Source of the DNA: a virus
DNA: 55,290 bases
IMG/VR virus record: IMGVR_UViG_3300046373_000115
Location: 1 to 55,290 of that record
Direction: 5' to 3' (one strand)
In this document: positions 1-55,290 of the stretch, piece by piece
Layout of the letters: each line of letters opens with the position of its first letter
Position numbering within the stretch: position 1 is the stretch's first letter
The notes under the pieces: model-generated
The model's database searches: none
Told to the model about the DNA's origin: nothing
What the model saw: only the letters and a program-made list of their open reading frames with translations
Made by a program: the position numbers and the translations under genes

Positions 1-127
1 ACAACTCGCCATGTCCCCGGGGAAATGACATCCAAGAGAAAGGGACAGGGACAGGGAGATTAAGTTCCGTTTCTGACGAAACGGGCGCCGATGCGCCGCT
101 GTCGTCCCGACCTCAGTTCGAAGGCAA
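1..127. repeat. Terminal direct repeat, left copy
   Basis: These 127 bases are identical to the last 127 bases of the window. An exact 127-base overlap is the usual mark of a circular contig from a k-mer assembler. The open frame that leaves the right end re-enters here in the same frame, so this is most likely an assembly overlap on a circular genome rather than a physical terminal repeat. Confidence 0.93.
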
Positions 128-554
128 GGACCCCAAGGCGAAGGCCTGGGCTGTCGCCAAGACCCTGCTCACCGAGCGGGGAGGGCTGACAGCCGCCCGA
201 GCCGGCGAGGTCGTCGGCAAACTGTGGCGAGACCACAGCCTCGACGCCGATGAGCTGATCCGCATCGTAGACGCCTGCTGGTCTACCCGCAGCGAAGCTC
301 CGGTCCCGTACCTGACCAAGGCCGCGATCGAGACCGTGAAGGCCAGGACCAGCGCTGGCGGCCAGATCGACGCGCCGTCAGAGCGCCAGCAGCGGACCTG
401 GGTCGAAGACTGGCAGAAGTCCCCCGCCAGCTGGACCGGCCAGCGAGGCCCACGTCCCGGTCAGCCCGGATGTCGCGTCTCGGCGGACATCCTGAGCGAA
501 TATGGGATCGAGGTCGCGCCGGCGGCCAATAGCAACTCGGGGAGGGCTGCATGA
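1..554 (+). CDS. Replication initiator-like protein, C-terminal part (gene continues from the right end)
   Basis: The frame is open from base 3 and is the continuation of the gene that starts at 54674. Joined across the overlap, the gene encodes about 347 residues. The part seen here holds a basic, alanine-rich domain and a C-terminus ending near SNSGRAA. The first 127 bases code for a low-complexity linker (KGTGTGR and flanks). The gene lies directly after a DnaB helicase gene, as expected for an initiator or helicase-loader protein, and overlaps the next gene by ATGA. The function comes from the N-terminal half and from the neighbours. No catalytic motif is visible in this part. Confidence 0.7.
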   Translation, partial: NSPCPRGNDIQEKGTGTGRLSSVSDETGADAPLSSRPQFEGKDPKAKAWAVAKTLLTERGGLTAARAGEVVGKLWRDHSLDADELIRIVDACWSTRSEAPVPYLTKAAIETVKARTSAGGQIDAPSERQQRTWVEDWQKSPASWTGQRGPRPGQPGCRVSADILSEYGIEVAPAANSNSGRAA

Positions 555-1354
555 CACCGATTTGGAGGAAGGCTGTTGCTGAAGGCTTGAAGTCCAAGGA
601 TCCAAATGTGCGCCTCACGGTCGAGGCGATCGCAAGCACCACCCATTGTTTCGACCTATCGCCAGTCGCGACCCTCTTGACCGAGACCGCCAAAGAGTTG
701 GGCCGGGCTTATTCTGGCCCGATCGACCTAGGAGAGGGCGTGGTCTTCCCTGCCGAATCCTTCTGGATCGAGTGGCCAGCGTTTGGCCTCGTGATGGCGA
801 GATGGGGCGGACTTGATCGAAAGGGCCTCGCAATCTGGGCCTTCAGGGCAGCGATGGAGCCGCTGTGGCCGCAGGGCCAAACTCAGATCCAGCAATATGT
901 GCAGGTCGGCCACATCTTCATGGGCGCGGACGGCTTGTTCACGATCGCTACGGGCCCCCATCATGACGTCGCAGAGCGCGCGTTCGGGCGAGGCGTCGAG
1001 GGCATTTTGCTTCATGCCTTAGCTGCAATCGCGATCATCAACTCGCCGTCGGCCAAGCGCGTAGACCAGGCTCCACACAAGGGCGTTCAGCGTCACCTTA
1101 GGCAGGCGTTCCCAGCGGCGCCGACCGTCAAGCCGAGCAAGATCGTGATCGCGCTCGATCGCCCAGCAGCCGACGACGGTGAGCCCGGCCATGCGAACTC
1201 GCGACGCGCATATCACTTTTGCCGCGCCCATAGCCGGATGAAGGCCGGAAGAACTGAGCACGTCAGAGCCCACTGGCGCGGCGACCCGGCATTCGGAATT
1301 CGCATCGGCCGGTACGAAGTGCGGCAGAGCCCACCGGCCGGTGAGCGCCAATGA
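551..1354 (+). CDS. Hypothetical protein with a conserved phage C-terminal motif
   Basis: The 267-residue product is translationally coupled to the initiator gene through ATGA. The N-terminal ~130 residues look like a compact globular domain containing GLFTIATGPHHD. The C-terminal ~60 residues hold YHFCRAHSR and HWRGDPAFGIR, a pattern I recall from uncharacterised proteins of alphaproteobacterial phages. The linker between them (roughly residues 155-205) is basic and low in structure, so this could be a fusion of two small proteins. I see no enzyme motif. The position at the end of the early right operon suggests a role in replication or host takeover, but this is inference only. Confidence 0.6.
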   Translation: MTPIWRKAVAEGLKSKDPNVRLTVEAIASTTHCFDLSPVATLLTETAKELGRAYSGPIDLGEGVVFPAESFWIEWPAFGLVMARWGGLDRKGLAIWAFRAAMEPLWPQGQTQIQQYVQVGHIFMGADGLFTIATGPHHDVAERAFGRGVEGILLHALAAIAIINSPSAKRVDQAPHKGVQRHLRQAFPAAPTVKPSKIVIALDRPAADDGEPGHANSRRAYHFCRAHSRMKAGRTEHVRAHWRGDPAFGIRIGRYEVRQSPPAGERQ

Positions 1355-1731
1355 CCCCCATCACCCCCGTCCGGGAGACCAAGACCATGAACGCCGCACC
1401 CGTCCGCGTCCAACTCAGCCGCGCCAAGGGATGGCGCATTCCTGCGAACACGGTGGTCGTGTCGCGGCCGAGCAAGTGGGGCAACCCGCACGACTGGCGC
1501 ACATGGCTGGAGAACGCGCCTCGCGAAGCACTCCCCTACGCAGCCGACCGCGAGCGCTGGGCCAAAGAGCGCGCGACCCAAGCCTTCCAGGAAGACATCG
1601 CCGACGGAACGCTCAAGTTCGACCTGAAGCCGCTCGCCGGCAAGAACCTGGCCTGTTGGTGCGAGCCGACCTCATGGTGCCACGCATCCGTCCTTCTCGA
1701 ACTCGCCAACCGCCCGGAGAACGCCGCATGA
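1351..1731 (+). CDS. DUF4326-like protein
   Basis: The 126-residue product contains VVVSRPSKWGNPH and LACWCEP, with CWC and H residues typical of the DUF4326 family, a small phage and bacterial family of unknown function. ATG at 1351 overlaps the upstream TGA. A second ATG at 1387 has a better spaced GGAG 9 bases upstream and begins just before the conserved RVQLSR block, so the true protein may be 12 residues shorter. The gene overlaps the next one by ATGA, which supports one polycistronic message. Confidence 0.75.
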   Translation: MTPITPVRETKTMNAAPVRVQLSRAKGWRIPANTVVVSRPSKWGNPHDWRTWLENAPREALPYAADRERWAKERATQAFQEDIADGTLKFDLKPLAGKNLACWCEPTSWCHASVLLELANRPENAA

Positions 1732-2450
1732 ACGCCGACACCAAGCCGAAGCTGGTCTCCGATGAGGAGCAGTTGAGCCGCTTGACCCGGGACGAGGAAC
1801 GCGACCTAGAGCGTGCCGAGCAGGAACTGGCCAGGGCCAAGACAAAGGGCGCCCGCGACACCGCCCGCGACAAGATCGCCAAGATCGCGGCCCGACCGAA
1901 GCAGCGCGTCACCGTCACCGAGCGCCGCGCCGCCCTGGAAGAGACCAAGCGCCTGGCCCGCGCCCGCGGCGAGGAGGTCAACGAGAAGCCCGAACACGGC
2001 GCCGCCGAGATCGAGACCCGCGACGGCCTGAAGCGGATGCGCAAGCTCGGACACCTCACCGAGGAACAGCTTCGCGTCGGCCTGATCTACCGCAGCGCCC
2101 ATGAAGCGCGGGGCTCAAGCCTCAAGGCCTCACAGATCGGCGACAGCGGCGGAGCTGGGCACGACAACGACAAGTTCGTGATGAAGGCGCTCGAGCGGGC
2201 GAAGCTGGCGGAGTTCGTCGGCAAGACCGATCGGGCCGTGGCCCTCGGCTGCATCTCCAACCCGTCGGCGCTGCAGATGCTCCGCCACGTCGCCGGCGAA
2301 GGCGGAAACGTCACCGATTTCGGCAAGGGCAGGGCGCTGGAGCGCAACCGCGAAGGGCTCTCCCAAGCCCTCGACATCGCCCTCAGGGTCTGGCGCGACA
2401 CAGTGGCGCAACATCGGGTGTCGGAGGCCAAACAGGGCACACCATCTTGA
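1728..2450 (+). CDS. Putative late-gene regulator in the lambda Q position
   Basis: The ATG at 1728 overlaps the upstream stop by ATGA. The same frame is open further upstream but has no better start. The product has 240 residues. Its N-terminal ~90 residues are very rich in E, R and K and probably helical (DEERDLERAEQELARAK). A central part has LTEEQLRVGLIYRSAHE, followed by a small C-terminal domain. No enzyme motif is visible. It is the last gene of the rightward early operon and is followed at once by two terminator-like hairpins and then the late operon. That is the position of lambda-type late antiterminators or activators. The role is inferred from position and I do not recognise the family with certainty. 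Confidence 0.6.
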   Translation: MNADTKPKLVSDEEQLSRLTRDEERDLERAEQELARAKTKGARDTARDKIAKIAARPKQRVTVTERRAALEETKRLARARGEEVNEKPEHGAAEIETRDGLKRMRKLGHLTEEQLRVGLIYRSAHEARGSSLKASQIGDSGGAGHDNDKFVMKALERAKLAEFVGKTDRAVALGCISNPSALQMLRHVAGEGGNVTDFGKGRALERNREGLSQALDIALRVWRDTVAQHRVSEAKQGTPS

Positions 2451-2451
2451 C

Positions 2452-2480
2452 GCGGAACCCTAATCGTGGTTCCGCTTGGT
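2452..2480 (+). terminator. Rho-independent terminator-like hairpin after the early right operon
   Basis: GCGGAACC at 2452-2459 pairs perfectly with GGTTCCGC at 2468-2475 across an 8-base loop. The tail TTGGTTCGTT is only partly T-rich, so termination may be weak or conditional. It starts two bases after the stop codon of the upstream gene. Confidence 0.6.
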
Positions 2481-2517
2481 TCGTTGAGAATTGCGCCACA
2501 GTTGCGCCCGACATCAG

Positions 2518-2552
2518 CCCCGCCGGTTCACGCCGCGCGGGGTTTTCTGTTT
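2518..2552 (+). terminator. Second terminator between early and late operons
   Basis: CCCCGC (2518-2523) pairs with GCGGGG (2537-2542). The stem is extended inside by CGG and CCG, and TTTTCTGTTT follows. This is a convincing intrinsic terminator. The remaining gap to 2747 has no recognisable gene. It should hold the late promoter and perhaps a packaging site, but I cannot point to clear -35 and -10 boxes. Confidence 0.7.
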
Positions 2553-2747
2553 CCCGCCCATCGTCACCCCCGCCTATGCACTGAGCCACGGCAACGGCTA
2601 GCGCGGACACGACGACGGACGGCAAGCCTTCGCCCCAGATCAGCCCTACACCCCCAGATGACCAGCCCGCAGCAAGCCGAAGCGCCCTGCTTGAAGTGGT
2701 CTATCCCACTGAGGCCGACCTGCGGGCGAAACCACAAGGAGGCCGAC

Positions 2748-2867
2748 ATGCTCCAAGCGATCGGCTCCGCTCTCGTCACCATCCTTGCTGTGGTGTTCAT
2801 CGCCGGCATGTGCGCCGGATGTGCTGCGACCGTCACGGCGCATAGGGCGCTGAGGGGTTCCCGGTGA
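2748..2867 (+). CDS. Small single-span membrane protein
   Basis: The ATG at 2748 has an excellent ribosome binding site (AAGGAGG, 5 bases upstream). The product has 39 residues and one strongly hydrophobic segment (residues ~5-25, ending in AGMCAGCAA). It then has a short basic tail. It is the first gene of the late operon and overlaps the terminase small-subunit start (GTGA), so it may act as a leader for translational coupling, as a small membrane protein, or both. No function can be assigned. Confidence 0.6.
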   Translation: MLQAIGSALVTILAVVFIAGMCAGCAATVTAHRALRGSR

Positions 2868-3376
2868 GCGACGCTGACCTGCCCAAGATCGGGCGGCCCA
2901 GCGACTTCACCCCGGAGATGGGCGAGAGGATTTGTGAGGCGATCGCCGACGGTGCAAGCCTCCGCTCCATCTGCGAGAGCGCAACGATGCCGAACCGGTC
3001 GACGGTCTTTCGTTGGCTGGCCGATCCGAAGAACGCCGACTTCCGCGACCAATATGCGCGTGCGCGAGAGTTCAGCGGCGACGCAGACGCGGATGACGTC
3101 GCGCACTACTCGCGGCAGGCGGCGGACGGGAAGATCGAACCAGCCGCTGCGACCGCGGCGATCAACGGGCTCAAGTGGTCTGCCGGCAAGCGTAAGCCGA
3201 AGGTCTACGGCGACAAGATTGCCCACGTCGGCGGCGGCCCAGGCGATGCGCCTATCCGCCATCAAGTCGATCTGTCCGGCCTAAGCGATGAGGAGCTTGA
3301 ACAGCTTGAACTCATCCGCAGCAAGCTTGCCGTCGCTGGCGGAGATCAGGGCGGAGAGGGCGCGACGGGCGACTGA
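2864..3376 (+). CDS. terS: Terminase small subunit
   Basis: The GTG start overlaps the upstream TGA. The 170-residue protein starts with IGRPSDFTPE and has a helix-turn-helix around residues 20-60 (DGASLRSICESATMPNRSTV, FRWLA), the typical DNA-recognition end of phage small terminases of the terminase-small-like family. It would bind the packaging site and load the large subunit onto DNA. The C-terminus is acidic (SDEELEQLELI). The large-subunit gene follows with a long overlap, which fits a terminase pair. Confidence 0.85.
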   Translation: MSDADLPKIGRPSDFTPEMGERICEAIADGASLRSICESATMPNRSTVFRWLADPKNADFRDQYARAREFSGDADADDVAHYSRQAADGKIEPAAATAAINGLKWSAGKRKPKVYGDKIAHVGGGPGDAPIRHQVDLSGLSDEELEQLELIRSKLAVAGGDQGGEGATGD

Positions 3377-4817
3377 GGCTGAACGCCGGCGCCTGAGGGA
3401 GAACATCGAGGCCATCCGCGATCGCTGCGTCTCCCTGCCGCAGTTCGTCCGCGAGGCCTGGCACATCCTCGAGCCGAACACGAAGCTGGTCTGGAACTGG
3501 CACCTCGACGCGCTCTGCCTTCACCTCGAGGCGATCACCGACGGGACGATCAATCGCCTTCTCGCCAACGTTCCCCCGGGCTCATCGAAGTCCCTGATTG
3601 TGTCGGTGCTCTGGCCGGCTTGGGAATGGGGCCCGAAAGCCCGCCGCTCGCTCCGCTACCTTGCGACTTCGTTCAACGACGGCCCCGTCACCCGCGACAC
3701 CCGCAAGACTCGCGACCTGATCCGGTCGGACTGGTACCAGGCGCTCTGGCCCGAGGTCGTGCTGACCCGTTTCGGCGAGACATCCTTCGCCAACTCCGAC
3801 ACCGGAACCCGTGAGGGCGTTTCGTTCGGATCGCTGACGTCGCAACGCGGCGATCGCCTGATCATCGACGACCCGCACTCGACTGAGACCGCCGAATCCG
3901 ACGCCGAGCGGACGCGGACCACCCGCAAGTTCCGCGAAGGCGCCACCAACCGCCTCAACGACCAAGAACGGTCAGCCATCGTCGTCGTCATGCAGCGCCT
4001 GCACGAGCAGGACATCAGCGGCGTGATCATGTCGCTGGGCATGGACTTCGTTCGGCTCTGCATTCCCATGGAGTTCGAGCCCGAACGCCGCTGCAGGACC
4101 TCGATTGGATGGGAAGATCCCCGGACTAACGACGGCGACCTGATGGACCCTGTCCGGTTCCCGCGCGCCGTGATCGACGCCCTCAAGCGCGACATGGGCT
4201 CGTATGCCTGGGCGGGCCAGTATCAGCAGCGGCCGACGCCTCGCGAGGGCGGCCTGTTCAAACGTCACTGGTTCGAAGGCAAATTCATCAAGGCCGCGCC
4301 GGCCGGGACGATCTGGTGGCGGCACTGGGATTTGGCAGCCACCAAGAAGATCACCGCGGCGCGAACCGCCGGCGTAAAGATGGGTGTCGCGCCAGACGGC
4401 CGGTTCATCGTCGGCCATGTGGTCAAGACACAAGCCGAGGGCGCAGAGGTCCGCAAGCTCATCAAGACTATGGCCGAACTCGACGGCAAGGACGTCGGGA
4501 TCAGCCTGCCCCAGGATCCAGGCCAGGCCGGCAAGGTGCAGAAGCAAGACTACGTCGCGGGCCTGGCAGGCTGGAACGTTCGCGCGGAACCGGAGACCGG
4601 CGACAAGATCACCCGCGCCGAGCCGTTCTCGGCCCAGTGCGAGGCCGGCAACGTCTACTTGGTCGAGGCTGAATGGAATGCCGACTACCTCGACGAGCTC
4701 TGCATGTTCCCGGCCGGCGCCTTCAAGGACCAGGTCGACGCCTCGTCCGGCGCATTCGGCCGGCTGCTGAAGCCCAGGGCCGCGCCTGCGCTCTTCGGCA
4801 CCTACGCGACCAGATAG
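3288..4817 (+). CDS. terL: Terminase large subunit
   Basis: The 509-residue protein powers genome packaging and cuts the DNA. It has a Walker A-like PPGSSKS at residues ~96-102 and a Walker B RLIIDDPH near 190-197. The C-terminal RNase H-like nuclease domain starts near HWDLAAT and continues with LPQDPGQAGK and KDQVDASSGAF, which supply acidic metal ligands. The start chosen lies 89 bases inside terS. A start slightly downstream is possible, because the conserved part begins near LAEIRAERARR. A short gap leads to the portal gene. Confidence 0.93.
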   Translation: MRSLNSLNSSAASLPSLAEIRAERARRATEAERRRLRENIEAIRDRCVSLPQFVREAWHILEPNTKLVWNWHLDALCLHLEAITDGTINRLLANVPPGSSKSLIVSVLWPAWEWGPKARRSLRYLATSFNDGPVTRDTRKTRDLIRSDWYQALWPEVVLTRFGETSFANSDTGTREGVSFGSLTSQRGDRLIIDDPHSTETAESDAERTRTTRKFREGATNRLNDQERSAIVVVMQRLHEQDISGVIMSLGMDFVRLCIPMEFEPERRCRTSIGWEDPRTNDGDLMDPVRFPRAVIDALKRDMGSYAWAGQYQQRPTPREGGLFKRHWFEGKFIKAAPAGTIWWRHWDLAATKKITAARTAGVKMGVAPDGRFIVGHVVKTQAEGAEVRKLIKTMAELDGKDVGISLPQDPGQAGKVQKQDYVAGLAGWNVRAEPETGDKITRAEPFSAQCEAGNVYLVEAEWNADYLDELCMFPAGAFKDQVDASSGAFGRLLKPRAAPALFGTYATR

Positions 4818-4827
4818 GAGGGCGATC

Positions 4828-6345
4828 ATGGCCTCGACGCCCGCAACGCCGAGTTCCGACTACACCGCCATGCTGCCGTACTGGAACATGGTCGAGACGA
4901 TGCTCGATGGCGCTGACGCGATGCGCGCGGCTCTCGAAGCCTACCTGCCGAAGTTTCCCAACGAGACCGAGGCGGACTACACCTATCGAGCGGCGAACGC
5001 CAAGTTCACCAACATCTTCGCCGACATCGTCAGCAACCTCGCCTCCAAGCCCTTCGCCGAGAAGGTGCAACTCGAGGACGGCGCGTCGGAGCGGATCAAG
5101 ACGCTGTCAGAGGACATCGACGGCCGCGGAAACAACCTGCACGTCTTCTCGTCATCGACGTTCTTCTCCGGCATCGCCATGGCGATCGACTGGATCCTGG
5201 TCGACTTCACTCGGGCCAAGCCCCGCCTCGACGGAAAGCCGCTGTCGCTCGCCGAGGAGGCCCAGCAGGGCCTGCGTCCGTACTGGGTGAGCATCCCCGC
5301 CAAGTCGATGATCGCCGTCTACAGCGAGGCGGTGCGCGGCAAGGAAGAGTTCGTTCACGCCCGCATGGTCGAGTGCATCAAGCGCCGCAGCGGATTTGAT
5401 GAAGTCGTGATCGAGCGGGTTCGCCAATTCAACCGCGAGCCGATCCTGGATGACCTCGGAAATGTCGCGGACTATGCCCGTGCTACCTTCACCGTCTGGG
5501 AGAAGGACGCCAAGAGCGCAGCATGGAAAATCGTTGACGCCGGACCGGTCACCATCGGCGTCATCCCCATCGTTCCCTTCATCACCGGGCGCCGCAAGGT
5601 CGGCAGCTGGCGCTTTGTCCCCGCGATGAAAGACGCCGCAGACCTGCAGAAGGAGCACTATCAGCAGGAGACGGCGCTCAAGTCGATCAAGGAGCTGACG
5701 GCATTCCCGATGCTGGCCGGCAACGGCGTCCAGCCAGCGATGGAGGGTGACAAGGTAGTCGCCGTGCCCGTCGGCCCCCGAACCGTTCTCTACGCTCCGC
5801 CCTTTGGCGAAAGCGGCAATCACGGCGAGTGGGCGTTCATCGAACCGAGCGCGGAGTCGCTGCGCTTTCTCTCCGACGACGTCAAAAACACTGAACAGCA
5901 GTTGCGAGAACTCGGCCGCCAGCCGCTGACCGCGACCCAAGGGATCACGGTCGTCTCGGCGGCCTATGCGGGCCAGAAGGCCAGCAGCGCCGTCCAAGCC
6001 TGGGCCTGGCAGCTGAAGGACGCGCTCGAGCAAGCCTACAGGCTGACCGGCCTGTGGCTGCGCGACACGACTCCGACCGTGGTCAAGATTTTCACCGACT
6101 TCGCCCTGGAGATCGGCGACGACAAGGGCCCGGACGCCCTGGCCACCATGCGCAGCACCGGCGATCTCAGCCAGCAGACGCTGTGGGACGAGATGAAGCG
6201 TCGCAACGTCCTTTCATCGGACTTTGACGCGGACGCAGAGCGCCTACGCCTTGAAGAAGAGCTTCCGGACCCGGACAGCGCGGCCGATGCTGAAGCGGCG
6301 CTAACGCCCGAGAAGCAGGCGGAGCAGGACGCGCTCGCCGCATGA
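4828..6345 (+). CDS. Portal protein (DUF4055 type)
   Basis: The 505-residue protein has features of the DUF4055 portal-like family: an early YTAMLPYWNMVETMLDGADA region, EAYLPKFPNE and a long alpha/beta core. The tail is acidic and proline-containing (EELPDPDSAAD). It would form the dodecameric ring at the capsid vertex through which DNA passes, binding the terminase motor and later the neck. It follows terL directly, with GGAGG before the ATG, and overlaps the acyltransferase gene by ATGA. That overlap places sugar-modification genes inside the morphogenesis operon. Confidence 0.88.
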   Translation: MASTPATPSSDYTAMLPYWNMVETMLDGADAMRAALEAYLPKFPNETEADYTYRAANAKFTNIFADIVSNLASKPFAEKVQLEDGASERIKTLSEDIDGRGNNLHVFSSSTFFSGIAMAIDWILVDFTRAKPRLDGKPLSLAEEAQQGLRPYWVSIPAKSMIAVYSEAVRGKEEFVHARMVECIKRRSGFDEVVIERVRQFNREPILDDLGNVADYARATFTVWEKDAKSAAWKIVDAGPVTIGVIPIVPFITGRRKVGSWRFVPAMKDAADLQKEHYQQETALKSIKELTAFPMLAGNGVQPAMEGDKVVAVPVGPRTVLYAPPFGESGNHGEWAFIEPSAESLRFLSDDVKNTEQQLRELGRQPLTATQGITVVSAAYAGQKASSAVQAWAWQLKDALEQAYRLTGLWLRDTTPTVVKIFTDFALEIGDDKGPDALATMRSTGDLSQQTLWDEMKRRNVLSSDFDADAERLRLEEELPDPDSAADAEAALTPEKQAEQDALAA

Positions 6346-6863
6346 TCGACCCGGCCGCCTTCATTCACCCCAAGGCCCACGTCGAGGGCTCTGAAATCGG
6401 CCCAGGCTGCAAGGTATGGCAGTTCGCCACCATCACCCGGGGCACGCGCCTTGGGAAAGGCTGCAGCGTCGCTCCATTCGCGCTACTCGACGGCGCTGAG
6501 TTTGGCGACCGCTGCGTGATCTCGATGCACGTCGCCATAGGAGCCGGCTTCGTGATCGGCGACGACTGCTTCATCGGGCCGAATGTCGTGTTCGCAAACG
6601 ACGCCTGGCCGTCGGCGGACAAGGCCGGCTGGGATTACGATGCGCTGGCGTCTGGCCAACTCGTCACCATCCGGATCGGCAATCGTGTCAGCATCGGCGC
6701 TAACGCGGTCATTCTTCCGGGCGTGACCCTTGGCGACAGCTGCTTCATCGGCGCTGGCGCCGTCTGTGGCGTCAATGTCCCAGCTGGCCACCTTTTCAAG
6801 CGCGATGGCTCGATCGTCGAGATCAACCCTGCCTGGACCAAGCGCCGGATGCGCGCCGCGTGA
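6342..6863 (+). CDS. Left-handed beta-helix (hexapeptide repeat) acyltransferase
   Basis: The 173-residue protein is built of hexapeptide repeats ([LIV]-G-x-x-x-x pattern), for example IGPGCKVWQFATI, IGAGFVIGDDCFIG, IGNRVSIGANAVI and LGDSCFIGAGAVCG. This is the signature of trimeric acyl- or acetyltransferases such as those acting on amino sugars. The likely catalytic His lies in SMHVAIG. It overlaps both portal and glycosyltransferase genes by four bases. From context it probably acetylates a sugar nucleotide or a phage-bound glycan. The substrate cannot be read from the sequence. Confidence 0.88.
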   Translation: MIDPAAFIHPKAHVEGSEIGPGCKVWQFATITRGTRLGKGCSVAPFALLDGAEFGDRCVISMHVAIGAGFVIGDDCFIGPNVVFANDAWPSADKAGWDYDALASGQLVTIRIGNRVSIGANAVILPGVTLGDSCFIGAGAVCGVNVPAGHLFKRDGSIVEINPAWTKRRMRAA

Positions 6864-7474
6864 TCACCATCGCGACGCTACTCTGGGATCCGAACGCGAC
6901 CAGCCTAGCGTTCTCACGCTGTTACAACGAGGCGTGGGTCGACAAGCTCTATCGCGGGTTCGCCCGCAACCTGACCCATCCTTTCCGGTTCGTGTGCTTC
7001 ACCGACCGGCCGCGGACATTCGCCGAGCCCATCGACCAGGTCGCGATCCGATCCGCGACCCCGGGCTACGGCGACTGCGTCCAGCCCTTCGAGCTCGACT
7101 GCCCGATGATCCTGGTCGGCCTTGACACCATAATCACCGGCAACATCGACCACCTCGCCGCCTTCTGCCTGGAAGCGGAGGTCATCGGCCTGCCGCGCGA
7201 TCCGTTCAAGCCCAGTCAGGCCTGCAACGGCATCGTCCTCTCGCCGGCCGGCATGCGCCACGTCTGGGACAGCTGGGCCGGCGCGAACGACATGGAGCAT
7301 ATGCGGGCCCAAGACCACGTCTTCATTGACGACGTCTTTCCGGGCCACGTCCAGAGCTTTAAGGGCGCTGTGCGCGACCAAGGACTCGGGGACACCCGCA
7401 TCGTCTACTTCCACGGCTACGAGAAGCCTCACGAATTGCCGAGCATGCCCTGGATCGCTGAGCACTGGCGGTGA
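6860..7474 (+). CDS. Putative glycosyltransferase (GT-A-like)
   Basis: The GTG start overlaps the upstream stop. The 204-residue product begins with TIATLLWDP and has FVCFTDRPR. ILVGLDTIITGN in mid-protein places acidic residues where a metal-binding site of a GT-A fold would be. It ends with VYFHGYEKPHELPSMPW. I recall this arrangement from small phage glycosyltransferases. A strict DxD motif is not present, since GLDTII has one Asp, so catalysis is not proven. It sits between the acyltransferase and a sialyltransferase-like gene, with overlaps on both sides. Confidence 0.75.
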   Translation: MITIATLLWDPNATSLAFSRCYNEAWVDKLYRGFARNLTHPFRFVCFTDRPRTFAEPIDQVAIRSATPGYGDCVQPFELDCPMILVGLDTIITGNIDHLAAFCLEAEVIGLPRDPFKPSQACNGIVLSPAGMRHVWDSWAGANDMEHMRAQDHVFIDDVFPGHVQSFKGAVRDQGLGDTRIVYFHGYEKPHELPSMPWIAEHWR

Positions 7475-8019
7475 AAGCCGCTCTTGTCCTCGGCGGTGCG
7501 GGTAACGTCTGGGAAGATCTCGACGCAGCGCTGGGCCTTGGTGAGTTCGACGGCGTCATCGCCTGCAACGATGTCGGGGCCGCCTATCCTGGCGATCTGG
7601 ACGCCTGGGTCAGCCTTCACGCCGAGAAGTTCGGCATCTGGACCGCCCAGCGCGTCGCCGCCGGCAATTCCTGGCCCAAGGCTATCCTGGCCCATGCTCA
7701 GGCCAACAAGGGCCTTCCGCCCTGCGTCACCGGCCGCACAGACTTTCGCTTCCCCGGCCAGCCCACAACGGGATCGTCCGGCCTCTTCGCGCTGAAGGTC
7801 GCGCTGATCGACCTAGGCTTTGATCGAGCAGTTCTCTGCGGCGTGCCCATGGCGGCGGCCGCTGGCCACTTCTTCGACCTCGCGGCCTGGACGGCCGTGA
7901 CGTCTCACATGCAGGGCTGGAAAGAGGCTCTGCCGCACATCAAGAACCGGGCCCGCTCGATGAGCGGCTGGACCAGGGATCTCCTGGGCGCGCCGGACGA
8001 GGAATGGCTGGGCCAGTAG
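7471..8019 (+). CDS. Sialyltransferase/DUF115-like protein, copy A
   Basis: The GTG start overlaps the upstream stop. The 182-residue product begins with ALVLGGAGNVWEDL, a glycine-rich nucleotide-binding-like turn. It continues with LDAWVSLH, TGSSGLFAL, LCGVPM and MSGWTRDLLG. The layout (N-terminal GG turn, later G-S-S-G-L followed by a hydrophobic C-G-V-P strand) resembles the CMP-sugar-using GT29/GT42 and DUF115 proteins, but I assign this only tentatively. A clear paralogue lies at 14054-14818. A terminator follows, so this gene ends a transcription unit of terminase, portal and sugar genes. Confidence 0.6.
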   Translation: MKAALVLGGAGNVWEDLDAALGLGEFDGVIACNDVGAAYPGDLDAWVSLHAEKFGIWTAQRVAAGNSWPKAILAHAQANKGLPPCVTGRTDFRFPGQPTTGSSGLFALKVALIDLGFDRAVLCGVPMAAAAGHFFDLAAWTAVTSHMQGWKEALPHIKNRARSMSGWTRDLLGAPDEEWLGQ

Positions 8020-8029
8020 CCCACCAGAC

Positions 8030-8062
8030 AGCCCGCGCGAGGTGATCACGGCGGGCTTTTTC
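8030..8062 (+). terminator. Intrinsic terminator before the scaffold gene
   Basis: AGCCCGC (8030-8036) pairs perfectly with GCGGGCT (8051-8057), and a TTTTT run at 8057-8061 overlaps the end of the stem. It separates the packaging and sugar genes from scaffold and capsid, and would let them be expressed at different levels. Confidence 0.8.
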
Positions 8063-8104
8063 ATGCGCGGGACGCGCGACCACCATCCGGGAAGGATTGA
8101 CCCC

Positions 8105-8899
8105 ATGGCGCTCAAAGCCATTCTGACCAAGCTCGAAGACGCGCCGGAAGCGCTTCGCGAGCACTATCAGCCGGGCGCAGCCGCCGACGGCACCGAAGGC
8201 AAGTTCGTTCTGAAGGTGGAGCCGGTCGAAGGCTTCGCGCTTGAGAACGTCACTGGCCTGAAGTCGGCCCTCGGCGCCGAACGCACCCAGCGCGAGCGCC
8301 TGGAAAAGGATGTCGTCAAGTTCAAGGATCTCGACCCGGATCGCGCCCGCGCCGCCCTGATCGAGCTCGAAGAGCTGAAGAAGATCGACCCGGCCTCCGA
8401 GGCCGACAAGATCGCCAACACCAAGTTCGAAGCGGCCCGCGCCCAGCTGCTGGAAAAGCACACCGGCGAGCTCACCGGCCGCGACCAGCGCATCGGCTTC
8501 CTCACCGGCACTGTCGACGAACTGCTCCGCGAGCAGCGCGCCACCGCGGCGATCGCTGAAGCCAAGGGCTCGGTCGATCTGCTGCTGCCGCACGTCCTGA
8601 AGAACACCCGCACCGTCGAGAAGGACGGAAAGTTCTTCGTCGAGGTCATCGACGCCGCAGGCAACGTCCGCATCGCCGACGGCAAGGGCAATCCGATGCA
8701 GATGTCCGATCTGGTCGCCGAGATGCGCAAGCACGAGACCTTCGCGCGCGCCTTCGACGGCGACGGGCAATCCGGATCTGGCAAGGAACACGATCAAGGC
8801 GGCGGCGGAGGTGGTGGCGGCGCCGGCAGCTTCGGCGGTTCGCGTGAGGAACGCCAAGCCGCCATCGCCGCGAAATTCCCCGGCCTGCCCGCAAGGTAG
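8105..8899 (+). CDS. Scaffolding protein
   Basis: The frame is open from 8042, but the ATG at 8105 has GGGAAGGA eight bases upstream and begins a natural protein of 264 residues. The middle (roughly 55-150) is charged and coiled-coil-like. A glycine run followed by a short basic helix forms the C-terminus, as in scaffolds whose C-terminus binds the capsid protein. Its position just before the major capsid gene fits a scaffold that guides procapsid assembly and is then lost. No protease domain is visible. Confidence 0.8.
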   Translation: MALKAILTKLEDAPEALREHYQPGAAADGTEGKFVLKVEPVEGFALENVTGLKSALGAERTQRERLEKDVVKFKDLDPDRARAALIELEELKKIDPASEADKIANTKFEAARAQLLEKHTGELTGRDQRIGFLTGTVDELLREQRATAAIAEAKGSVDLLLPHVLKNTRTVEKDGKFFVEVIDAAGNVRIADGKGNPMQMSDLVAEMRKHETFARAFDGDGQSGSGKEHDQGGGGGGGGAGSFGGSREERQAAIAAKFPGLPAR

Positions 8900-8915
8900 A
8901 CCGCCACAGCACGCC

Positions 8916-8986
8916 TGGGTTCTCGGGATGAGGGCCAGCGACCGAAGCGGGGAGGGATCCCCCGCACCAAAACCCCCGAGAACCCA
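8916..8986 (+). promoter_or_regulatory. Nested long hairpin between scaffold and capsid genes
   Basis: TGGGTTCTCGGG (8916-8927) is a perfect inverted repeat of 8975-8986. Inside it GCGGGG (8947-8952) pairs with CCCCGC (8960-8965). There is no T-run, so it is not a standard terminator. It may be an mRNA processing or stability element that raises capsid expression. Confidence 0.55.
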
Positions 8987-9010
8987 ACCCCCAAGCTTTA
9001 GGAGCTACCC

Positions 9011-9997
9011 ATGTCGCTGACCCAAATGAAGGTCTTCAACGAATACATCATGCCCGCCACGATCGAGACCCTGGGTCAGATGGTGGAGAAGTTCAACGCG
9101 GCCTCGCGCGGCGCCATCCGCCTGACGATGGAGGGCTTCACCGGCGACTTCCTGCAGGAGTCGTTCTTCGCCGCGGTCCACTCGGCCCAGCGCCGCGTGG
9201 ACCGCTACGCCTCGAACGGCGCGGCCTCGGTCACCGATCTGACCGAGCTGAAGCGCTCGTCGGTCAAGATCGCCGGCGGCTTCGGTCCGATCCGCTACGA
9301 GCCGTCGCAGCTGACCTGGCTGCAACGCCCGACCGCCCAGGGCATCGAGGTCGCGTCGCGCAACTTCGCCGAAGCGATGCTGAAGGACCAGCTGAACACC
9401 GCCATCGCCGCGCTGGTCGCCGCGATCGAGAACCAGTCCACGGCCACCTATAACGGCCTGGCCTCGTCCCCCGACCTGGGCATCAGCTACCCGACTATCA
9501 ACGCCTCGCACGCCAAGTTCGGCGACCACTCGGGCGATCTGGTGGCCGAGGTGATGACCGGCAGCGTTTACCACAAGCTGATCGGCCAGAACCTGACCAA
9601 CGCCGCGCAGCTGTTCACCGCCAGCGGCGTGACCATCGTCGACATCCTGAACAAGGCCGTCATCGTCACCGACGCCCCGGCCCTCTATCAGACCGCCTCG
9701 CCGGTCTCGAAGGAGAAGGTGCTCTCGCTGGTCGACGGCGCGGCCGTCGTCTTCGATGGCGGCGACGTGATCTCCAACATCGAGACCACGAACGGCAACA
9801 GCCGCATCGAGACCACGATGCAGGTCGACTACACCTTCGGTCTGGGCCTGAAGGGCTACACCTGGGACGAGACCAACGGCGGCAAGTCGCCCACCGACGC
9901 TGAACTGGCGACCGGCTCGAACTGGGACAAGGTCGCCAGCGACATCAAGCACACCGCCGGCGTCATCGCCGTCGGTGCGGCCAACATCGGTAACTAA
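9011..9997 (+). CDS. Major capsid protein
   Basis: The 328-residue product has no detectable catalytic motif. It has the composition of an abundant structural protein and a strong ribosome binding site (TTTAGGAG at 8997-9004, also used by the tail tube gene). It lies directly after the scaffold, as major capsid genes do. The N-terminal part (MKVFNEYIMPATIETLGQMV) is helical, and the C-terminal half is rich in Thr, Val and Gly. The fold is presumably HK97-like. A hairpin follows the stop codon. Confidence 0.85.
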   Translation: MSLTQMKVFNEYIMPATIETLGQMVEKFNAASRGAIRLTMEGFTGDFLQESFFAAVHSAQRRVDRYASNGAASVTDLTELKRSSVKIAGGFGPIRYEPSQLTWLQRPTAQGIEVASRNFAEAMLKDQLNTAIAALVAAIENQSTATYNGLASSPDLGISYPTINASHAKFGDHSGDLVAEVMTGSVYHKLIGQNLTNAAQLFTASGVTIVDILNKAVIVTDAPALYQTASPVSKEKVLSLVDGAAVVFDGGDVISNIETTNGNSRIETTMQVDYTFGLGLKGYTWDETNGGKSPTDAELATGSNWDKVASDIKHTAGVIAVGAANIGN

Positions 9998-10007
9998 GCC
10001 TGCAATC

Positions 10008-10040
10008 GAGGGGCCGGCGGGAAGCTGGCCCCTCTCTCGC
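10008..10040 (+). terminator. Hairpin after the capsid gene
   Basis: GAGGGGCC (10008-10015) pairs perfectly with GGCCCCTC (10027-10034). The tail TCTCGCTCT has few consecutive Ts. It may be a partial terminator or a 3' stabiliser of the capsid message. Confidence 0.55.
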
Positions 10041-10057
10041 TCTGACGGGAGGATCCC

Positions 10058-10624
10058 ATGAGCAAGACCATCGAGCTGATCTATTCGGACCAGACGAGCG
10101 ACTTCGTTCCGGGCCGCGCCTACAGCAACCCCCGGTTCTTCACCTCGGCACGTAGCGGCGTCTCGAAGGTGTTCCTGGTCGGCCAGTGGCCCAACATCGA
10201 ATCGGCCTATCTCGCCCGCGATGTGCCGGTCGAACATCTCGATATCGCACCGCGCGCCGAGCCCCTGATCGCCGTTCCGCCGCCCAAGACGGACGTCGAC
10301 GCCGGCAACGTTGCCATCCCCGACGATTGGGCCGGTCTGGCCTGGCCGAAGTTGCGCGCCCTGGCCAGCAGCGTCTCGGCCGCCCCCATCATCAACTCCG
10401 CCGGCGCCCGCGCCGCGATCGAGGCTGAACTGGCCCGCCGCGTTGTCGACATCCTGGATCCGCTCGACCGGCCGATCGACGAGGTCGGCGGCCTGACGCT
10501 GCGCCAGCTGCACGCCGACATCGCCGGCCTGGGCCTCGACGTCGACCCAACCATGAGCCCGGCCGACCTGTTGGCTCTCCGCGATCTGCACCGCGAAGAG
10601 CGCGACAAACAGGGCGTGGAATAG
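10058..10624 (+). CDS. Hypothetical protein of the head module
   Basis: The 188-residue product has a good ribosome binding site (GGGAGGA). The N-terminal ~70 residues (TIELIYSDQTSDFVPGRAYS) look like a small beta-rich domain. A Pro-rich linker follows, and then a helical C-terminal part with LPDLLALRDLHREE-like spacing (read MSPADLLALRDLHRE). It lies between the capsid and the Ntn-hydrolase genes. It could be a head decoration or connector component, but no family is recognised. Confidence 0.55.
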   Translation: MSKTIELIYSDQTSDFVPGRAYSNPRFFTSARSGVSKVFLVGQWPNIESAYLARDVPVEHLDIAPRAEPLIAVPPPKTDVDAGNVAIPDDWAGLAWPKLRALASSVSAAPIINSAGARAAIEAELARRVVDILDPLDRPIDEVGGLTLRQLHADIAGLGLDVDPTMSPADLLALRDLHREERDKQGVE

Positions 10625-10627
10625 CCG

Positions 10628-11047
10628 ATGACCACGATCGCCTATCGTGATGGCGTGATGGCCGCCGACACCCAGATCAACAGCGGCAACGGCTGTCGGG
10701 CGGGTTCGATCACCAAGATCGGACAGACGGCGGACGGGCATTGGTGGGGCTTCTCCGGCAACACCGAAATGCAAGCTGCGTGCGTCGACTGGGCTGAAAG
10801 CCGCACCGGTAACCCTCCTGAGATTGACGGGGTCCTGATCATCGTGGATCCGGCCGGCGACAAGCGCGAATGGTGGGGTAAGGGCTGGCTCGTTTGCGAC
10901 GACGAGCAAGCGGCTTGGGGCAGCGGCGAGCGGATTGCTCGGGGCGCAAAGTTCGTCGGCGGCTCCGCCGTCCAAGCCGTCCAGGCCGCCATCGCGCTGG
11001 ACCTTGAGAGCGGCGGCGAAGTCACCGTCCTGCGCAGGGAGGCCTGA
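10628..11047 (+). CDS. Ntn-hydrolase, HslV/proteasome-beta-like
   Basis: The 139-residue protein starts with MTTIAYRDGVMAADTQI. This matches the N-terminus of proteasome-type N-terminal nucleophile hydrolases: removal of Met would expose Thr as nucleophile, and D-G-V-M-A-A-D-T is the usual second strand. Later DDEQAAWGSGERIARGA has the Gly-rich stretch seen in HslV-like subunits. It lacks the length of a full HslV. No other prohead protease (S14, S49, S78 or U35 type) is visible in the head module, so a role in capsid maturation is possible but unproven. Confidence 0.75.
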   Translation: MTTIAYRDGVMAADTQINSGNGCRAGSITKIGQTADGHWWGFSGNTEMQAACVDWAESRTGNPPEIDGVLIIVDPAGDKREWWGKGWLVCDDEQAAWGSGERIARGAKFVGGSAVQAVQAAIALDLESGGEVTVLRREA

Positions 11048-11049
11048 CT

Positions 11050-11565
11050 ATGGCGCTGATCGTCACCCCCGGCGCCGGAAACGCCGACGCCTTCGTCGAA
11101 GTGGCCGACGTCACCGCCTACGCCGCGGCGCACGGCCTGACCTGGGTGGCGACGACCTCGGTCGCTGAGCCCGCTATCCGTCGGGCGACGATCGCCCTGT
11201 CGACCGGCTTTCACTGGAAGGGCTACCGGACCAGCGGTCGGGCCCAATCGCTGGCCTGGCCCCGGACGGACGTCGAGGACGCCGAGGGCGAGACGGTCAA
11301 CCCCGACAGCATCCCCGCCGAGATCTTCGCCGCATGCTGCGAGATGGCGGTCTATGAGCAGGCCAGCCCTGGCGGCCTGTCGCCGACCGTGATCCTGACC
11401 GACCGGGTCAAGCGCGAGCGGATCGGACAGATCGAAACTGAATACGCGTCTAGCGCTATGACGGCCGAAGCCGCGCGTCCGATCCTGACCAGGGTCAACG
11501 ACCTGATCTCCGGGTTGCTCGCCGGCTCCAACAACCCGCTCGTCGGGACGGCGGCCCGCTGGTGA
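11050..11565 (+). CDS. Head-tail connector (DnaT-like ssDNA-binding family name)
   Basis: The 171-residue protein begins with IVTPGAGNADAFVEVADVTAYAA and contains FHWKGYRT and LAWPRTDVEDAEG. This order is typical of the phage family often labelled putative DnaT-like ssDNA-binding protein, which occurs between capsid and neck genes. In that position it is more likely a head completion or adaptor protein than a replication factor. It overlaps the next gene by GTGA. Confidence 0.75.
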   Translation: MALIVTPGAGNADAFVEVADVTAYAAAHGLTWVATTSVAEPAIRRATIALSTGFHWKGYRTSGRAQSLAWPRTDVEDAEGETVNPDSIPAEIFAACCEMAVYEQASPGGLSPTVILTDRVKRERIGQIETEYASSAMTAEAARPILTRVNDLISGLLAGSNNPLVGTAARW

Positions 11566-11921
11566 CCGCCTTCGACTACTCACGGCCGCTCGCAACCGCC
11601 GACCGCCTGATCAAGCGCTACGGCCAGACCGGCGTCCTCCGCCGCATCGTCTCCACCGGCCCGGCGAACAACCCGACGCAGACGAAGACCGACTACGACG
11701 CGGTGTTCGCGGTCCTGGATTATGAGAACCGCCAGATCGACGGCACCCGGATCCTTGCCACAGACAACCTCGTCTATCTGTCTGCGAAGGATCTGCCCAT
11801 CAAAGTCGCGGTGACCGACAAGCTGGTTGACGCCGAGGGTTTGGTTTACAACATCATTCGACCCAAGCGCCTCTCGCCGGCGGGCGTCATTGTCTATTAC
11901 GAGATCCAGGCCAGAAGGTAG
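11562..11921 (+). CDS. Head-tail joining (neck) protein
   Basis: The GTG start overlaps the upstream TGA. The 119-residue protein has a helical N-terminus (LATADRLIKRYGQTGVL) and a beta-rich C-terminus ending in VIVYYEIQARR. This resembles small neck or stopper proteins that seal the head after packaging. The assignment rests on size, strand pattern and position between connector and MuF-like genes. Confidence 0.6.
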   Translation: MTAFDYSRPLATADRLIKRYGQTGVLRRIVSTGPANNPTQTKTDYDAVFAVLDYENRQIDGTRILATDNLVYLSAKDLPIKVAVTDKLVDAEGLVYNIIRPKRLSPAGVIVYYEIQARR

Positions 11922-11924
11922 CGG

Positions 11925-12152
11925 TTGAGCGACGAAGCCATCATCCCGCCGAGCCTGGGCGCCCTGGCCACATGGACAGAGCTTGAAGCGACCGCTGGGC
12001 TGCTGATGGTCGCCGCGATCCGAAACGACGCCAAGGAGTCCGAAGCACTCCGGCGCAAGGCTCACGACATCCTAGACCACCACCTCGACTGCAAGATCGC
12101 GACCATAGCGGCGATCCGCGAGCGGGTGCGGAAGCAGAACGACTCCATCTGA
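11925..12152 (+). CDS. Small hypothetical protein
   Basis: The 75-residue product probably starts at TTG 11925, three bases after the upstream stop. It is mostly helical (LEATAGLLMVAAIRNDAKES) with a basic C-terminus. It fills the space between the neck and MuF-like genes without gaps, which supports it as a real gene. No family is recognised. Confidence 0.5.
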   Translation: MSDEAIIPPSLGALATWTELEATAGLLMVAAIRNDAKESEALRRKAHDILDHHLDCKIATIAAIRERVRKQNDSI

Positions 12153-12162
12153 AAGGCCAGGC

Positions 12163-13191
12163 ATGACGCGACAACAGCGCCTCTTTGAGGAGCTGCTGGC
12201 CCGCTATGCGCCCGAGGTCGCCGCAGCCTTTCGCGAGGCGGTGGCGGACATCGCTGCGCAGGCTGACCTGCAACGGATCATCACTGCGCTCCAGCGGGGC
12301 GACATCGATGCGGCGATCGAGGCGCTGCATCTGGACCCGGCGGCCTATGCCAAGATCGAGGACGCCATCCGCTCGGCCTACAACGCGGCGGGGCAGGGCG
12401 CCGTCTCCACCCTGCCCAAGATCACCGACGGCCAGGGCCACGCCGTCGTCATCCGCTTCGATGGCCGCAACTACCGCGCCGAGGCCTGGCTGCGGTCCAA
12501 CTCGGCCGATCTGGTCACCCGCATTGTCGACGACCAGCGCGCCGCCGTCCGCGCCGCGCTCACCGAGGGCATGGTCAAGGGCCAGAACCCGCGCACCGTC
12601 GCGCTCGACATCGTCGGCCGCACCAACCGCGCCACAGGGGCCCGGGAAGGCGGCATCATCGGCCTGACCAGCCAGCAGGAAGAATACGCCCGCACGGCCC
12701 GCGAGGAGCTTGCCAGCAGCGATCCGGCCCTGCTGCGCCACTACCTCACCCGGACGCGCCGCGATAAGCGGTTCGATCGATCCGTCACCAAGGCGATCCG
12801 CGAGGAAAAGCCGGTCCCGGCCGATATCGTGGGCAAGGCGACGGTCGCCTATAAGCGCCGGCTGCTCCAGCTGCGCGGCGAGACCATCGGCAAGGTCGAG
12901 GCCTTCACCGCGATTGCCGAGGGCAAGCACGAAGCCTTCGCCCAAGCCGTCGACGCCGGGAAGATCAGCGCGGCCGAGATCACCAAGACCTGGCGCCACT
13001 TCCCGAGCGAGCATCCTCGGCTTCAACACATCGCCATGGCCGGCAAGAAGGCGGGCTTCAGCGAGGACTTCGTTCTCCCCGACGGTACGCGGATGCGCTA
13101 CCCGCACGACCCGCGCGCGCCGATCAAGCATCGGGCCGGCTGCAAATGCCAGGCCGACTACCGCATCGATTTCCTCGCCGGCCTGACCTAG
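12163..13191 (+). CDS. MuF-like head morphogenesis protein
   Basis: The 342-residue protein has the MuF C-terminal domain: TWRHFPSEHPRLQHIAM, then GFSEDFVLPDGTRMRYP and an H-x-x-x-C-x-C pattern in KHRAGCKCQADY. MuF-type proteins are minor head proteins attached to the portal and sometimes ejected with DNA. The N-terminal ~240 residues are helical. It is placed after the capsid gene rather than beside the portal. It overlaps the following gene by one base (TAGTG). Confidence 0.82.
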   Translation: MTRQQRLFEELLARYAPEVAAAFREAVADIAAQADLQRIITALQRGDIDAAIEALHLDPAAYAKIEDAIRSAYNAAGQGAVSTLPKITDGQGHAVVIRFDGRNYRAEAWLRSNSADLVTRIVDDQRAAVRAALTEGMVKGQNPRTVALDIVGRTNRATGAREGGIIGLTSQQEEYARTAREELASSDPALLRHYLTRTRRDKRFDRSVTKAIREEKPVPADIVGKATVAYKRRLLQLRGETIGKVEAFTAIAEGKHEAFAQAVDAGKISAAEITKTWRHFPSEHPRLQHIAMAGKKAGFSEDFVLPDGTRMRYPHDPRAPIKHRAGCKCQADYRIDFLAGLT

Positions 13192-13628
13192 TGGCCAAGT
13201 CCGCTACGGCTACCGTCTCCGCCTGGGTCTTGGAGACGAAAGCCCGCATGCTCGCCGTTCGGAACGAAAGCGCCCAGCGCATCGTCGAGATCGCCCAGAC
13301 GCCTATGTCGGAAGGTGGGCGGATGCGGGTCGACACCGGCTTCCTCCGCGCCTCCCTAGTGGCGTTCACGGGCGACGCCGGCATGCCGGCGGCCCGGGCC
13401 AATCCCGGGGGAAAGTTCACCTACGACGCCGGCGCGATCTCGCTCGTGATCCTCGGCGCCGACCTCGATGACAAGCTGACCTTCGCCTATACCGCCAACT
13501 ATGCCCGGCCGCGCGAATACGGCGCGAACGGCCAGCCACCCGATGCCTTTGTCCGCATGGCCGCCCAGCAATGGGGTCGAGTCGTCGGCGAGGTCTGCAT
13601 CGAAGCAAGAGGGAAGGCCGCGAAATGA
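13191..13628 (+). CDS. HK97 gp10-like tail completion protein
   Basis: The GTG at 13191 overlaps the MuF stop by one base. The frame is open further upstream, but that lies inside the MuF gene. The 145-residue product has MRVDTGFLRASL, TANYARPREYG and FVRMAAQQWGRVV, matching the core of the HK97 gp10 family, which joins the tail tube to the head neck. It is followed at once, by ATGA overlap, by a tail terminator candidate. Confidence 0.8.
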   Translation: MAKSATATVSAWVLETKARMLAVRNESAQRIVEIAQTPMSEGGRMRVDTGFLRASLVAFTGDAGMPAARANPGGKFTYDAGAISLVILGADLDDKLTFAYTANYARPREYGANGQPPDAFVRMAAQQWGRVVGEVCIEARGKAAK

Positions 13629-14050
13629 CGATCGCCACCAAGCCCTTCCTGATCCCGCAGGCCCTGCTGGACTACGTCGATCAGGTCGCTCTGGGCCTGG
13701 ACATGCCGGTCGCTCGGCCGGAGATCAACGCCGACCCCGAGACCGACGACAACGGCCAGATCAAGCCGTTCCTCCGCATCGACTACCTACCCAACCGCCT
13801 GAAGTGGGAGGGCCTGGCCTCGGGCCGCATCGATCAGGGCCTGCTTCAGATCACCGTCACCTTCCCGCCCAATCGGGGCATCCTCGCGCCGGCGGAGATT
13901 ATCGGTCAGGTGCTCGCCGCGTTCGCGAAGGGCGCCACCCTTCAAGCCGACGACGTCACGGTGCGGATCGACAAGGAGCCCTGGGTTTCGGCCCAAATCT
14001 CGGAAAGCGATCGCGTCGGCTATCCGATCTCCATTCCCTGGATCGCCTAG
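13625..14050 (+). CDS. Tail terminator-like protein (DUF4128 type)
   Basis: The ATG at 13625 overlaps the upstream TGA. The 141-residue product has a helical N-terminus, DYLPNRLKWEGL and LLQITVTFPPNRGI, ending in GYPISIPWIA. This is the pattern of tail-terminator proteins (lambda gpU-like, DUF4128) that cap the growing tail tube. The position just after gp10 and before the tail tube fits. Confidence 0.75.
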   Translation: MTIATKPFLIPQALLDYVDQVALGLDMPVARPEINADPETDDNGQIKPFLRIDYLPNRLKWEGLASGRIDQGLLQITVTFPPNRGILAPAEIIGQVLAAFAKGATLQADDVTVRIDKEPWVSAQISESDRVGYPISIPWIA

Positions 14051-14053
14051 CGG

Positions 14054-14818
14054 GTGATCGCTCTCGTTCTCGGCGGCGCGCCCTCGGTCTGGACGGATCT
14101 GGCGGCGGCTAAAGCCATGCTCGCCGGCCAGCGCCACCTGATCGTGGCCGCCAACCTCGCCGGCATCCACCACCAGGGCCCGCTCGACGCCTGGGCGACC
14201 CTTCACCCTGAACATCTCGACGAGTGGACCGAGGCGCGCGGGCAGGGCGGCTATCGCGTGTTCTCGCCTGCCAAGGTCTGCGACTGCGTCGACGTGGAGG
14301 TCGCTCCCGAGCGCTGGAACGGATCGTCGGGCCTCTACGCCCTCCAGATCGCGCTCGAGCAGATGAACGCCTCGGCCGCCATCCTCTGCGGCGTCCCGAT
14401 GGAGCAAGCGGCCGGCCACTTCCTCACCGGCGGGCCATGGGCGCCAGTCACGTCCTACCGCCAAGCCTTCGCCGCCGCGCTTCCGATCCACGGCGGCCGG
14501 GTCCGCTCCATGGGCGGCTGGACCGCCGACCTGTTCGGAACACCAAGCCCCGCCTGGATCGCCGCCGCCTCCACCATGAAGCCCGGCCAGCGTGGTCGGC
14601 CAGCAAGGACCCGACCCATGCACAAGGTGACCAACACCTCGAAAACCACCCAGCGCTTCAACGCCATCCGCCCCGAAGGCGGCTTCGACCTGGTCCGTCT
14701 CGCGCCGGGGGAGAGCAAGGACGTCGAGATCGACACCATGCAGCCCAAGTTCACGGGCGGCGCCCTGAAGGTCGATGAGATCAAGCCCACCAAGGCCGCC
14801 GGCAAGCCCGAAGCCTGA
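14054..14818 (+). CDS. Sialyltransferase/DUF115-like protein, copy B, fused to a small C-terminal domain
   Basis: The GTG start opens a 254-residue frame. Residues 1-175 are paralogous to the product of 7471-8019. Shared blocks are LVLGGA..VW.DL, LDAW..LH, SSGL.AL, LCGVPM..AAGHF and RSM.GWT.DL.G.P. The last ~67 residues form a separate small basic domain. They begin at an internal ATG (14618) with its own AAGGA eight bases upstream, so both a fusion and a free small protein may be made. The gene interrupts the usual order between tail terminator and tail tube, consistent with insertion of a modification gene. Confidence 0.65.
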   Translation: MIALVLGGAPSVWTDLAAAKAMLAGQRHLIVAANLAGIHHQGPLDAWATLHPEHLDEWTEARGQGGYRVFSPAKVCDCVDVEVAPERWNGSSGLYALQIALEQMNASAAILCGVPMEQAAGHFLTGGPWAPVTSYRQAFAAALPIHGGRVRSMGGWTADLFGTPSPAWIAAASTMKPGQRGRPARTRPMHKVTNTSKTTQRFNAIRPEGGFDLVRLAPGESKDVEIDTMQPKFTGGALKVDEIKPTKAAGKPEA

Positions 14819-14897
14819 CCACCAACGCCACCGGCCATCGGTGCGTCCTCGCGCGGCATCTGCCGTGCTCCTCCATCCAGCAATTTAGGAGACCTCC

Positions 14898-15359
14898 ATG
14901 GCTGGTTCCACTGATGCACAAACCGCCGCCGGCTCGACCATCGCGATCTCGGCCGCGCTCCCCGCTGCCGTCACGCCGACCGGCTATGCGGCCCTGTCCT
15001 ACACCCTGATCGGCGAAGTGACCGAGCTGCCGGCCATGGGCCGCACCTACAACGAGGTCACGCATTCGCCGCTGGCCGAACGCGGCGTGGTCAAGCTGAA
15101 GGGCTCCTACAACGACGGGACCCTGACGGTTCCGGCCGCCTACGCCCCCGGCGACGCCGGCCAGGTACTCGTCAACACCGCCCTCGACGACGACGACTAC
15201 TACAGCTTCAAGACCGTGCTGCAGGACGGAACGATCCGTTACTGCCAGGCCCGCGTCATGAGCGCGCCGATCACCCCGGGCGGCGTCGACTCCGTCGTCA
15301 CCGTGGCCATCGGCTTGTCCGTCAAGTCGGGCTCCATCGTGACCGTGCTGCCGGCCTAA
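14898..15359 (+). CDS. Major tail tube protein
   Basis: The 153-residue protein has a very strong ribosome binding site (TTTAGGAG at 14884-14891), as expected for an abundant product. LIGEVTELPAMGRTYNEV and VVKLKGSYNDGTLTV match the beta-sandwich of phage tail tube proteins. It lies after the tail terminator and before the chaperones, the standard siphophage order. A terminator-like structure follows. Confidence 0.85.
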   Translation: MAGSTDAQTAAGSTIAISAALPAAVTPTGYAALSYTLIGEVTELPAMGRTYNEVTHSPLAERGVVKLKGSYNDGTLTVPAAYAPGDAGQVLVNTALDDDDYYSFKTVLQDGTIRYCQARVMSAPITPGGVDSVVTVAIGLSVKSGSIVTVLPA

Positions 15360-15360
15360 G

Positions 15361-15422
15361 ACCGGCGCCAAAACAGCTACTCCCCTCAACTTTACGCGCC
15401 GGTCGCGCCGGCGTGCTTTTTC
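15361..15422 (+). terminator. Terminator with a competing upstream pairing (attenuator-like)
   Basis: CGCCGG (15397-15402) pairs with CCGGCG (15408-15413) and is followed by TGCTTTTT, a terminator. The same left arm, within GCGCCGGT (15396-15403), is also perfectly complementary to ACCGGCGC at 15361-15368. Two exclusive folds are therefore possible. It lies between the abundant tail tube gene and the weakly needed chaperones. Confidence 0.6.
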
Positions 15423-15437
15423 CCGAAAGGAAGAGCC

Positions 15438-15884
15438 ATGTTCGACATCTCCACCATCGACGTCGCCGATACGTTCGAAGTCCAGATCAAGCATCCCAAG
15501 ACGGGCGACGTCATCATCGTCGGCGGCGAAGCCAAGGTCGTCGAGGGTGAAACGGTGACCGTCGGCGGCGCGGCCATGTCAGTCACGGTCTACGGCCCCA
15601 GCTCGCGCCAGTATCGTTCGGCTCAGTCGGTGGCCAGCGCCAAGCTGATCAAGCGCCTCCGCGCCAAGACCGAGCCGGACCCCGATGAAGACACGGCGGC
15701 TACGGCGGCGTTCTTGTCGGCCTGCACCGTGTCTCTCAATAACTTCGGCTACAAGGGGCAGAGCGAAGGCCGGGAGGCCTATCGTGCGCTCTATCTCGAC
15801 CCGAAGATGGGCTGGCTGACCGAACAGGTGAACAGCGCCATGGGCGATTGGGCCAATTTTACGAAGGCCTCCTCGACCAGCTGA
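15438..15884 (+). CDS. Tail assembly chaperone (gpG-like)
   Basis: The 148-residue product lies between tail tube and tape measure, as lambda gpG does. It begins with MFDISTIDVADTFEVQIKHP, a small beta domain, and has a helical C-terminal part. The following frame is open in -1 from 15743 and continues as the next gene, as for G and GT proteins. A candidate slip site is near 15854-15860 (C-AAT-TTT in this frame), 22 bases before the stop. These chaperones coat the tape measure during tail assembly. Confidence 0.78.
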   Translation: MFDISTIDVADTFEVQIKHPKTGDVIIVGGEAKVVEGETVTVGGAAMSVTVYGPSSRQYRSAQSVASAKLIKRLRAKTEPDPDEDTAATAAFLSACTVSLNNFGYKGQSEGREAYRALYLDPKMGWLTEQVNSAMGDWANFTKASSTS

Positions 15885-16393
15885 TCCTCTACGTCCGCCA
15901 CACGGCCTGGCTGCATGCGACCCCCAAGGACTCCAAGGGGAAAGCGGCGGCCAGGTCACGGCTGGAGAGCTTCAGGATCGACGAGGAGGCGGGCCGGACC
16001 CGCATCGAGTTGATCATGCCGCCCATCGAGGGCGGCGACTACATCGTCGGATACCTCTTCGAGGTCGGCCCCTCATGTGCCGGCGAGCCGCTGTCGTTCT
16101 GCGAGATCGAGGCCTGGGCGCGGCAGACCGGCCGCATCCTGAACTGTTGGGAGCCGGTCGCGCTTAAGCGGCTGTCAAACTCGTACCTCGCCGAGCTTCA
16201 GGCCGCCGAGGCGCACGATCGGCCGGCGCCCAACGCCGTTGTCGTCGCTAAGCCGCCGGTCTCGCGCAAGGTCATCTCTGACCAGCTAGGCGCAATTTTC
16301 GACCGGCTGGCGGCCCAGGACGCCAAGCACGCACCGCCCGTCCGTCAGCCCCGTCCGCCCCGACCACCTCGCCCAGGGAGATCAAGACCATGA
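15848..16393 (+). CDS. Tail chaperone extension (gpT-like), probably made by -1 frameshift
   Basis: This frame lacks an ATG and its first possible start is a TTG at 15848 inside the upstream gene. The frame is open back to 15743, so a -1 shift from the upstream gene would yield a fusion, as in lambda gpGT. The part begins FYEGLLDQLILYVRHTAW. It has a central globular region (EAWARQTGRILNCWEPV) and a Pro/Arg-rich tail. It is followed by the tape measure gene with a four-base overlap. Confidence 0.7.
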   Translation: MGQFYEGLLDQLILYVRHTAWLHATPKDSKGKAAARSRLESFRIDEEAGRTRIELIMPPIEGGDYIVGYLFEVGPSCAGEPLSFCEIEAWARQTGRILNCWEPVALKRLSNSYLAELQAAEAHDRPAPNAVVVAKPPVSRKVISDQLGAIFDRLAAQDAKHAPPVRQPRPPRPPRPGRSRP

Positions 16394-19300
16394 GCCTTCC
16401 TGACATCGCGGAACTCGGCTTTTCCGTTAACTCGAAGCCAGCCGTCGACGGAGCGCAAGACCTCGACAAGCTGACGGCGGCGACGGGACGGGCGGAGGCT
16501 GCGACCACCAAGCTCACCGCGACCGAGCGGGCGTTTGGCCAGACCACAACCGCGGCCTTCTCTCCGGTGCGTGACGCGGCCACGGCGACCAAGATGCTGG
16601 CAGCCGAGCAAGAGGCGCTGGTCAAGACGCAGACGCGGCTCAACGCGGCGCATGGCGACGCGGTGAAGTCGACCCGGAACCTCACCTACGCCGGACTCGG
16701 CCTTTCGCGCCAGCTTGCCGACATCGGTGTGCAGGGTTCGCAGTTGAACGCGAATTGGGGGATGATCTTCATCCAGCAGGCACCCCAGATCGTCGACATC
16801 TTTGCGGGCCTAAAGGCGGAGGGCATCGGTGTTTCGGCAGCGCTGAAAGCCATGTACGTCCAGGCTGCGCCGCTCCTTGCGATCCTCGCTCCCATCGCGC
16901 TCGCAGCCGGCGCTGTCGGCTCGGTCTTCGCCCTGTCGGCCCAGCAGATCAACAAGGAGAACAAAGACCTAGTCGCCGGCCTGGGTCTAACCGCCGACCA
17001 GTTGGACAAGGTCAAGAACAAGACCGTGACCATGGGCGACGTCGCGGTCGGCACCTTCAACGCCGCCAAGGGTGCACTGGCTTCTGCCTTTGGAGACGAG
17101 CTGAACACTGCGGGCAAGGCGATCGACAAATTCTTCGACGACATGGCCGCCAAAACGGTCAAGGAGGCGAAGGCGATCGTCGGCGGCTTCATGGGCGCGT
17201 TCGAGGCGGTCAAGGCGACGTGGTCGATGCTGCCGGGCGCGTTTGGCGACGCCACTGTGAAGGCCGCTCAGGCTGCGCTCGACGCGCTGGCCAAACTGGT
17301 CAACGGCGCGATCGGCCTGATCAATCCAGTGATCGGTGGTCTGAATAGCCGCTTCAAGCTGGGCCTGCCGCAGCTCGATCGCGTTGCCTTCGGCAAGCTG
17401 CGGAACGAGTACGAAGGGCAGATGGCGGCGACCGCTAAGGCTGGCGCTGACGCTTTCGCGCGGGGCAACGCGGCCGGCGGCGCACTGGTCGAGAAGGGTC
17501 TGGCCGCGATCACGCGAGAGACCCTGAGGGCGGCGCAGGCGCGCATCAAGGACGAGGCAGGCAAGGCGAAAGCCGCGAAGGCCACCAAGGATCACGCCGA
17601 CCGTGTCCAGTTGGAAACGGACGTCCTGGTCGCTCAGAACGAAATCTGGCCTGAGCGCGCCGCCGCGATGGAGGCCGCCGCCAAGCAGGCTAAGGCCCTG
17701 GCTGCCGCCCAACAGGCGCTGAACGACAACATCAAGGCATCCGACCGCCCCGCGACCGGCCTCGAAAACCTGATCGCGGGCTTCGAGGAGGCGCTGAGCA
17801 AGGCCGACGCCACCCGCTACGCCGTTGAGGACATCTTCTCCTCGATCGCTGGCAACGATTGGGCCGGCGCGTTCTCGGGTCTCCTTCGCGCGATCGACCT
17901 CGTAAAGAAGGCCTTCGACAGCGCCGCCACGTCCAAGGACAAGATGTCCGCCATCGCCGGCGTCGCCCAGGGCGTGGGCGGGGCCATCGGCGGCTCTACC
18001 GGCTCGGCGATTTCCGGCGCGGCGTCCGGCGCGATGACCGGCTTCACCATGGGCGGCGTTCCGGGCGCGGTAATCGGGGGGCTGCTCGGGGGTATTTCGT
18101 CCCTGTTCGGCTCCAGCAAGGCCAAGAAGCAGGCCAAGGCCGAAGCGGAGGCTCAGCGCCTCGCCGCCGAGCAAGCCCGCCTGCAGGAGGTCGCCAACCA
18201 GAAGCGCAGCCTCGAACTTCAACTGATGGAGGCGCAGGGCTGGTCGTTCGTGGCCCTGACCGCTCAGCGGGCCGACGAGCTTGCGAAGATGGACGCGACC
18301 AACCGCGCCCTCGCTGAGCAGGTCTACGCGGCTCAGGACGCAGCCAAGAGCAAGGAGTTGGAGATCCAACTGCTGGAGGCGACGGGCCAGGCCGAGGCCG
18401 CGCTGTCGATCCGCCGGCACCAAACGCTGGCGACCCTGTCCGAGCAGGATCAGGCCCTGCAAAAGCAGATCTGGGCCGCGCAGGACGCCACCAAGGCAGC
18501 CGAAGCTCTGGCTGACGCTCAGGCCAAGGCGACGGCCGAGGCGGAGGCTCTTGCTGAAGCGCAGGCAAAGGCGGCTGAAGTCGCGGCGCGCGCGGCCGCC
18601 GAGGCCGCCCAGGCGCAGGCCGACCTGAACAGCGCCCGGCAGGCCGACGCCGCTACGCTGGTCTCGAACGCCCGCTCAGCGCTGACGGAGGCCTATCAGC
18701 GCGAGGCCTCGGCGATCGAGGCGACCCGCGACAGGTTATCGGGCTTCGCGTCTGACCTGAAAGCGTTCCGCCTGTCTCTGTCGGGCGGCGCGGGCACGGC
18801 CGGTTCCGACTTCTTCAAGCTGGCGGCCAAGGCTCGGCTTGGTGACGCTGATGCGCTTGGCCAGCTGGTCAGCGCGGGCACGGCGGCCGACGCCGCGGCG
18901 AAGGCCGGCGCGAGTTCTCAGCAGGAATACTTGCGCGAACAGGCCAAGATCCGCAGCGCTGTCCAGGCCGCCGAGGACACCGCAAACCGCCAGGTGACGA
19001 TCGCCGACCAGCAGCTGGCCGCGCTCAATGCCCAGGTCTCGGGCCTAGTCGCGATCAACAGCAGCGTCCTCACCGTCGCGGCGGGCATCGCGGCGCTCCA
19101 GTCGGCCCTGGCCGTCCAGACCGGAACCTTCGGCGGCGCTGTCGCCAACCCGAACCGAAATTGGGGCGCGAACGCCGACGCGAATATGCTGCTTGCGCGC
19201 GGGACCGGCTACGGCGGCGACTTCGGATCCGGCGGCTTCCAGAAGTGGATCGAAGCCCAGGACGAGAGCACCAAGGCCACGGCCCGGGCGATCCTGCAGG

Positions 19301-19596
19301 CCCAGGGTCAGGCCTACCGCATCGCCTTCGCGACCGGCGGCTCGTTCGAGGTCGGAGGCTCCGGCAGCACCGACACTACACCCATAAACTTCATGGCCAC
19401 GCCCGGCGAGATGGTCAACGTCACCAAGGGCGACACCATGGGCGAGATGGTCGCCGAACTTCGTGCCCTGCGCTCGGAGGTCGCCTCCTTGCGCGCCGAC
19501 GGCCGCCGCACCGCCGACGCGACCGTTTCGACCGCCAAAACCCTGAAGAACGTCACTCCGAACGGCGACGCCATCCAGACTGAGGCCGCCGCATGA
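16390..19596 (+). CDS. Tape measure protein
   Basis: The 1068-residue protein is the longest in the genome and sets tail length. At roughly 0.15 nm per residue a tail near 160 nm is expected, which is an inference. It has long Ala-rich coiled coils and a hydrophobic segment around residues 160-185 (PLLAILAPIALAAGAVGSVF). A Gly/Ala-rich region lies around 530-570, and the C-terminus has GGFQKWIEAQDEST and FMATPGEMV. The chaperone genes lie just upstream. Confidence 0.93.
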   Translation: MSLPDIAELGFSVNSKPAVDGAQDLDKLTAATGRAEAATTKLTATERAFGQTTTAAFSPVRDAATATKMLAAEQEALVKTQTRLNAAHGDAVKSTRNLTYAGLGLSRQLADIGVQGSQLNANWGMIFIQQAPQIVDIFAGLKAEGIGVSAALKAMYVQAAPLLAILAPIALAAGAVGSVFALSAQQINKENKDLVAGLGLTADQLDKVKNKTVTMGDVAVGTFNAAKGALASAFGDELNTAGKAIDKFFDDMAAKTVKEAKAIVGGFMGAFEAVKATWSMLPGAFGDATVKAAQAALDALAKLVNGAIGLINPVIGGLNSRFKLGLPQLDRVAFGKLRNEYEGQMAATAKAGADAFARGNAAGGALVEKGLAAITRETLRAAQARIKDEAGKAKAAKATKDHADRVQLETDVLVAQNEIWPERAAAMEAAAKQAKALAAAQQALNDNIKASDRPATGLENLIAGFEEALSKADATRYAVEDIFSSIAGNDWAGAFSGLLRAIDLVKKAFDSAATSKDKMSAIAGVAQGVGGAIGGSTGSAISGAASGAMTGFTMGGVPGAVIGGLLGGISSLFGSSKAKKQAKAEAEAQRLAAEQARLQEVANQKRSLELQLMEAQGWSFVALTAQRADELAKMDATNRALAEQVYAAQDAAKSKELEIQLLEATGQAEAALSIRRHQTLATLSEQDQALQKQIWAAQDATKAAEALADAQAKATAEAEALAEAQAKAAEVAARAAAEAAQAQADLNSARQADAATLVSNARSALTEAYQREASAIEATRDRLSGFASDLKAFRLSLSGGAGTAGSDFFKLAAKARLGDADALGQLVSAGTAADAAAKAGASSQQEYLREQAKIRSAVQAAEDTANRQVTIADQQLAALNAQVSGLVAINSSVLTVAAGIAALQSALAVQTGTFGGAVANPNRNWGANADANMLLARGTGYGGDFGSGGFQKWIEAQDESTKATARAILQAQGQAYRIAFATGGSFEVGGSGSTDTTPINFMATPGEMVNVTKGDTMGEMVAELRALRSEVASLRADGRRTADATVSTAKTLKNVTPNGDAIQTEAAA

Positions 19597-20747
19597 GAGT
19601 GATCCCACCGCTCGAGATCACGAACGCTCGGCTCACCAGCACCACGGCGCCGGAGCCGGGTGTCGGGGAAGCCGCTTTCAACATCGCCACGACCTATGCG
19701 ACGAACGACAAGGTCATCGTGGGATCGCCCACCCATACCGTCACCATCACGGTCGCGTCGCCGGGCGTCCTGACCTGGACCGCCCACGGCCAGGCAGACG
19801 CGACGCCCGTGGTGCTGACGACGACCGGCGCGCTTCCGACCGGCCTCACCGCCGGCGCCCGCTATTTCATCGTCAACTCGACCGCCGACACCTTCCAGCT
19901 TTCGGCCGAACCCAATGGCGCGCCGATCGTCACGACCGGCGCGCAGTCGGGAACCCACACGGCCACCGCCGAGGTTCATCGGACCTACATGAGCCGGGAG
20001 GACACGAATGTCGGCAACTCGCCGATGATCTCGCCCGACAAGTGGACGGACGTTGGCCCGACCAACGCCTGGGCGATGTTCGACCTGCTGCGCAGCACCT
20101 CGACATATCTGGGCTCGCTCCTGACGGTGGTTATTACCCCTGGCGTGCGAGTCGACACCTTGGGGTTGGACGGCATCGTCGCCGATAGCGTCACGGCCGT
20201 GGTTTCTGTTGGCGGATCGCCGATCAAGACCATCACCAAGTCGCTGCGCACTCGCATAGTCCGAAGCTGGCGTAACCATTTCTTCGCGCCGTTCACCACG
20301 GCAAGTGTCTTCTCGACGCTCGATCTCCCTCCGGCCACGAACGCGGTCATCACGATCACCCTGACCCGTGCCCAAGGCGACGTTGCACTGGCCGGCATGG
20401 TCCTGGGCATGTCCGAGTTCCTGGGGACCGCTCTCAACAACACGGTCGATGATGCGGACAACTTCTCGCGCGTCGACGAGGATCCAGATTTCGGCGACCG
20501 GAAGCTCACGCCGCGCCAGACCAAGCAGCGCCTGGCCATCCCCATCCTCTGCCCGGCCTGGAATGTCGTCTCCGCGCGAAGCTTGCGCAAGAAGCTCGCC
20601 GGCAGGCCCGCTCTCTGGATCGGCCTCGACGACGAGGACGGCAATTACTTCGAGAGCGTCTTCATCGTCGGGTTCTACACCGAAATGCCCATCAACCTCG
20701 ACGACGCGAACCAAGCCGTCATCCCCCTCGTCGTGAAGGAAGTCTAG
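19593..20747 (+). CDS. Tail tip protein with an FCCH-like insert
   Basis: The 384-residue protein overlaps the tape measure stop by ATGA, the usual place of a distal tail protein. Residues ~45-130 form a beta-rich module with VLTWTAHGQADATPVVL and ARYFIVNSTADTFQLS. I recall this pattern as a module repeated in many phage tail proteins and likened to the FCCH domain. The C-terminal part has PAWNVVSARSLRKKL and FIVGFYTEMPINL. It is probably a baseplate or distal tail component. The exact homologue is uncertain. Confidence 0.7.
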   Translation: MRVIPPLEITNARLTSTTAPEPGVGEAAFNIATTYATNDKVIVGSPTHTVTITVASPGVLTWTAHGQADATPVVLTTTGALPTGLTAGARYFIVNSTADTFQLSAEPNGAPIVTTGAQSGTHTATAEVHRTYMSREDTNVGNSPMISPDKWTDVGPTNAWAMFDLLRSTSTYLGSLLTVVITPGVRVDTLGLDGIVADSVTAVVSVGGSPIKTITKSLRTRIVRSWRNHFFAPFTTASVFSTLDLPPATNAVITITLTRAQGDVALAGMVLGMSEFLGTALNNTVDDADNFSRVDEDPDFGDRKLTPRQTKQRLAIPILCPAWNVVSARSLRKKLAGRPALWIGLDDEDGNYFESVFIVGFYTEMPINLDDANQAVIPLVVKEV

Positions 20748-20750
20748 ACC

Positions 20751-21725
20751 ATGACGATCCCGCTCATCACCGTGGTCCTGGACCCCCCGGAAATCTCGGA
20801 TCCCGTCAACTTCGAGGTCAAGGCAGACGCCCTGCTGAACGAGGGTCTGCCCGACCTTTGCGACCAGATGAACAACAGCATCGACGGGATCAACGAGGCG
20901 GTTGATGACATCAACACCGTGTTCGCCTCGGCGGGCTTCTACGCGACCTCGACGACCAGCAACACGATTGGCACGGGCGCGAAGACCTTCTTTGTGGCGC
21001 CCGGTCTTGGGTTCAGGAAGGGAGCCTTCCTGATCATCTCTGACGCCGCCGCTTCGACCGTCAATTGGCTGTTCGCGCAGATCGACGCCAGTGATCCGGC
21101 GACAGGTCAGCTCGACGTAGTCGTGGCTGCGGATGACGCGCACGGCTCGGGAACGAAGACTTCATGGGTCCTGACCATGTCGGGCCCAAAGGGCGTCACA
21201 GGCGGCATCGGCAAGCATTCGATCCCCGTGCCCGCAGCCGCCATGATCTCGGCCACCACCAACGGCGCCGCCGCTGGACGCGTCGAGACGACCACCAACA
21301 AGGTGATGCTGGCCAGCCTGGACTTCGACCCGTCCACGGCGGAGACGGCGCAGTTCTCCATCCCCATGCCTAAGGCATGGAACGAAGGAACCGTCACCTT
21401 CAGGGCGATCTGGCGCCACGGCGCGACGACGACCAACTATGGCGTGGCCTGGGGGCTCTCGGCGATGGCGGTCTCCGATGACGATCCCCTCGACGTCGCC
21501 TTCGGAACCGAGGTCATCGTCACCGACACCGGCGGCACGACCAATGACCTCTACACATCGGCTGAGAGCGCCGCTCTCACCGTCGCCGGCACACCGGCCG
21601 CGAGTGACGTGGTGTTCTTCAAGGTGCGCCGCGTCGTCGCCGACGCCGCCGACACCCTGGCGATCGACGCCTCCCTACTGCATCTGGCCGTGTTCATCAC
21701 GACCGACGCCGGGAACGACGCCTGA
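20751..21725 (+). CDS. Putative tail fibre or tip protein
   Basis: The 324-residue product has a helical N-terminus (EGLPDLCDQMNNSIDGINEA) that may attach it to the tail tip. A Thr/Gly/Ala-rich beta domain follows, including the GPKGVTGGIGKH segment, which resembles the short collagen-like or chaperone-tip linkers seen in fibres. No enzyme motif is present. It is directly coupled to the next gene (TGATG). Confidence 0.65.
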   Translation: MTIPLITVVLDPPEISDPVNFEVKADALLNEGLPDLCDQMNNSIDGINEAVDDINTVFASAGFYATSTTSNTIGTGAKTFFVAPGLGFRKGAFLIISDAAASTVNWLFAQIDASDPATGQLDVVVAADDAHGSGTKTSWVLTMSGPKGVTGGIGKHSIPVPAAAMISATTNGAAAGRVETTTNKVMLASLDFDPSTAETAQFSIPMPKAWNEGTVTFRAIWRHGATTTNYGVAWGLSAMAVSDDDPLDVAFGTEVIVTDTGGTTNDLYTSAESAALTVAGTPAASDVVFFKVRRVVADAADTLAIDASLLHLAVFITTDAGNDA

Positions 21726-22375
21726 TGTTGCTCCTGGCATCGACGGCGCTACTTCGGGTGACTCCGCTGAAGTATCTCGTGGGCGTCGCCGATTATACCG
21801 CGCTGGCCAATGGATCGGACATGGCGACCAAGCTGCCGGTCGGCGCTCAGAAGGGCGACCTCTGCGCTATCGTCTTGACTGCGAACGCCGACCTGGACTC
21901 GGTCTCGCTGGCTAACAGCGGGTGGACTGGCGCCACCTACGATATAGCGCATGACGGCAATCAGTACGACACCTGGATCGGCTACAAGCTCCTTGAGGCT
22001 GCCGATCTCGCATCCAACGTCATCAGCAACAGCAACTCGAACCAAGTCGCATCGATCTTCATCTTCCGCGGGCTCGCGTCGCTAGCCGTGACCGCCGTGG
22101 GCGGCTCGGCGACGCCTCTGGCCAACGGGACTGACTACTCGGACGCTACGCCCGTTGCCGGCCATAAGGCTGGCATGGGCCTCTTCGCCACGCGCGGCCA
22201 AACCTTCGCCACAGCAGTCGAAGGGCCGCCTTGGGTGTCGAACACCCTCAACGGCTCGGCCTCGGCTCACAGCTATGAGCTCTACCCCTACGGCGACTAC
22301 GACGGCGCGGTCGCCACCTTCGAGAATATCCAGAATTGCGCCCAGTGGAGCGCCTTCAGGATCGACCTCGACTAG
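21725..22375 (+). CDS. Hypothetical tail-associated protein
   Basis: The 216-residue protein is beta-rich with few charged residues and starts on the overlapping TGATG. Motifs such as YTALANGSDMATKLPVGAQK and GDLCAIVLTAN, ending in QWSAFRIDLD, suggest a jelly-roll or lectin-like fold of the type found in receptor-binding tips. I do not recognise the family. Its place among fibre genes supports a structural role. Confidence 0.6.
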   Translation: MLLLASTALLRVTPLKYLVGVADYTALANGSDMATKLPVGAQKGDLCAIVLTANADLDSVSLANSGWTGATYDIAHDGNQYDTWIGYKLLEAADLASNVISNSNSNQVASIFIFRGLASLAVTAVGGSATPLANGTDYSDATPVAGHKAGMGLFATRGQTFATAVEGPPWVSNTLNGSASAHSYELYPYGDYDGAVATFENIQNCAQWSAFRIDLD

Positions 22376-22416
22376 GGCGTCAGCCCCTACGCATCCACCT
22401 ACTCCAGGAGACGCCC

Positions 22417-23013
22417 ATGGCCGCCGCAAAGGCTGCGCTTCCGATCGCTGCTGTCCGAACGGGCGGGAAGTGGACGCAGGATTTCACCTTCTTCACCGAT
22501 CGAGCGATGACGACGCCGGAGGATTGGACCGGCCGATCTGCGATCCTATCCCTGGTCCCGCGCGATCCCGACAACATCGCCGAAGGCGCCTTCCAGCTGA
22601 CGTCCGAGGCCGATGGCGGGCTGGTCATGCTCTCCAACGGAGCTGGTATCCGTGTCGCCTCGACCGCGACCGCCGGACTCGTGCCCGACACCTATGACTT
22701 CGAATTGGCCTGGCTGGATGATGGCGAGCCAGTTCCGGTTCTGATCGGCTCGATCTCGATCGAACAGGGGCTGATGGAGATCGCCGAGGGCGAGGAGCTA
22801 CAGGCTCCCGTAACCACCAGCGGCGCGGCCGGGCAGGTCGTGAGGGTCTACGCCGCCGCCGGCGTCGTCCAGGTCGTGCAAGGCGCAGGCATCCAGGGCG
22901 AAAGCGGCCTGGTCATCAGCGAGACCGAGCCGCCGGTAGCCGCCGGCAAAAGCGTCCTCTGGCTGAAGCCCGTCGGCGATCAATACGACCTCCTCATCGT
23001 GACCGGAGACTGA
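22417..23013 (+). CDS. Hypothetical tail-associated protein
   Basis: The ATG at 22417 has AGGAG six bases upstream. An earlier in-frame start would overlap the previous gene without a ribosome site. The 198-residue product has a beta-sandwich-like N-terminal half (DWTGRSAILSLVPRDPDN). The C-terminus has GESGLVISETEPPVAAGKS and LWLKPVGDQYDLLI, a small domain often seen in fibre-associated proteins. The function is unknown. Confidence 0.65.
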   Translation: MAAAKAALPIAAVRTGGKWTQDFTFFTDRAMTTPEDWTGRSAILSLVPRDPDNIAEGAFQLTSEADGGLVMLSNGAGIRVASTATAGLVPDTYDFELAWLDDGEPVPVLIGSISIEQGLMEIAEGEELQAPVTTSGAAGQVVRVYAAAGVVQVVQGAGIQGESGLVISETEPPVAAGKSVLWLKPVGDQYDLLIVTGD

Positions 23014-23017
23014 CCCC

Positions 23018-23992
23018 ATGACCGCAACTTCACTGCTGGCGGGCTTGGCCACCGAGGAAAAGCAGGACGAACTCGCCACTGCGATCGCGCTGCTCGGGAC
23101 CGACGCCAAGCTCGAGCTGATCCGCCTCCTGCTCGCCGGAACACTGTCCGTCAGCGGCCCGCTCACCAGCGCGCAACTGTCTGCCGCCGCCCTGATGACG
23201 AACGCGAAGGGCGAGGAAGTCCGCGCCCTGCTGGCGGGAACACTTGCCGTCTCGGGCCCTCTGACTGATGCGCAGCTAGCGGCTCGGGGGCTGGCGACCC
23301 AGACCACGCTAGAGGCCGTCCGGGTCTTGCTGGCGGGAACGATCGCGGTCTCTGGGCCGCTCACGAACGCCCAACTCACTGCGGCCGGATTGGCGACGGC
23401 TGCAGCCCAAACAACGGCCCAGACCACGCTAGCGGCCCTGCTGACCGCGATGCAGGCGGCGACCCCCGCCGGCGAATTTCATGTCGGCGAAGTCGGGGGC
23501 AACACCGTGGTCGCGACGGCGAACTTCACTCGCCCAGCCGACACGAACGCCTATGCCGTCGGAGACCTCGTCGCCAACAGCACCACGGCGGGCTCCGTAC
23601 TTCCGATGTCCCTGATCGTGGCGCGGAAGAACGCAGGAACCGGCCGCGTGCTGCGCGCCAGGCTCGCGAAGACCAGCGCCTCGCTGACCAACGCTTCATT
23701 CCGCGTCCACCTGTTTAAGACGGCGCCTGCGACTACGCCGGGCGACAATGCGGCATTTGCGGCTGCGGTGTCCGGCGTTGCCGCGGTCTACCTGGGTTAC
23801 GTGGACGTCACCATGGACGTGGCTTTCACCGACGGCGCCAAGGGCTTTGGCGCGCTGGCTTCCGGCCCGTGCATCAGCTTCGACGCGCCGGCTGGAGTCA
23901 TGACCATGGCGGCCTTGATTGAGGCGCGAGCAGCCTACACGCCCGGCAGCGCCGAGACCTTCACTCTTGCCCTCGAAGTGGACCGCGACTGA
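23018..23992 (+). CDS. Tail fibre-like protein with three 33-residue repeats
   Basis: The 324-residue product has three consecutive 33-residue repeats near the N-terminus. Each contains LLAGT[LI][SA]VSGPLT and AQL, and the sequence between them has diverged. Repeated helical or beta-helical units of this kind usually form the shaft of a trimeric fibre. The C-terminal ~180 residues form a beta-rich domain with FTRPADTNAYAVGDLVA, which I recall from several phage structural proteins. It overlaps the next small gene by ATGA. Confidence 0.65.
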   Translation: MTATSLLAGLATEEKQDELATAIALLGTDAKLELIRLLLAGTLSVSGPLTSAQLSAAALMTNAKGEEVRALLAGTLAVSGPLTDAQLAARGLATQTTLEAVRVLLAGTIAVSGPLTNAQLTAAGLATAAAQTTAQTTLAALLTAMQAATPAGEFHVGEVGGNTVVATANFTRPADTNAYAVGDLVANSTTAGSVLPMSLIVARKNAGTGRVLRARLAKTSASLTNASFRVHLFKTAPATTPGDNAAFAAAVSGVAAVYLGYVDVTMDVAFTDGAKGFGALASGPCISFDAPAGVMTMAALIEARAAYTPGSAETFTLALEVDRD

Positions 23993-24132
23993 TGCCCGCC
24001 TTTATCGCCGCTCGCCGCATCATCGCCCTCTCTACGGGTGTGGGGGTCAACGTTCTGCGCTCGCCCCTCAACAACGCCGTCCTCTATTCCGCCATCACCG
24101 GCCAGCCCCTGACCAGCGCTAGGAGCGCCTGA
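23992..24132 (+). CDS. Small hypothetical protein between fibre genes
   Basis: The ATG at 23992 overlaps the upstream TGA, and the 46-residue frame ends just before the ribosome site of the next gene. The product begins MPAFIAARRIIALS and is weakly amphipathic. Tight coupling on both sides supports translation. It may be a small assembly factor for the large fibre that follows, but nothing in the sequence proves this. Confidence 0.5.
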   Translation: MPAFIAARRIIALSTGVGVNVLRSPLNNAVLYSAITGQPLTSARSA

Positions 24133-24134
24133 CC

Positions 24135-25994
24135 ATGACTGTTCTGAACGCGGCCGAGATTGCGGCGGGCGGCGGCATGACCGCCGACCAACTGGTCGAC
24201 TATCGCCCGGCGCTGGGCTCGACGCTCGCGACCTTCGACGCCAGCCTGGTCCTGCCCTGGTTCTACGGGGATAGCCGTCCGGTCTTCACGCTCGACGCGC
24301 TGCTGGCCTCACTCAACGGCGTCTTCCGCCGCTCGTCGATCGGTCGCTATCTGGCCAGCACCGCTCTGATCACCCCGGCCGCCGCCAACAGCCCGCGCGT
24401 GCCGGTGGTCAGCGGCGTCAGGCAGGGCCTGCTGATCGAGGCCGCCAGTGAGAACAAGATGGTGCAGGCCACCGGAGCGTCGCAGATCACGGCGGGGGGC
24501 AACACCAACGTTACGGTCACCGCCAGCCCCGTTATGGGGCCGGACGGGGCGTTTTCGATGCAGCGGACCACGAGCACCGTGGCCAGCGGCTATGCTCAGT
24601 CTTCGAACATCACCCTGCCGGGCGACAACTCGATCTGGTCGTTCTCGGCCATGATCCCCAAGGCGGTGGCGAGCAACGCCGTGAAGATCGAAGTCGTCTG
24701 CGTCGGTGGATCCGCGTTCACCGACAACGTCCTTTTCGACCAGTTCACCGGGGTGATCACGAGTTCGGTCGGGACGATCACCGGCGTCATCGACCTCGGG
24801 GCCTATTGGCTGGTCTATATCGTCCACAACATCAACACCAACACGACGGCCCAAGTCCGCCACTACCCCGTGTTCGGCGGCACCGGCTCGTGCGACATCG
24901 TCTATGTCCAGGCCGAAAAGCGCCCTTGGCCGACGTCGCGGATCAAGACGGTTGGCGCGGCCCTGCGACGCGAGCGCGACTTTATCAGCTTCCCGACAAC
25001 GAAACTGATCGGCGCGGCCCAGGGCACGCTGGCGATCACCGCCAAGCCGCCCGGCGGCGCGATCGACCGGGTCATCGCCCAGTTCGACGAAGGCACGGAA
25101 AACAACCGGATCACGATCCGCCGGTCGTCGGCGGGCAATATCGAGGTGGTCTGGGTTAGCGGTGGCGTGACCTTGGGTACGTCGAGCCTTGGCGCGCACA
25201 CCGCCCTGGCCGAAACCACGGTCACGATCGGCTGGCAGGCCGGTAGCCTGAAAGCCGTCCGCGACGGCGGCGACCCGGTGACCATCGCCGCGACGGCCCC
25301 GACCGTGACCACCCTGCGGCTGGGCGGCAACAGCGTCGACGCCTCGCTCGATGGCGTGATCAGCCGCGTCTCGACGTGGAACACCTATCGCGCCGAGGCC
25401 TTCTACGCCGCGCCGGCAGTGTCTCTGGTCGCATGGGGCGACAGCATGGCGGCCGGTTCTGGCGTCTCCACCGTTCCGGAACACTGGATCGACATGCTGG
25501 GCGTTGACCTTGGCCGCACCATCTACAACGGCGGCGTCGGCGGCGAGACCTCGACCCAGGTCAAGACGCGTCATCTCGCCGATACGACTCACCTGTCGTG
25601 GGTCTCACTCTACTTCCTGGGCCACAACGCGCCCAACGCCGTCACGACGGTCGCCGATCTTCAGGCGATGATTGCCCACCAGAACGTCGATGACCGCAAC
25701 AAGCCCTTCCTCATCGACCTTCCCGTGCAGAACACGACCAATGCCGTCGGATCAGCGGGCTTCCTTGAGATCCTTGCCACGCGGGCGGCGATCATCGCGG
25801 CGTTCCCCAACAACTATGTCGACATCCCGGCGGCCCTGGCCGCTGCGGGCGACGGCAGCGCCAACGACAACGCCGACATCGCGGCGGGTTACACCCCGCG
25901 CAGCCTGCTGGCCGACACCATCCACCTGAATCTGGCGGGGCAGACCGTGGTCAAGAACGCCAACAAGGCCGCGATCATCGCTCGCGGCTACTGA
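24135..25994 (+). CDS. Tail fibre/spike with C-terminal SGNH (GDSL-type) hydrolase domain
   Basis: The 619-residue protein starts with an attachment-like segment (AEIAAGGGMTADQLVDYRP). The middle, to about residue 415, is a beta-rich lectin/laminin-G-like part. The C-terminal ~195 residues are an SGNH hydrolase: AWGDSMAAGSG holds the nucleophile Ser, GVGGETS the oxyanion Gly, GHNAPN the Asn block, and DTIHLN the Asp-x-x-His pair. Such domains deacetylate or de-esterify surface polysaccharides during adsorption. The third block reads GHNA instead of GxND. It is the last tail gene. Confidence 0.8.
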   Translation: MTVLNAAEIAAGGGMTADQLVDYRPALGSTLATFDASLVLPWFYGDSRPVFTLDALLASLNGVFRRSSIGRYLASTALITPAAANSPRVPVVSGVRQGLLIEAASENKMVQATGASQITAGGNTNVTVTASPVMGPDGAFSMQRTTSTVASGYAQSSNITLPGDNSIWSFSAMIPKAVASNAVKIEVVCVGGSAFTDNVLFDQFTGVITSSVGTITGVIDLGAYWLVYIVHNINTNTTAQVRHYPVFGGTGSCDIVYVQAEKRPWPTSRIKTVGAALRRERDFISFPTTKLIGAAQGTLAITAKPPGGAIDRVIAQFDEGTENNRITIRRSSAGNIEVVWVSGGVTLGTSSLGAHTALAETTVTIGWQAGSLKAVRDGGDPVTIAATAPTVTTLRLGGNSVDASLDGVISRVSTWNTYRAEAFYAAPAVSLVAWGDSMAAGSGVSTVPEHWIDMLGVDLGRTIYNGGVGGETSTQVKTRHLADTTHLSWVSLYFLGHNAPNAVTTVADLQAMIAHQNVDDRNKPFLIDLPVQNTTNAVGSAGFLEILATRAAIIAAFPNNYVDIPAALAAAGDGSANDNADIAAGYTPRSLLADTIHLNLAGQTVVKNANKAAIIARGY

Positions 25995-26026
25995 CCCCCA
26001 CACCCGTACTCAGTAGGATATGCAGC

Positions 26027-26203
26027 TCAACCCCTGTGAATGCGGGCGTTGATCGCGGTTTCGGCCACCTTCAACGCCCCTTCCAGCGCCTCGCGGATGA
26101 AGTCCGATCGCTTCTGCGCGCCGACCAAGGCATCGATCCGATCCGGCATTTCAGCCGGCAGGTTCACGGAAACGCGCTTCACATTGAGGGAGGGGCGGCC
26201 CAT
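26027..26203 (-). CDS. Ribbon-helix-helix DNA-binding protein
   Basis: The ATG at 26203 has AAGGAG five bases upstream. A longer upstream frame lacks this support. The 58-residue product has RVSVNLPAEMPDRIDALV, then KRSDFIREALEGAL, the strand-helix-helix of the CopG/Arc/MetJ family. It is a likely repressor. Between this gene and the divergent integrase gene lies an imperfect palindrome and a tandem repeat that could be its operator. It is the only reverse gene between tail and lysis genes. Confidence 0.8.
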   Translation of the reverse strand: MGRPSLNVKRVSVNLPAEMPDRIDALVGAQKRSDFIREALEGALKVAETAINARIHRG

Positions 26204-26246
26204 CGGGTCTCCTTTGGCAAGCCCACAGGCTAGCCAGAAAGGGTAA

Positions 26247-26271
26247 ATATCAGGCGCCGGATATCTGGCGC
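26247..26271. promoter_or_regulatory. Candidate operator of the ribbon-helix-helix protein
   Basis: ATATCAGGCGC (26247-26257) and ATATCTGGCGC (26261-26271) are direct repeats 14 bases apart. Together with the first half of the second repeat they make an 18-base near-palindrome (26247-26264, centred on GGCGCC). Ribbon-helix-helix dimers commonly bind such tandem sites. The element lies between divergent genes. Confidence 0.6.
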
Positions 26272-26339
26272 GTAAGCTGCGCAGGTTATGGCCCGCACCT
26301 TGCGACGGTCGCCCCGTGTCCAACCACGGAGTGCCGGAA

Positions 26340-27154
26340 ATGCACACCTTCCAAGAAGCCGCCGAGTCCTACGTCCAGCACGGCGGCGAGGCGCGCTATC
26401 TCTCAAGGCTGATCGAGCGCTTTGGGTCGGAGGACGTCACGGCCATTACGCCGCTCGCCGTGCGGTCCGCGGCGGTCGAGCTCTATCCTGATGCCTTGCC
26501 TGCAACCCGCACCGACACTGCATCACGCCGGCCCGCGCTGTCCTCTACCACGCGCATGAACTTGGCTGGCGCATGCAGGCCCGGATTCGTCCGTTCCCAG
26601 CGCCGAAGACCCGCAAGACCGTCCCGGCAAGCCGCCGCTGGCTGGAGCGGTTTATCGAGCAGTGCGACGAAGATGACCTGCCGCACCTCGCCGCCTGCAC
26701 GCTCATGATGAACTTGACCGGTGCCCGGATCTCCGAGGCGATCAATCTGCTCGGAGAACACGTCGACCTGGGCCGGCGCACCGCCCTTCTGGTCAAAACC
26801 AAGACCGACACGAACAGTCTGCGCTACCTGCCCGATCATCTGCTCGAGCGGATCCGCGCGCTGGGCATCGAGCCGGGCCAGCGGGTCTTTCGCTACACCT
26901 CTCGCTTCTCGGTCAACGAGCGCATCGCCGCGGTCTGCGAGCGGGCGGACCTGCCTTACAAGTCCAGCCACACCATCGGACGCCACGCCTTCGCGACCAA
27001 CGCCCTCAATGCTGGGGTAGGCGTGCGGGTCGCCATGGACGCCGGCGGGTGGAAGTCGTCGACGATCTTCCTTGAGACGTACTCGCACACAATCGATGCC
27101 GGCCGCACCGTGGCCGACCGGTTCAACGCGATCCACCACGCCGACCAGTTCTAG
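26340..27154 (+). pseudogene. Tyrosine recombinase/integrase, split by a frameshift
   Basis: The ATG at 26340 has GGAG eight bases upstream. The N-terminal core-binding domain (TFQEAAESYVQHGGEARYL, ALYPD-like VELYPDALPATR) runs in one frame to about 26512. The rest follows in the -1 frame: ITPARAVLYHAHELGW and then the catalytic domain. The catalytic set is complete (Arg in GARISEA, Lys in KTKTD, HTIGR, GWKSS, final Tyr in LETYSH). One base appears to be missing near 26510-26512; adding one A would restore a natural ATRNRH sequence. It is either a real mutation or a sequencing error. Confidence 0.8.
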
Positions 27155-27221
27155 CGCCTGGGCTCTGCAGGCCTAACCCCCTCCGATCACCCACCGACCC
27201 CACAGAAAGGGCCGATGACCT

Positions 27222-27716
27222 ATGCCTGATCCTGGGACGGAAGCGCTCTTGCGAGAAGTATTGGCCGGCATGGCTGGCCTGGAGGCGCGCCTCGACAGCG
27301 TCGCCAAGGCCCAAGAGGTCACCCAGGAGGACGCCCGCGAGGCCCGGGACGTGGCCAACCGGATCACGACCATCCTGCAAGAGCAGAACATCAATGTCCG
27401 CTTGACCGAGATCAAGACAGAGATGCGCCAGGCCTTCGCTGACGCCCGGCGGGAGGCTAGGGCGGACGTCGACGCGCTGCGCACCGACGTGGTTCTGGCC
27501 AACACCCGGCTCAAAACCGAGTTGGACGCTGCCGAGACGCGCCACCGCGCCGACCAAGCCGCCAATGAGGCGCGCTTCAAGACCCTCGAGACCGACCTGA
27601 CCAAGCGGGCCGGGATGAAAGACCTCATCGGCTGGCTGATGAAGAACGCGCCCTGGCTGTTTGCCGGAGCTGCGGCCTTCGCGGCAGGCCTTGGCTTCAA
27701 GGATCGGATCACATGA
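27222..27716 (+). CDS. Coiled-coil protein with C-terminal membrane segment, lysis module
   Basis: The 164-residue product is a long charged coiled coil (residues ~1-130, with EARLDSVAKAQE and TEIKTEMRQAFADARRE). One transmembrane segment near the C-terminus follows (APWLFAGAAAFAAGLGF). It overlaps the holin gene by four bases and heads the lysis cassette. It may anchor to the inner membrane and modulate lysis timing or act as a tail-anchored regulator. The family is not recognised. Confidence 0.65.
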   Translation: MPDPGTEALLREVLAGMAGLEARLDSVAKAQEVTQEDAREARDVANRITTILQEQNINVRLTEIKTEMRQAFADARREARADVDALRTDVVLANTRLKTELDAAETRHRADQAANEARFKTLETDLTKRAGMKDLIGWLMKNAPWLFAGAAAFAAGLGFKDRIT

Positions 27717-28006
27717 CCACCAACCGACCCCACCCTCCGTTCTGGTGGCCCGAGACGCGCGGCTGGATCGTCATCGGCCTGTTCGCCCTGACCGGCTACA
27801 TCCTACGCACCGCTGCGCCCGAGCCTGGTGTTGAGCCCAGCGAGTTCTTCAAGGCCATCGCCCAGGCCGTGGTCTTGACCGGCTTCCTCGCGGCCGTCGG
27901 GTTCTTCTTCCAGGCGTCCAAGGGCGCTTCTGACGCCAATGCCCGGGCGGACAAGGCCATCGAGGTCGCTCAGAACGCCGCGACGGCGTCGGACGGCAAG
28001 TCATGA
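27713..28006 (+). CDS. Putative holin
   Basis: The 97-residue protein has two hydrophobic segments (GWIVIGLFALTGYIL and AIAQAVVLTGFLAAVGFFF) separated by a short charged loop. A hydrophilic Ala/Asp-rich tail follows. Size, topology and position directly before the endolysin gene (ATGA overlap) fit a holin that opens the inner membrane for lysis. No name can be given from sequence alone. Confidence 0.78.
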   Translation: MTTNRPHPPFWWPETRGWIVIGLFALTGYILRTAAPEPGVEPSEFFKAIAQAVVLTGFLAAVGFFFQASKGASDANARADKAIEVAQNAATASDGKS

Positions 28007-28698
28007 CCGTCGCCACTCTCCGGGCCAACCTCGCGCGTCTGGGCTTCACGCCCGGGCCCGCCGACGGCGATCTAGGCGCGCGCACCCTCCAGGCCCTAGT
28101 CGACTTCGCCACGAACCGCCGCGCGCCGGCCGACACCGGAGCCTTGATGGCGAAGTGGTTGCCGTTCGCCTCGATCGACAGCCGCGACGAGATCATCGAG
28201 TTTGTCGCCAACTGCGCGCACGAGAGCGCCTTCCTGCCGCGCGAGGAGGGGCTGAGCTATTCGGCCGAGCGCATGGCCCAGGTCTGGCCTGGCCGCTATG
28301 CCGTCGATCCCCGCGCCAAGGTCAAGACGCCCAACGCCCTTGCCAAATCGCTGGCGCGCAACCCTCGCGCCTTCGCCAACGCGACCTATGGCGGCCGGAT
28401 GGGCAATACCAAGCCTGATGACGGTTTCACCTTCAGGGGCCGCGCCGCGCCGCAGCTCACCGGCCGGGAAGCCTACCGCGCCGTCGGCGAGATCGTCGGC
28501 AAGCCGTTCGAAGCTGACCCCGACCTGCTGCTGACCCCCGAGGGCTCAATGGCCGCCGCTGTCGGCTTCTGGCGCTGGAAGAACATCGGCAGGCTTGTCC
28601 CTGACACCAAGGCCGTGCGGCGCGCTTGGAACGGCGGGGATGTAGGCCTCGACGACGTCACCGCCATTGGCAACCGCCTTCGGGAGATTTGGTCATGA
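28003..28698 (+). CDS. Endolysin, GH19 chitinase-like with peptidoglycan-binding N-terminus
   Basis: The 231-residue protein has an N-terminal peptidoglycan-binding-type repeat (LRANLARLGFTPGPADGDLG). A GH19/lysozyme-like catalytic domain follows: AHESAFLPREE contains the catalytic Glu, then ANATYGGRMGNT and FRGRAAPQLTGREAY. It cleaves the cell wall after holin action. No signal peptide is visible. It sits between holin and spanin genes, overlapping both by four bases. Confidence 0.9.
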   Translation: MTVATLRANLARLGFTPGPADGDLGARTLQALVDFATNRRAPADTGALMAKWLPFASIDSRDEIIEFVANCAHESAFLPREEGLSYSAERMAQVWPGRYAVDPRAKVKTPNALAKSLARNPRAFANATYGGRMGNTKPDDGFTFRGRAAPQLTGREAYRAVGEIVGKPFEADPDLLLTPEGSMAAAVGFWRWKNIGRLVPDTKAVRRAWNGGDVGLDDVTAIGNRLREIWS

Positions 28699-29288
28699 TG
28701 GCCGGCCTCGCAATCACCCTCCGCGCCTGGGGCTCCGGCCTCTGGCACTTCCTCAAGACCCCCACCGGCCGCTACCTCGGCGCGGCCCTGGTGGTCATGG
28801 CCGCGTTGTTCATGGTTCGCGCCGAGGGCTACCGCGCTGGCGTCAAGCACGAGGTCGCCGCGCAGGCTGAGCGCGTGAAGGCGGCCCAGAAGCACGTCGC
28901 CAAGGTCGAGGCCAAGTCGGCGGAGATCGGCGCGAAGACCGCCGAAAAGCTGGCGGCCAAGAAGGTCGAGATCCGAACCATCACCAAGACCCTGTTGAAG
29001 GAGATCCCCTATGCGGTTCCTCAAGACCCTACTCGCGGGAGCTTGTCTGTCGGCTTTGTCCGCCTGCACGACGCAGCCGTCCTTGGTCTGCCCGGCCTTT
29101 CCGACCCCGCCGGCCGAGCTGATGCAACGCCCAGCGGCGTTACAGACGCTGCTGCCGCATCCGTCCTTATCGCCAACGCAGAAACATGCCGCATCAACGC
29201 CGAAGCCGTGACGGCCTGGCAGACCTATTGGGCCAGCCAGGCCGCACTCTGGAAGAAGACCATCAAGGCGCCTGATCCCGCGCCCTGA
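28695..29288 (+). CDS. Inner-membrane spanin (Rz-like)
   Basis: The ATG at 28695 overlaps the endolysin stop. The frame is open upstream, but that part lies inside the endolysin gene. The 197-residue product has one N-terminal transmembrane segment (YLGAALVVMAALFMV) and a periplasmic coiled coil (VKAAQKHVAKVEAKSAE). The outer-membrane partner gene is nested in its last third. This is the classical embedded spanin arrangement of Gram-negative phages, used to fuse the two membranes at lysis. Confidence 0.82.
   Translation: MMAGLAITLRAWGSGLWHFLKTPTGRYLGAALVVMAALFMVRAEGYRAGVKHEVAAQAERVKAAQKHVAKVEAKSAEIGAKTAEKLAAKKVEIRTITKTLLKEIPYAVPQDPTRGSLSVGFVRLHDAAVLGLPGLSDPAGRADATPSGVTDAAAASVLIANAETCRINAEAVTAWQTYWASQAALWKKTIKAPDPAP
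29011..29211 (+). CDS. Outer-membrane spanin lipoprotein (Rz1-like), nested
   Basis: This 66-residue frame lies entirely inside the Rz-like gene, in the +1 frame. It has a lipoprotein signal peptide (MRFLKTLLAGACLSALSAC) with the lipidated Cys at residue 19. A short Pro-rich mature part follows, as in Rz1. GGAG precedes the ATG. Size, lipobox and nested position together make the call firm. Confidence 0.85.
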   Translation: MRFLKTLLAGACLSALSACTTQPSLVCPAFPTPPAELMQRPAALQTLLPHPSLSPTQKHAASTPKP

Positions 29289-29339
29289 CTGCTCGCCCTA
29301 GGGCTTGAGCTCCAATTACTTGCAGATTTTGCAAGTTCC

Positions 29340-29380
29340 GGCCCGCTGCTTCTTCGGAGGTAGCGGGCCCTTCGTCGTTT
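29340..29380 (+). terminator. Terminator of the late operon
   Basis: GGCCCGCT (29340-29347) pairs perfectly with AGCGGGCC (29362-29369), followed by CTTCGTCGTTTCT. It lies 50 bases after the last lysis gene and faces reverse-strand genes beyond. Confidence 0.72.
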
Positions 29381-29438
29381 CTGGGCCGAACACACCGGAG
29401 CGGCTTAGGTCTGGGGTTCCTCGGACGGGTCGCCCCCT

Positions 29439-29702
29439 TCACTTCGCCACAGATTTATCGATCGGACCAAGCGCCCTGGCTGGGAATTCAGGATCCAGAC
29501 CCTCATCGAAATCCGGGTTGAGCGTTAGCGACGCCAGGAGAAACGCAATGCCATCGTCCAAACCACTGCTGTGATCCCGGTCCAGATAGCCTACCGACGC
29601 GACATCTTGCGCATCTGAGGTGATGATCGCTATGGCCGCAATTTCGCCGCGCTGGGCTCGATCGAGCGCGACGGAAAGCATGTTGACGATCTGTTGATCC
29701 AT
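29439..29702 (-). CDS. Small hypothetical protein
   Basis: The ATG at 29702 has GGAGG nine bases upstream. The upstream extension of the frame has no such signal. The 87-residue product has a helical start (DQQIVNMLSVALDRAQRGEI), a hydrophobic strand (AAIAIITSD) and an acidic C-terminus with FDEGLDPEFP. It is convergent with the late operon. I do not recognise the family. Confidence 0.6.
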   Translation of the reverse strand: MDQQIVNMLSVALDRAQRGEIAAIAIITSDAQDVASVGYLDRDHSSGLDDGIAFLLASLTLNPDFDEGLDPEFPARALGPIDKSVAK

Positions 29703-29772
29703 GGCGCGTTCCCTCCACACGGAAGGTTGTGGCGATAGGACGTATCCTGTCAAAGGATTTCGTGTCCGACAC

Positions 29773-30072
29773 TCAGGACGGCATAGCGTCATCACCAAGC
29801 CTCCAGAACAAGATCCTATCAGCATGCTCCGACGAGTTGATCGACACCGCGTCGGCGAATTTCTTGCACTTTTTGCAAGTAAAGACACCCTCTCGCATGA
29901 GGTCTAGAACCTTGCGCTCGGACAGCGGCTTGAGCCTGGCCAGATCAACCGGTCGGCCTCCACATCGCCCCGCGCACCAGATCGCCACGTCCAGCCAGCC
30001 TTCGACGCAGTCAGCTATCGTCAGGTCGGCGGGAGCGGTGCGAGCAAGGACGGGGTCGGAGAAGTGGCCCAT
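29773..30072 (-). CDS. Small zinc-ribbon-like protein
   Basis: The 99-residue product has two cysteine pairs, CAGRCGG and CKKCKK, about 35 residues apart. They could bind one zinc ion. The region between (LARLKPLSERKVLDLMREG) is helical and basic. Similar small proteins occur in alphaproteobacterial mobile elements, which is from memory and not checked. It lies just beyond attP, on the same strand as the integrase. The start has only a weak AGG upstream. Confidence 0.6.
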   Translation of the reverse strand: MGHFSDPVLARTAPADLTIADCVEGWLDVAIWCAGRCGGRPVDLARLKPLSERKVLDLMREGVFTCKKCKKFADAVSINSSEHADRILFWRLGDDAMPS

Positions 30073-30081
30073 GGCTGTAAC

Positions 30082-30297
30082 CTGGGGAGCATTCTGGGGA
30101 GTGCGTCAGGTTGATGCGCGCTAAGCAATTGAAAACATTGGTGGATGCTGCAGGGATTGAACCTGCGACCCCCTCGGTGTGAACGAAGGGCTCTCTTACC
30201 GCATCCCTTATTCACAAGGGATTTCTCGTTTCATACTCCCCTAAATGGTCGCGTTTCGTTCACGTCAAAACGTTTCATTCTGGGGAATAACTGGGGA
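30082..30297. other. Candidate attP region with flanking arm repeats
   Basis: The core is a tRNA-Val(CAC)-like sequence at 30139-30206. On each side is a pair of CTGGGGA repeats in the same orientation, at 30082 and 30094 (left) and at 30280 and 30291 (right), spaced 12 and 11 bases. CGTTTCAT[AT]CT occurs at 30227 and 30271, with a degenerate copy at 30252. Paired arm-type repeats around a tRNA-derived core beside an integrase gene are the usual attP layout. Confidence 0.7.
30139..30206 (-). other. tRNA-Val(CAC)-like sequence, D-arm collapsed (attachment core)
   Basis: Read on the reverse strand, it has a 5-bp anticodon stem (CTTCG/CGAGG) around the loop TTCACAC, giving anticodon CAC after U33. 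A perfect T-arm (GCAGG-TTCAATC-CCTGC), acceptor AGCATCC, discriminator A and encoded CCA follow. The 5' side keeps GGATGC and GAGC but lacks most of the D-arm. It cannot be a normal tRNA and is best read as the 3' part of a host tRNA gene used as integration core. Confidence 0.7.
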
Positions 30298-30303
30298 ATG
30301 AGT

Positions 30304-31536
30304 TCAGAGCGCGCCTCGCGCCTCGGCCTGGAAATCGGGCCGGTGGTGGGCGTAGTGCTTCTCCAGTGTCGCTATCGACATGCCGATGTAGGACGCGGCC
30401 AGCCACGGGTCGACACCCGCCTCCATAAGCAGCGTCGCGGCTGTGTGCCGGAGCCAGTGCGCGGTCACTTCGTGCGGAAGGCCGGCGTCCCTGACGCAAC
30501 CCGAAAAGCCCTTCTTGACCTTGGCGACAGGTAGCCCGCCGTGATGGACGACGGCGTTGAGAAGGCGCACCGGCCGGCCAGGTCCGAGGCGCGCGTCTTC
30601 CTCACGCCAGGCTATCTCTTGGGCCTCGTCAATCCGACGCCATCGCCGCATATGGCTAAGAAGGCGCGGCGAGAGCTTCACCACGGGCCGGCGCTTGGTC
30701 TTGTGGTCCCTTTCCGCGCGGCCGCGCCTGTAGACCATGCCGCGCTCGAGATCGACCCATGCCTGGGCTGGGCTTTCGCGCCAGAGCAATGACGTGACTA
30801 CAGCCGAGCGCGACCCGGTGTAGAGGGCGATCAAGACGAAGCGAGCCATGTGCGCCCGGTTGGCGCGCGAAGAGCCTGGCAGCAGGCTCCAGCTGCCGTT
30901 CGGCGCTCTCCGCCGGCCACGGGCCGCGAGGAGTAGCGCGGCCACCTGTGAGCGCGTGAGGGCGTCCCTTGGGCTGGGCGGCTTCGGCGGCAACCAGACC
31001 TCCGGCCGGGACGAAAGCTTGTCCTCGCCGTGCCAGTAGCCGATCGACGCCGACAGGACCTCGAGTTCGCGGCGGGCCGTCTGGTCCGAGACCTTCCGCC
31101 CGGTCTCCAGGCCGGCCCTTCGAACGGTCTGAGCGGTGCGGTGGGCGACATACTCCCGGCAGGTCGACCGCCGAACATCCCCCAGGGTCTTCTCGAACCA
31201 GAAGCCCAAGAGGTGGCTGATGAAGCCGGCGATCGAGACGGCGTCGCCGGCCAGTTCTGGCGCCCGCTCATGGGCGTAGAGCGCTAAGACCTCAGCGACT
31301 AGGACCTGATCGGGATCACGTCGGCGATCGGCTGCTGTCGGCGGCGTGACGTACTTGCTGGCGATGTAGGCGGCAAGCGCCCTCTCAGCCTCTCGCAGGC
31401 CATCAGGGCCGCAGCCTGTGCCGACCTCCTTCTGTCCGTCTCGGATGAAGTATCGCGACGGGAGTTGGGCGCCGGTACGCCGGTCGATCCGCCCTTGTCG
31501 GAGGTAGAGGCGGGGACCTTTGGCGTGTCGGGACAT
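30304..31536 (-). CDS. int: Tyrosine integrase
   Basis: The 410-residue recombinase starts with KGPRLYLRQGR, an arm-binding-like N-terminus seen in alphaproteobacterial phage integrases. A SAM-like core-binding domain spans residues ~80-200. The catalytic domain has Arg in TGSRSA, basic DHKTKRRP, HWLRHTAATLL (His-x-x-Arg), GMSIATLEKHYAHH (Tyr nucleophile). It integrates the phage, probably at a host tRNA-Val gene whose 3' part lies just past its stop codon. Its first 79 codons overlap the excisionase-like gene in another frame. It is the last gene of the leftward early operon. Confidence 0.92.
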   Translation of the reverse strand: MSRHAKGPRLYLRQGRIDRRTGAQLPSRYFIRDGQKEVGTGCGPDGLREAERALAAYIASKYVTPPTAADRRRDPDQVLVAEVLALYAHERAPELAGDAVSIAGFISHLLGFWFEKTLGDVRRSTCREYVAHRTAQTVRRAGLETGRKVSDQTARRELEVLSASIGYWHGEDKLSSRPEVWLPPKPPSPRDALTRSQVAALLLAARGRRRAPNGSWSLLPGSSRANRAHMARFVLIALYTGSRSAVVTSLLWRESPAQAWVDLERGMVYRRGRAERDHKTKRRPVVKLSPRLLSHMRRWRRIDEAQEIAWREEDARLGPGRPVRLLNAVVHHGGLPVAKVKKGFSGCVRDAGLPHEVTAHWLRHTAATLLMEAGVDPWLAASYIGMSIATLEKHYAHHRPDFQAEARGAL

Positions 31537-31760
31537 GTCGGCGGCCTAAAGAGGGCCCGCACCTGGGCGGGCGTGACATAGAACTTCCCCGCGACGGGAG
31601 CGGGGGTCAACCGACCCTTGCGGATCTCGGTTCGGAGCATGGCGACGGTGACGGGCAGCTCGGTAGCCATGACTGCAGCGGCTTCATCCAGCCGCATCGG
31701 CGCATCGTCCGACCAGTCGGCCGGCAGCGGCCTCGCTATGACGCGGGCAAGGTCACCCAT
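31299..31760 (-). CDS. Excisionase-like helix-turn-helix protein
   Basis: The ATG at 31760 has GGAGG five bases upstream. The 153-residue product has a small winged-helix-type domain near residues 20-70 (MRLDEAAAVMATELPVTVAM, EIRKGRLTPAPVAGKFYVT). I recall this arrangement from alphaproteobacterial phage DNA-binding proteins next to integrases. The C-terminal half is basic and low in structure, and is encoded in sequence shared with the integrase start (238 bases, different frame). Position and fold suggest a recombination directionality factor, not proven. Confidence 0.7.
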   Translation of the reverse strand: MGDLARVIARPLPADWSDDAPMRLDEAAAVMATELPVTVAMLRTEIRKGRLTPAPVAGKFYVTPAQVRALFRPPTCPDTPKVPASTSDKGGSTGVPAPNSRRDTSSETDRRRSAQAAALMACERLRGRLPPTSPASTSRRRQQPIADVIPIRS

Positions 31761-31944
31761 TCTTACCTCCCAGCTGCGCCAGAACTCGATCGATGCAGTA
31801 TCGGAGGTCATGAAGGCCCGCCAAATTGGTCCGGACCTCGACCTTGTCGCCATTGGGCTCGATGCTGAAGATCGACGGCCAAAGCGGATGGCCATCTGTG
31901 TAGACCTCGATGCGGAAAACACCGGCAGTTTGCTCGACCTTCAT
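31753..31944 (-). CDS. Small hypothetical protein
   Basis: The ATG at 31944 has AAGGAG seven bases upstream. The 63-residue product is a compact alpha/beta protein (FRIEVYTDGHPLWPSIFSIE, then LHDLRYCIDRVLAQL). It overlaps the excisionase-like gene by eight bases. Function unknown. Confidence 0.6.
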   Translation of the reverse strand: MKVEQTAGVFRIEVYTDGHPLWPSIFSIEPNGDKVEVRTNLAGLHDLRYCIDRVLAQLGGKNG

Positions 31945-32159
31945 GGCTGATCTCCTTGCCGCTTGGCGCCAGAGATCGCCGACAACCACGTCGTAACGCT
32001 TTCGGTCACTGCGGTCAGGGCGTCCCCATAACTGGGGTGCTGACCGCTGACACCGGTGATGGTGTTGGCGTGGACGACACCCTTGGCGGTCTCGTGCCAG
32101 GTCCCGACGCGCACGCCGTTGATGAGGAATTCGCCCGCCGTCGGTCGCATGGTGATCAT
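31941..32159 (-). CDS. Small hypothetical protein
   Basis: The 72-residue product is chained by four-base overlaps to genes on both sides, with GGAGG about ten bases upstream of the start. It has a beta-rich first half (GEFLINGVRVGTWHETAKG) and a helical second half. A second ATG three codons downstream is possible. Function unknown. Confidence 0.55.
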   Translation of the reverse strand: MITMRPTAGEFLINGVRVGTWHETAKGVVHANTITGVSGQHPSYGDALTAVTESVTTWLSAISGAKRQGDQP

Positions 32160-32458
32160 GGCTTTCCGCCCTCCTGCTGAAGGGCGAGGCGGCCGGCTGG
32201 AAACAGCGATGCAACATGATCGAACGCATCTTGTCTTGTCAGAAACAGACGAAGTCGGCTCTGATCAGCCCAGTCTTTTCCCGTGCCTAGCGTCCGGTAG
32301 GCACCCTTGCGGCGATAGACACTCCACCCCCAAATGGCGCGGCCACAGTCGGGATAATCCCGCAGCTTGCAGGCGAACACGGTCGGAAAGCAGTCCGAAC
32401 CATAGACGCCCCAAAGCGGGAAATTGGCCGGCGCTGTATCGAAGGTCAGCTTGGTCAT
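32156..32458 (-). CDS. Small hypothetical protein
   Basis: The 100-residue product starts MTKLTFDTAPANFPLWGVYG and contains several aromatic residues and two cysteines. GGGAG precedes the ATG. It is overlapped by its neighbours by four bases on each side, so it belongs to the leftward early operon. No family is recognised. Confidence 0.55.
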   Translation of the reverse strand: MTKLTFDTAPANFPLWGVYGSDCFPTVFACKLRDYPDCGRAIWGWSVYRRKGAYRTLGTGKDWADQSRLRLFLTRQDAFDHVASLFPAGRLALQQEGGKP

Positions 32459-32646
32459 GCGGGGTCTCCCTTGGAGCGAGCGGCGTCATAGATCGCCTTG
32501 CACACCGGCTCGTCGTGGAACTCTTCGTCGTCGAGTTGACCACAGACGCCACAGCGGGTCGTTCCATCCGTGACGGGCTCGGGATAGCTGACGAAGCGGC
32601 GGACCTGGCGACCACCGTAGTAGACCATTTCGGCTGGACCGCTCAT
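32455..32646 (-). CDS. Small cysteine-containing protein
   Basis: The 63-residue product has CGVCGQLDDEEFHDEPVC, a possible zinc site made of one CxxC pair, a His and a further Cys. It is coupled to both neighbours by ATGA overlaps. It could bind DNA or a protein partner. Nothing more can be said. Confidence 0.55.
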   Translation of the reverse strand: MSGPAEMVYYGGRQVRRFVSYPEPVTDGTTRCGVCGQLDDEEFHDEPVCKAIYDAARSKGDPA

Positions 32647-32876
32647 GGTGCGGGGTCTCCGGCTTTAGCGACGCGCACCGAGCGGTTGGCCGTGATCGAC
32701 AGGCCGTCCTTGATCCGGCGGACGAAGAAGGTCGCGTCGGGATAGTTCGACCTGCTGTAGCTCCAGCCCCAACCGATGCGGTTGTAGCGCCCCTCGACAT
32801 AGCGCGGAGTTTCCTGGCGGATGATCCTGACGGCCTCGTCGAAGTCTTCGGGATCGGCGTTGATGATGACCTTCAT
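32643..32876 (-). CDS. Small hypothetical protein
   Basis: The 77-residue product begins MKVIINADPEDFDEAVRII and is rich in aromatic and basic residues in the middle (YNRIGWGWSYSRSNYPD), ending in a short beta segment. It lies three bases from the upstream gene and overlaps the downstream one. Function unknown. Confidence 0.55.
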   Translation of the reverse strand: MKVIINADPEDFDEAVRIIRQETPRYVEGRYNRIGWGWSYSRSNYPDATFFVRRIKDGLSITANRSVRVAKAGDPAP

Positions 32877-32879
32877 GGT

Positions 32880-33728
32880 CTACTCCCCTCCCTCAAGGGT
32901 GGACGGCAGCGCTAGGATAGCGTCCATGATGTACTCGAAGCGGGCCTTTCTAGCCGTCTCGCGCGCCTCATTCATCGCGGCCGGAAGCATGCCGTCGCGG
33001 CCACGACGCCCCAGCCATTCCCCATCGCTGATCGCGAGAGCGACAGCTGTCCGCACCCGGTCAGCGATCACATCCCTATCCGGCTTCCACCCGCCCGCTG
33101 TCGGCGGCGTGGGCCGCTCGTAAAGCGGACGGACGTCGGACATGAACTCGCTCTTGGCCATGCGTTCGTCGCACGTGGCCACCCATTCGCGCTCGGGTCC
33201 GCACGAGCGGCCGCGCCAAGCCACAGGCTCACCACCCGGCGCGGACTTCTCCCCTTCGTCGGCGAGCGGCAAGATCCCGTCCATACGGACCATGAAGTCG
33301 GCCTCGCGGTCGTTCCAGCCGCGCTTGTAGGCTTGCTCGATGGTCTCCGCCCCTTCGGCTAGGGCGGCGGTGAGAGCGGCGCGGATGCGGGCGCGAAATT
33401 CGTCCGTTGGATTATAGGCGATGGCTAGTCCGAGGTCGTCCGCAACCTGCGCCGTCCAAGCCATAGCCGCCGCCTCAACCATCGCCTCCGTCACCCCGCC
33501 CTCTGTACCGCTGGACTTGGGGGTGGTGGCGTCGAGGAGCGCGCGGTTTTCGGCCGTCAGAGCGGTGATGCGCTCGGCTTGACGGCCGAGAGCGGCCAAC
33601 AGTTCGGTGACCGCGTCCACCGCATCCCAGCGCGCCACATCGTCGCCGTCCATGTGGCAATCAATCGTCGCCCATAGCGCCGTTTCTGCGGTCTTGATCA
33701 GATCGCTTTCGGCGGGGTCTTCACGCAT
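32880..33728 (-). CDS. Phage accessory protein with EPVAWR motif
   Basis: The ATG at 33728 has GAGG six bases upstream. The frame is open upstream but without support. The 282-residue product has helical N- and C-terminal parts and a central GGEPVAWRGRSC block that ends near VRPLYERPTPP. That block is also present in the next gene upstream (EPVAWR to PLF). I recall this EPVAW...PLY pattern from Ead/Ea22-like accessory proteins in lambdoid early regions. Such genes are usually dispensable and variable. Confidence 0.6.
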   Translation of the reverse strand: MREDPAESDLIKTAETALWATIDCHMDGDDVARWDAVDAVTELLAALGRQAERITALTAENRALLDATTPKSSGTEGGVTEAMVEAAAMAWTAQVADDLGLAIAYNPTDEFRARIRAALTAALAEGAETIEQAYKRGWNDREADFMVRMDGILPLADEGEKSAPGGEPVAWRGRSCGPEREWVATCDERMAKSEFMSDVRPLYERPTPPTAGGWKPDRDVIADRVRTAVALAISDGEWLGRRGRDGMLPAAMNEARETARKARFEYIMDAILALPSTLEGGE

Positions 33729-33751
33729 GGTTGACCTCGCTGGGGTGGCTG

Positions 33752-34117
33752 TCATGCTGCACCTGGGGTTTGAGGGCCGGCGAAGAGAGGTTGGCATTCC
33801 CAACCGGATCGACCCAAGAAATCGAGACCAGCACCGGCTGTACGCAACTGCCACTCTTCTGGGTCAGCACTTGTTGGCCTGATGCGCCACGCCACCGGCT
33901 CTTGCGAGGTGGGTGGGCTGTCGGCGTCAAAACTTCCTCCCTCGATCTCAGCCGCGAATTCATACAGCGCATCAGCACGGTAGAACGCGGCGTCTTTCAG
34001 GCTTTTGGCCAAGCCGTCCTTGGCGTCGTGGATGGCCATTTGGCGGTCAGCCCACGTCCTAGCCGTGTCGATCAGGGCTGTACGGTTCATAGTCTGCCAT
34101 TGCGTCGGAACACTCAT
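33752..34117 (-). CDS. Phage accessory protein with EPVAWR motif
   Basis: The 121-residue product has a helical first half (TALIDTARTWADRQMAIHDA) followed by SQEPVAWRIRP and CQPLFAG, the same C-terminal pattern as the neighbouring downstream gene. The start at 34117 overlaps the upstream stop by ATGA but lacks a well spaced ribosome site. MNRTALID at 34090 is an alternative start. Function unknown. Confidence 0.55.
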   Translation of the reverse strand: MSVPTQWQTMNRTALIDTARTWADRQMAIHDAKDGLAKSLKDAAFYRADALYEFAAEIEGGSFDADSPPTSQEPVAWRIRPTSADPEEWQLRTAGAGLDFLGRSGWECQPLFAGPQTPGAA

Positions 34118-34398
34118 GCCTCCGCAAATCCATCGAGCAGTCGGACAAGCATAGCCGCCGCTTCGTCGGCGTCCTTGTGGCTATCGGTCCAGCCTGCGAT
34201 CTCGTCTGGCTCCCACGACCCAGGCTCGCCATCGACGCGGCAGTAGGTCTCGCGGCCGGTGTAGAGCTTGTAGTCGTCGCTGTAGGCGACCTCATGTACC
34301 TCCCCTTCCTCCGTCACGATCCAAAAGATGCGATCGCGCGGGCAGGGCATCCCTAAAAGCCTCCACCAATGCGGCTTCCCGTTCCAGTCGATGCTCAT
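34114..34398 (-). CDS. Small hypothetical protein
   Basis: The 94-residue product starts MSIDWNGKPHWWRLLGMPCP and is rich in Trp, Tyr and acidic residues, with a helical C-terminus (ADEAAAMLVRLLDGF). No clear ribosome site is visible, so it probably depends on coupling to the gene whose stop lies four bases upstream. Function unknown. Confidence 0.5.
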   Translation of the reverse strand: MSIDWNGKPHWWRLLGMPCPRDRIFWIVTEEGEVHEVAYSDDYKLYTGRETYCRVDGEPGSWEPDEIAGWTDSHKDADEAAAMLVRLLDGFAEA

Positions 34399-34402
34399 GT
34401 CA

Positions 34403-34585
34403 TCAGTTCCGATTGAGATTGAGGGGCGATATGTGGCTGGAGTACCTGGAGAGGACGACGTGAGCCCTGACTGTCGAAAAGCAGTCAGCAGCAGCCGCTC
34501 CGCGCTCCTGCGCCAGGCCCACTTCGGACAACAGCCCTCCAGCGCCCGCCCTCAAAGTTTCGACTTCGCTTAGGCCAGTGGTCAT
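34403..34585 (-). CDS. Small hypothetical protein (60 residues)
   Basis: The ATG at 34585 overlaps the upstream methyltransferase stop by ATGA, and the stop lies close to the next start. The product is Ala/Gly-rich and unlike any family I know. The coupling is the main support. The frame could also be chance. Confidence 0.4.
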   Translation of the reverse strand: MTTGLSEVETLRAGAGGLLSEVGLAQERGAAAADCFSTVRAHVVLSRYSSHISPLNLNRN

Positions 34586-35247
34586 GCTGCAAGCCTTTCA
34601 GCTTGAACCCGCGCCATCAGTTGGCGGCCCAGATACTCAGTGAAGGCTGGCGGGATGGCGTTCATCAGGTCGCCCGTGACGCCGCGCTTGCGGCTTGCGC
34701 CGCCCTGCATCGGTATCCATGGTGTGTCCTGCGCCTGGCGGAATTGGTCAGCCGTGCGGCCCTTGCCATGCCATGGGTCGTAGACGTCCGAATGGTCGCA
34801 CGGCGGCAGGAGATCGAAGGCGACCGGGAAGCTGCATTCGAAAATGCGATGCTTGGCGATCTTCAGGCCGAACATGGTTCCGCAGAGCGTGATGTCAGCC
34901 CGGATCGGCGCGCCAACCACGTTCTCGATGATGTACGGCAGGCCGGCGGCATCCAGCAGGGCGCGTGTCGGCTCGATCAGGTCAGCATGGCTGTCTGCAT
35001 TGCCATGGAAGCGCGTCGCCATCGTGTGCTTGCTGCAAGGCGGGCTGGCGTGGACCGCGTGGGCTTCGCGCCGGATCTTCCCTGACGTCAGGTCCAGGAC
35101 GTTGCCCTGGCGAAACTCGCACTCACGCGGGTAATGCGGCTGCGGATTGATGTCCCATCCGATCACGCGAAAACCGGCGCGGTGATAGCCCATCGCAGCA
35201 CCACCAGCAGCGCAGAAGAGGTCGTAGAGAACGGGGCGCTCAGACAT
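34582..35247 (-). CDS. Short C5 cytosine methyltransferase-like protein
   Basis: The ATG at 35247 lies inside the stop region of the upstream gene. The 221-residue product has the AdoMet-binding motif DLFCAAGGAAMG (residues 10-20), the catalytic PPCS in HASPPCS (near 71) and the ENV motif in IIENVVG (near 109). It lacks a recognisable target-recognition domain and a clear motif VIII. It is much shorter than Dcm-type enzymes but matches a short phage family. It likely methylates or once methylated phage DNA against restriction. Confidence 0.78.
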   Translation of the reverse strand: MSERPVLYDLFCAAGGAAMGYHRAGFRVIGWDINPQPHYPRECEFRQGNVLDLTSGKIRREAHAVHASPPCSKHTMATRFHGNADSHADLIEPTRALLDAAGLPYIIENVVGAPIRADITLCGTMFGLKIAKHRIFECSFPVAFDLLPPCDHSDVYDPWHGKGRTADQFRQAQDTPWIPMQGGASRKRGVTGDLMNAIPPAFTEYLGRQLMARVQAERLAA

Positions 35248-35560
35248 CCGCCACCCCATCAGCAGGAGCGGGAGCGGCGGCAAGCATGGCGCGGTAGATC
35301 TTTACGCCCATAGCGGTCGTTCCGATCTTGACGTGATCAGTAGCCGAGTAGGCGTCCCAAGCCGCCATTCGCATATCGCCGTTGGGCTCAATCGGCACCA
35401 ACTTCCACCCTTCCACCTTCTCCCGCTCTTCGGCACGAGCGGCGTCGATCAACGTGTTCAGCGCGGCCCAATAGCCCTTTCGCGGAAACTGCGAAGCATC
35501 CTTCCAGACCGACTGGTAAAGTGCGAAATTCTCAGGGCTCAGCCCCTTGGCTTCGGTCAT
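35240..35560 (-). CDS. Phage accessory protein
   Basis: The 106-residue product has EGWKLVPIEPNGDMRMAAWDA and IYRAMLAAAPAP, a pattern frequent in small phage early-region proteins of unknown function. The C-terminal Ala/Pro tail is typical. It overlaps its neighbours on both sides and is part of the leftward operon. Confidence 0.6.
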   Translation of the reverse strand: MTEAKGLSPENFALYQSVWKDASQFPRKGYWAALNTLIDAARAEEREKVEGWKLVPIEPNGDMRMAAWDAYSATDHVKIGTTAMGVKIYRAMLAAAPAPADGVADV

Positions 35561-36069
35561 GCGGCACCTGATTTCGATGGGGTGGCTTCGCAGGGCGACG
35601 GGTTCAGGCCCTCGGGATCGCGAACCGCTTCCAGATGCTCCCAGAGCGTTTCGACCGACTGGCCACCGAACCAGATGACGTCGTCCTGGGTGATCAGCGA
35701 GCCTTGGGCTTCCAGAATGCCTGCTTCGAGATAGGCGACCCGCTCCCTTAGGATGGTCTCTCGCTCTTGGGAGGAGGAGAGGGCGGCTGCAATCGTGTCG
35801 AAAAGCTCGCGGGCTTCGTCAGCCTTCGCCACAGCCCCGACGACGTCCAAGCTGTCGCTGGACTCCAAGGCGATCCACCAGCCGACGCCTTGGACGTGCT
35901 CGCCAATGCCGTTTTCTTCCAGCGTCTGTTCGGCAAGCTCGCCCACGTAGAGCGCCTGACCGCCGCCGAGGCCAAGCGAGAGCCCTACATCAGGACCGGA
36001 ATCCTCGTCGCTGGAATGCCACGTCACGCGGCCAAGTGTGGTCTCGTCGTCTCGCACTTGATCAGACAT
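35557..36069 (-). CDS. Hypothetical protein
   Basis: The 170-residue product has an acidic beta-rich N-terminal half (GLSLGLGGGQALYVGEL, GWWIALESSDSL) and a coiled-coil C-terminal half (SSQERETILRERVAYLEAGI). It is coupled to both neighbours. No family is recognised. The two-part structure suggests an oligomeric accessory protein. Confidence 0.55.
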   Translation of the reverse strand: MSDQVRDDETTLGRVTWHSSDEDSGPDVGLSLGLGGGQALYVGELAEQTLEENGIGEHVQGVGWWIALESSDSLDVVGAVAKADEARELFDTIAAALSSSQERETILRERVAYLEAGILEAQGSLITQDDVIWFGGQSVETLWEHLEAVRDPEGLNPSPCEATPSKSGAA

Positions 36070-36142
36070 GATCGGCCTTTCGGTCTTGGGAGGGCTGGCG
36101 CTCGGCGAGGTAGGCGTCGAGGTCCACGACGGCGCGATTCAT
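36062..36142 (-). CDS. Very small protein (26 residues)
   Basis: This short frame starts with an ATG that overlaps the methyltransferase stop (ATGA) and ends with a TGA that lies inside the start of the next gene. The product begins MNRAVVDLDAYLAERQPSQD. It exactly fills the gap between two chained genes, which is the main evidence. Its role is unknown. It may only serve translational coupling. Confidence 0.45.
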   Translation of the reverse strand: MNRAVVDLDAYLAERQPSQDRKADHV

Positions 36143-37191
36143 GCTGCGAGCCTTTCGGCATCGATCGCGGTCAGCAGGGCTCGACCGAGGATTTCGGGGA
36201 CTTGCGGGACGACCGCATTGCCGAGGCCATGCAGGCGGTCCACTCGAGCGGGAACCCCATGAGCCACTCGACCCACGTCGGGTTCAGAGAGCCACCAACC
36301 ACGGCCCCCAAGTCGGGGCCTTTGTTGCGCTCCACTTCCCGGGCCGCACCCTCCGGCGTTCGCAAGCCCTTGGTCCCATCCGTCGCCCGCGGCGTCGGGT
36401 AAAGCGCCACCATCTGCGCCAGCGGAACACCCTTGTCGTGCGGCCTCGGCGGTTGGTTGCCTCGTCGCCCCTCGACCGCGGTCGGTGTCGGTGTCGGCCA
36501 CATGCGCAGGGCCATCACATCCTCCAAGCGCGATCGGCCTTGCCCCTGGATGTTCTTCGGGTTGCGAAGCGGCGAACTCATCCCGCTCGCACTCCTCGGC
36601 GTTGGCCACAGCGGCGCGAGAAAGTTCCGCGGCGACCGCCCGCCTGAACGCATCGCCAAAGCCTTGGTGTTGCTCGCCTCTGGGGTAGGCAACAATCCAG
36701 ACTCGGTCGCGCCGGTGAGGGGCGCCAACGGCGAAAGCTGGTATGCAATCCCACCAGAGATCATACCCGAGCGCGGCCAAGGCCCCGAGAACCTCTCCAA
36801 GTCCTCGACCAAGGAGCGCTGCGACGTTTTCCAGAATGAGGTACTTGGGTCGCCGTCCTGCTGCGATAAGCTCGCGAACCAGTCGGACGATTTCCCAGAA
36901 GAGGCCCGAGCGAGCGCCGTCAAGCCCAGCCCCGGCACCCGCGTAACTGAGGTCTTGGCAGGGGAATCCTCCACAGATGACATCGACGGCAAGTCCATCT
37001 GAGGCCAGTCGCTCAGCGGTAAGGGTGGTGACGTCGTCATATTGTTTGACCTCGGGCCAATGGTGGGCGAGCAGATGTCGGCAGATCGGAGAGACTTCGC
37101 AGAAGGCGACTGTCACCAATCCAGCGGCCTCAAGGCCGAGGGTGAAGCCGCCGATCCCGCTAAAAAGGTCGATGACGCGAAGCTCGCTCAC
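36139..37191 (-). CDS. C5 cytosine DNA methyltransferase
   Basis: The GTG start overlaps the upstream stop. The 350-residue enzyme has the full motif set: DLFSGIGG (8-15), catalytic Cys in GGFPCQDLS (near 78), ENV (121-123), HRRDRVW (159-165) and LGNAVVPQ near 330. The target-recognition region (about 170-300) is unusual, with repeated VANA, VADTDTDRGRG and LPDAAGDGW segments. Another long frame is open across most of the gene. It probably protects phage DNA from restriction or alters host gene expression. Confidence 0.9.
   Translation of the reverse strand: MSELRVIDLFSGIGGFTLGLEAAGLVTVAFCEVSPICRHLLAHHWPEVKQYDDVTTLTAERLASDGLAVDVICGGFPCQDLSYAGAGAGLDGARSGLFWEIVRLVRELIAAGRRPKYLILENVAALLGRGLGEVLGALAALGYDLWWDCIPAFAVGAPHRRDRVWIVAYPRGEQHQGFGDAFRRAVAAELSRAAVANAEECERDEFAASQPEEHPGARPIALGGCDGPAHVADTDTDRGRGATRQPTAEAARQGCSAGADGGALPDAAGDGWDQGLANAGGCGPGSGAQQRPRLGGRGWWLSEPDVGRVAHGVPARVDRLHGLGNAVVPQVPEILGRALLTAIDAERLAA
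36171..37040 (-). other. Overprinted open frame inside the cytosine methyltransferase gene
   Basis: A 289-codon frame lies wholly inside the methyltransferase gene, in a different reverse frame. Its product has repeated LLPTP, LWPTP, MWPTP and LYPTP elements, a PWPRSGM segment and NPTWVEWLMGFP near the end. I recall this pattern from annotated phage proteins. It has no good ribosome site. It may be a true second gene or a shadow forced by the conserved methyltransferase codons. Confidence 0.35.
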
Positions 37192-37736
37192 GCTGCCGCC
37201 TCCGCCCGATTGGCCTTAGCCGCGGCGACCCAGGCCATGACGACGTCCCGGCCGCTGTTTCCGGCCCTGAAGGCGTTGAACAGGTCGCGGCAGAAGTCGG
37301 CGACGTCGGTGCCCAAGCCCACGCGGGTGAAGAACTTCAGCTGGCCGCCGGTGTCGCAGCTGTTGGCGGCGAGGCGATGATGCCACGCGCACATAGCGAC
37401 ACATTTCTGGTCATGGGTGCGGTTGCCGAGCCCGGCCTTGGCCCAGCCCTTGCCGGCGATCGATATCTTGAGGTGGCACGCCTCGATCGTGGCGAACTCG
37501 ACCGGCCCCGGCCCTTCGATCAGGCAACCGATGCAGGGGATGTCGACGTGCAGCCACGACAGGAACTCCGCGTCCCGTTGGCGCGGGTCACGCTTCCCCG
37601 GCGCCGTGCTGGCGATCACCGCCTTGGTGCGCTCCTTGCGCTCGGCTCGGAGGGTTCGGTTGCGGGCTTGGTTCTCCCGGCGGGTCAGCTTCTTGCCCAG
37701 GTCGACGGCTTGGCGCTCTTCGTGGGTCAGGGTCAT
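37188..37736 (-). CDS. Zinc-binding HNH/DUF968-like protein
   Basis: The ATG at 37736 overlaps the upstream TGA. The 182-residue product has a basic helical N-terminus, then CIGCL, EACHLK and CVAMCAWHHRLAANSC. This layout of Cys and His residues is that of a treble-clef or HNH-like nuclease such as DUF968 or NinG-type recombination proteins. It lies next to recombination genes. Nuclease activity is an inference. Confidence 0.65.
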   Translation of the reverse strand: MTLTHEERQAVDLGKKLTRRENQARNRTLRAERKERTKAVIASTAPGKRDPRQRDAEFLSWLHVDIPCIGCLIEGPGPVEFATIEACHLKISIAGKGWAKAGLGNRTHDQKCVAMCAWHHRLAANSCDTGGQLKFFTRVGLGTDVADFCRDLFNAFRAGNSGRDVVMAWVAAAKANRAEAAA

Positions 37737-38377
37737 TCCTGCACCCGCTTGAACTCGACGACCCAGACGAAGGGGTTGGCGTTCCAGGCTCCCGGCCCGT
37801 TGATGGTGTCCCAGAGCAACTGATACATGCGGCGCTGCGAGATTTTCGCACCTTCGCCATAGCCGTAGACAGCGCCTTCCGCTTGCGCGTCCTGTTCGGA
37901 GCACTCATTCAAGCGCTCGACGCGGACGCCAGTGATCTCCAAGGCAATCCGCGACGCCCAGCGGGGCATGTGGATCGACGGCCACCAGCGCAGTTCGTTC
38001 TGGACCTCCGCGTCGTCCTCGGTGGCGCGGAAGACCAGATACTGACTATCCGGCTCATCGAAGTCGGCGGGCCGCGATTTCGGAATCGGGCCATGCTCGA
38101 ACTGGTAGTGGTTCATGCCCCAGGTCTCTCGGACCCAGAGGTGGTCGCCCGGCTTGCCATATGGGCACCGGATCGCCGGCAGATCGCCTTCTTCACCGTG
38201 GGTGAAATGGAAGGTCCCGGGGCCGCGAATGCCGAAATGCGCCTCGCCACGGATCATGTGCGCTTCGGCGTCGGGATGATCTGACGCGCGCTTCACCACG
38301 CGCCGGGTCTGCGTCTTTTCGCCGGACAAGATCGCGCGCACCATCGGCGCGCTGAAGAGGATCGGGCGCTCAGCCAT
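37733..38377 (-). CDS. ASCH/PUA-like phage protein
   Basis: The 214-residue product has PMVRAILSGEKTQTRRV near the start and CPYGKPGDHLWVRETW in the middle, both typical of a widespread phage family that resembles ASCH (RNA- or nucleotide-binding) domains. The C-terminal part ends with NPFVWVVEFKRV. It overlaps the downstream gene by ATGA. The role in the phage cycle is not known. Confidence 0.72.
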   Translation of the reverse strand: MAERPILFSAPMVRAILSGEKTQTRRVVKRASDHPDAEAHMIRGEAHFGIRGPGTFHFTHGEEGDLPAIRCPYGKPGDHLWVRETWGMNHYQFEHGPIPKSRPADFDEPDSQYLVFRATEDDAEVQNELRWWPSIHMPRWASRIALEITGVRVERLNECSEQDAQAEGAVYGYGEGAKISQRRMYQLLWDTINGPGAWNANPFVWVVEFKRVQE

Positions 38378-39415
38378 CTACGCCGCCCCCTGATCGCGCT
38401 CGGCCTCTTCGAGGAAGTCGCAGCGGTCGCTGAACAGTTGCTCCAGCTCGGCCATCATCTCCGGTTCGGCGGCGTCTAGGGCCTCGCGCAGGCGGGCGTT
38501 AGCCTCGCGGACAGCGCGCAACTTGATCAGGTTTGGCGCAGCCTTCAGGCGGTCCTCGTACATCGAGGCGCGCTGGGCCAGGGTCAGTTCGGACGTGCTC
38601 GACGTGGCCGTCTGGCCCTGCGCCTGGGCTGGGGCGCCACCGCGCGCCCATTCAGCCAGCAGCCGGCCATGCTCTTCCGACAGCGGCGCGCCCTTGGCGA
38701 ACATCTGGCGGAACTGGCCCGGCAGTTTCATCGCCATGCGCTCGCCCTGCAGGTCGCTATCCCAGGTCGGCACGCCGTCGGAGCGCGGATAGAGCAGGGC
38801 GCTCATCGTCATCTCGTAGACGAACTCGGGGCCGGCGATCGGGGTGAAGCCCATGCCAGTCGGCTTCAGCTTGCCGTTCTGATCCTTGATCGGCTTGGTC
38901 TTCTCGCCTGCGCGGAAGCACATGATGCAGGACACGCCCATCTGGACAATCCCGTTCAGCAGGGTGCGGCGGGCGGCCTTGGGCTTCTGCCAGGCAAGCA
39001 TCGCCATGCGCTCACGCTTGCCGTAATCGTCGCCGGCCATGTTGGTCAGGATCTGGTCCTGCCAGTCGATCATCCCGCCCGGGCCTTCATGCTCGTGCGA
39101 CATGGAGTCGACGACGATGACGCCGGCTTTGGCTTCGGCGCACTGTCGGATGGCGTCCAGATAGTCGAGCGAGCCGAACGGAGCGCCGAAGTCGATGTGC
39201 TGGAACTTGAACTTGCCCGGGCCTTCGCCCGCGTAGTGCAGGGCGCGGCGGGCCTCGGTGTCGATGAAGAAGATTTCCCCGCCGGTCACCTGTTGGACGC
39301 CGGAGGCGAGGCGCAGGGCCGAATAGGTCTTGCCGGAGCCGGAGGGGCCAACCAGCCCGACGAGAACAGGAACCTGCTCACGGGCGGCCGGGCGGACTTG
39401 GAACGTGCGGGTCAA
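38378..39415 (-). CDS. RecA-like ATPase, Sak4-type recombination protein
   Basis: The 345-residue product has Walker A GPSGSGKT near residue 23 and Walker B VIVVDSMS near 100. FFIDTEARRALHY lies between them. The C-terminus is helical and acidic. This is the layout of phage Sak4-type single-strand annealing ATPases. It lies beside a RecE-like exonuclease gene, a common recombination pair in phages. It would promote annealing during recombination or repair. Confidence 0.8.
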   Translation of the reverse strand: MTRTFQVRPAAREQVPVLVGLVGPSGSGKTYSALRLASGVQQVTGGEIFFIDTEARRALHYAGEGPGKFKFQHIDFGAPFGSLDYLDAIRQCAEAKAGVIVVDSMSHEHEGPGGMIDWQDQILTNMAGDDYGKRERMAMLAWQKPKAARRTLLNGIVQMGVSCIMCFRAGEKTKPIKDQNGKLKPTGMGFTPIAGPEFVYEMTMSALLYPRSDGVPTWDSDLQGERMAMKLPGQFRQMFAKGAPLSEEHGRLLAEWARGGAPAQAQGQTATSSTSELTLAQRASMYEDRLKAAPNLIKLRAVREANARLREALDAAEPEMMAELEQLFSDRCDFLEEAERDQGAA

Positions 39416-40383
39416 TGGTCAATCTCCACGGGATTGAGGGTGTCGTCGGTCATCGCGCGCTCTTCCCAGGTCGAGAGCTCCCAGGGCTTGGGCGAGGCGC
39501 TGTAGGCTTCGAGGGGGTAGGCGGGCCATTCGCCGCTCAGCAGCGCTCGGTCCCAGATGTTGCAGGCGGCTTCGACCTGTTCGTCGGCCAGGGAGCGGTT
39601 CGCTTCGTCGCATTCCACGAAGGCGATCGCGTGCGGCGCCTCGACCTCTTGGAACATGAACTCGAACTTGCGCCGGCCGACGCCGTCGGGGTCGAGGGCG
39701 TTGAAGCCCCGGCGATAGAACCCCTCTTGGAAGGGGTAGCCGTTCGAGTTGACGAACTGCGCGGCGACCGACGGCGGGCACGGGCGGCCCGAGGTCTTGT
39801 AGTCGACACCCCTGCGCATGTTCGGAGCGGTGGCGTCGACCAGGCCGCGCCGCCACATGCCGCGCTCCTGCCAGGTCAGCATCGCCTCCGGCACGAACTC
39901 GCCATCGAGCCGGTCCAGCAGGATCGGCCGCGCGATCTCCGCCATGCGCTGAGCGATCCGGTAGTGCTTGGACTTGAGCGGGATGCCGCCCGCGTCCAGC
40001 ACCAGTTTGCGCTTGGCCTTGGCGTCGTTGGTCGTGAACTTCTTGACCTTGATCTCGACGACGGGAGCGCCGGCGCCGAGAACCATGGCGTGAGCCGCCG
40101 AGCCGATCAGGAGATGCGCGGCGGGCGCCGGCTTGTCGTCGTCGTCCTCGTCGGCCTCGTCCAGCACCGGCTCGGCGAAGCGCGGGTGCGCGACCTGGGC
40201 GTGCCGAACCGACCGCTTCAGCGCGATCTTCGCGATATGCGAGGACAGCGAAGGCTCGGGGCAAGGGTCGGCGTGGTAGACCTGATCGGGGACGCCGAGA
40301 TAGAGGCCGGGCCCGTCGATCGAGCCGGTCCAGATTTTCGCCTGGAACGGCCGGCCGCCATTGAAGGTCGCGCGCGCGTTCAT
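39412..40383 (-). CDS. RecE/exonuclease VIII-like PD-(D/E)XK nuclease
   Basis: The 323-residue product has LLIGSAAHAMVL (the conserved His helix), RRGLVDATAPN with the first acidic residue, GVDYKTSG with the D-x-K pair, and YPFQEGFYRRGF, which supplies a Gln/Tyr motif. This is the order found in putative exodeoxyribonuclease 8 proteins. It resects DNA ends for the neighbouring annealing ATPase. The genes overlap by four bases. Confidence 0.85.
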   Translation of the reverse strand: MNARATFNGGRPFQAKIWTGSIDGPGLYLGVPDQVYHADPCPEPSLSSHIAKIALKRSVRHAQVAHPRFAEPVLDEADEDDDDKPAPAAHLLIGSAAHAMVLGAGAPVVEIKVKKFTTNDAKAKRKLVLDAGGIPLKSKHYRIAQRMAEIARPILLDRLDGEFVPEAMLTWQERGMWRRGLVDATAPNMRRGVDYKTSGRPCPPSVAAQFVNSNGYPFQEGFYRRGFNALDPDGVGRRKFEFMFQEVEAPHAIAFVECDEANRSLADEQVEAACNIWDRALLSGEWPAYPLEAYSASPKPWELSTWEERAMTDDTLNPVEIDH

Positions 40384-40386
40384 CGG

Positions 40387-41511
40387 CTAGAACCGGATCG
40401 TCACGGCCGGGATGGACCCGGCGGCGATGGCAAGGACGATGTCCTTGGCGGCCTTCTCGGAGACCTTGGCGGCTTCCATGATGGCCTCCTTCGCCGCGCC
40501 CATGATCTGGCCACGGTGCGCGCGGTCGGCTTCACGAGCGGCCTGAGCGTCGGCCTCGGCCTGTAGGTCGGCGAGGCGCTGAGCCTCGGCCCTGGCCGCG
40601 CGGTCGATCTCAGCCTGACGCGCGGCTTCGGCTTCCTCGGTGCGCCGGCGTTCGGCGGCAAGAGCTTCCGCGTGCTGGCGCTCCTGGGCTTGTCGGGCTT
40701 CCTCAGCCGCCCGCGCCGCCGCTTCAGTCGCGGCCCGTTCAGCAGCCGCCGCCGCGTCGGCGATCCGCTGGCGCTCGGCAGCTTCACGCTCCTCGGCCTC
40801 GCGCTCAGCCCGGGCGGCGGCTTCCTTGCGCTCCTGCTCGGCGCGTTCTTCGGCGGCCTTGGCTTCGGCAGCGATACGATCGGCCTCGGCCTGCCGCTGG
40901 CGCTCCTCCTCCGCCGCACGCAGCCGCGCAAGTTCGGCGCGCTCCTCCTCGGCGATGCGAAGACGTTCGGCGCCGGCCTCCAGCGACTGGATGGCGCTTT
41001 CGCGCAGGGTCTTGGCGAGGTCTTCGAATTCCTGGAAGCGCTCGGCCGTGATCTCGACGGCGCGGACCAGATCAAGGCGGCCGGCGACGGTCTCGCTGGT
41101 ATCGTCGTTCGTGACCAGGCCGTCGCGCTTCAGGCCGTCGATGACCCGCTGACACGCCGCGATGCGTTCATCCTCGGCAGCGCGCCACTCGACCAGCGGC
41201 TGCTTCACCTCGTCGCGAAGGGCGTCGAGCTTGTCGCGGATGATCTTGCCCTGCTCGTCGACCTTCTTGATCTGAGCGCGGGCGTCTTCGGTCAGGGTCT
41301 TGCGAGCGTCGTCGATGGCCGTCTTGGTCTTGGAGACCTTCATGGCCAGCGACGCGATGGCCTCGCGGCCCTTGTTCGTCGTCAGGTCGGGCACGTGCGA
41401 GCGAACCTCGCGGGCGACCTCGTCATAGAACTGGTCGAACTTGACCGGCTCCAGCAGCACCATGGCCGGGTTGGCTTCGACGAGGGGGATCAGGGAAGTC
41501 GGCGCGTTCAT
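40387..41511 (-). CDS. Long coiled-coil protein of the recombination module
   Basis: The start at 41511 has GGAG nine bases upstream; an ATG five codons earlier has none. The 374-residue product has an N-terminal domain (FDQFYDEVAREVRSHVP). A long Ala/Glu/Arg coiled coil spans residues ~170-320, and the short C-terminal domain ends in IPAVTIRF. Such proteins often precede RecE-like nucleases in phages. A structural or DNA-bridging role is possible. Confidence 0.7.
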   Translation of the reverse strand: MNAPTSLIPLVEANPAMVLLEPVKFDQFYDEVAREVRSHVPDLTTNKGREAIASLAMKVSKTKTAIDDARKTLTEDARAQIKKVDEQGKIIRDKLDALRDEVKQPLVEWRAAEDERIAACQRVIDGLKRDGLVTNDDTSETVAGRLDLVRAVEITAERFQEFEDLAKTLRESAIQSLEAGAERLRIAEEERAELARLRAAEEERQRQAEADRIAAEAKAAEERAEQERKEAAARAEREAEEREAAERQRIADAAAAAERAATEAAARAAEEARQAQERQHAEALAAERRRTEEAEAARQAEIDRAARAEAQRLADLQAEADAQAAREADRAHRGQIMGAAKEAIMEAAKVSEKAAKDIVLAIAAGSIPAVTIRF

Positions 41512-41535
41512 GGGCGCGGTCTCCATGGTTCGGGG

Positions 41536-41637
41536 TTACGAGGGATCGCGGCCGTGCATGCCTTCCCACCACGCCCAGAGGACGAAGGCGGCGAGGGCAG
41601 CGGGATAGGCGAGGAGGAGGGCGAGGGCGGGGTTCAC
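41536..41637 (-). CDS. Tiny single-span membrane protein (33 residues)
   Basis: The GTG at 41637 overlaps the upstream gene stop (GTGA). The product is one hydrophobic helix (ALALLLAYPAALAAFVLWAWW) with a short polar tail. The coupling and clean membrane-segment pattern support it. Function unknown. Confidence 0.55.
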   Translation of the reverse strand: MNPALALLLAYPAALAAFVLWAWWEGMHGRDPS

Positions 41638-41801
41638 GGCGTCACCGTCGCGACGGTGAGGAGGAAGGCGAACCAGGCGAGAAACAGCAGCTCGAACAGA
41701 GTCGGGCGGCGGCGGCCTTCGTTGATCATGATCCAGAGCGTTAGGGCTCCGAAGGCGACCAGGGCGATCCATGCGTGGATGAACATGTCGGCGCTGTTCA
41801 T
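41634..41801 (-). CDS. Small two-span membrane protein (55 residues)
   Basis: The ATG at 41801 overlaps the upstream stop by ATGA. The product has two hydrophobic helices (MFIHAWIALVAFGALTLWI and LFELLFLAWFAFLLTVAT) joined by a short basic loop (NEGRRRPT). With the following 33-residue gene it makes a pair of small membrane proteins expressed early. It may act in superinfection exclusion or host membrane changes, which is only a guess. Confidence 0.6.
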   Translation of the reverse strand: MNSADMFIHAWIALVAFGALTLWIMINEGRRRPTLFELLFLAWFAFLLTVATVTP

Positions 41802-41995
41802 GCCGACACCGGCGCAGCCTTCCGGCCCGCGATGTCGCAGCGCCGGATTTCGGACGCGCCGAGGTGGACGCGCAGCTGGCGAGCCGTGATGCCGTGCCAG
41901 TCGCTGCGGATCACCTTGCCGTCGGCGACGTAGAGGTAGTCGGCGTAGATCGGATAATCGTCATCGAGGACGGGTTCGTTCAGCTCGATCTTCAT
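41798..41995 (-). CDS. Small hypothetical protein
   Basis: The 65-residue product has an acidic first half (LNEPVLDDDYPIYADYLYV) and a basic second half, so it is strongly polar in charge. It is chained by ATGA overlaps on both sides. No family is recognised. Confidence 0.55.
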   Translation of the reverse strand: MKIELNEPVLDDDYPIYADYLYVADGKVIRSDWHGITARQLRVHLGASEIRRCDIAGRKAAPVSA

Positions 41996-42249
41996 GCAGC
42001 CGCTCCCGCCATCGCGAGCGAGATCGGTTGGCTGGTGACCGACGAAACCTTCGGCGGCGCGGGCTTGTAGGCCCGGCGACGCGTGGTCGTGACCGTGACC
42101 TCGAAGACTTCGACGCCGTCCTGGCTCTGACTGGCCTCCTTGGCCCGCGCCTTGGCGATGTCCCGGCAGGGGGTCGCGAGCAACAGCGTCCCCTTGCTGT
42201 TGACGACGTGGAAATCCACGGTTGCTCTCGATGAGAAGGAAGAGGCCAT
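41992..42249 (-). CDS. Small hypothetical protein
   Basis: The 85-residue product is beta-rich in its first 60 residues (DFHVVNSKGTLLLATPC, VEVFEVTVTTTRR), followed by a Pro-containing tail. It may be related in layout to the next gene upstream. Function unknown. Confidence 0.55.
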   Translation of the reverse strand: MASSFSSRATVDFHVVNSKGTLLLATPCRDIAKARAKEASQSQDGVEVFEVTVTTTRRRAYKPAPPKVSSVTSQPISLAMAGAAA

Positions 42250-42462
42250 CTAAGCGGCCTCCGGCACGGGCTCGACCGTCACCTGGGCCACGACCTTGGT
42301 GTAGGCGTGCAGGACGATGAACTTCTTGCCGGGGTTCAGGCCAGCGAGGCGCGCCGCTTCGGCCTCGGCGATCTCGCGGGTGGCGTGGACCTTGCGCGGC
42401 TTGTGGCCGGTCTTTGTCCAGACCATGAAGAAGTCGCAGGACTCGTTGATCAGCACAGACAT
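42250..42462 (-). CDS. Small hypothetical protein
   Basis: The 70-residue product has FFMVWTKTGHKPRKVHATRE and a helical EIAEAEAARLAGLNPGKKF segment followed by a strand (FIVLHAYTKVVAQVTV). It ends where the next gene begins. The alternation of strand, helix and strand is that of a small alpha/beta protein. Function unknown. Confidence 0.55.
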   Translation of the reverse strand: MSVLINESCDFFMVWTKTGHKPRKVHATREIAEAEAARLAGLNPGKKFIVLHAYTKVVAQVTVEPVPEAA

Positions 42463-42464
42463 GT

Positions 42465-42791
42465 TCAGGCGCTCCTAGCGTTGAGGGTTGCGGTTGGGCC
42501 GCCCCTGGTTCCGCCGTCGATGCGGCGGTCCTTGGCGACCTTGAGAAATTCAGCGGTGGCGACGGTCAGCGGCGCGGCGTCACGGGCCTTGCGGGCGTCG
42601 TTGGCGTCCATGACGGCCTTGACCAGCTCCAAGCCCCACTCGACGTGGTTGCTCTCGCTGAGCCGCCAGCCGGAGCGCCGCGCGGACATGATCGCCTTGC
42701 GGTGGATCTCCTGGAACTCGCCGACCTCGCGATCGGTCAGGACCCGGTCATGGCGCAGGACGTCGCCGAAGCGGTGGCTGTAGAGGGCCAT
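42465..42791 (-). CDS. Hypothetical protein
   Basis: The ATG at 42791 overlaps the upstream stop (TAATG) and has GAGG eight bases upstream. The longer frame upstream is a shadow. The 108-residue product is mostly helical (LTDREVGEFQEIHRKAIMSA, WGLELVKAVMDANDARK) with a basic C-terminus. Function unknown. Confidence 0.55.
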   Translation of the reverse strand: MALYSHRFGDVLRHDRVLTDREVGEFQEIHRKAIMSARRSGWRLSESNHVEWGLELVKAVMDANDARKARDAAPLTVATAEFLKVAKDRRIDGGTRGGPTATLNARSA

Positions 42792-43015
42792 TACGCGGCC
42801 CTCGCCTGGGTCCGCGCCTCGGCGATGGCCTGGGCGGCTTGCTCCTTGGCCAGGGCGAACACCTTCTCGGCGTCGCTCCCGCTCGGGGCGTCCAGCGCGG
42901 CCACGCGGAGGCCGACGTGGGCGCGCATAGCGGCAAGCTCCGACAGCGGACGGCCCAGGAAGTGGACCACGCCGCTGTGGGCCTGGAAGAAGAGGGGCAT
43001 CAGGACCGGGCGCAT
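42791..43015 (-). CDS. Small hypothetical protein
   Basis: The ATG at 43015 overlaps the upstream stop (TGATG), with GGAG ten bases upstream. The 74-residue product starts MRPVLMPLFFQAHSGVVHFL and ends in an Ala-rich helix with DAEKVFALAKEQAAQ. Function unknown. Confidence 0.5.
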   Translation of the reverse strand: MRPVLMPLFFQAHSGVVHFLGRPLSELAAMRAHVGLRVAALDAPSGSDAEKVFALAKEQAAQAIAEARTQARAA

Positions 43016-43251
43016 CAGCGGGGCGCTCCAGCGAGGCCGCAAAACGCGCCCACATCGATCCATTCGCCGTTGCCGGTCAGATCAACGTCAGCCAACGTGC
43101 CGTTCGGCGCCTTGAACTTCTGACGGCCCGTCGTGCGCCAGGCCATGCAGGAGGACCCGACGCACCAGCGGGCCGGGTATGGCTTCTCGTTGAAGTGGCC
43201 CGCGCCCTCGGGGCCGCAGCATTGCAACAGGCGGGCTTCGTCCTCGGTCAT
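43015..43251 (-). CDS. Small cysteine-rich protein
   Basis: The 78-residue product has CCGPEGAGHF and RWCVGSSCMAW, which together give four or five Cys and one His that could bind zinc. The C-terminus is acidic and contains a further Cys. It is coupled on both sides. A zinc-finger role is possible. Confidence 0.55.
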   Translation of the reverse strand: MTEDEARLLQCCGPEGAGHFNEKPYPARWCVGSSCMAWRTTGRQKFKAPNGTLADVDLTGNGEWIDVGAFCGLAGAPR

Positions 43252-43538
43252 CAGGCGGCGACCTTCTGCTGGGCGCCCGCCAGTACCTCGGCGAGGTCGG
43301 CGGCGAGGTTGAGAAGGGTGACGGCCATGCCCCGCGAGATTTCAGCCTCGGCGGGCATGTCCTTGCGGTCGGAGAGGTCGGCGTCGCGCTCGTAGGCGGC
43401 GGCCTGACGCTCGACCCGGCGCTGCCAGTCGCGGGCCTCGGCGATCGTGTAGAGCACCGGATGAAGGTCATCCGTCACGACGAACCGGCCGCAGAACGAG
43501 AGCCGGAGCGGGTTCTGGCGGGGAGCGGGGGCGGTCAT
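43251..43538 (-). CDS. Small hypothetical protein
   Basis: The 95-residue product has a beta-like start (LRLSFCGRFVVTDDLHPV) and a long helical part (AEARDWQRRVERQAAAYERD, then GMAVTLLNLAADLAEVLAG). Its start overlaps the upstream gene by ATGA. Function unknown. Confidence 0.55.
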   Translation of the reverse strand: MTAPAPRQNPLRLSFCGRFVVTDDLHPVLYTIAEARDWQRRVERQAAAYERDADLSDRKDMPAEAEISRGMAVTLLNLAADLAEVLAGAQQKVAA

Positions 43539-43819
43539 GCCTGGGCTCCCGTAGCGAGAGCGATGGCGGAGCGGGCCTTGGCTTCAGCCCTGACAGCGCA
43601 CGTCCAGGCGCAGAGAACGGTCGTCTCGCGGATGGAGTCGGCGTTCGTCATCATCTTCAGGGCCGCTTGGCAGGACCGAAGCGCCTCCATGACGGCCGGC
43701 AATGCGGCGATCTCTCTCGCGTCCTCGATCGGCAGGTTGCCCGCCACGAGGTAGGGGCCGGCGACCTCGTACATCTCGGGGTCGTTGCGGTCGGGCTGGA
43801 CCTTGCGGGCGGCGCTCAT
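43535..43819 (-). CDS. Small hypothetical protein
   Basis: The ATG at 43819 overlaps the upstream stop by ATGA. The 94-residue product has MYEVAGPYLVAGNLPIEDA and an Ala-rich helical region (PAVMEALRSCQAALKMM). Similar proteins with LPAVMEALRSCQ-like helices are common in phage early regions. Function unknown. Confidence 0.55.
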   Translation of the reverse strand: MSAARKVQPDRNDPEMYEVAGPYLVAGNLPIEDAREIAALPAVMEALRSCQAALKMMTNADSIRETTVLCAWTCAVRAEAKARSAIALATGAQA

Positions 43820-44160
43820 TCGGCGGCCCACTTCATGCCTTGAGCCGAAGCTTCGATCTCGCGCGCCTTGGCCGCTGCCTTGTTGGCGCGAGCCCGGCAG
43901 TCCAGCGCGAAGGCCAGTGTCCGTGCGCGGACGTCACCGTTCGTGGGGACGCCGTAGAACTGCCCGACGCCGGGGTTGTAGCTCTCAGCCTTGGCGACCC
44001 AGCGGCGGGTCTGCGCCAGGGCCTGGATGCTCGCCATGCCTTGGCGGCGCTGAACCGTGGCCAGCTTCCGCAGGCGTTGAGCCTGGGTCAGGACCGGCGC
44101 ACTGCCTTCAAGAGCCGCTAGCGCGGTCTCCAGGGCGGCGATCTTCGAGGGGGTGGACAT
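43816..44160 (-). CDS. First gene of the leftward early operon, hypothetical
   Basis: The ATG at 44160 lies 27 bases from the nearest operator site; a longer frame would run through the promoter region. The 114-residue product is helical and basic (KIAALETALAALEGSAP, RLRKLATVQRRQGMAS) with YNPGVGQFYGVP in the middle. The position equals that of lambda N or other first leftward genes, but no antitermination motif is visible. Confidence 0.6.
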   Translation of the reverse strand: MSTPSKIAALETALAALEGSAPVLTQAQRLRKLATVQRRQGMASIQALAQTRRWVAKAESYNPGVGQFYGVPTNGDVRARTLAFALDCRARANKAAAKAREIEASAQGMKWAAE

Positions 44161-44186
44161 GGGCGGTTCCCGTCTGTTGACGAGGA

Positions 44187-44245
44187 TCAATATGCCATAC
44201 CGGAATATTCCTACGCAAGAGGAAAAGTCCAACTAGGAATATTTT
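44187..44245. promoter_or_regulatory. Left operator region
   Basis: Three related sites lie upstream of the leftward operon: the reverse of GGCATATTGA at 44187-44196, the perfect palindrome GGAATATTCC at 44202-44211 (15 bases on), and GGAATATTTT at 44236-44245. The same sequence family occurs at the repressor/Cro promoter region, with the same 15-base spacing for one pair. Confidence 0.72.
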
Positions 44246-44285
44246 TGATCGGGTGGCCGCTCATGTGGGTTACGATGTCCACACG

Positions 44286-44312
44286 AAAAAGGCCCACCGA
44301 TGGGGCGGGCCT
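44286..44312 (-). terminator. Terminator of the repressor operon
   Basis: On the reverse strand AGGCCC (44312-44307) pairs with GGGCCT (44295-44290), with a run of five Ts at 44290-44286 that begins in the last stem base. It ends the leftward repressor operon before the left promoter region. Confidence 0.75.
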
Positions 44313-44349
44313 GGGTGGAGGTCTGACGATGTCAGAGACGGTGGCGGCT

Positions 44350-44628
44350 TCAGTCGTAGGCGCGCGATATCCAGCGGAAAGCGCGTTCTGGGATCGGCTC
44401 GGCGGTGACTTTGATCCAGGCGACCTTCCGCCCGACGTCGCGAGCCTTCTCCTGGAGGTCTCGCGCCACTACGTCGCGAGCGTGTTCGCCAGCTTCCCGG
44501 ATCACTGCTTCCTGGGCGTCGTCGACTCCGCAGACGGGGCAACGCCAACGCTGCGGCTCGGTATCAGGGATGGGCTGCGGAGCCACTTCGCAGACACCGC
44601 ACAGAATTTGGTGCGTGTTCTCAGTCAA
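44350..44628 (-). CDS. Zinc-ribbon protein in the repressor operon
   Basis: The TTG at 44628 has GGAGG seven bases upstream. A longer frame overlaps the upstream gene without a start signal. The 92-residue product has a CGVC and CPVC pair about 20 residues apart (zinc ribbon), a helical middle (EAGEHARDVVARDLQEKARD) and a C-terminus with FRWISRAYD. Expressed with the repressor, it is likely made in lysogens. Confidence 0.65.
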   Translation of the reverse strand: MTENTHQILCGVCEVAPQPIPDTEPQRWRCPVCGVDDAQEAVIREAGEHARDVVARDLQEKARDVGRKVAWIKVTAEPIPERAFRWISRAYD

Positions 44629-44653
44629 GGCTAGGCCTCCAAGGACAGGGCGG

Positions 44654-45106
44654 TCATTGCTTGAGGTCTGGAAGAGCCGGTTCCAATGATGCCGGGAGGA
44701 CTGGAAGAGGCGTGTCGCACCTAGATAGCCATAAGCTTCTGAAGGAGATTTGATCTTCCCATTGCTGGAGGGTTTGCGGGCCAACGCCAGGCGCCAGCCG
44801 CTCATCTGGTAGGCCCGGTTCGATGCTCGCCTCTCCGCTTTCCACGTAAAAGTGCCGGAATCCGATGTAGGCTCCGTAGCTGTTCTTGGCGTTGACCTCG
44901 CCGCACACGGCCCTTTCGCCGCGCTTCACATTGCGAAACTGCGCAGACGAAGGGTCCTTCAGATCGCGGGCGACAAGCTCCTTCGCCGTCGAAACCGTCG
45001 ACCATTTCTTGATCAACTTCGGGCCGACCAAGACCGCGAACACTGCCCAGACCACGACGGCGCCGAGCGCCATCAGCATGGTTGATCGGTCCATCCGAAA
45101 TGTCAT
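44654..45106 (-). CDS. Membrane-anchored protein in the repressor operon
   Basis: The 150-residue product has one N-terminal membrane segment (LMALGAVVVWAVFAVLVG). A soluble domain with DPSSAQFRNVKRGERAVCGE and GFRHFYVESGEA follows. I recall the DPxSAxFR pattern from small bacterial exported or anchored proteins of unknown function. The tail is Pro-rich. Its start overlaps the upstream TM2 gene stop. It is a lysogenic-conversion candidate. Confidence 0.65.
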   Translation of the reverse strand: MTFRMDRSTMLMALGAVVVWAVFAVLVGPKLIKKWSTVSTAKELVARDLKDPSSAQFRNVKRGERAVCGEVNAKNSYGAYIGFRHFYVESGEASIEPGLPDERLAPGVGPQTLQQWEDQISFRSLWLSRCDTPLPVLPASLEPALPDLKQ

Positions 45107-45594
45107 CAGTCTGGATCGACGATTGACGGCGTGGTAGCGACGATCATCGGCTTGCCGATGATCCGAGCCTTCTGCTCGTCAAATTCCGCCTGGGTGATGG
45201 CTCCGCTCTCTTTGAGAGCCGCGTATTTCGTCAGCTCGTCCGCAGGATCCAGTTTCACGGCAGCGGGCGTGGAGGAAGCGTTCAGCCGGGACATGAGGGC
45301 CCCGTTGTGTTGCGCAATCATGCCTGGGATCGTGAAAAGGTCGATCAACAGCCAAATGCCCAGCGCAACGAAGAAGATCACTCCTACGCCGAACCAGACT
45401 GTGCACCAGCCGAGGACATTGAGGATCAGCTGCCCAACGGCTGAGCCTGTCCGTCCCAGATAGAAGCGATGCCCGCCAAAGCCGCCCGTGAAGAACCACA
45501 GCAGGTATGCGACCCCCGTCGATTTCTTGCTCGACTCGAACGCCATGAGCGCTTGTGTGTCGGCGCTCAGGCCGGTCTGCGAAGCGGTGTTCAT
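45106..45594 (-). CDS. TM2-SHOCT membrane protein
   Basis: The 162-residue product has a TM2 domain: LWFFTGGFGGHRFYLGR followed by two membrane helices with FVALGIWLLIDLFTIPGMI. It also has a C-terminal SHOCT motif (LTKYAALKESGAITQAEFDE). TM2 proteins are small membrane proteins of unclear function. In the repressor operon of a prophage it would be made in lysogens and could affect the envelope or block superinfection. The function is inferred from context only. Confidence 0.8.
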   Translation of the reverse strand: MNTASQTGLSADTQALMAFESSKKSTGVAYLLWFFTGGFGGHRFYLGRTGSAVGQLILNVLGWCTVWFGVGVIFFVALGIWLLIDLFTIPGMIAQHNGALMSRLNASSTPAAVKLDPADELTKYAALKESGAITQAEFDEQKARIIGKPMIVATTPSIVDPD

Positions 45595-45618
45595 TATTCC
45601 CCCTAACCGCGTGGCGGC

Positions 45619-45918
45619 CTAGCTGACTTTCTGAAGCGTCTTGGCTATCTCGACGAGCTGCTCACGTTGGACCGGCTGCATCTTTTCCCAGAGATCCCAA
45701 ATCGCCTCCGGGTCGTTGGGGTCGCGCTTAATGAGATCGGTTGTCGAGCAGTTCAGAGCGTCGGCGGCGCGTTCCAAAAACTCCAGGTCGGGGCTTTGGG
45801 CACCGCGCTCGATCTTGGAGATAAATGGCTGGCCGACGCCCATGCGCTCCGCCAGTTGCTCCTGGTTCAGATCCCGGAACTTGCGCCATTCCCGGATGAA
45901 GTGCCGTTGCTTCGCCAT
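45619..45918 (-). CDS. CI-like repressor
   Basis: The 99-residue product has a helix-turn-helix of the HTH_3 type at residues ~10-65 (LNQEQLAERMGVGQPFISKI). A short helical C-terminus follows (WEKMQPVQREQLVEIAKTLQ), without a peptidase domain. The ATG at 45918 has no ribosome site and lies three bases from an operator-like GGCATATTGT. Translation may be leaderless. An ATG at 45948 is an alternative. It faces the Cro-like gene across shared operators, as in a lysis-lysogeny switch. Confidence 0.8.
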   Translation of the reverse strand: MAKQRHFIREWRKFRDLNQEQLAERMGVGQPFISKIERGAQSPDLEFLERAADALNCSTTDLIKRDPNDPEAIWDLWEKMQPVQREQLVEIAKTLQKVS

Positions 45919-45920
45919 AA

Positions 45921-46008
45921 GGCATATTGTGAAGGAGCCGGCTGGCATGGTTTAGGGCCTGCTTGGAATAAATAGGCTGGACAGGAATATTCCTAATAGG
46001 CATATTCC
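45921..46008. promoter_or_regulatory. Right operator region between repressor and Cro genes
   Basis: Sites are GGCATATTGT (45921-45930), the palindrome GGAATATTCC (45984-45993, within AGGAATATTCCT) and GGCATATTCC (45999-46008), the last two 15 bases apart. TTGGAA at 45963 and AATATT at 45986 are a possible rightward -35/-10 pair overlapped by the palindrome. The sites match those at 44187-44245. Confidence 0.72.
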
Positions 46009-46012
46009 GGCC

Positions 46013-46207
46013 ATGACCTTAGACGAGCACATGAGCGCCAACCGCATCACCGATGCCGAACTCGCGGCGAAGGTCGGAGTGTCCCAGCCTACGATGTGGC
46101 GCATCCGCAACCGGAAGCGCCGCCCCAAGGTGGAAGTTGCGCGGAAGATCGAGGCTGCGACGGGCATTCCCGCAGCCGAACTCGTTCTTGCCGACATTGA
46201 TCAGTAG
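46013..46207 (+). CDS. Cro-like helix-turn-helix protein
   Basis: The 64-residue product has a helix-turn-helix (DAELAAKVGVSQPTMWRIRN) followed by a basic stretch and a short C-terminus. The start at 46013 lies four bases after an operator site, so the message may have a very short leader. ATG at 46031 is an alternative. It is divergent from the repressor gene and would compete for the same operators. Confidence 0.78.
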   Translation: MTLDEHMSANRITDAELAAKVGVSQPTMWRIRNRKRRPKVEVARKIEAATGIPAAELVLADIDQ

Positions 46208-46215
46208 GGGCGCGG

Positions 46216-46638
46216 TTAGATGCCTCTGCAGCCGCCGCATGCCGAGCAGGCTCGCTGGAGCTCCTCGAGCGCCTTTACAGGCGATGGCGCTCCTTTGCGG
46301 GCCGGCAGCGCCTTCAGGCCTGCGGATGCGCGGCGCATGTTCACCCCGCACCGTGCGACTTCCAACTGCGTTCGCTTTCCGGTGGCCAAAATCGACGCGA
46401 GGGCCAGGCGAACTGAGGGCGCTTCGGCTCGATCGGAAGGGAATGGGACGACGGTAGCGGCGGCTTCGGGCATAGACCTGACTCGCCGTTGTGACTCCGC
46501 CAAAAGCGGTCGCAGGCCCGTTAACGAATTGGCTTTGGTCAATCCGTCGCAGCGCTGCAACGCGAGCAAAGCGGCCTGCACTTCGACCGGCGCCCGTAGC
46601 GCTCTGAGCATCACGGACACCGTGTGCGGGTCGTACAT
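46216..46638 (-). CDS. Hypothetical protein on the opposite strand
   Basis: The ATG at 46638 has GGAG five bases upstream. The 140-residue product has a helical N-terminal region (VSVMLRALRAPVEVQAALLA) and a second helical region with LASILATGKRTQLEVARC. The C-terminus contains several cysteines (CSACGGC). It converges on cro, which is unusual for a lambda-like switch. Start signal and composition favour a real gene, but no family is recognised. Confidence 0.5.
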   Translation of the reverse strand: MYDPHTVSVMLRALRAPVEVQAALLALQRCDGLTKANSLTGLRPLLAESQRRVRSMPEAAATVVPFPSDRAEAPSVRLALASILATGKRTQLEVARCGVNMRRASAGLKALPARKGAPSPVKALEELQRACSACGGCRGI

Positions 46639-46893
46639 CTTGGCTCCCCCCAGCGATCGTCGATTTGCGACAGACGCTACGGCGAAGGTTTCCCCCCGTC
46701 TGGGACAATCGAACCTGTGTGACACGGAGTCGCACGCGCGGTTGTATTTTGCCGCACCACTGCAGGTCGCCGCCTGATGCGCGCCGGGGGGCAACAATCG
46801 AACATTGCGCTGATGCGGAGCTGCGACGGGGCCGGGCGCGATGAGGCGCGGGGGAGCGATCGTGATTGGGCGCATCCCTCGCGCCAGACCTCT
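46639..46893. other. Apparent non-coding interval with a 10-base direct repeat
   Basis: No frame here looks protein-like on either strand. ACAATCGAAC occurs at 46705-46714 and again at 46794-46803. The second copy lies within GCAACAATCGAACATTGC, whose ends GCAA and TTGC are inverted. The interval may hold promoters or operators for the reverse genes on either side or for the right operon. Confidence 0.4.
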
Positions 46894-47127
46894 TCACAGT
46901 TCACCAGCTTCGCCGGGGTGCGTGTCACCGCCCAGGTGAACGGGCGCGGCCGGGCTTACCCCCGGCTCGGTCGCGCCCAAGCCCATAGCGATGTAGCCCG
47001 CAGCGACGCGGGACCATCTCGCCGCGATCTTTTCGAGACCCCCGTGATCGCCAAGTCGGCGCGCGGCCGCTCGATTTCGGCCCGCCGCGACCCCCGCTCG
47101 GATCGCGCCGCCTATCCAGTCTTCCAT
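46894..47127 (-). CDS. Hypothetical protein on the opposite strand
   Basis: The ATG at 47127 has GGGGA six bases upstream. The 77-residue product begins MEDWIGGAIRAGVAAGRNRA and contains KIAARWSRVAAGYIAMG, a small basic helical protein. A forward frame covers the same bases but is low in hydrophobic residues and very rich in Arg and Ser, so the reverse frame is preferred. The gene lies between cro and the right operon. Confidence 0.45.
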   Translation of the reverse strand: MEDWIGGAIRAGVAAGRNRAAARRLGDHGGLEKIAARWSRVAAGYIAMGLGATEPGVSPAAPVHLGGDTHPGEAGEL

Positions 47128-47219
47128 CACCAGTCCCCACCGGTCGTCGCGAACTGCGACCGGCGGAACATGCGCGCCGCAGCGCAGCAAATCACCTTGC
47201 ACAACGGAGCCATCGCGCA

Positions 47220-47672
47220 ATGAAGGCCCTCGAATTCGAGCCTGCCATGCTCAAGGCGTTGTTCAAGCAGCTGGTCGCCGCGATCGGCACCCAGGACGCT
47301 TGCGCCGCCTACCTCAACATCACCCGCCAGCGCGTCGGCCAGCTGCTCAGCCTGAGCGAGGACCACACCGGCGACATCCCGACTTGGGGGCAGGTCTTCA
47401 CGCTGGAGAAGGCGCTGGAGCGGTCGGTGGTCTTCGCTGGCCTTGCCAAGTTGGTTCAGGGCGAGCCGGCGGAAGACCTCATGGCGACTTCAGTCGACTG
47501 CTCGCTGGCCTCGGCCGCCGCCATGGGAGCCATCGTCGAGATGCGCGCCGACGGGGTTGAGGAGCCGCACGAGCAGAAGCGGGCCGAGGAGACCGCGCGC
47601 GAGAACTTCCTGAAGGCCCAGCGCCATCTTGAGGCGGTGCTGGCCCGTCGCAACATCCGGGCGGTGTCGTGA
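47220..47672 (+). CDS. Putative CII-like regulatory protein
   Basis: The 150-residue product has a helix-turn-helix region (GTQDACAAYLNITRQRVGQL) followed by a helical part. The C-terminus is rich in Glu and Arg. It is the first gene of the right operon after cro, the position of CII-type regulators. No direct match to CII is visible. It may sense or set the lysogenic decision, inferred from position. Confidence 0.6.
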   Translation: MKALEFEPAMLKALFKQLVAAIGTQDACAAYLNITRQRVGQLLSLSEDHTGDIPTWGQVFTLEKALERSVVFAGLAKLVQGEPAEDLMATSVDCSLASAAAMGAIVEMRADGVEEPHEQKRAEETARENFLKAQRHLEAVLARRNIRAVS

Positions 47673-47977
47673 TGAGCGGGACGCTGCCTGACGATCGTCG
47701 CCCGATCATCGTCATGGTCGGCTCTGCCTTCTCTCTGACCGCCGCTGTGACGGAGGCCTTGTCGCGCCATGAGGTGCACATCGTCTCGCCTGACGTGGTT
47801 CTGGAGACCGATCAACGCGGAATGCCGACTCCGGTCGACACGGTCCGGATGATCGAGATGATCCAGCGCCCGGAGATGCGCGCCGAGGTCTTCTTGCCGC
47901 CGCCGGAGCGCCCGTGGAAGCAGAAGCGCTCGCGCAACTTCAAGCGCTCGCAGAAGCGGGGTCGCCGCCATGCGTGA
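47672..47977 (+). CDS. Hypothetical protein with basic C-terminus
   Basis: The ATG at 47672 overlaps the upstream TGA (TGATG). The 101-residue product has a hydrophobic strand and helix near the start (PIIVMVGSAFSLTAAVTEAL). It ends in a strongly basic tail (KQKRSRNFKRSQKRGRRHA) that could bind nucleic acid. No family is recognised. Confidence 0.55.
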   Translation: MSGTLPDDRRPIIVMVGSAFSLTAAVTEALSRHEVHIVSPDVVLETDQRGMPTPVDTVRMIEMIQRPEMRAEVFLPPPERPWKQKRSRNFKRSQKRGRRHA

Positions 47978-48071
47978 TCCGCGCTTTCCCGTCGCCTTCG
48001 CTGCAGCGCTGTCCGCCGCTCTCTGGCTGACCATCTGCACCCTCGTTTCCGTCATCCGCAGATCGCTCTGA
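47970..48071 (+). CDS. Tiny single-span membrane protein (33 residues)
   Basis: The ATG at 47970 overlaps the end of the upstream gene in another frame. The product has one hydrophobic helix (AFAAALSAALWLTICTLVSVI) with Arg residues on both sides. A terminator follows the stop. It resembles the tiny membrane proteins of the leftward operon in size. Function unknown. Confidence 0.45.
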   Translation: MRDPRFPVAFAAALSAALWLTICTLVSVIRRSL

Positions 48072-48078
48072 CGGGCCT

Positions 48079-48104
48079 AGCCGCAAGCGCTGGGCGGCTT
48101 TTTC
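48079..48104 (+). terminator. Terminator inside the right operon
   Basis: AGCCGC (48079-48084) pairs with GCGGCT (48094-48099), followed by TTTTTCC. It would reduce transcription from the regulatory genes into the replication genes unless overcome by antitermination. Confidence 0.75.
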
Positions 48105-48127
48105 CAGCGTATCTGAAGGAGGCCTCG

Positions 48128-48841
48128 ATGGCCCGTAAGCCCAAAGATGATAGCGAGCCGCCCAAGGCCGGTCACAACAATCCGCCGCTGACGAAGGAAG
48201 ATCGCGCGGCGCTGCTGGTCCACCACGTCGCCAAGCTTCGCGGCCAACTCGGCGAGATCGAGATCGCCCGCGCGCCGTTCAAGGCGGCGCAGGAAGCCCT
48301 GACCGATCTGGTCAACACCGCCAAGGGCGACCTAGGCAAGGCCTACAGCCGCAAGCGCCTGCTGGCCCTGTGCGAAGACGTCGGCTCGCGTCTCCGCGAT
48401 CTGGCCAAGGAAGAAGAACAGCGCTTCCAGGACCGCGTAGCCCTCGGCCTGCCGGTCTTCGGCGTCCAGCAAGACCTGTTCGGCGGCAACGCCTCGGCCA
48501 TGCCGCAGGAAAAGCGCGACGAGTTCGAATGGCAGTCGGACGGCTTCCTGGCCGGCCGTCGCGGCGACGAGCGCAAGGCCCCCGAGGGCTGTCCGCCTCG
48601 CATGGATCAGTTCTGGCTCACCGGCTACGACCTGGGCCAGGCCGAGACCGTGAAGTCCTTCTCCAAGGTCGAGGAGATGATCTCGGCCCGCACGCCGAAA
48701 GAGCCCGAGCCCGAGCCGACCGAGTTCGACCCCGACAAGGAGGCTCGTGCCCTGAAGAAGAGCGGCTTCCTCGACACCACGGCGCCGGACGATGACGACG
48801 ACAGCGAACACGCTCAACCCGAACTGGCGGCGGCCGAGTAA
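48128..48841 (+). CDS. Protein with RMF-like segment
   Basis: The 237-residue product has a charged N-terminus (KAGHNNPPLTKEDRAA) and a helical middle. Near residues 138-172 there is a segment resembling ribosome modulation factor: FLAGRRGD, CPPRMDQFWLTGYDLG (Gly-x-x-Ala-Gly spacing, Cys-Pro and a W-x-x-G-Y-x-x-G end). The C-terminus is acidic. In bacteria RMF makes inactive ribosome dimers. A phage version might bind ribosomes, but similarity is limited to this short part. It overlaps rusA by one base. Confidence 0.6.
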   Translation: MARKPKDDSEPPKAGHNNPPLTKEDRAALLVHHVAKLRGQLGEIEIARAPFKAAQEALTDLVNTAKGDLGKAYSRKRLLALCEDVGSRLRDLAKEEEQRFQDRVALGLPVFGVQQDLFGGNASAMPQEKRDEFEWQSDGFLAGRRGDERKAPEGCPPRMDQFWLTGYDLGQAETVKSFSKVEEMISARTPKEPEPEPTEFDPDKEARALKKSGFLDTTAPDDDDDSEHAQPELAAAE

Positions 48842-49275
48842 TGGCGCCGCTGGCCTTCTCCGTGACGATCGATCCGCGCGGAAAGGGGCGCCCTCGCACA
48901 GCCGTGCGCGGGAACCACGCCACGATCTACACGGACTCCCGAACCCGCGCCTATGAGGCCAAGGTCCGTGGCGTCGCTGAGAAGGCCATGGCCGGCGCGC
49001 CGCCGCTCGAGGGCCCGCTGGCGGTGTCCCTCCGGTTTCGGCTGCCGATCCCTGTCAGCTACTCGAAGAAGCGCCGCGCCGCGATCCTGGCGGGCCAGGA
49101 GCCGTTCTACGGCCAATTCGACGCCGACAACCTCGGCAAGGCTCTGCTGGACGCCTTCAACGCCGTCGTCTTCGTCGACGACAAGCAGATCACCCAGCTG
49201 ATGATCATCAAGACCCCCGCCGAGCGCGGCGGCGTCGACATCCACATCACCCCCATTTCAGGAGCTGCCGCGTGA
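48841..49275 (+). CDS. rusA: RusA-like Holliday junction resolvase
   Basis: The 144-residue product has the RusA layout: GKGRPRTAVRG near the N-terminus, FDADNLGKALLDAFN with the metal-binding Asp residues, and VFVDDKQITQL with two more Asp. It resolves branched DNA produced by replication and recombination before packaging. The gene is coupled to its neighbours by short overlaps. Confidence 0.9.
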   Translation: MAPLAFSVTIDPRGKGRPRTAVRGNHATIYTDSRTRAYEAKVRGVAEKAMAGAPPLEGPLAVSLRFRLPIPVSYSKKRRAAILAGQEPFYGQFDADNLGKALLDAFNAVVFVDDKQITQLMIIKTPAERGGVDIHITPISGAAA

Positions 49276-49736
49276 ACCAGCCTCGCGTGATCGACCTTTC
49301 GCGCCCGCGCGCGCCCGACCTGGCCCCCGAGCCTCGCTTCAGACGGACTGCGCAGGACAACAAGCATGCGCGGCCCTGGCGTCAGCCGAACGACGGCCCG
49401 GGCTGTCTGGAAGAGCGCCAGCGCAAGTCGGACGCCATCCGCGCCGTGATGATCAAGCCGACCACCAGCACCAACCGCGACAGCCATGCCGCCCGGTCGG
49501 CGGCCTTCGAGGAGCGGATGCTCCAGGCGCTTCACAACATCGCCGCCGGCGCCGAGATCCTGAACGACATCGCCGAGCCGATGAACGTCGGGATCGAGCG
49601 GGTGCGAGACCTCCTCGCCGAAGCGCTGCGACGCGGCTTGGTGAGCAAGAAGCCCCTTCCACAGCAGGGCCGGACCTTCAACGTCTGGGCGCTCACCGAG
49701 GCGGGCCTGGCCCTGGTCGGCGGGGTCGGCCAATGA
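49272..49736 (+). CDS. Winged-helix DNA-binding protein
   Basis: The GTG start overlaps the upstream stop. The first ~75 residues of the 154 are basic and unstructured. The C-terminal part is a winged-helix-type domain (EPMNVGIERVRDLLAEALRR, GLVSKKPLP, FNVWALTEAGLALV), similar to MarR/phage-type small regulators. It likely binds DNA. The target is not known. Confidence 0.62.
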   Translation: MNQPRVIDLSRPRAPDLAPEPRFRRTAQDNKHARPWRQPNDGPGCLEERQRKSDAIRAVMIKPTTSTNRDSHAARSAAFEERMLQALHNIAAGAEILNDIAEPMNVGIERVRDLLAEALRRGLVSKKPLPQQGRTFNVWALTEAGLALVGGVGQ

Positions 49737-50368
49737 GGAACGAGGACACATTCACGTGGCCAGAACCGGCCGTTGACCGCCTGAAGGCGATGTATCTGGC
49801 CGGGCAGTCTGCCGCCCAAACAGCCAAAGCGATCTCCGCCGAGTTCGGGGCCTCGATTTCGCGCCTTGCCGTCTCGGGGAAAATCAATCGCCTTGGCCTG
49901 TCGCGGACCGTGACGCAGGCGAACGAAGCACAGAAGGCGCACGGGGCTCGCCGGGCGGCCGCGCGCAACCTGAAAGCGCCGCCGGTCCCCAAGGGCCCGC
50001 CCAATCCTGTCGGGGCCAATGCGTCGCGCACCTATGAGGCGCCTCCGGTAGATGGCCCGCTGACCGACCGTCAGAAGGCCGTCGATGCGATCGCCATCTC
50101 GCCGAAGGTCATGCTCGATCCGGCATGGGGTGGTTGCCGGTGGCCGCTCTATCGGACGACCTCCGATGGAACGCCGCTGTCGTGCTGCAACGATCGCCCG
50201 GCCGGCAAGCAATACTGCCCAGGGCATCATCGCCTCGCTTTCCAGGCCACCCGCCCGGCGGACGCTAAGGCCAATGACGCCAAGACCAGGGCGGAGAACG
50301 TCCAGCGCTCCGGCGCGCGTCTTGGAGCGACCCGGCACTTCAACACCCCGATCGCGGTGGCGTCGTGA
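49733..50368 (+). CDS. GcrA-like cell-cycle regulator homologue
   Basis: The 211-residue product has the GcrA layout. An N-terminal helix-turn-helix (residues ~10-58, with AVSGKINRLGLSRTV, cf. the GKxHRLGL pattern of GcrA) precedes a long basic linker. A C-terminal Cys/His part has GGCRWPLY, LSCCNDRP and YCPGHHRLAF. GcrA in Caulobacterales binds RNA polymerase sigma70 and acts at promoters with methylated GANTC sites. The phage copy may redirect that system. Its linker is longer than in host GcrA. Confidence 0.82.
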   Translation: MRNEDTFTWPEPAVDRLKAMYLAGQSAAQTAKAISAEFGASISRLAVSGKINRLGLSRTVTQANEAQKAHGARRAAARNLKAPPVPKGPPNPVGANASRTYEAPPVDGPLTDRQKAVDAIAISPKVMLDPAWGGCRWPLYRTTSDGTPLSCCNDRPAGKQYCPGHHRLAFQATRPADAKANDAKTRAENVQRSGARLGATRHFNTPIAVAS

Positions 50369-50640
50369 TCCAGAACAGCACCCTCCAGAAGCTGACCGAC
50401 GACGACATCCGCGAGATCCTGCTGACGCCGATGGATGTCGGCCACACAGATCTCGCCAAGCGCTACGACATCTCGTCGACACGGGTCGCCAGCATTCGGA
50501 ACCGCAAGAGCTTCCGCGCCATCGCCCTGGCCAAGGAGCTTGGCCTCTTGCCGCTGTCGCCGAAGCGGTGCGTTTGGGCCGCCCACACCAGGGGCAAGGC
50601 CAGCATCACGGTCACCGCCAGTGCGGCGAGGCGCGCATGA
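50365..50640 (+). CDS. Small helix-turn-helix-like protein
   Basis: The GTG start overlaps the upstream stop. The 91-residue product has TDDDIREILLTPMDVGHTDL and AKRYDISSTRVASIRNRKSF, a helix-turn-helix-like order with a basic recognition helix. The remaining ~35 residues are basic. It is probably a DNA-binding protein. The partner or site is unknown. Confidence 0.6.
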   Translation: MIQNSTLQKLTDDDIREILLTPMDVGHTDLAKRYDISSTRVASIRNRKSFRAIALAKELGLLPLSPKRCVWAAHTRGKASITVTASAARRA

Positions 50641-50861
50641 GCGGCGTGATCGACGACATGGCCCACGCGACGATCAGCCGAGCGGCCGGGGAGTGCGGCG
50701 CGCGCAAGCCCTTCCTTCTGGCCATCATCCGGATCGCCGTCGAGATGCTGTCCGAGATGATCGGCTTCGACGAAACCGCCCGGTACCTCGCCCCGATGGC
50801 GCACACCTACGCGCGGAAGGCGGCGTCGCTCGGCACGGCCGGCGGGAGGAACCGCCGATGA
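50637..50861 (+). CDS. Small hypothetical protein
   Basis: The ATG at 50637 overlaps the upstream stop by ATGA. The 74-residue product is helical, with two weakly hydrophobic helices (PFLLAIIRIAVEMLSEMIGF, and a shorter one) and a basic end. It may be an early regulator or membrane-associated protein. No family is recognised. Confidence 0.55.
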   Translation: MSGVIDDMAHATISRAAGECGARKPFLLAIIRIAVEMLSEMIGFDETARYLAPMAHTYARKAASLGTAGGRNRR

Positions 50862-51070
50862 TCCTTCAGCCCTCCGTTCAATCGGCCATCGACCGCGGAC
50901 TCCGCACGTCCGAGGAAATCCAGATCGAACACGCCCGACTGCGCGGTGACTTCGAAGCAGTCCTGCGTCTCGTCGGCTTCAAGGGTCTGGACAAGATCAT
51001 CGCCACCGAGCGGCAGCGTCTGGCTGAGCGCTTCCCCCTTCAGTCTCGATCGGAGGGTTTCATCTCGTGA
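50858..51070 (+). CDS. Small hypothetical protein
   Basis: The ATG at 50858 overlaps the upstream stop by ATGA and has GGGAGGA upstream. The 70-residue product is helical and charged (TSEEIQIEHARLRGDFEAVL). The next gene overlaps it by four bases. Function unknown. Confidence 0.55.
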   Translation: MILQPSVQSAIDRGLRTSEEIQIEHARLRGDFEAVLRLVGFKGLDKIIATERQRLAERFPLQSRSEGFIS

Positions 51071-51396
51071 CCCCGAAAGAACAACAGACCCTCGACGCCT
51101 TGCGCCGCTTGACCGTCGGCGCAGTGTCACCGTCCCTGGATGTGATCGCCTCCGAGATCGGCTCCAGCAAGAGCCACGTTCACAAGCACCTCGCCAGCCT
51201 GAAGGCCAAGGGCGTTGTCGACTGGAAGCCGCGATCCTGGCGCTCAATCACCATCGTCCGCGAAGGCCCCACCCGCGAGCAGATGGCCCGCTGGTCCTCG
51301 GCCGAGCTGAGCCGGGTTCGCGCCGAGGCCTACGCGATCCTCGATGAGCGGCTGGACCAACCGGCGGGCGCCGGCCATCGGCGGGTGTCGGCATGA
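51067..51396 (+). CDS. LexA-type winged helix-turn-helix protein without protease domain
   Basis: The GTG start overlaps the upstream stop. The 109-residue product matches the N-terminal DNA-binding domain of LexA (MTPKEQQTLDALRRLT, VIASEIGSSKSHVHKHLASL, then KGVVDWKPRSWRSI). It lacks the S24 peptidase domain, so it should not respond to the SOS signal by cleavage. It may repress or compete at SOS-type or own promoters. It precedes a methyltransferase gene. Confidence 0.78.
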   Translation: MTPKEQQTLDALRRLTVGAVSPSLDVIASEIGSSKSHVHKHLASLKAKGVVDWKPRSWRSITIVREGPTREQMARWSSAELSRVRAEAYAILDERLDQPAGAGHRRVSA

Positions 51397-52166
51397 CCTT
51401 CCGCACGGAAATCATCGGCGACGCGACGCTCTACCTGGGTGACACCTTTGATGTCATGCCGACCCTGTCCGGCATCGACCATGTGATCGGCGACCCGCCA
51501 TACGAGAAGGAGGCCCACAAGCAGGGCCGGCGGACGCAGGCTTCAGTGAAGCGCGGCGAGAACGCCGACCTCGATTTCGACGCGATCACCGAAGATCAAC
51601 GCCTTCGAACGGCCGCTGAAGGCGTCCGCCTGTCCCGTGGCTGGTTGCTGCTGTTTTGTCAGGCCGAGGCGGCTGGCGTCTGGCGCGACGCCATCGAGGC
51701 GGGTGGCGGCAAATACAAGCGCACCATGGTCTGGATCAAGCCGGACTCCACCCCCCAACTGAACGGGCAGATGCCCGCGCCTGGATACGAGAGCATGCCG
51801 CTGGCTTGGTGCGGCGCCGGTCACAGCAACTGGAATGGCGGCGGCAAGCGCGGGGTCTACACCCGCATGACCAACGCGCCTGACCGCCACGGCGTCCACA
51901 AGACCGAAAAGCCGGTCCTGCTAATGACGGACCTCATTGCCGACTTCACCCAGTACGGCCAGACGGTTCTGGACCCGTTTATGGGATCTGGCACCACGGG
52001 CGTTGCGTGCGCTCGGCTCGGACGGAAGTTCGTCGGCGTCGAGCTGAACGAAACGTATTTCGATATTGCCTGCCGACGGATCGAGCAGGCGTACATGCAG
52101 CCGCGCCTGTTCGCGGAGCCGCCGCCCAAGCCCGTCCAGACCTCCATGCTGGAGAGCTTTGGATGA
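51393..52166 (+). CDS. Beta-class DNA methyltransferase (N6-adenine or N4-cytosine)
   Basis: The 257-residue product has the catalytic DPPY at residues 34-37 before the AdoMet-binding FMGSGTTG at 196-203, the order of beta-class enzymes such as CcrM. A target-recognition part lies between (residues ~60-165). It overlaps the previous gene by ATGA. It is eight hundred to fifteen hundred bases downstream of the GcrA-like gene. The target site cannot be read from sequence. Confidence 0.85.
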   Translation: MTFRTEIIGDATLYLGDTFDVMPTLSGIDHVIGDPPYEKEAHKQGRRTQASVKRGENADLDFDAITEDQRLRTAAEGVRLSRGWLLLFCQAEAAGVWRDAIEAGGGKYKRTMVWIKPDSTPQLNGQMPAPGYESMPLAWCGAGHSNWNGGGKRGVYTRMTNAPDRHGVHKTEKPVLLMTDLIADFTQYGQTVLDPFMGSGTTGVACARLGRKFVGVELNETYFDIACRRIEQAYMQPRLFAEPPPKPVQTSMLESFG

Positions 52167-52357
52167 ACCGTTCCGACGTCCTCGCCGCCGCAAAGTTCTA
52201 CCACGACGGCCTCCGCCGCGAGGCTCGTGCGCGCCGCAAGCGCTACCCCGCCGCCGCTGAGCAGCTGACCCGTCTCGCCGCCCAGGTCGGCCGCCAGATG
52301 GAGGAGATCAAGCACGGCCCTCTGTTCGCTGAGACGCCAAAGGGAGACGCTGCATGA
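52163..52357 (+). CDS. Small basic hypothetical protein
   Basis: The ATG at 52163 overlaps the methyltransferase stop by ATGA. A longer frame upstream lies inside that gene. The 64-residue product is helical and basic (DGLRREARARRKRYPAAAEQ) with an acidic end, and is coupled to the next gene. It may bind nucleic acid. No family is recognised. Confidence 0.55.
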   Translation: MNRSDVLAAAKFYHDGLRREARARRKRYPAAAEQLTRLAAQVGRQMEEIKHGPLFAETPKGDAA

Positions 52358-53199
52358 TCGAGCCCGACCTCTTTGGCGGCCTGGCCGCTAGCCTGAAGCC
52401 TGCACCCGACCTCGACGAGAAGATCGCGGAGTCGCGCGAGATCATCGAGGCGATGCTGGCCAAGCATAACCCCGTCGCGGTGTTCGGCGCGTTCAGCGGT
52501 GGGCACGACAGTGCGTGCGCCACCCACCTGATCAGCCAGCACCCGCGCTTCGTGGGCGCCGTCGCGGTGAACACGACGATGGGCATTCCCGAGACGGCGG
52601 AATATCGCCGCAAGGTCGCCGGCCTCTATCAATGGACGTACACCGAGCTTTTCCCGCCGACCTCCTATCGGGAGATCGTGCTCGAGCACGGCTTCCCTGG
52701 ACCGGCCAGCCATCCGCACATGTATCGGCGGCTGAAGGAGCGCGCCCTGCGGCCCTTCGTGCAGGCCCAGAAGACGTCGTGGTTCAGCCGCGTCGCCTTC
52801 ATCTCCGGCGCGCGCCTTGGCGAGAGCGAACGCCGCTTCGGCACGGTGACGCCCATGTCGCGGGCTGGCGCGCTCGTCTGGTGCTCGCCGATCCTGAATT
52901 GGACCGACGCGGACAAGAACGCCTATATGGCCCGGTTCGATATCCCGCGAAATCCGGTCGTCGATCAGCTCTGCATGTCCGGCGAATGCCTGTGCGGCGC
53001 CTTCGCCGCGCCGGGCGAGATCGCGATCATCGAACACGCCTTCCCGAAGACCGGCGCCGAAATCCGCGCGCTTGAAGTCGAGGCAAAGGCCAAGGGCGTC
53101 CACTGCCATTGGGGCACGCGCCCGCCCGGCCGCCAACCCAAACCAGACCCGCGCCAGCTGGCCATGTGCCTGTCGTGCGTCGACCGGAGGCCTGCCTGA
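52354..53199 (+). CDS. PAPS reductase family protein
   Basis: The 281-residue product has the PP-loop FSGGHDSACATHL near residue 48, VNTTMGIPETAEY and ISGARLGESERR. The C-terminal part has cysteines in CMSGECLCG and CLSCV. This is the phage-type PAPS reductase/ATP pyrophosphatase family. Possible roles are sulphur transfer or adenylation of a substrate, or nucleic-acid modification, and none can be chosen. It lies between a methyltransferase and DnaB. Confidence 0.82.
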   Translation: MIEPDLFGGLAASLKPAPDLDEKIAESREIIEAMLAKHNPVAVFGAFSGGHDSACATHLISQHPRFVGAVAVNTTMGIPETAEYRRKVAGLYQWTYTELFPPTSYREIVLEHGFPGPASHPHMYRRLKERALRPFVQAQKTSWFSRVAFISGARLGESERRFGTVTPMSRAGALVWCSPILNWTDADKNAYMARFDIPRNPVVDQLCMSGECLCGAFAAPGEIAIIEHAFPKTGAEIRALEVEAKAKGVHCHWGTRPPGRQPKPDPRQLAMCLSCVDRRPA

Positions 53200-54677
53200 T
53201 GGACGGCGACATCGACTTCGCCCGGGCGCATGGGCTGGGGCAGGGGGCGGAGAGCGTTCAGGCGCCGCGCACCCTGCCGCACAGCCTGGAGGCTGAGCAT
53301 GCGTTCCTCGGCATCGCCCTGTATGAGAACGAGGCCCTGCACGGCATAGAGCCGCTGGAAGGTCGCCTGCTGTATGAGCCGTTCCACGGCCGCCTGCTGG
53401 ACGCCATCAACACCGCATTCCAGCACGGAGTGCTCGCCGAGCCGATCGGCTTGGCTGAGCGCTTCAAGGATGACCCAGCCTTCAAGGAGCTTGGCGGCCT
53501 TCGCTACCTGGCCGACCTCGTTGAGCATGCGCCGCCGGCCGCCAACATCCGCACCTATGCCGAGACGATCATCACGGCCGCCCGACGGCGGACCCTGATC
53601 GAAACCGGCGAGGCGATCATCGCTGGCGCCCGCGACGGCACGTCCAAGGTCGAGGACGTCCTATCCGAAGCCGAGCGAGCCATCCACGGCGCCACGGCGG
53701 CCGGCGGCGGCTCAGCCCGGTTCGTCCACTCAGGCGCGGCTGCGGCGGCTGTCCTCGATCGCTTGGACCACCCTGAAGAGGCCGAGGGCGTCTCGTGGGG
53801 TCTGGAACCAATGGACCGCCAGCTGGGCTCGATGCAGGCCGGAGACCTCGTCGTCCTGGGCGGTCGCACAAGCATGGGCAAGAGCGCCCTGGCCTCCGAC
53901 CTCGCCCTGAACATCGCCCTACAGGGCAAGGCCATCATCGAGGTCAACGGCGAGATGAGCATCGAGCAGATGACGCGCCGCCACCTGACCAGCCTGGCGT
54001 TCACCCGCTGCGGTTTCGACGCGCCCGGCTACAGCGACATCCGCAAGCGCATGATCAGCCCGAGCCAGCGCAAGATGCTGGAGAACGCCTCCAATGAGTT
54101 CGGCGGCCTGCCGGTGTCGATGCTGAAGCGCACCGGCCTAGGCCTCGGCGCGCTCCGGTCCCTGGTGCGTCGCGAGCGGGCCGTATGGGAGCGCAAGGGC
54201 GTAGAGCTGGGCGCCCTGATCGTCGACCACGTCGGCTTGATCAAGGCTGATGGCGGCGGCCGGTCCCGATACGAGGACCAGACGGCGGTCTCCAACGGCA
54301 TGAAGGAACTTGCCGACGAACTCGGCATCCCCGTCATCGCCCTGGCCCAGCTGAGCCGGGAGACCGAGAAGCGCGACAACAAGCGGCCCATCCTCTCCGA
54401 TTTGCGCGACTCCGGCGCCTGGGAGCAGGACGCCGACGTCGTGATCGGCATCTACCGAGACGCCTATTACGCCGCGCGCGAGCCGGAGCCCAAGGATGAT
54501 GGACGTCCGAATAGCTCCAGCACTTGGGCCGAATGGGACCAGCGCCGGCGATCCAAGACCATCGAAGCGATCGTGCTCAAAGCCCGCGAGGGCGAGTGCG
54601 GCACCGTAGAACTGTGGGGCGACATGCGGACAAACGCGATCCGCGCCTCCGAACCTGACCATGGGGGTTTCCTTTGA
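53199..54677 (+). CDS. dnaB: DnaB-like replicative helicase
   Basis: The ATG at 53199 overlaps the upstream stop (TGATG) and has GGAGG eight bases upstream. The frame is open upstream but inside the previous gene. The 492-residue protein has the DnaB N-terminal domain (PHSLEAEHAFLGIAL, FKELGGLRYLADLVEHAP) and a RecA-like C-terminal ATPase with GRTSMGKS (222-229) and IVDHVGLI, plus ALAQLSRETEKRD and LRDSGAWEQDADVV. It unwinds phage DNA at the fork and is probably loaded by the initiator encoded next. Confidence 0.93.
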   Translation: MDGDIDFARAHGLGQGAESVQAPRTLPHSLEAEHAFLGIALYENEALHGIEPLEGRLLYEPFHGRLLDAINTAFQHGVLAEPIGLAERFKDDPAFKELGGLRYLADLVEHAPPAANIRTYAETIITAARRRTLIETGEAIIAGARDGTSKVEDVLSEAERAIHGATAAGGGSARFVHSGAAAAAVLDRLDHPEEAEGVSWGLEPMDRQLGSMQAGDLVVLGGRTSMGKSALASDLALNIALQGKAIIEVNGEMSIEQMTRRHLTSLAFTRCGFDAPGYSDIRKRMISPSQRKMLENASNEFGGLPVSMLKRTGLGLGALRSLVRRERAVWERKGVELGALIVDHVGLIKADGGGRSRYEDQTAVSNGMKELADELGIPVIALAQLSRETEKRDNKRPILSDLRDSGAWEQDADVVIGIYRDAYYAAREPEPKDDGRPNSSSTWAEWDQRRRSKTIEAIVLKAREGECGTVELWGDMRTNAIRASEPDHGGFL

Positions 54678-55290
54678 CCGCGCCTCTCACCCCGCCAGAC
54701 TGCGACCTGCAGGACTTCCCGTTCATGCCGCTGCATGTCGCCCGGCTGCGCGACAGCGACCTCGCCAGCGAGGAGCACCCGGAGGCCTGCTGGTATGCCG
54801 TTTTGCTCTGGTCGGCGTCCTGGCACCAGCTGCCAGCCGCCTCGCTGCCGGACAACGACGCCGTCCTGGCCAAGCTGGTCGGCCTCGGCCGCGACGTGAA
54901 GACCTTCCGAAAGCACCGCGCCGGCGCCCTGCGCGGGTTCGTACAGTGCGATGATGGCCGGCTCTACCATCCGATGGTCGCCGAGCAGGCCATGATCGCC
55001 TGGGAAGGCAAGCTCCAGCAGCGCTGGCGCACCGAGTGCGCGCGGATCAAGAAGCACAACCAGCGCACCGAGCAGAACCTTCCGACGCCGTCCTACGAGG
55101 CGTTCCTGTCCTCGCTGAAATCTGGTCCTCGTCCCGACAGTGTCCCTGGGGACGTCCACAGGGACAACTCGCCATGTCCCCGGGGAAATGACATCCAAGA
55201 GAAAGGGACAGGGACAGGGAGATTAAGTTCCGTTTCTGACGAAACGGGCGCCGATGCGCCGCTGTCGTCCCGACCTCAGTTCGAAGGCAA
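54674..55290 (+). CDS. Replication initiator-like protein, N-terminal part (gene continues at base 3)
   Basis: The start is TTG at 54674, overlapping the DnaB stop (TTGA). The first ~110 residues have DFPFMPLHVARLRDSDLASE, ACWYAVLLWSASWHQLPAAS and LYHPMVAEQAM, the pattern of DUF1376/YdaU-type phage replication proteins. The remainder is basic and low in structure. The gene runs off the right end and resumes at base 3, for about 347 residues in all. The coding sequence contains a cluster of GGGACA repeats, so the origin may lie inside the gene, as in lambda O. Confidence 0.8.
   Translation, partial: MTAPLTPPDCDLQDFPFMPLHVARLRDSDLASEEHPEACWYAVLLWSASWHQLPAASLPDNDAVLAKLVGLGRDVKTFRKHRAGALRGFVQCDDGRLYHPMVAEQAMIAWEGKLQQRWRTECARIKKHNQRTEQNLPTPSYEAFLSSLKSGPRPDSVPGDVHRDNSPCPRGNDIQEKGTGTGRLSSVSDETGADAPLSSRPQFEG
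55141..55220. other. Cluster of GGGACA repeats, candidate replication origin
   Basis: GGGACA or its complement occurs exactly at 55141, 55161, 55175, 55205 and 55211, with a partial copy at 55217. Two of these form the inverted repeat TGTCCCTG (55141-55148) and CAGGGACA (55159-55166). Five exact copies in 76 bases, inside an initiator-like gene next to dnaB, recall lambda ori iterons. No strong AT-rich region is adjacent. Confidence 0.45.
55164..55290. repeat. Terminal direct repeat, right copy
   Basis: This 127-base block is identical to bases 1-127. It is counted as an overlap of a circular genome of 55,163 bp. See the left copy for reasoning. Confidence 0.93.

Follow-up and report, generated by a model that had tools for sequence, protein, structure and literature searches.

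A proposed virion-glycosylation cassette in a phage head operon

Glycosylation of phage virions is already known from mycobacteriophages. The passages of PMC11256854 seen here cite Freeman et al. (2023) for Che8 and others, in which phage glycosyltransferases place glycans covalently on major capsid proteins, and locate the glycosyltransferase genes of Maravista near the 3' end of its genome. Reports of glycosylated particles cover few phages, as far as the literature passages tell. The locus described here has phage-encoded glycosyltransferase-like proteins in common with the mycobacteriophage system as those passages present it. It differs in having a GT42-like, a GT8-like and a hexapeptide protein set inside the head operon, and in having relatives with fusions to structural-region proteins; this variant looks new.

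The window, the whole 55,290-nucleotide stretch of viral DNA that was analysed, probably belongs to a virus of alpha-proteobacteria. An earlier note had described three tightly overlapped genes, here HEX, GT and ST, between portal and scaffold and away from any lysogeny region, and both descriptions were borne out. The three ORFs keep the coordinates first assigned to them (Table 1), the junctions portal/HEX, HEX/GT and GT/ST are each a 4-nt overlap, and the flanking genes match portal and scaffold families. An integrase (30304–31536) and regulators or repressor-type genes lie in the window outside the cassette stretch. Codon score suggests that scaffold probably starts at ATG 8105 rather than GTG 8042. 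The possible hairpin between ST and scaffold had a fold z of −1.03, with 26 of 200 shuffles equally good, and was unlisted in a terminator scan with a loop limit of 8, which its loop exceeds.

Table 1 Features of the cassette and its surroundings in the window
Feature	Coordinates	Strand	Basis
Portal protein	4828..6345	+	PF13264/DUF4055; phrog_145 E 2e-94; stop overlaps HEX start, 4 nt
HEX, left-handed beta-helix sugar acetyltransferase, WxcM/WbpD-like by sequence	6342..6863	+	PF00132 E 1e-26; PDB matches; invariant residues
GT, small GT-A, GT8/glycogenin-like glycosyltransferase, DxD as GLD, DQ as DM	6860..7474	+	phrog_1962; glycogenin profile; model; motif table
ST, minimal GT42/CstII-like transferase	7471..8019	+	Predicted model; CstII fold match; conserved residues
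Possible hairpin and T-run, ST–scaffold gap (putative)	8030..8062	+	Read in sequence
Scaffold protein	8105..8899	+	phrog_206 E 6e-36; start by codon score
Major capsid protein (MCP), Gp13-like	9011..9997	+	PF20036 E 1e-121
ST2, second ST-like gene, in frame with small downstream protein	14054..14818	+	40% identity to ST; internal SD (AAGGA), ATG 14618

Predicted enzymes

Structure prediction and searches gave transferase folds or profiles for all three proteins, and the non-transferase folds that the earlier note had named as counter-evidence did not appear. Its enzyme identities hold as far as transferase-like proteins are concerned; the ‘sialyl’ part is unproven, with NeuB unseen in 10 of 15 genomes carrying an ST locus. 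Phage-encoded glycosyltransferase-like proteins, as in known virion glycosylation, are present (GT and ST, by profile and fold).

Judged by its sequence, HEX is a typical acetyltransferase. It contains hexapeptide repeats (PF00132, 91.9 bits against a cut-off of 27), resembles the WxcM, WlbB/WbpD and PglD/NeuD hexapeptide acetyltransferases, and matches the PDB chains 4mzu, 7s43 and 3mqg (E 3e-23 to 2e-15), with the WxcM-like 4mzu at E 3e-23 and an ND..P loop common to both in that alignment. Residues N86, D87, W89 and P90 are invariant in 11 of 11 representatives. Among the 25 matches listed of 54, HEX falls short of every NCBIfam cut-off, those of the named acetyltransferase models included, and it scores 73.5 bits against the 160.8 needed for NeuD/PglB TIGR03570.

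GT matches phrog_1962, ‘glycosyltransferase’ (E 6e-45), and its profile reaches glycogenin at E 4e-7 and the glycogenin/Skp1 galactosyltransferase range at E 3e-8 to 7e-6. The predicted model (pLDDT 96.5) aligns 184 residues with glycogenin at Z 16.9, so that GT-A fold and profile homology to GT8 are found together; glycogenin (1ll0) and Skp1 galactosyltransferase (6mw5) lie at Z 16.1–16.9, and LgtC (1g9r) has the same fold. In GT8, DxD is the metal motif and DQ the catalytic pair, and a C-terminal HG..KP is also a functional motif of that family. The latter is present in the window as FHGYEKP. Whereas glycogenin and Skp1 galactosyltransferase have the first Asp of DxD and the Gln of DQ, the HEX-linked GT clade is without both. 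All 12 HEX-linked representatives, among them GT of the window, have GLD for DxD and DM for DQ, whereas the 13 other representatives all have D[LI]D and 10 of them have DQ. The 12-versus-13 DxD split is probably one clade rather than 12 events. Without these two usual residues, catalysis by HEX-linked GT may be unusual or absent. The GT set was drawn from annotated phages or from loci that had been fetched by means of HEX and ST, the GT protein alone having yielded no IMG/VR relative by peptide patterns; in phages S20 and phiNP, a phrog_1962-like GT lies near sialyltransferase-like genes and adjoins neck/adaptor-type genes. Loci L060 and L097 start close to GT, where an adjoining HEX may have been missed.

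ST has no Pfam, PHROGs or NCBIfam match at E ≤ 1, and its profile (A4) found no GT42 chain among PDB sequences. Two sequence matches to solved structures were set aside as chance, the link running only through fold search. The ST model (pLDDT 96.5) has the fold of GT42, matching CstII with a Foldseek E of 5e-6 and a VIA Z of 13.1 over 171 of 182 residues. Although the Campylobacter sialyltransferases CstI/CstII have this fold in common with ST, ST is 14% identical to them, shorter, without a family-profile match, and has His at the presumed Asn51 site. The GT42 active site comprises a T/S-S-G loop, Asn51 and a general base His. In ST, GSSG, H50 and R61 are conserved, and a sequence alignment of 76 divergent members fixes H50 in 76, G101 in 73, S102 in 73, S103 in 72, G104 in 72 and H133 in 67; the invariant H50 presumably occupies the position of CstII Asn51. 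Further fold matches were SteA (Z 11.4), Maf (5mu5; Z 11.4 over 170 residues) and pterin kinase (Z 10.1), with a resemblance to pterin/thiamin kinases in general. Maf is a flagellin transferase; ST, by contrast, is encoded in a phage operon and consists of one short domain, and SteA scores equally. Likeness of fold does not in itself show function.

Among predicted viral structures, two uncharacterised phage/virus proteins ranked highest (E 5e-11 and 1e-10), followed by MptE-like/DUF115 and sialyltransferase entries. A protein search with a cut-off of E ≤ 0.01 gave one ST relative among 50,697 phage records, in Paracoccus phage Pkon1 (46%), whose p38 is an ORF of the ST2 type; a prophage of Phenylobacterium kunshanense BUT-10 is a further relative. 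The ST profile weakly matched the sialyltransferase-like proteins of phiNP (probability 23.5, 35 columns) and S20 (probability 75.7, 65 columns).

Loss of the DxD and DQ residues would suit a reading in which ST and GT have given up enzyme activity and act as assembly factors or virion proteins reusing transferase folds, as would the joining of ST in frame with small structural-region proteins (below) and the resemblance of ST to SteA, a cell division regulator. We think this quite improbable, because the pocket-like columns of ST are fixed among its 76 divergent members, the adjoining HEX looks like a typical acetyltransferase, and 4ayl, titled a metal-independent glycosyltransferase, has the fold of GT (Z 13.9).

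Sugar donor

No sugar-nucleotide synthesis gene was found among the 57 window ORFs scanned, which leaves the host as the necessary source of the donor. All 15 carrier genomes that were searched can supply CMP-Kdo. NeuB occurs in five of the 15 genomes with an ST locus, but the host of the nearest relative does have it.

The transferases might instead modify phage DNA as a restriction shield, sugars on phage DNA being a known phenomenon in the passages of PMC12838424. The DNA methyltransferases encoded in the window would fit such a role. It appears very improbable nonetheless: the 57 ORFs held no base-hypermodification enzyme (25 listed of 26 families), the cassette is tied to head genes, and the enzymes with folds nearest to the cassette proteins act on proteins or glycans.

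ST genes among structural genes of relatives

IMG/VR places of ST were sampled as the best 80 of 173, and the window itself (L001–L003) was left out before counts. ST, GT and HEX sets excluded L001–L011 and profile matches below 85% coverage, and were then thinned from 112 to 76, from 41 to 25 and from 25 to 11, respectively. Loci L023–L117 were fetched with ST, which makes ST presence there a matter of construction and leaves context free to vary.

The ST family, which none of three profile libraries recognises, comprises 81 non-redundant genes, 62 of them in loci with packaging, head or tail models of the window phage. The sites are several: portal|scaffold (18), scaffold downstream only (11), MCP|g11050 (7), before morphogenesis (5), portal upstream only (4), scaffold|MCP (4), after the tail terminator, named from Pkon1 (4), and others (9); the remaining 19 loci had none of these structural models. 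Of 208 proteins near ST, 110 were scanned, and several of these are everyday structural proteins (capsid, portal or tail families). Genes for sugar or methyl chemistry in the neighbourhood of ST include DegT (L097), GT9 (L086) and FkbM (L056, L069), along with other methyltransferases and a GDP-mannose dehydratase-type protein.

Fusions and a proposed role

GT and ST form a single ORF in three loci, L039 and L041 from the HEX-linked GT clade and L082 from the other. Of the 81 ST genes, 14, ST2 of the window among them, have no stop codon of their own and continue in frame into a small protein downstream; there is also one ST–ST tandem. All 16 junctions have an SD ahead of the internal ATG, compared with 141 of 926 control ATGs. 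In-frame run-on was seen in none of the 39 cases with scaffold, morphogenesis, MCP, g10058, g11050 or ST at most 160 nt behind, and 27 of 42 STs without a modelled gene close behind are unfused. Some of the fused small proteins lie beside MCP or the tail terminator. Searches of the small partners gave no function match, and a free-standing form was seen for only one kind of them. The protein joined to ST2 had seemed free-standing in L081 and L093, a candidate rejected on finding it in frame with ST there too.

Fusions of ST with small proteins beside head or tail genes suggest that these phages glycosylate their own particles. We consider it somewhat more probable than otherwise that the cassette is a late-expressed virion-glycosylation cassette with a GT42-like core and optional GT and HEX. 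Translation would probably be coupled to the portal gene through the 4-nt overlaps, and the enzymes would be present while heads are built. ST, as core enzyme, would attach a nucleotide-activated sugar made by the host to a head or tail protein or beside it, MCP being a candidate acceptor; the donor may be a CMP-sugar such as CMP-Kdo, which every searched carrier can make. GT and HEX, an optional plug-in, could then extend the sugar and N- or O-acetylate it or its donor. In relatives with ST at other sites, fusion to a small protein of the structural region would carry the enzyme to the particle as it forms. The virion decoration proposed in the earlier note gains from the travelling of ST with head and tail genes, the in-frame small-protein fusions and the GT–ST fusions; late expression, the sequence of the reactions, the sugar on virions, its donor and its acceptor are parts that we still infer.

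The enzymes could alternatively change polysaccharide on the host surface at a late stage of infection (receptor masking, progeny release or rival exclusion), their place in the head operon setting timing only. LgtC and CstII, whose folds GT and ST have, are lipooligosaccharide enzymes, members of GT8 and GT42 take part in lipopolysaccharide synthesis too, and 3mqg among the HEX matches is a lipopolysaccharide biosynthesis acetyltransferase. We nevertheless regard a host-surface target as unlikely in view of the in-frame fusions of ST to small head- and tail-region proteins and its association, at many different sites, with structural genes. Weaker evidence is that no segment reaches the usual membrane-helix hydropathy limit of about 1.6 (maximum 1.57), since such enzymes can be peripheral.

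A more specific form of virion glycosylation, which we offer as speculative and doubtful in its entirety, makes the GT42-like transferase a recurrent structural-operon gene of mostly alpha-proteobacterial phages, in some fused to small virion proteins. The internal start would yield many free copies of the small protein and few with the enzyme, the head or tail would glycosylate itself via host CMP-Kdo rather than sialic acid, and HEX-GT would alter the epitope. Which phages glycosylate themselves, and how the enzyme reaches the particle, become questions directly testable in harmless soil bacteria.

Conservation, gain and loss of HEX-GT

The order HEX-GT-ST is kept in eight of nine IMG/VR loci fetched with HEX, at 54–66% protein identity and with several near copies; in the ninth, L022, the HEX match is only 27% over 77 residues. 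Values of dN/dS in five close pairs (0.04–0.21) are similar to those of portal, scaffold and MCP, and by this measure the cassette is under purifying selection in close pairs.

Comparison of the loci indicates that ST is the constant gene, next to which HEX-GT comes and goes. Within 4.5 kb of ST, on contigs of which some are short, GT occurs in 24 of 81 loci and HEX in 12. The L025 contig starts at ST, and its identical twin, L026, has HEX-GT; with L025 scored like L026, the counts become 25 and 13. On the ST tree, with eight short-contig rows unscored, the 12 HEX rows of 68 need nine changes, at least three of which the starred branches force. Clustering of HEX on the tree is mild, 10 of 500 shuffles scoring as low. 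Several gains and losses of HEX-GT, together with HNH-type genes in or beside the slot (L104 and, below the Pfam cut-off, L014 and L024), would be in keeping with a passenger (moron or homing-endonuclease cargo) that has no stable role, which we judge highly unlikely against the low dN/dS, conserved order and fusions. In L065 and L066, HEX profile matches are cut at the locus end, with no adjoining GT.

Cassette location and likely host

The acetyltransferase (HEX), glycogenin-like glycosyltransferase (GT) and CstII-like transferase (ST) genes fill one stretch of the 55,290-base virus record, flanked 5′ by terminase and portal and 3′ by scaffold and a Gp13-like capsid protein, as assigned by profile matches. 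The phage looks temperate, carrying an integrase and LexA/Cro-type regulators. Its 57 scanned ORFs include a GcrA cell-cycle regulator homologue, as well as C5 and N6/N4 DNA methyltransferases. Related ST loci occur in Phenylobacterium kunshanense (62% ST identity to the window) and a Brevundimonas MAG (53%), which, together with the GcrA-family gene, points to a host in the Caulobacterales. The 18 genome loci with ST comprise 16 from Alphaproteobacteria, one from Syntrophaceae and one from an unspecified Pseudomonadota.

Coordinates of features in the window and in related loci (L-numbers).
Feature	Location	Description
HEX-GT-ST	window 6342-8019	three ORFs fill the stretch; 4-nt overlap at portal/HEX, HEX/GT and GT/ST
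Stem + T-run	window 8030-8062	between ST and scaffold; 7-bp GC stem; possible terminator, although its fold does not surpass that of shuffles
HslV-family peptidase gene	window 10628-11047	phrog_1040; shortly 3′ of the major capsid protein (MCP) gene
ST2, second ST-like gene	window 14054-14818	40% identical to ST; after tail-terminator-like gene
GT + ST + small post-MCP-type protein	L041 2702-4195	one ORF; three-part natural fusion
GT + ST + small post-MCP-type protein	L039 ~5301-6947	one ORF; three-part natural fusion
ST-ST tandem	L091 5986-7056	one ORF
HNH-type gene	L104 7469-7996	with AP2; within/beside cassette slot
HNH-type gene	L014 6522-6839	below Pfam cut-off; within/beside cassette slot
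HNH-type gene	L024 4765-5427	below Pfam cut-off; within/beside cassette slot
Sugar genes of Tetraselmis viridis virus S20	L005 125-5708	

A resident ST with a variable neighbour

Profiles built from window genes were run over 118 sequences (the window and related loci), and the 117 ST genes formed 81 clusters at 90% identity. At least one packaging, head or tail model of the window phage was present in the loci of 62 clusters and none in 19. In the 62, ST lies between portal and scaffold (18), with scaffold downstream only (11), between MCP and gene model g11050 (7), before a morphogenesis gene (5), with portal upstream only (4), between scaffold and MCP (4), after the tail terminator (4) or elsewhere (9). 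Judged by eye, members sharing a site tend to cluster on a quick ST tree, in which 30 of 73 inner branches are open.

On this tree, HEX presence requires nine changes for 12 HEX rows (68 rows scored), with at least three changes forced by well-supported branches, and the starred sisters L038 and L041 (98), at the same site, differ in that one has HEX-GT and the other lacks it. HEX-GT thus looks like a plug-in next to a resident ST. The order HEX, GT, ST is kept in the 16 HEX loci listed, with other genes intervening in some, and HNH-type endonucleases at the slot are a possible means of cassette spread.

Fusions of ST to small proteins

In 14 of the 81 non-redundant STs the reading frame has no stop at the end of ST and extends into a small protein, and the ST-ST tandem comes on top of these; GT and ST also share one ORF in L082, from the other GT clade. 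No run-on was seen for the 39 STs with scaffold, morphogenesis, MCP, g10058 (a further window gene model), g11050 or ST within 160 nt behind, or for 27 of the other 42. One kind of partner (KIAYEPHPV-type) is also found freestanding directly after MCP in L034 and L059, with whose copies it has phrog_16180 in common; a second (MHKV/MHHVKN-type) follows the tail terminator and was never found freestanding in these loci; two more kinds were distinguished by eye. PHROGs named no function for the small partners scanned, and their position suggests virion proteins.

The small protein's ATG lies 5–33 residues past ST at 16 junctions, a number that covers the 14 clusters and treats L043 and L104 as separate from L048. 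All 16 have an SD-like tetramer 5′ of that ATG, compared with 141 of 926 ATGs taken from within modelled genes in these loci, a control that shows only resemblance to real starts because the junction ATGs were hand-picked as likely starts. On the plain reading of these sequences, one frame would give two products, the small protein being made both on its own and tethered to the transferase; alternatively, partner kinds never found alone may be an ordinary C-terminal domain of ST. The cassette ST of the window ends at its own stop; ST2 is the fusion case, its frame continuing into a small protein that has its own SD and ATG at 14618.

The three proteins

By sequence, HEX is assigned as a left-handed β-helix acetyltransferase; its closest solved structures are WxcM-like 4mzu, the N-acetyltransferases 7s43 and 7s3u, and 3mqg, and no NCBIfam cut-off was passed among the best 25 of 54 matches. 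GT belongs to phrog_1962. Its profile (25 representatives) matches glycogenins and Skp1 galactosyltransferase (E 3e-8 to 7e-6), and its predicted model (pLDDT 96.5) aligns with glycogenin at Z 16.9 and 2.7 Å over 184 residues. All 12 GT representatives beside HEX have GLD at the DxD motif and DM at the DQ pair, and probably form one clade; the 13 with no HEX found have D[LI]D, and ten have DQ, the loci of two of the 13 (L060, L097) starting close to GT. GT dN/dS was 0.08–0.13 in five close pairs and 0.26–0.46 in five distant, partly saturated pairs (portal and MCP there, 0.17–0.54). Judged from such ratios, the HEX-linked GT is under purifying selection, and the protein would therefore still work at something. 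Since 4ayl, titled a metal-independent transferase in the PDB, shares the predicted GT fold (Z 13.9), the GLD/DM GT is plausibly a metal-independent enzyme.

ST matched nothing at E ≤ 1 in Pfam, PHROGs or NCBIfam. Its predicted model (pLDDT 96.5, built with 76 sequences) resembles CstII (Foldseek E 5e-6; VIA Z 13.1, 3.2 Å, 171 of 182 residues), CstI (Z 13.0) and Maf (Z 11.4); the cell division regulator SteA scores the same as Maf (Z 11.4) and a pterin kinase Z 10.1. Across the 76 sequences, H50, G124 and G166 are invariant, R61 is found in 74, G101 and S102 in 73, and S103, G104, W167 and T168 in 72. In CstII numbering, H50 presumably lies opposite Asn51 and SSG opposite the nucleotide loop.

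Sugar donor and proposed mechanism

No sugar-nucleotide gene was found among the 57 window ORFs (25 of 26 families listed). We searched 15 of the 18 ST-locus genomes, including drafts that may miss genes, and found NeuB, which is required for sialic, pseudaminic and legionaminic acids, in five, and the CMP-sugar cytidylyltransferase family, Kdo-8-phosphate synthase and kdsB (11 above its cut-off) in all 15. The genome search did not find NeuB in the HEX-GT-ST carrier Pseudaminobacter salicylatoxidans (L106). Because NeuB is present in Phenylobacterium kunshanense, carrier of the window's closest relative among these genomes, and in the control Caulobacter vibrioides, a nonulosonic acid is a possible donor for the window phage. 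Should a single CMP-sugar be used throughout the family, CMP-Kdo is the candidate that all 15 genomes can supply; donors may also differ by lineage.

The most likely mechanism builds on the observed overlaps, conservation and fusions and on the predicted folds. The enzymes would be made together with portal and encounter virion proteins during head assembly, a host-donated sugar would be added to these proteins, and GT would then extend it and HEX acetylate it. The strongest rival is that the enzymes modify surface polysaccharide instead. Virion glycosylation is known in mycobacteriophages, according to citations of Freeman et al. 2023 (PMC11256854, PMC10955285, PMC13313380). Titles and abstract openings in the open PMC literature yielded no description of the cassette or of an ST-structural fusion; neither is mentioned in the parts consulted of the paper on Pkon1, a Paracoccus phage with an ST relative (PMC6536676), or of a survey of 103 alpha-proteobacterial phages (PMC10783043).

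Other genes near ST

The 110 proteins scanned near ST in relatives included methyltransferase models (at most nine members each), a DegT aminotransferase (L097), one GDP-mannose dehydratase-type protein and ordinary phage families. The only SDR motif found by script was downstream of ST in L099. Single scans gave GT9 (L086), FkbM methyltransferases (L056, L069) and, below cut-off, GT47-like (L097) and sulfotransferase-like (L087) proteins. The head-tail adaptor and head-closure genes of Tetraselmis viridis virus S20 are interspersed with genes for two sialyltransferase-like proteins, one GT-D, one methyltransferase and one phrog_1962-like GT.

Follow-up and report, generated by a model that had tools for sequence, protein, structure and literature searches.

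A putative phage C5-cytosine DNA methyltransferase probably encoded as two chains in overlapping reading frames of one strand

Two halves of one DNA-methylating enzyme encoded in overlapping frames are known from one or two bacterial enzymes. For M.EcoHK31I, Lee, Kam and Shaw are said to have found in 1995 that the gene of the larger chain contains, in a different frame, that of the smaller one, and that both are needed; M.EaeI is similar. C5 enzymes consist of a large domain, comprising motifs I-VIII and X, and a small domain, comprising the recognition region and motif IX (PMC3404938). In the two-polypeptide C5-methyltransferase M.EcoHK31I (YGGCCR), the larger chain carries motifs I-VIII and X and is also where the recognition domain is predicted to lie, while the smaller chain carries motif IX; in M.AquI (CYCGRG), also formed by two polypeptides, the catalytic chain carries motifs I-VIII and the second chain the recognition region and motif IX (PMC3404938). 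A search of openly accessible papers returned no earlier account of such an overlap in phages.

The window analysed here is the whole stretch of 55,290 nucleotides of the IMG/VR virus record IMGVR_UViG_3300046373_000115. It contains a C5-cytosine methyltransferase gene, M, and, wholly contained in it on the same strand according to the listing of open reading frames, a second gene, W (Table 1); this is the 289-codon frame inside a 350-codon methyltransferase gene that the sequence-only reading had described. M comprises motifs I-VIII, a weakly constrained stretch and motif X; W comprises an N-terminal segment, PTP repeats and motif IX. PF00145 matches M at residues 4-175 only (E 6.9e-40), that is over motifs I-VIII, and the catalytic features of its large domain (I, the PCQ of IV, the ENV of VI, and VIII) are all present there; the set that follows motif VIII (recognition region, IX and X) is complete only when M and W are combined, with IX in W and X in M, an order that the single-chain relatives described below confirm. 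PHROG 363 matches M (E 5.5e-75) and PHROG 1008 ('DNA methyltransferase') matches W (E 4.1e-28; W residues 19-275 to family positions 37-286 of 329); the phage protein family to which the sequence-only reading had linked this frame is thus real. W gives no match in Pfam, NCBIfam or PADLOC. The WPTP/YPTP-type elements and the sequence named along with them can be located in W, as four PTP elements and LNPTWVEWLMGFPLEWT, and the M frame reads VANA at 36598-36609 and VADT at 36490-36501, likewise in keeping with the earlier description.

Table 1. Features of the overlapping genes M and W in the window.
Feature	Position	Strand	Basis or remark
Gene M, C5-cytosine methyltransferase large-domain chain, 350 aa, GTG start	36139..37191	(-)	PF00145, PHROG 363 matches
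Gene W, nested chain in the +1 frame of M, 289 aa, ATG start	36171..37040	(-)	PHROG 1008 match, permutation test
M motif I, DLFSGIGG	37147..37170	(-)	
GAGGT, likely W ribosome-binding site, 8 nt upstream of the ATG at 37040	37049..37053	(-)	Predicted; duplex energy -7.1 kcal/mol
M motif IV, GGFPCQD, catalytic cysteine	36952..36972	(-)	
M motif VI, ENVAALL	36811..36831	(-)	
W N-terminal segment with conserved FSGPWPRSGM, lying over M motifs VI-VIII	36762..36791	(-)	Alignment and region test
M motif VIII, GAPHRRDRVWI	36694..36726	(-)	
W PTP-repeat region, proposed target-recognition region	36390..36692	(-)	
W PTP elements	36681-36692, 36597-36608, 36489-36500, 36390-36401	(-)	
W motif IX, LNPTWVEWLMGFPLEWT	36237..36287	(-)	M frame there reads EPDVGRVAHGVPARVD
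M motif X, LGNAVVPQ	36202..36225	(-)	M frame again, 62 nt past the first base of motif IX

Most probably, the locus encodes a single C5-cytosine DNA methyltransferase as two overlapping genes, M and W, whose chains would assemble into the active enzyme. The split falls along the line between the large and small domains of C5 enzymes: since actinophage relatives have the recognition region and motif IX of W in the same frame as motifs I-VIII and X, M would supply the large domain and W the small one. In M, the catalytic motifs I-VIII would be followed by an open and nearly unconstrained stretch and then by motif X; in W, in the +1 frame, the N-terminal segment over motifs IV-VIII would be followed by the PTP recognition region and motif IX. 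W would most likely be translated from its own ribosome-binding site and ATG, and the assembly of the two chains into a heterodimer with methylation activity is expected by analogy to M.EcoHK31I and M.AquI.

By the published motif description, the locus is like M.EcoHK31I in having motifs I-VIII and X in one chain (M) and motif IX in the other (W); unlike M.EcoHK31I, where the recognition domain is placed in the larger chain, the conserved text between motifs VIII and IX is here found in W, and M is barely conserved over this stretch. Because this published placement of the recognition domain, when tested, differs from what is seen in the window, the window is not filed as a member of the EcoHK31I type; the M/W pair appears to work like M.EcoHK31I, with the recognition region, and not only motif IX, in the second frame. 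The locus is also like M.AquI, in that the catalytic chain carries motifs I-VIII and the second chain the recognition region and motif IX, but the second chain of M.AquI also carries motif X, which in the window is found in M, and the M/W overlap of about 290 codons sets the window apart. Resembling M.AquI in motif division are 15 loci, Peaches and relatives among them, where M stops after motif VIII and W carries both IX and X. Finally, the single-chain enzymes of mycobacteriophage Ramsey (gp69), Actinomyces phage xhp1 and a prophage of M. abscessus have the same motifs I-VIII, PTP repeats, IX and X, but, unlike the window, with most of the PTP repeats, IX and X in the M frame; in loci of the Ramsey type, a short frame like W is still present at +1.

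Searched with tblastn at E 0.01, W finds 344 phage records; viral contigs contribute at least 592 matching stretches, and bacterial and archaeal genomes 324; in plasmids, the search gave six weak matches and nothing further. W lies at +1 of M in 214 of 217 examined loci, which were gathered by similarity to W, so that an open W is in part expected from the way they were chosen; the median overlap is 271 codons (148 non-redundant loci). Motif IX is in W and motif X in M in 180 of the 217, and the distance from the first base of motif IX to the start of motif X is 62 nt in most loci. By these similarity searches, the overlapping M/W architecture was found to be widespread in phages. As a nested gene pair it is already annotated in Paenibacillus phage Jacopo and Escherichia phage K1ind2, and PHROG 1008 includes, besides W, Peaches gp76, Jacopo gp57 and K1ind2 ORF28, although its annotation is silent on a role as partner chain in a second frame. 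The Roseovarius chromosome OX638333.1 has five matches of equal length and identity, which suggests several copies of one prophage, and one M/W pair is found on a contig filed under an archaeal metagenome-assembled genome (Candidatus Poseidoniaceae), which may be a virus contig or contamination.

The distribution of substitutions over codon positions, obtained from 59 disjoint pairs of relatives, changes along the gene. In the part that is M only, substitutions per site at M positions 1, 2 and 3 are 0.22, 0.15 and 0.51, and in the overlap at motifs IV-VIII they are 0.18, 0.11 and 0.34; from motif VIII to motif IX, they are 0.43, 0.19 and 0.16, so that the third position of M, which is the second of W, is the least variable. 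This shift means that the frame carrying the main signal changes from M to W just past motif VIII. The same is seen when native sequences are compared to codon permutations, 40 per locus, which keep the M protein and its codon counts fixed when W is scored and the W protein fixed when M is scored, with profiles trained without the cluster of the tested sequence. From motif VIII to motif IX, W reaches 45 bits against 4, in 110 of 110 loci; M scores 5.9 against 1.0 bits there, in 58 of 110 loci, where constraint on W alone would lead one to expect 3.3 stops in M. Over motifs IV-VIII, W scores 126 bits against 82 when permuted, and is above all permutations in 105 of 110 loci.

The change of frame just past motif VIII would also be expected if ribosomes shifted from M into the W frame near this motif, to give a fused chain of motifs I-VIII, recognition region and motif IX and no separate W, all the more as single-chain forms occur naturally. 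Such a frameshift is unlikely, however, given that W is under selection upstream of motif VIII, over motifs IV-VIII, and that short W frames are conserved even beside the single-chain enzymes (16/16), which argues that W has its own start and is not a frameshift product. Start sites are also stronger in the W frame than in the other two, the best ones reaching -6 kcal/mol or better in 68% of cases versus 44% and 19%. We thus infer that W and M are translated separately. In a number of single-chain loci (L218, L222-L233), the end of the short W frame is often found some 8 nt ahead of the M frame's first PTP repeat, so that the hand-off falls regularly on a repeat boundary.

The identity of W as part of the same enzyme is indicated by the single-chain relatives. 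A profile built from their recognition/IX/X half hits W at every one of the 148 non-redundant loci, which establishes, at the level of homology, the relation of W to this half. By this homology, the WPTP repeats of W form the target-recognition region of the enzyme and LNPTWVEWLMGFP its motif IX, and reading of the DNA target is proposed to lie with the PTP repeats. When IX-X is taken as a single-frame profile, the first solved structure found is 4onj ('DNA methyltransferase'), aligned at the IX-X position but weakly (E 0.19). One single-chain relative, L195, may owe its single frame to one indel in a metagenome contig; its AlphaFold2 model can be aligned end to end with M.HhaI (262 residues, model residues 4-359) at a Z of 25.3, with the repeat/recognition region modelled at low confidence. 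W modelled alone has a mean pLDDT of 59, and its model, from which no conclusion is drawn, has no match in the PDB by Foldseek. As judged from these comparisons, W is the small domain, with recognition region and motif IX, of the same enzyme, a point absent from the sequence-only reading; the locus would thus hold one enzyme in two frames, and not two unrelated overprinted genes. Alternatively, W could be a protein in its own right with a different function, such as a regulator of the methyltransferase or a counter-defence factor, which overlaps M by chance, and conservation of its N-terminal segment even next to single-chain enzymes would fit such a role; but with its C-terminal half homologous to the recognition/IX(/X) half of these enzymes, and motif IX found in W and not in M in most loci, we regard this as very unlikely. 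Beside single-chain enzymes, the conserved part of W is the segment lying on the catalytic motifs IV-VIII (36762-37040; FSETWPRSGMMRNG and its flanks in relatives).

At 65% GC, the length of the W frame is only mildly unusual and by itself weak evidence: the +1 frame is open in 2.5% (127/5000) of synonymous-codon permutations of M, with 2.7 stops expected; conservation is decisive. The W of the window scores 295 bits against a W profile trained without its own cluster, versus 97 +/- 17 (maximum 146) for M-synonymous permutations, and native W scores above all 40 of its permutations in 148 of 148 loci (238 versus 91 bits). Conversely, when the W protein is kept fixed, M after motif VIII scores above all W-synonymous permutations in 131 of 148 loci (64 versus 21 bits). 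In the motif IX block (117 loci), the residues of W are almost invariant; the M residue beside the W methionine is freely H, D, N or Y, and M retains its arginines, as well as V or I, at sites at which other residues would be compatible with W alone. These patterns in relatives demonstrate dual coding, in the sense that both frames are selected. The permutation, conservation and substitution results mean that W is not a shadow; past motif VIII, it is rather the VANA and VADT of M that, on the same comparisons, read as shadow text. The alternative, in which W would be only the non-coding shadow that a conserved methyltransferase gene casts and the WPTP proteins would be mis-annotated, is extremely improbable and is rejected on the codon permutation and codon-position tests: an open frame in the window alone is not very improbable and part of the similarity of W over motifs IV-VIII does follow from M (the 82 bits with permuted M), but W exceeds every permutation at every locus, the third codon position of M is the least variable between motifs VIII and IX, phages of the Peaches type retain W past the end of M, and the modules of W recur in the M frame of single-chain relatives.

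The sequence-only reading had left a choice between use of both frames and a widespread mis-annotation of methyltransferase shadows. The former holds, both frames being constrained in relatives; the latter is reversed, as the shadow in the stretch from motif VIII to motif IX is the methyltransferase frame. The two checks that it had named point the same way: substitutions are not accounted for by the methyltransferase frame alone, and stops are not scattered through W, which among the best 80 viral relatives is split by a stop in a single locus only (L023).

In the mycobacteriophages of cluster F1 (L254-L263), the methylase genes of near-identical isolates differ by several distinct single-base indels. 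The single-chain form is present in JoeyJr and RitaG; in Dorothy and RedBird, indels move the recognition-IX-X half from M to W; and in Poenanya, Polka14, Empress, Leperchaun and KingMidas, M is broken at about 100 codons. The passing between frames was considered as a phase switch, an idea that is set back by the several near-identical isolates in which single-base indels break M outright; because of these, the pattern is counted as at least partly decay. The indels could reflect decay, selection against the enzyme, or a switch.

These considerations favor, with moderate confidence, an old and widespread dual-coding architecture, in which the whole recognition small domain is encoded in the +1 frame of the catalytic domain in phages of many hosts, and the recognition/IX/X half resides in either frame depending on the lineage. 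A same-strand overlap of about 270 codons with both frames selected is unusual, and here two structural domains of one enzyme would overprint each other in hundreds of loci. If true, this would account for many of the overlapping pairs of 'DNA methyltransferase' annotations in phages and give PHROG 1008 a specific role as the W family; the published placing of the M.EcoHK31I recognition domain in the larger chain would need revision. The M/W loci would further form a large natural data set on the evolution of dual coding, and the prediction is that target specificity resides in the hidden frame, W.
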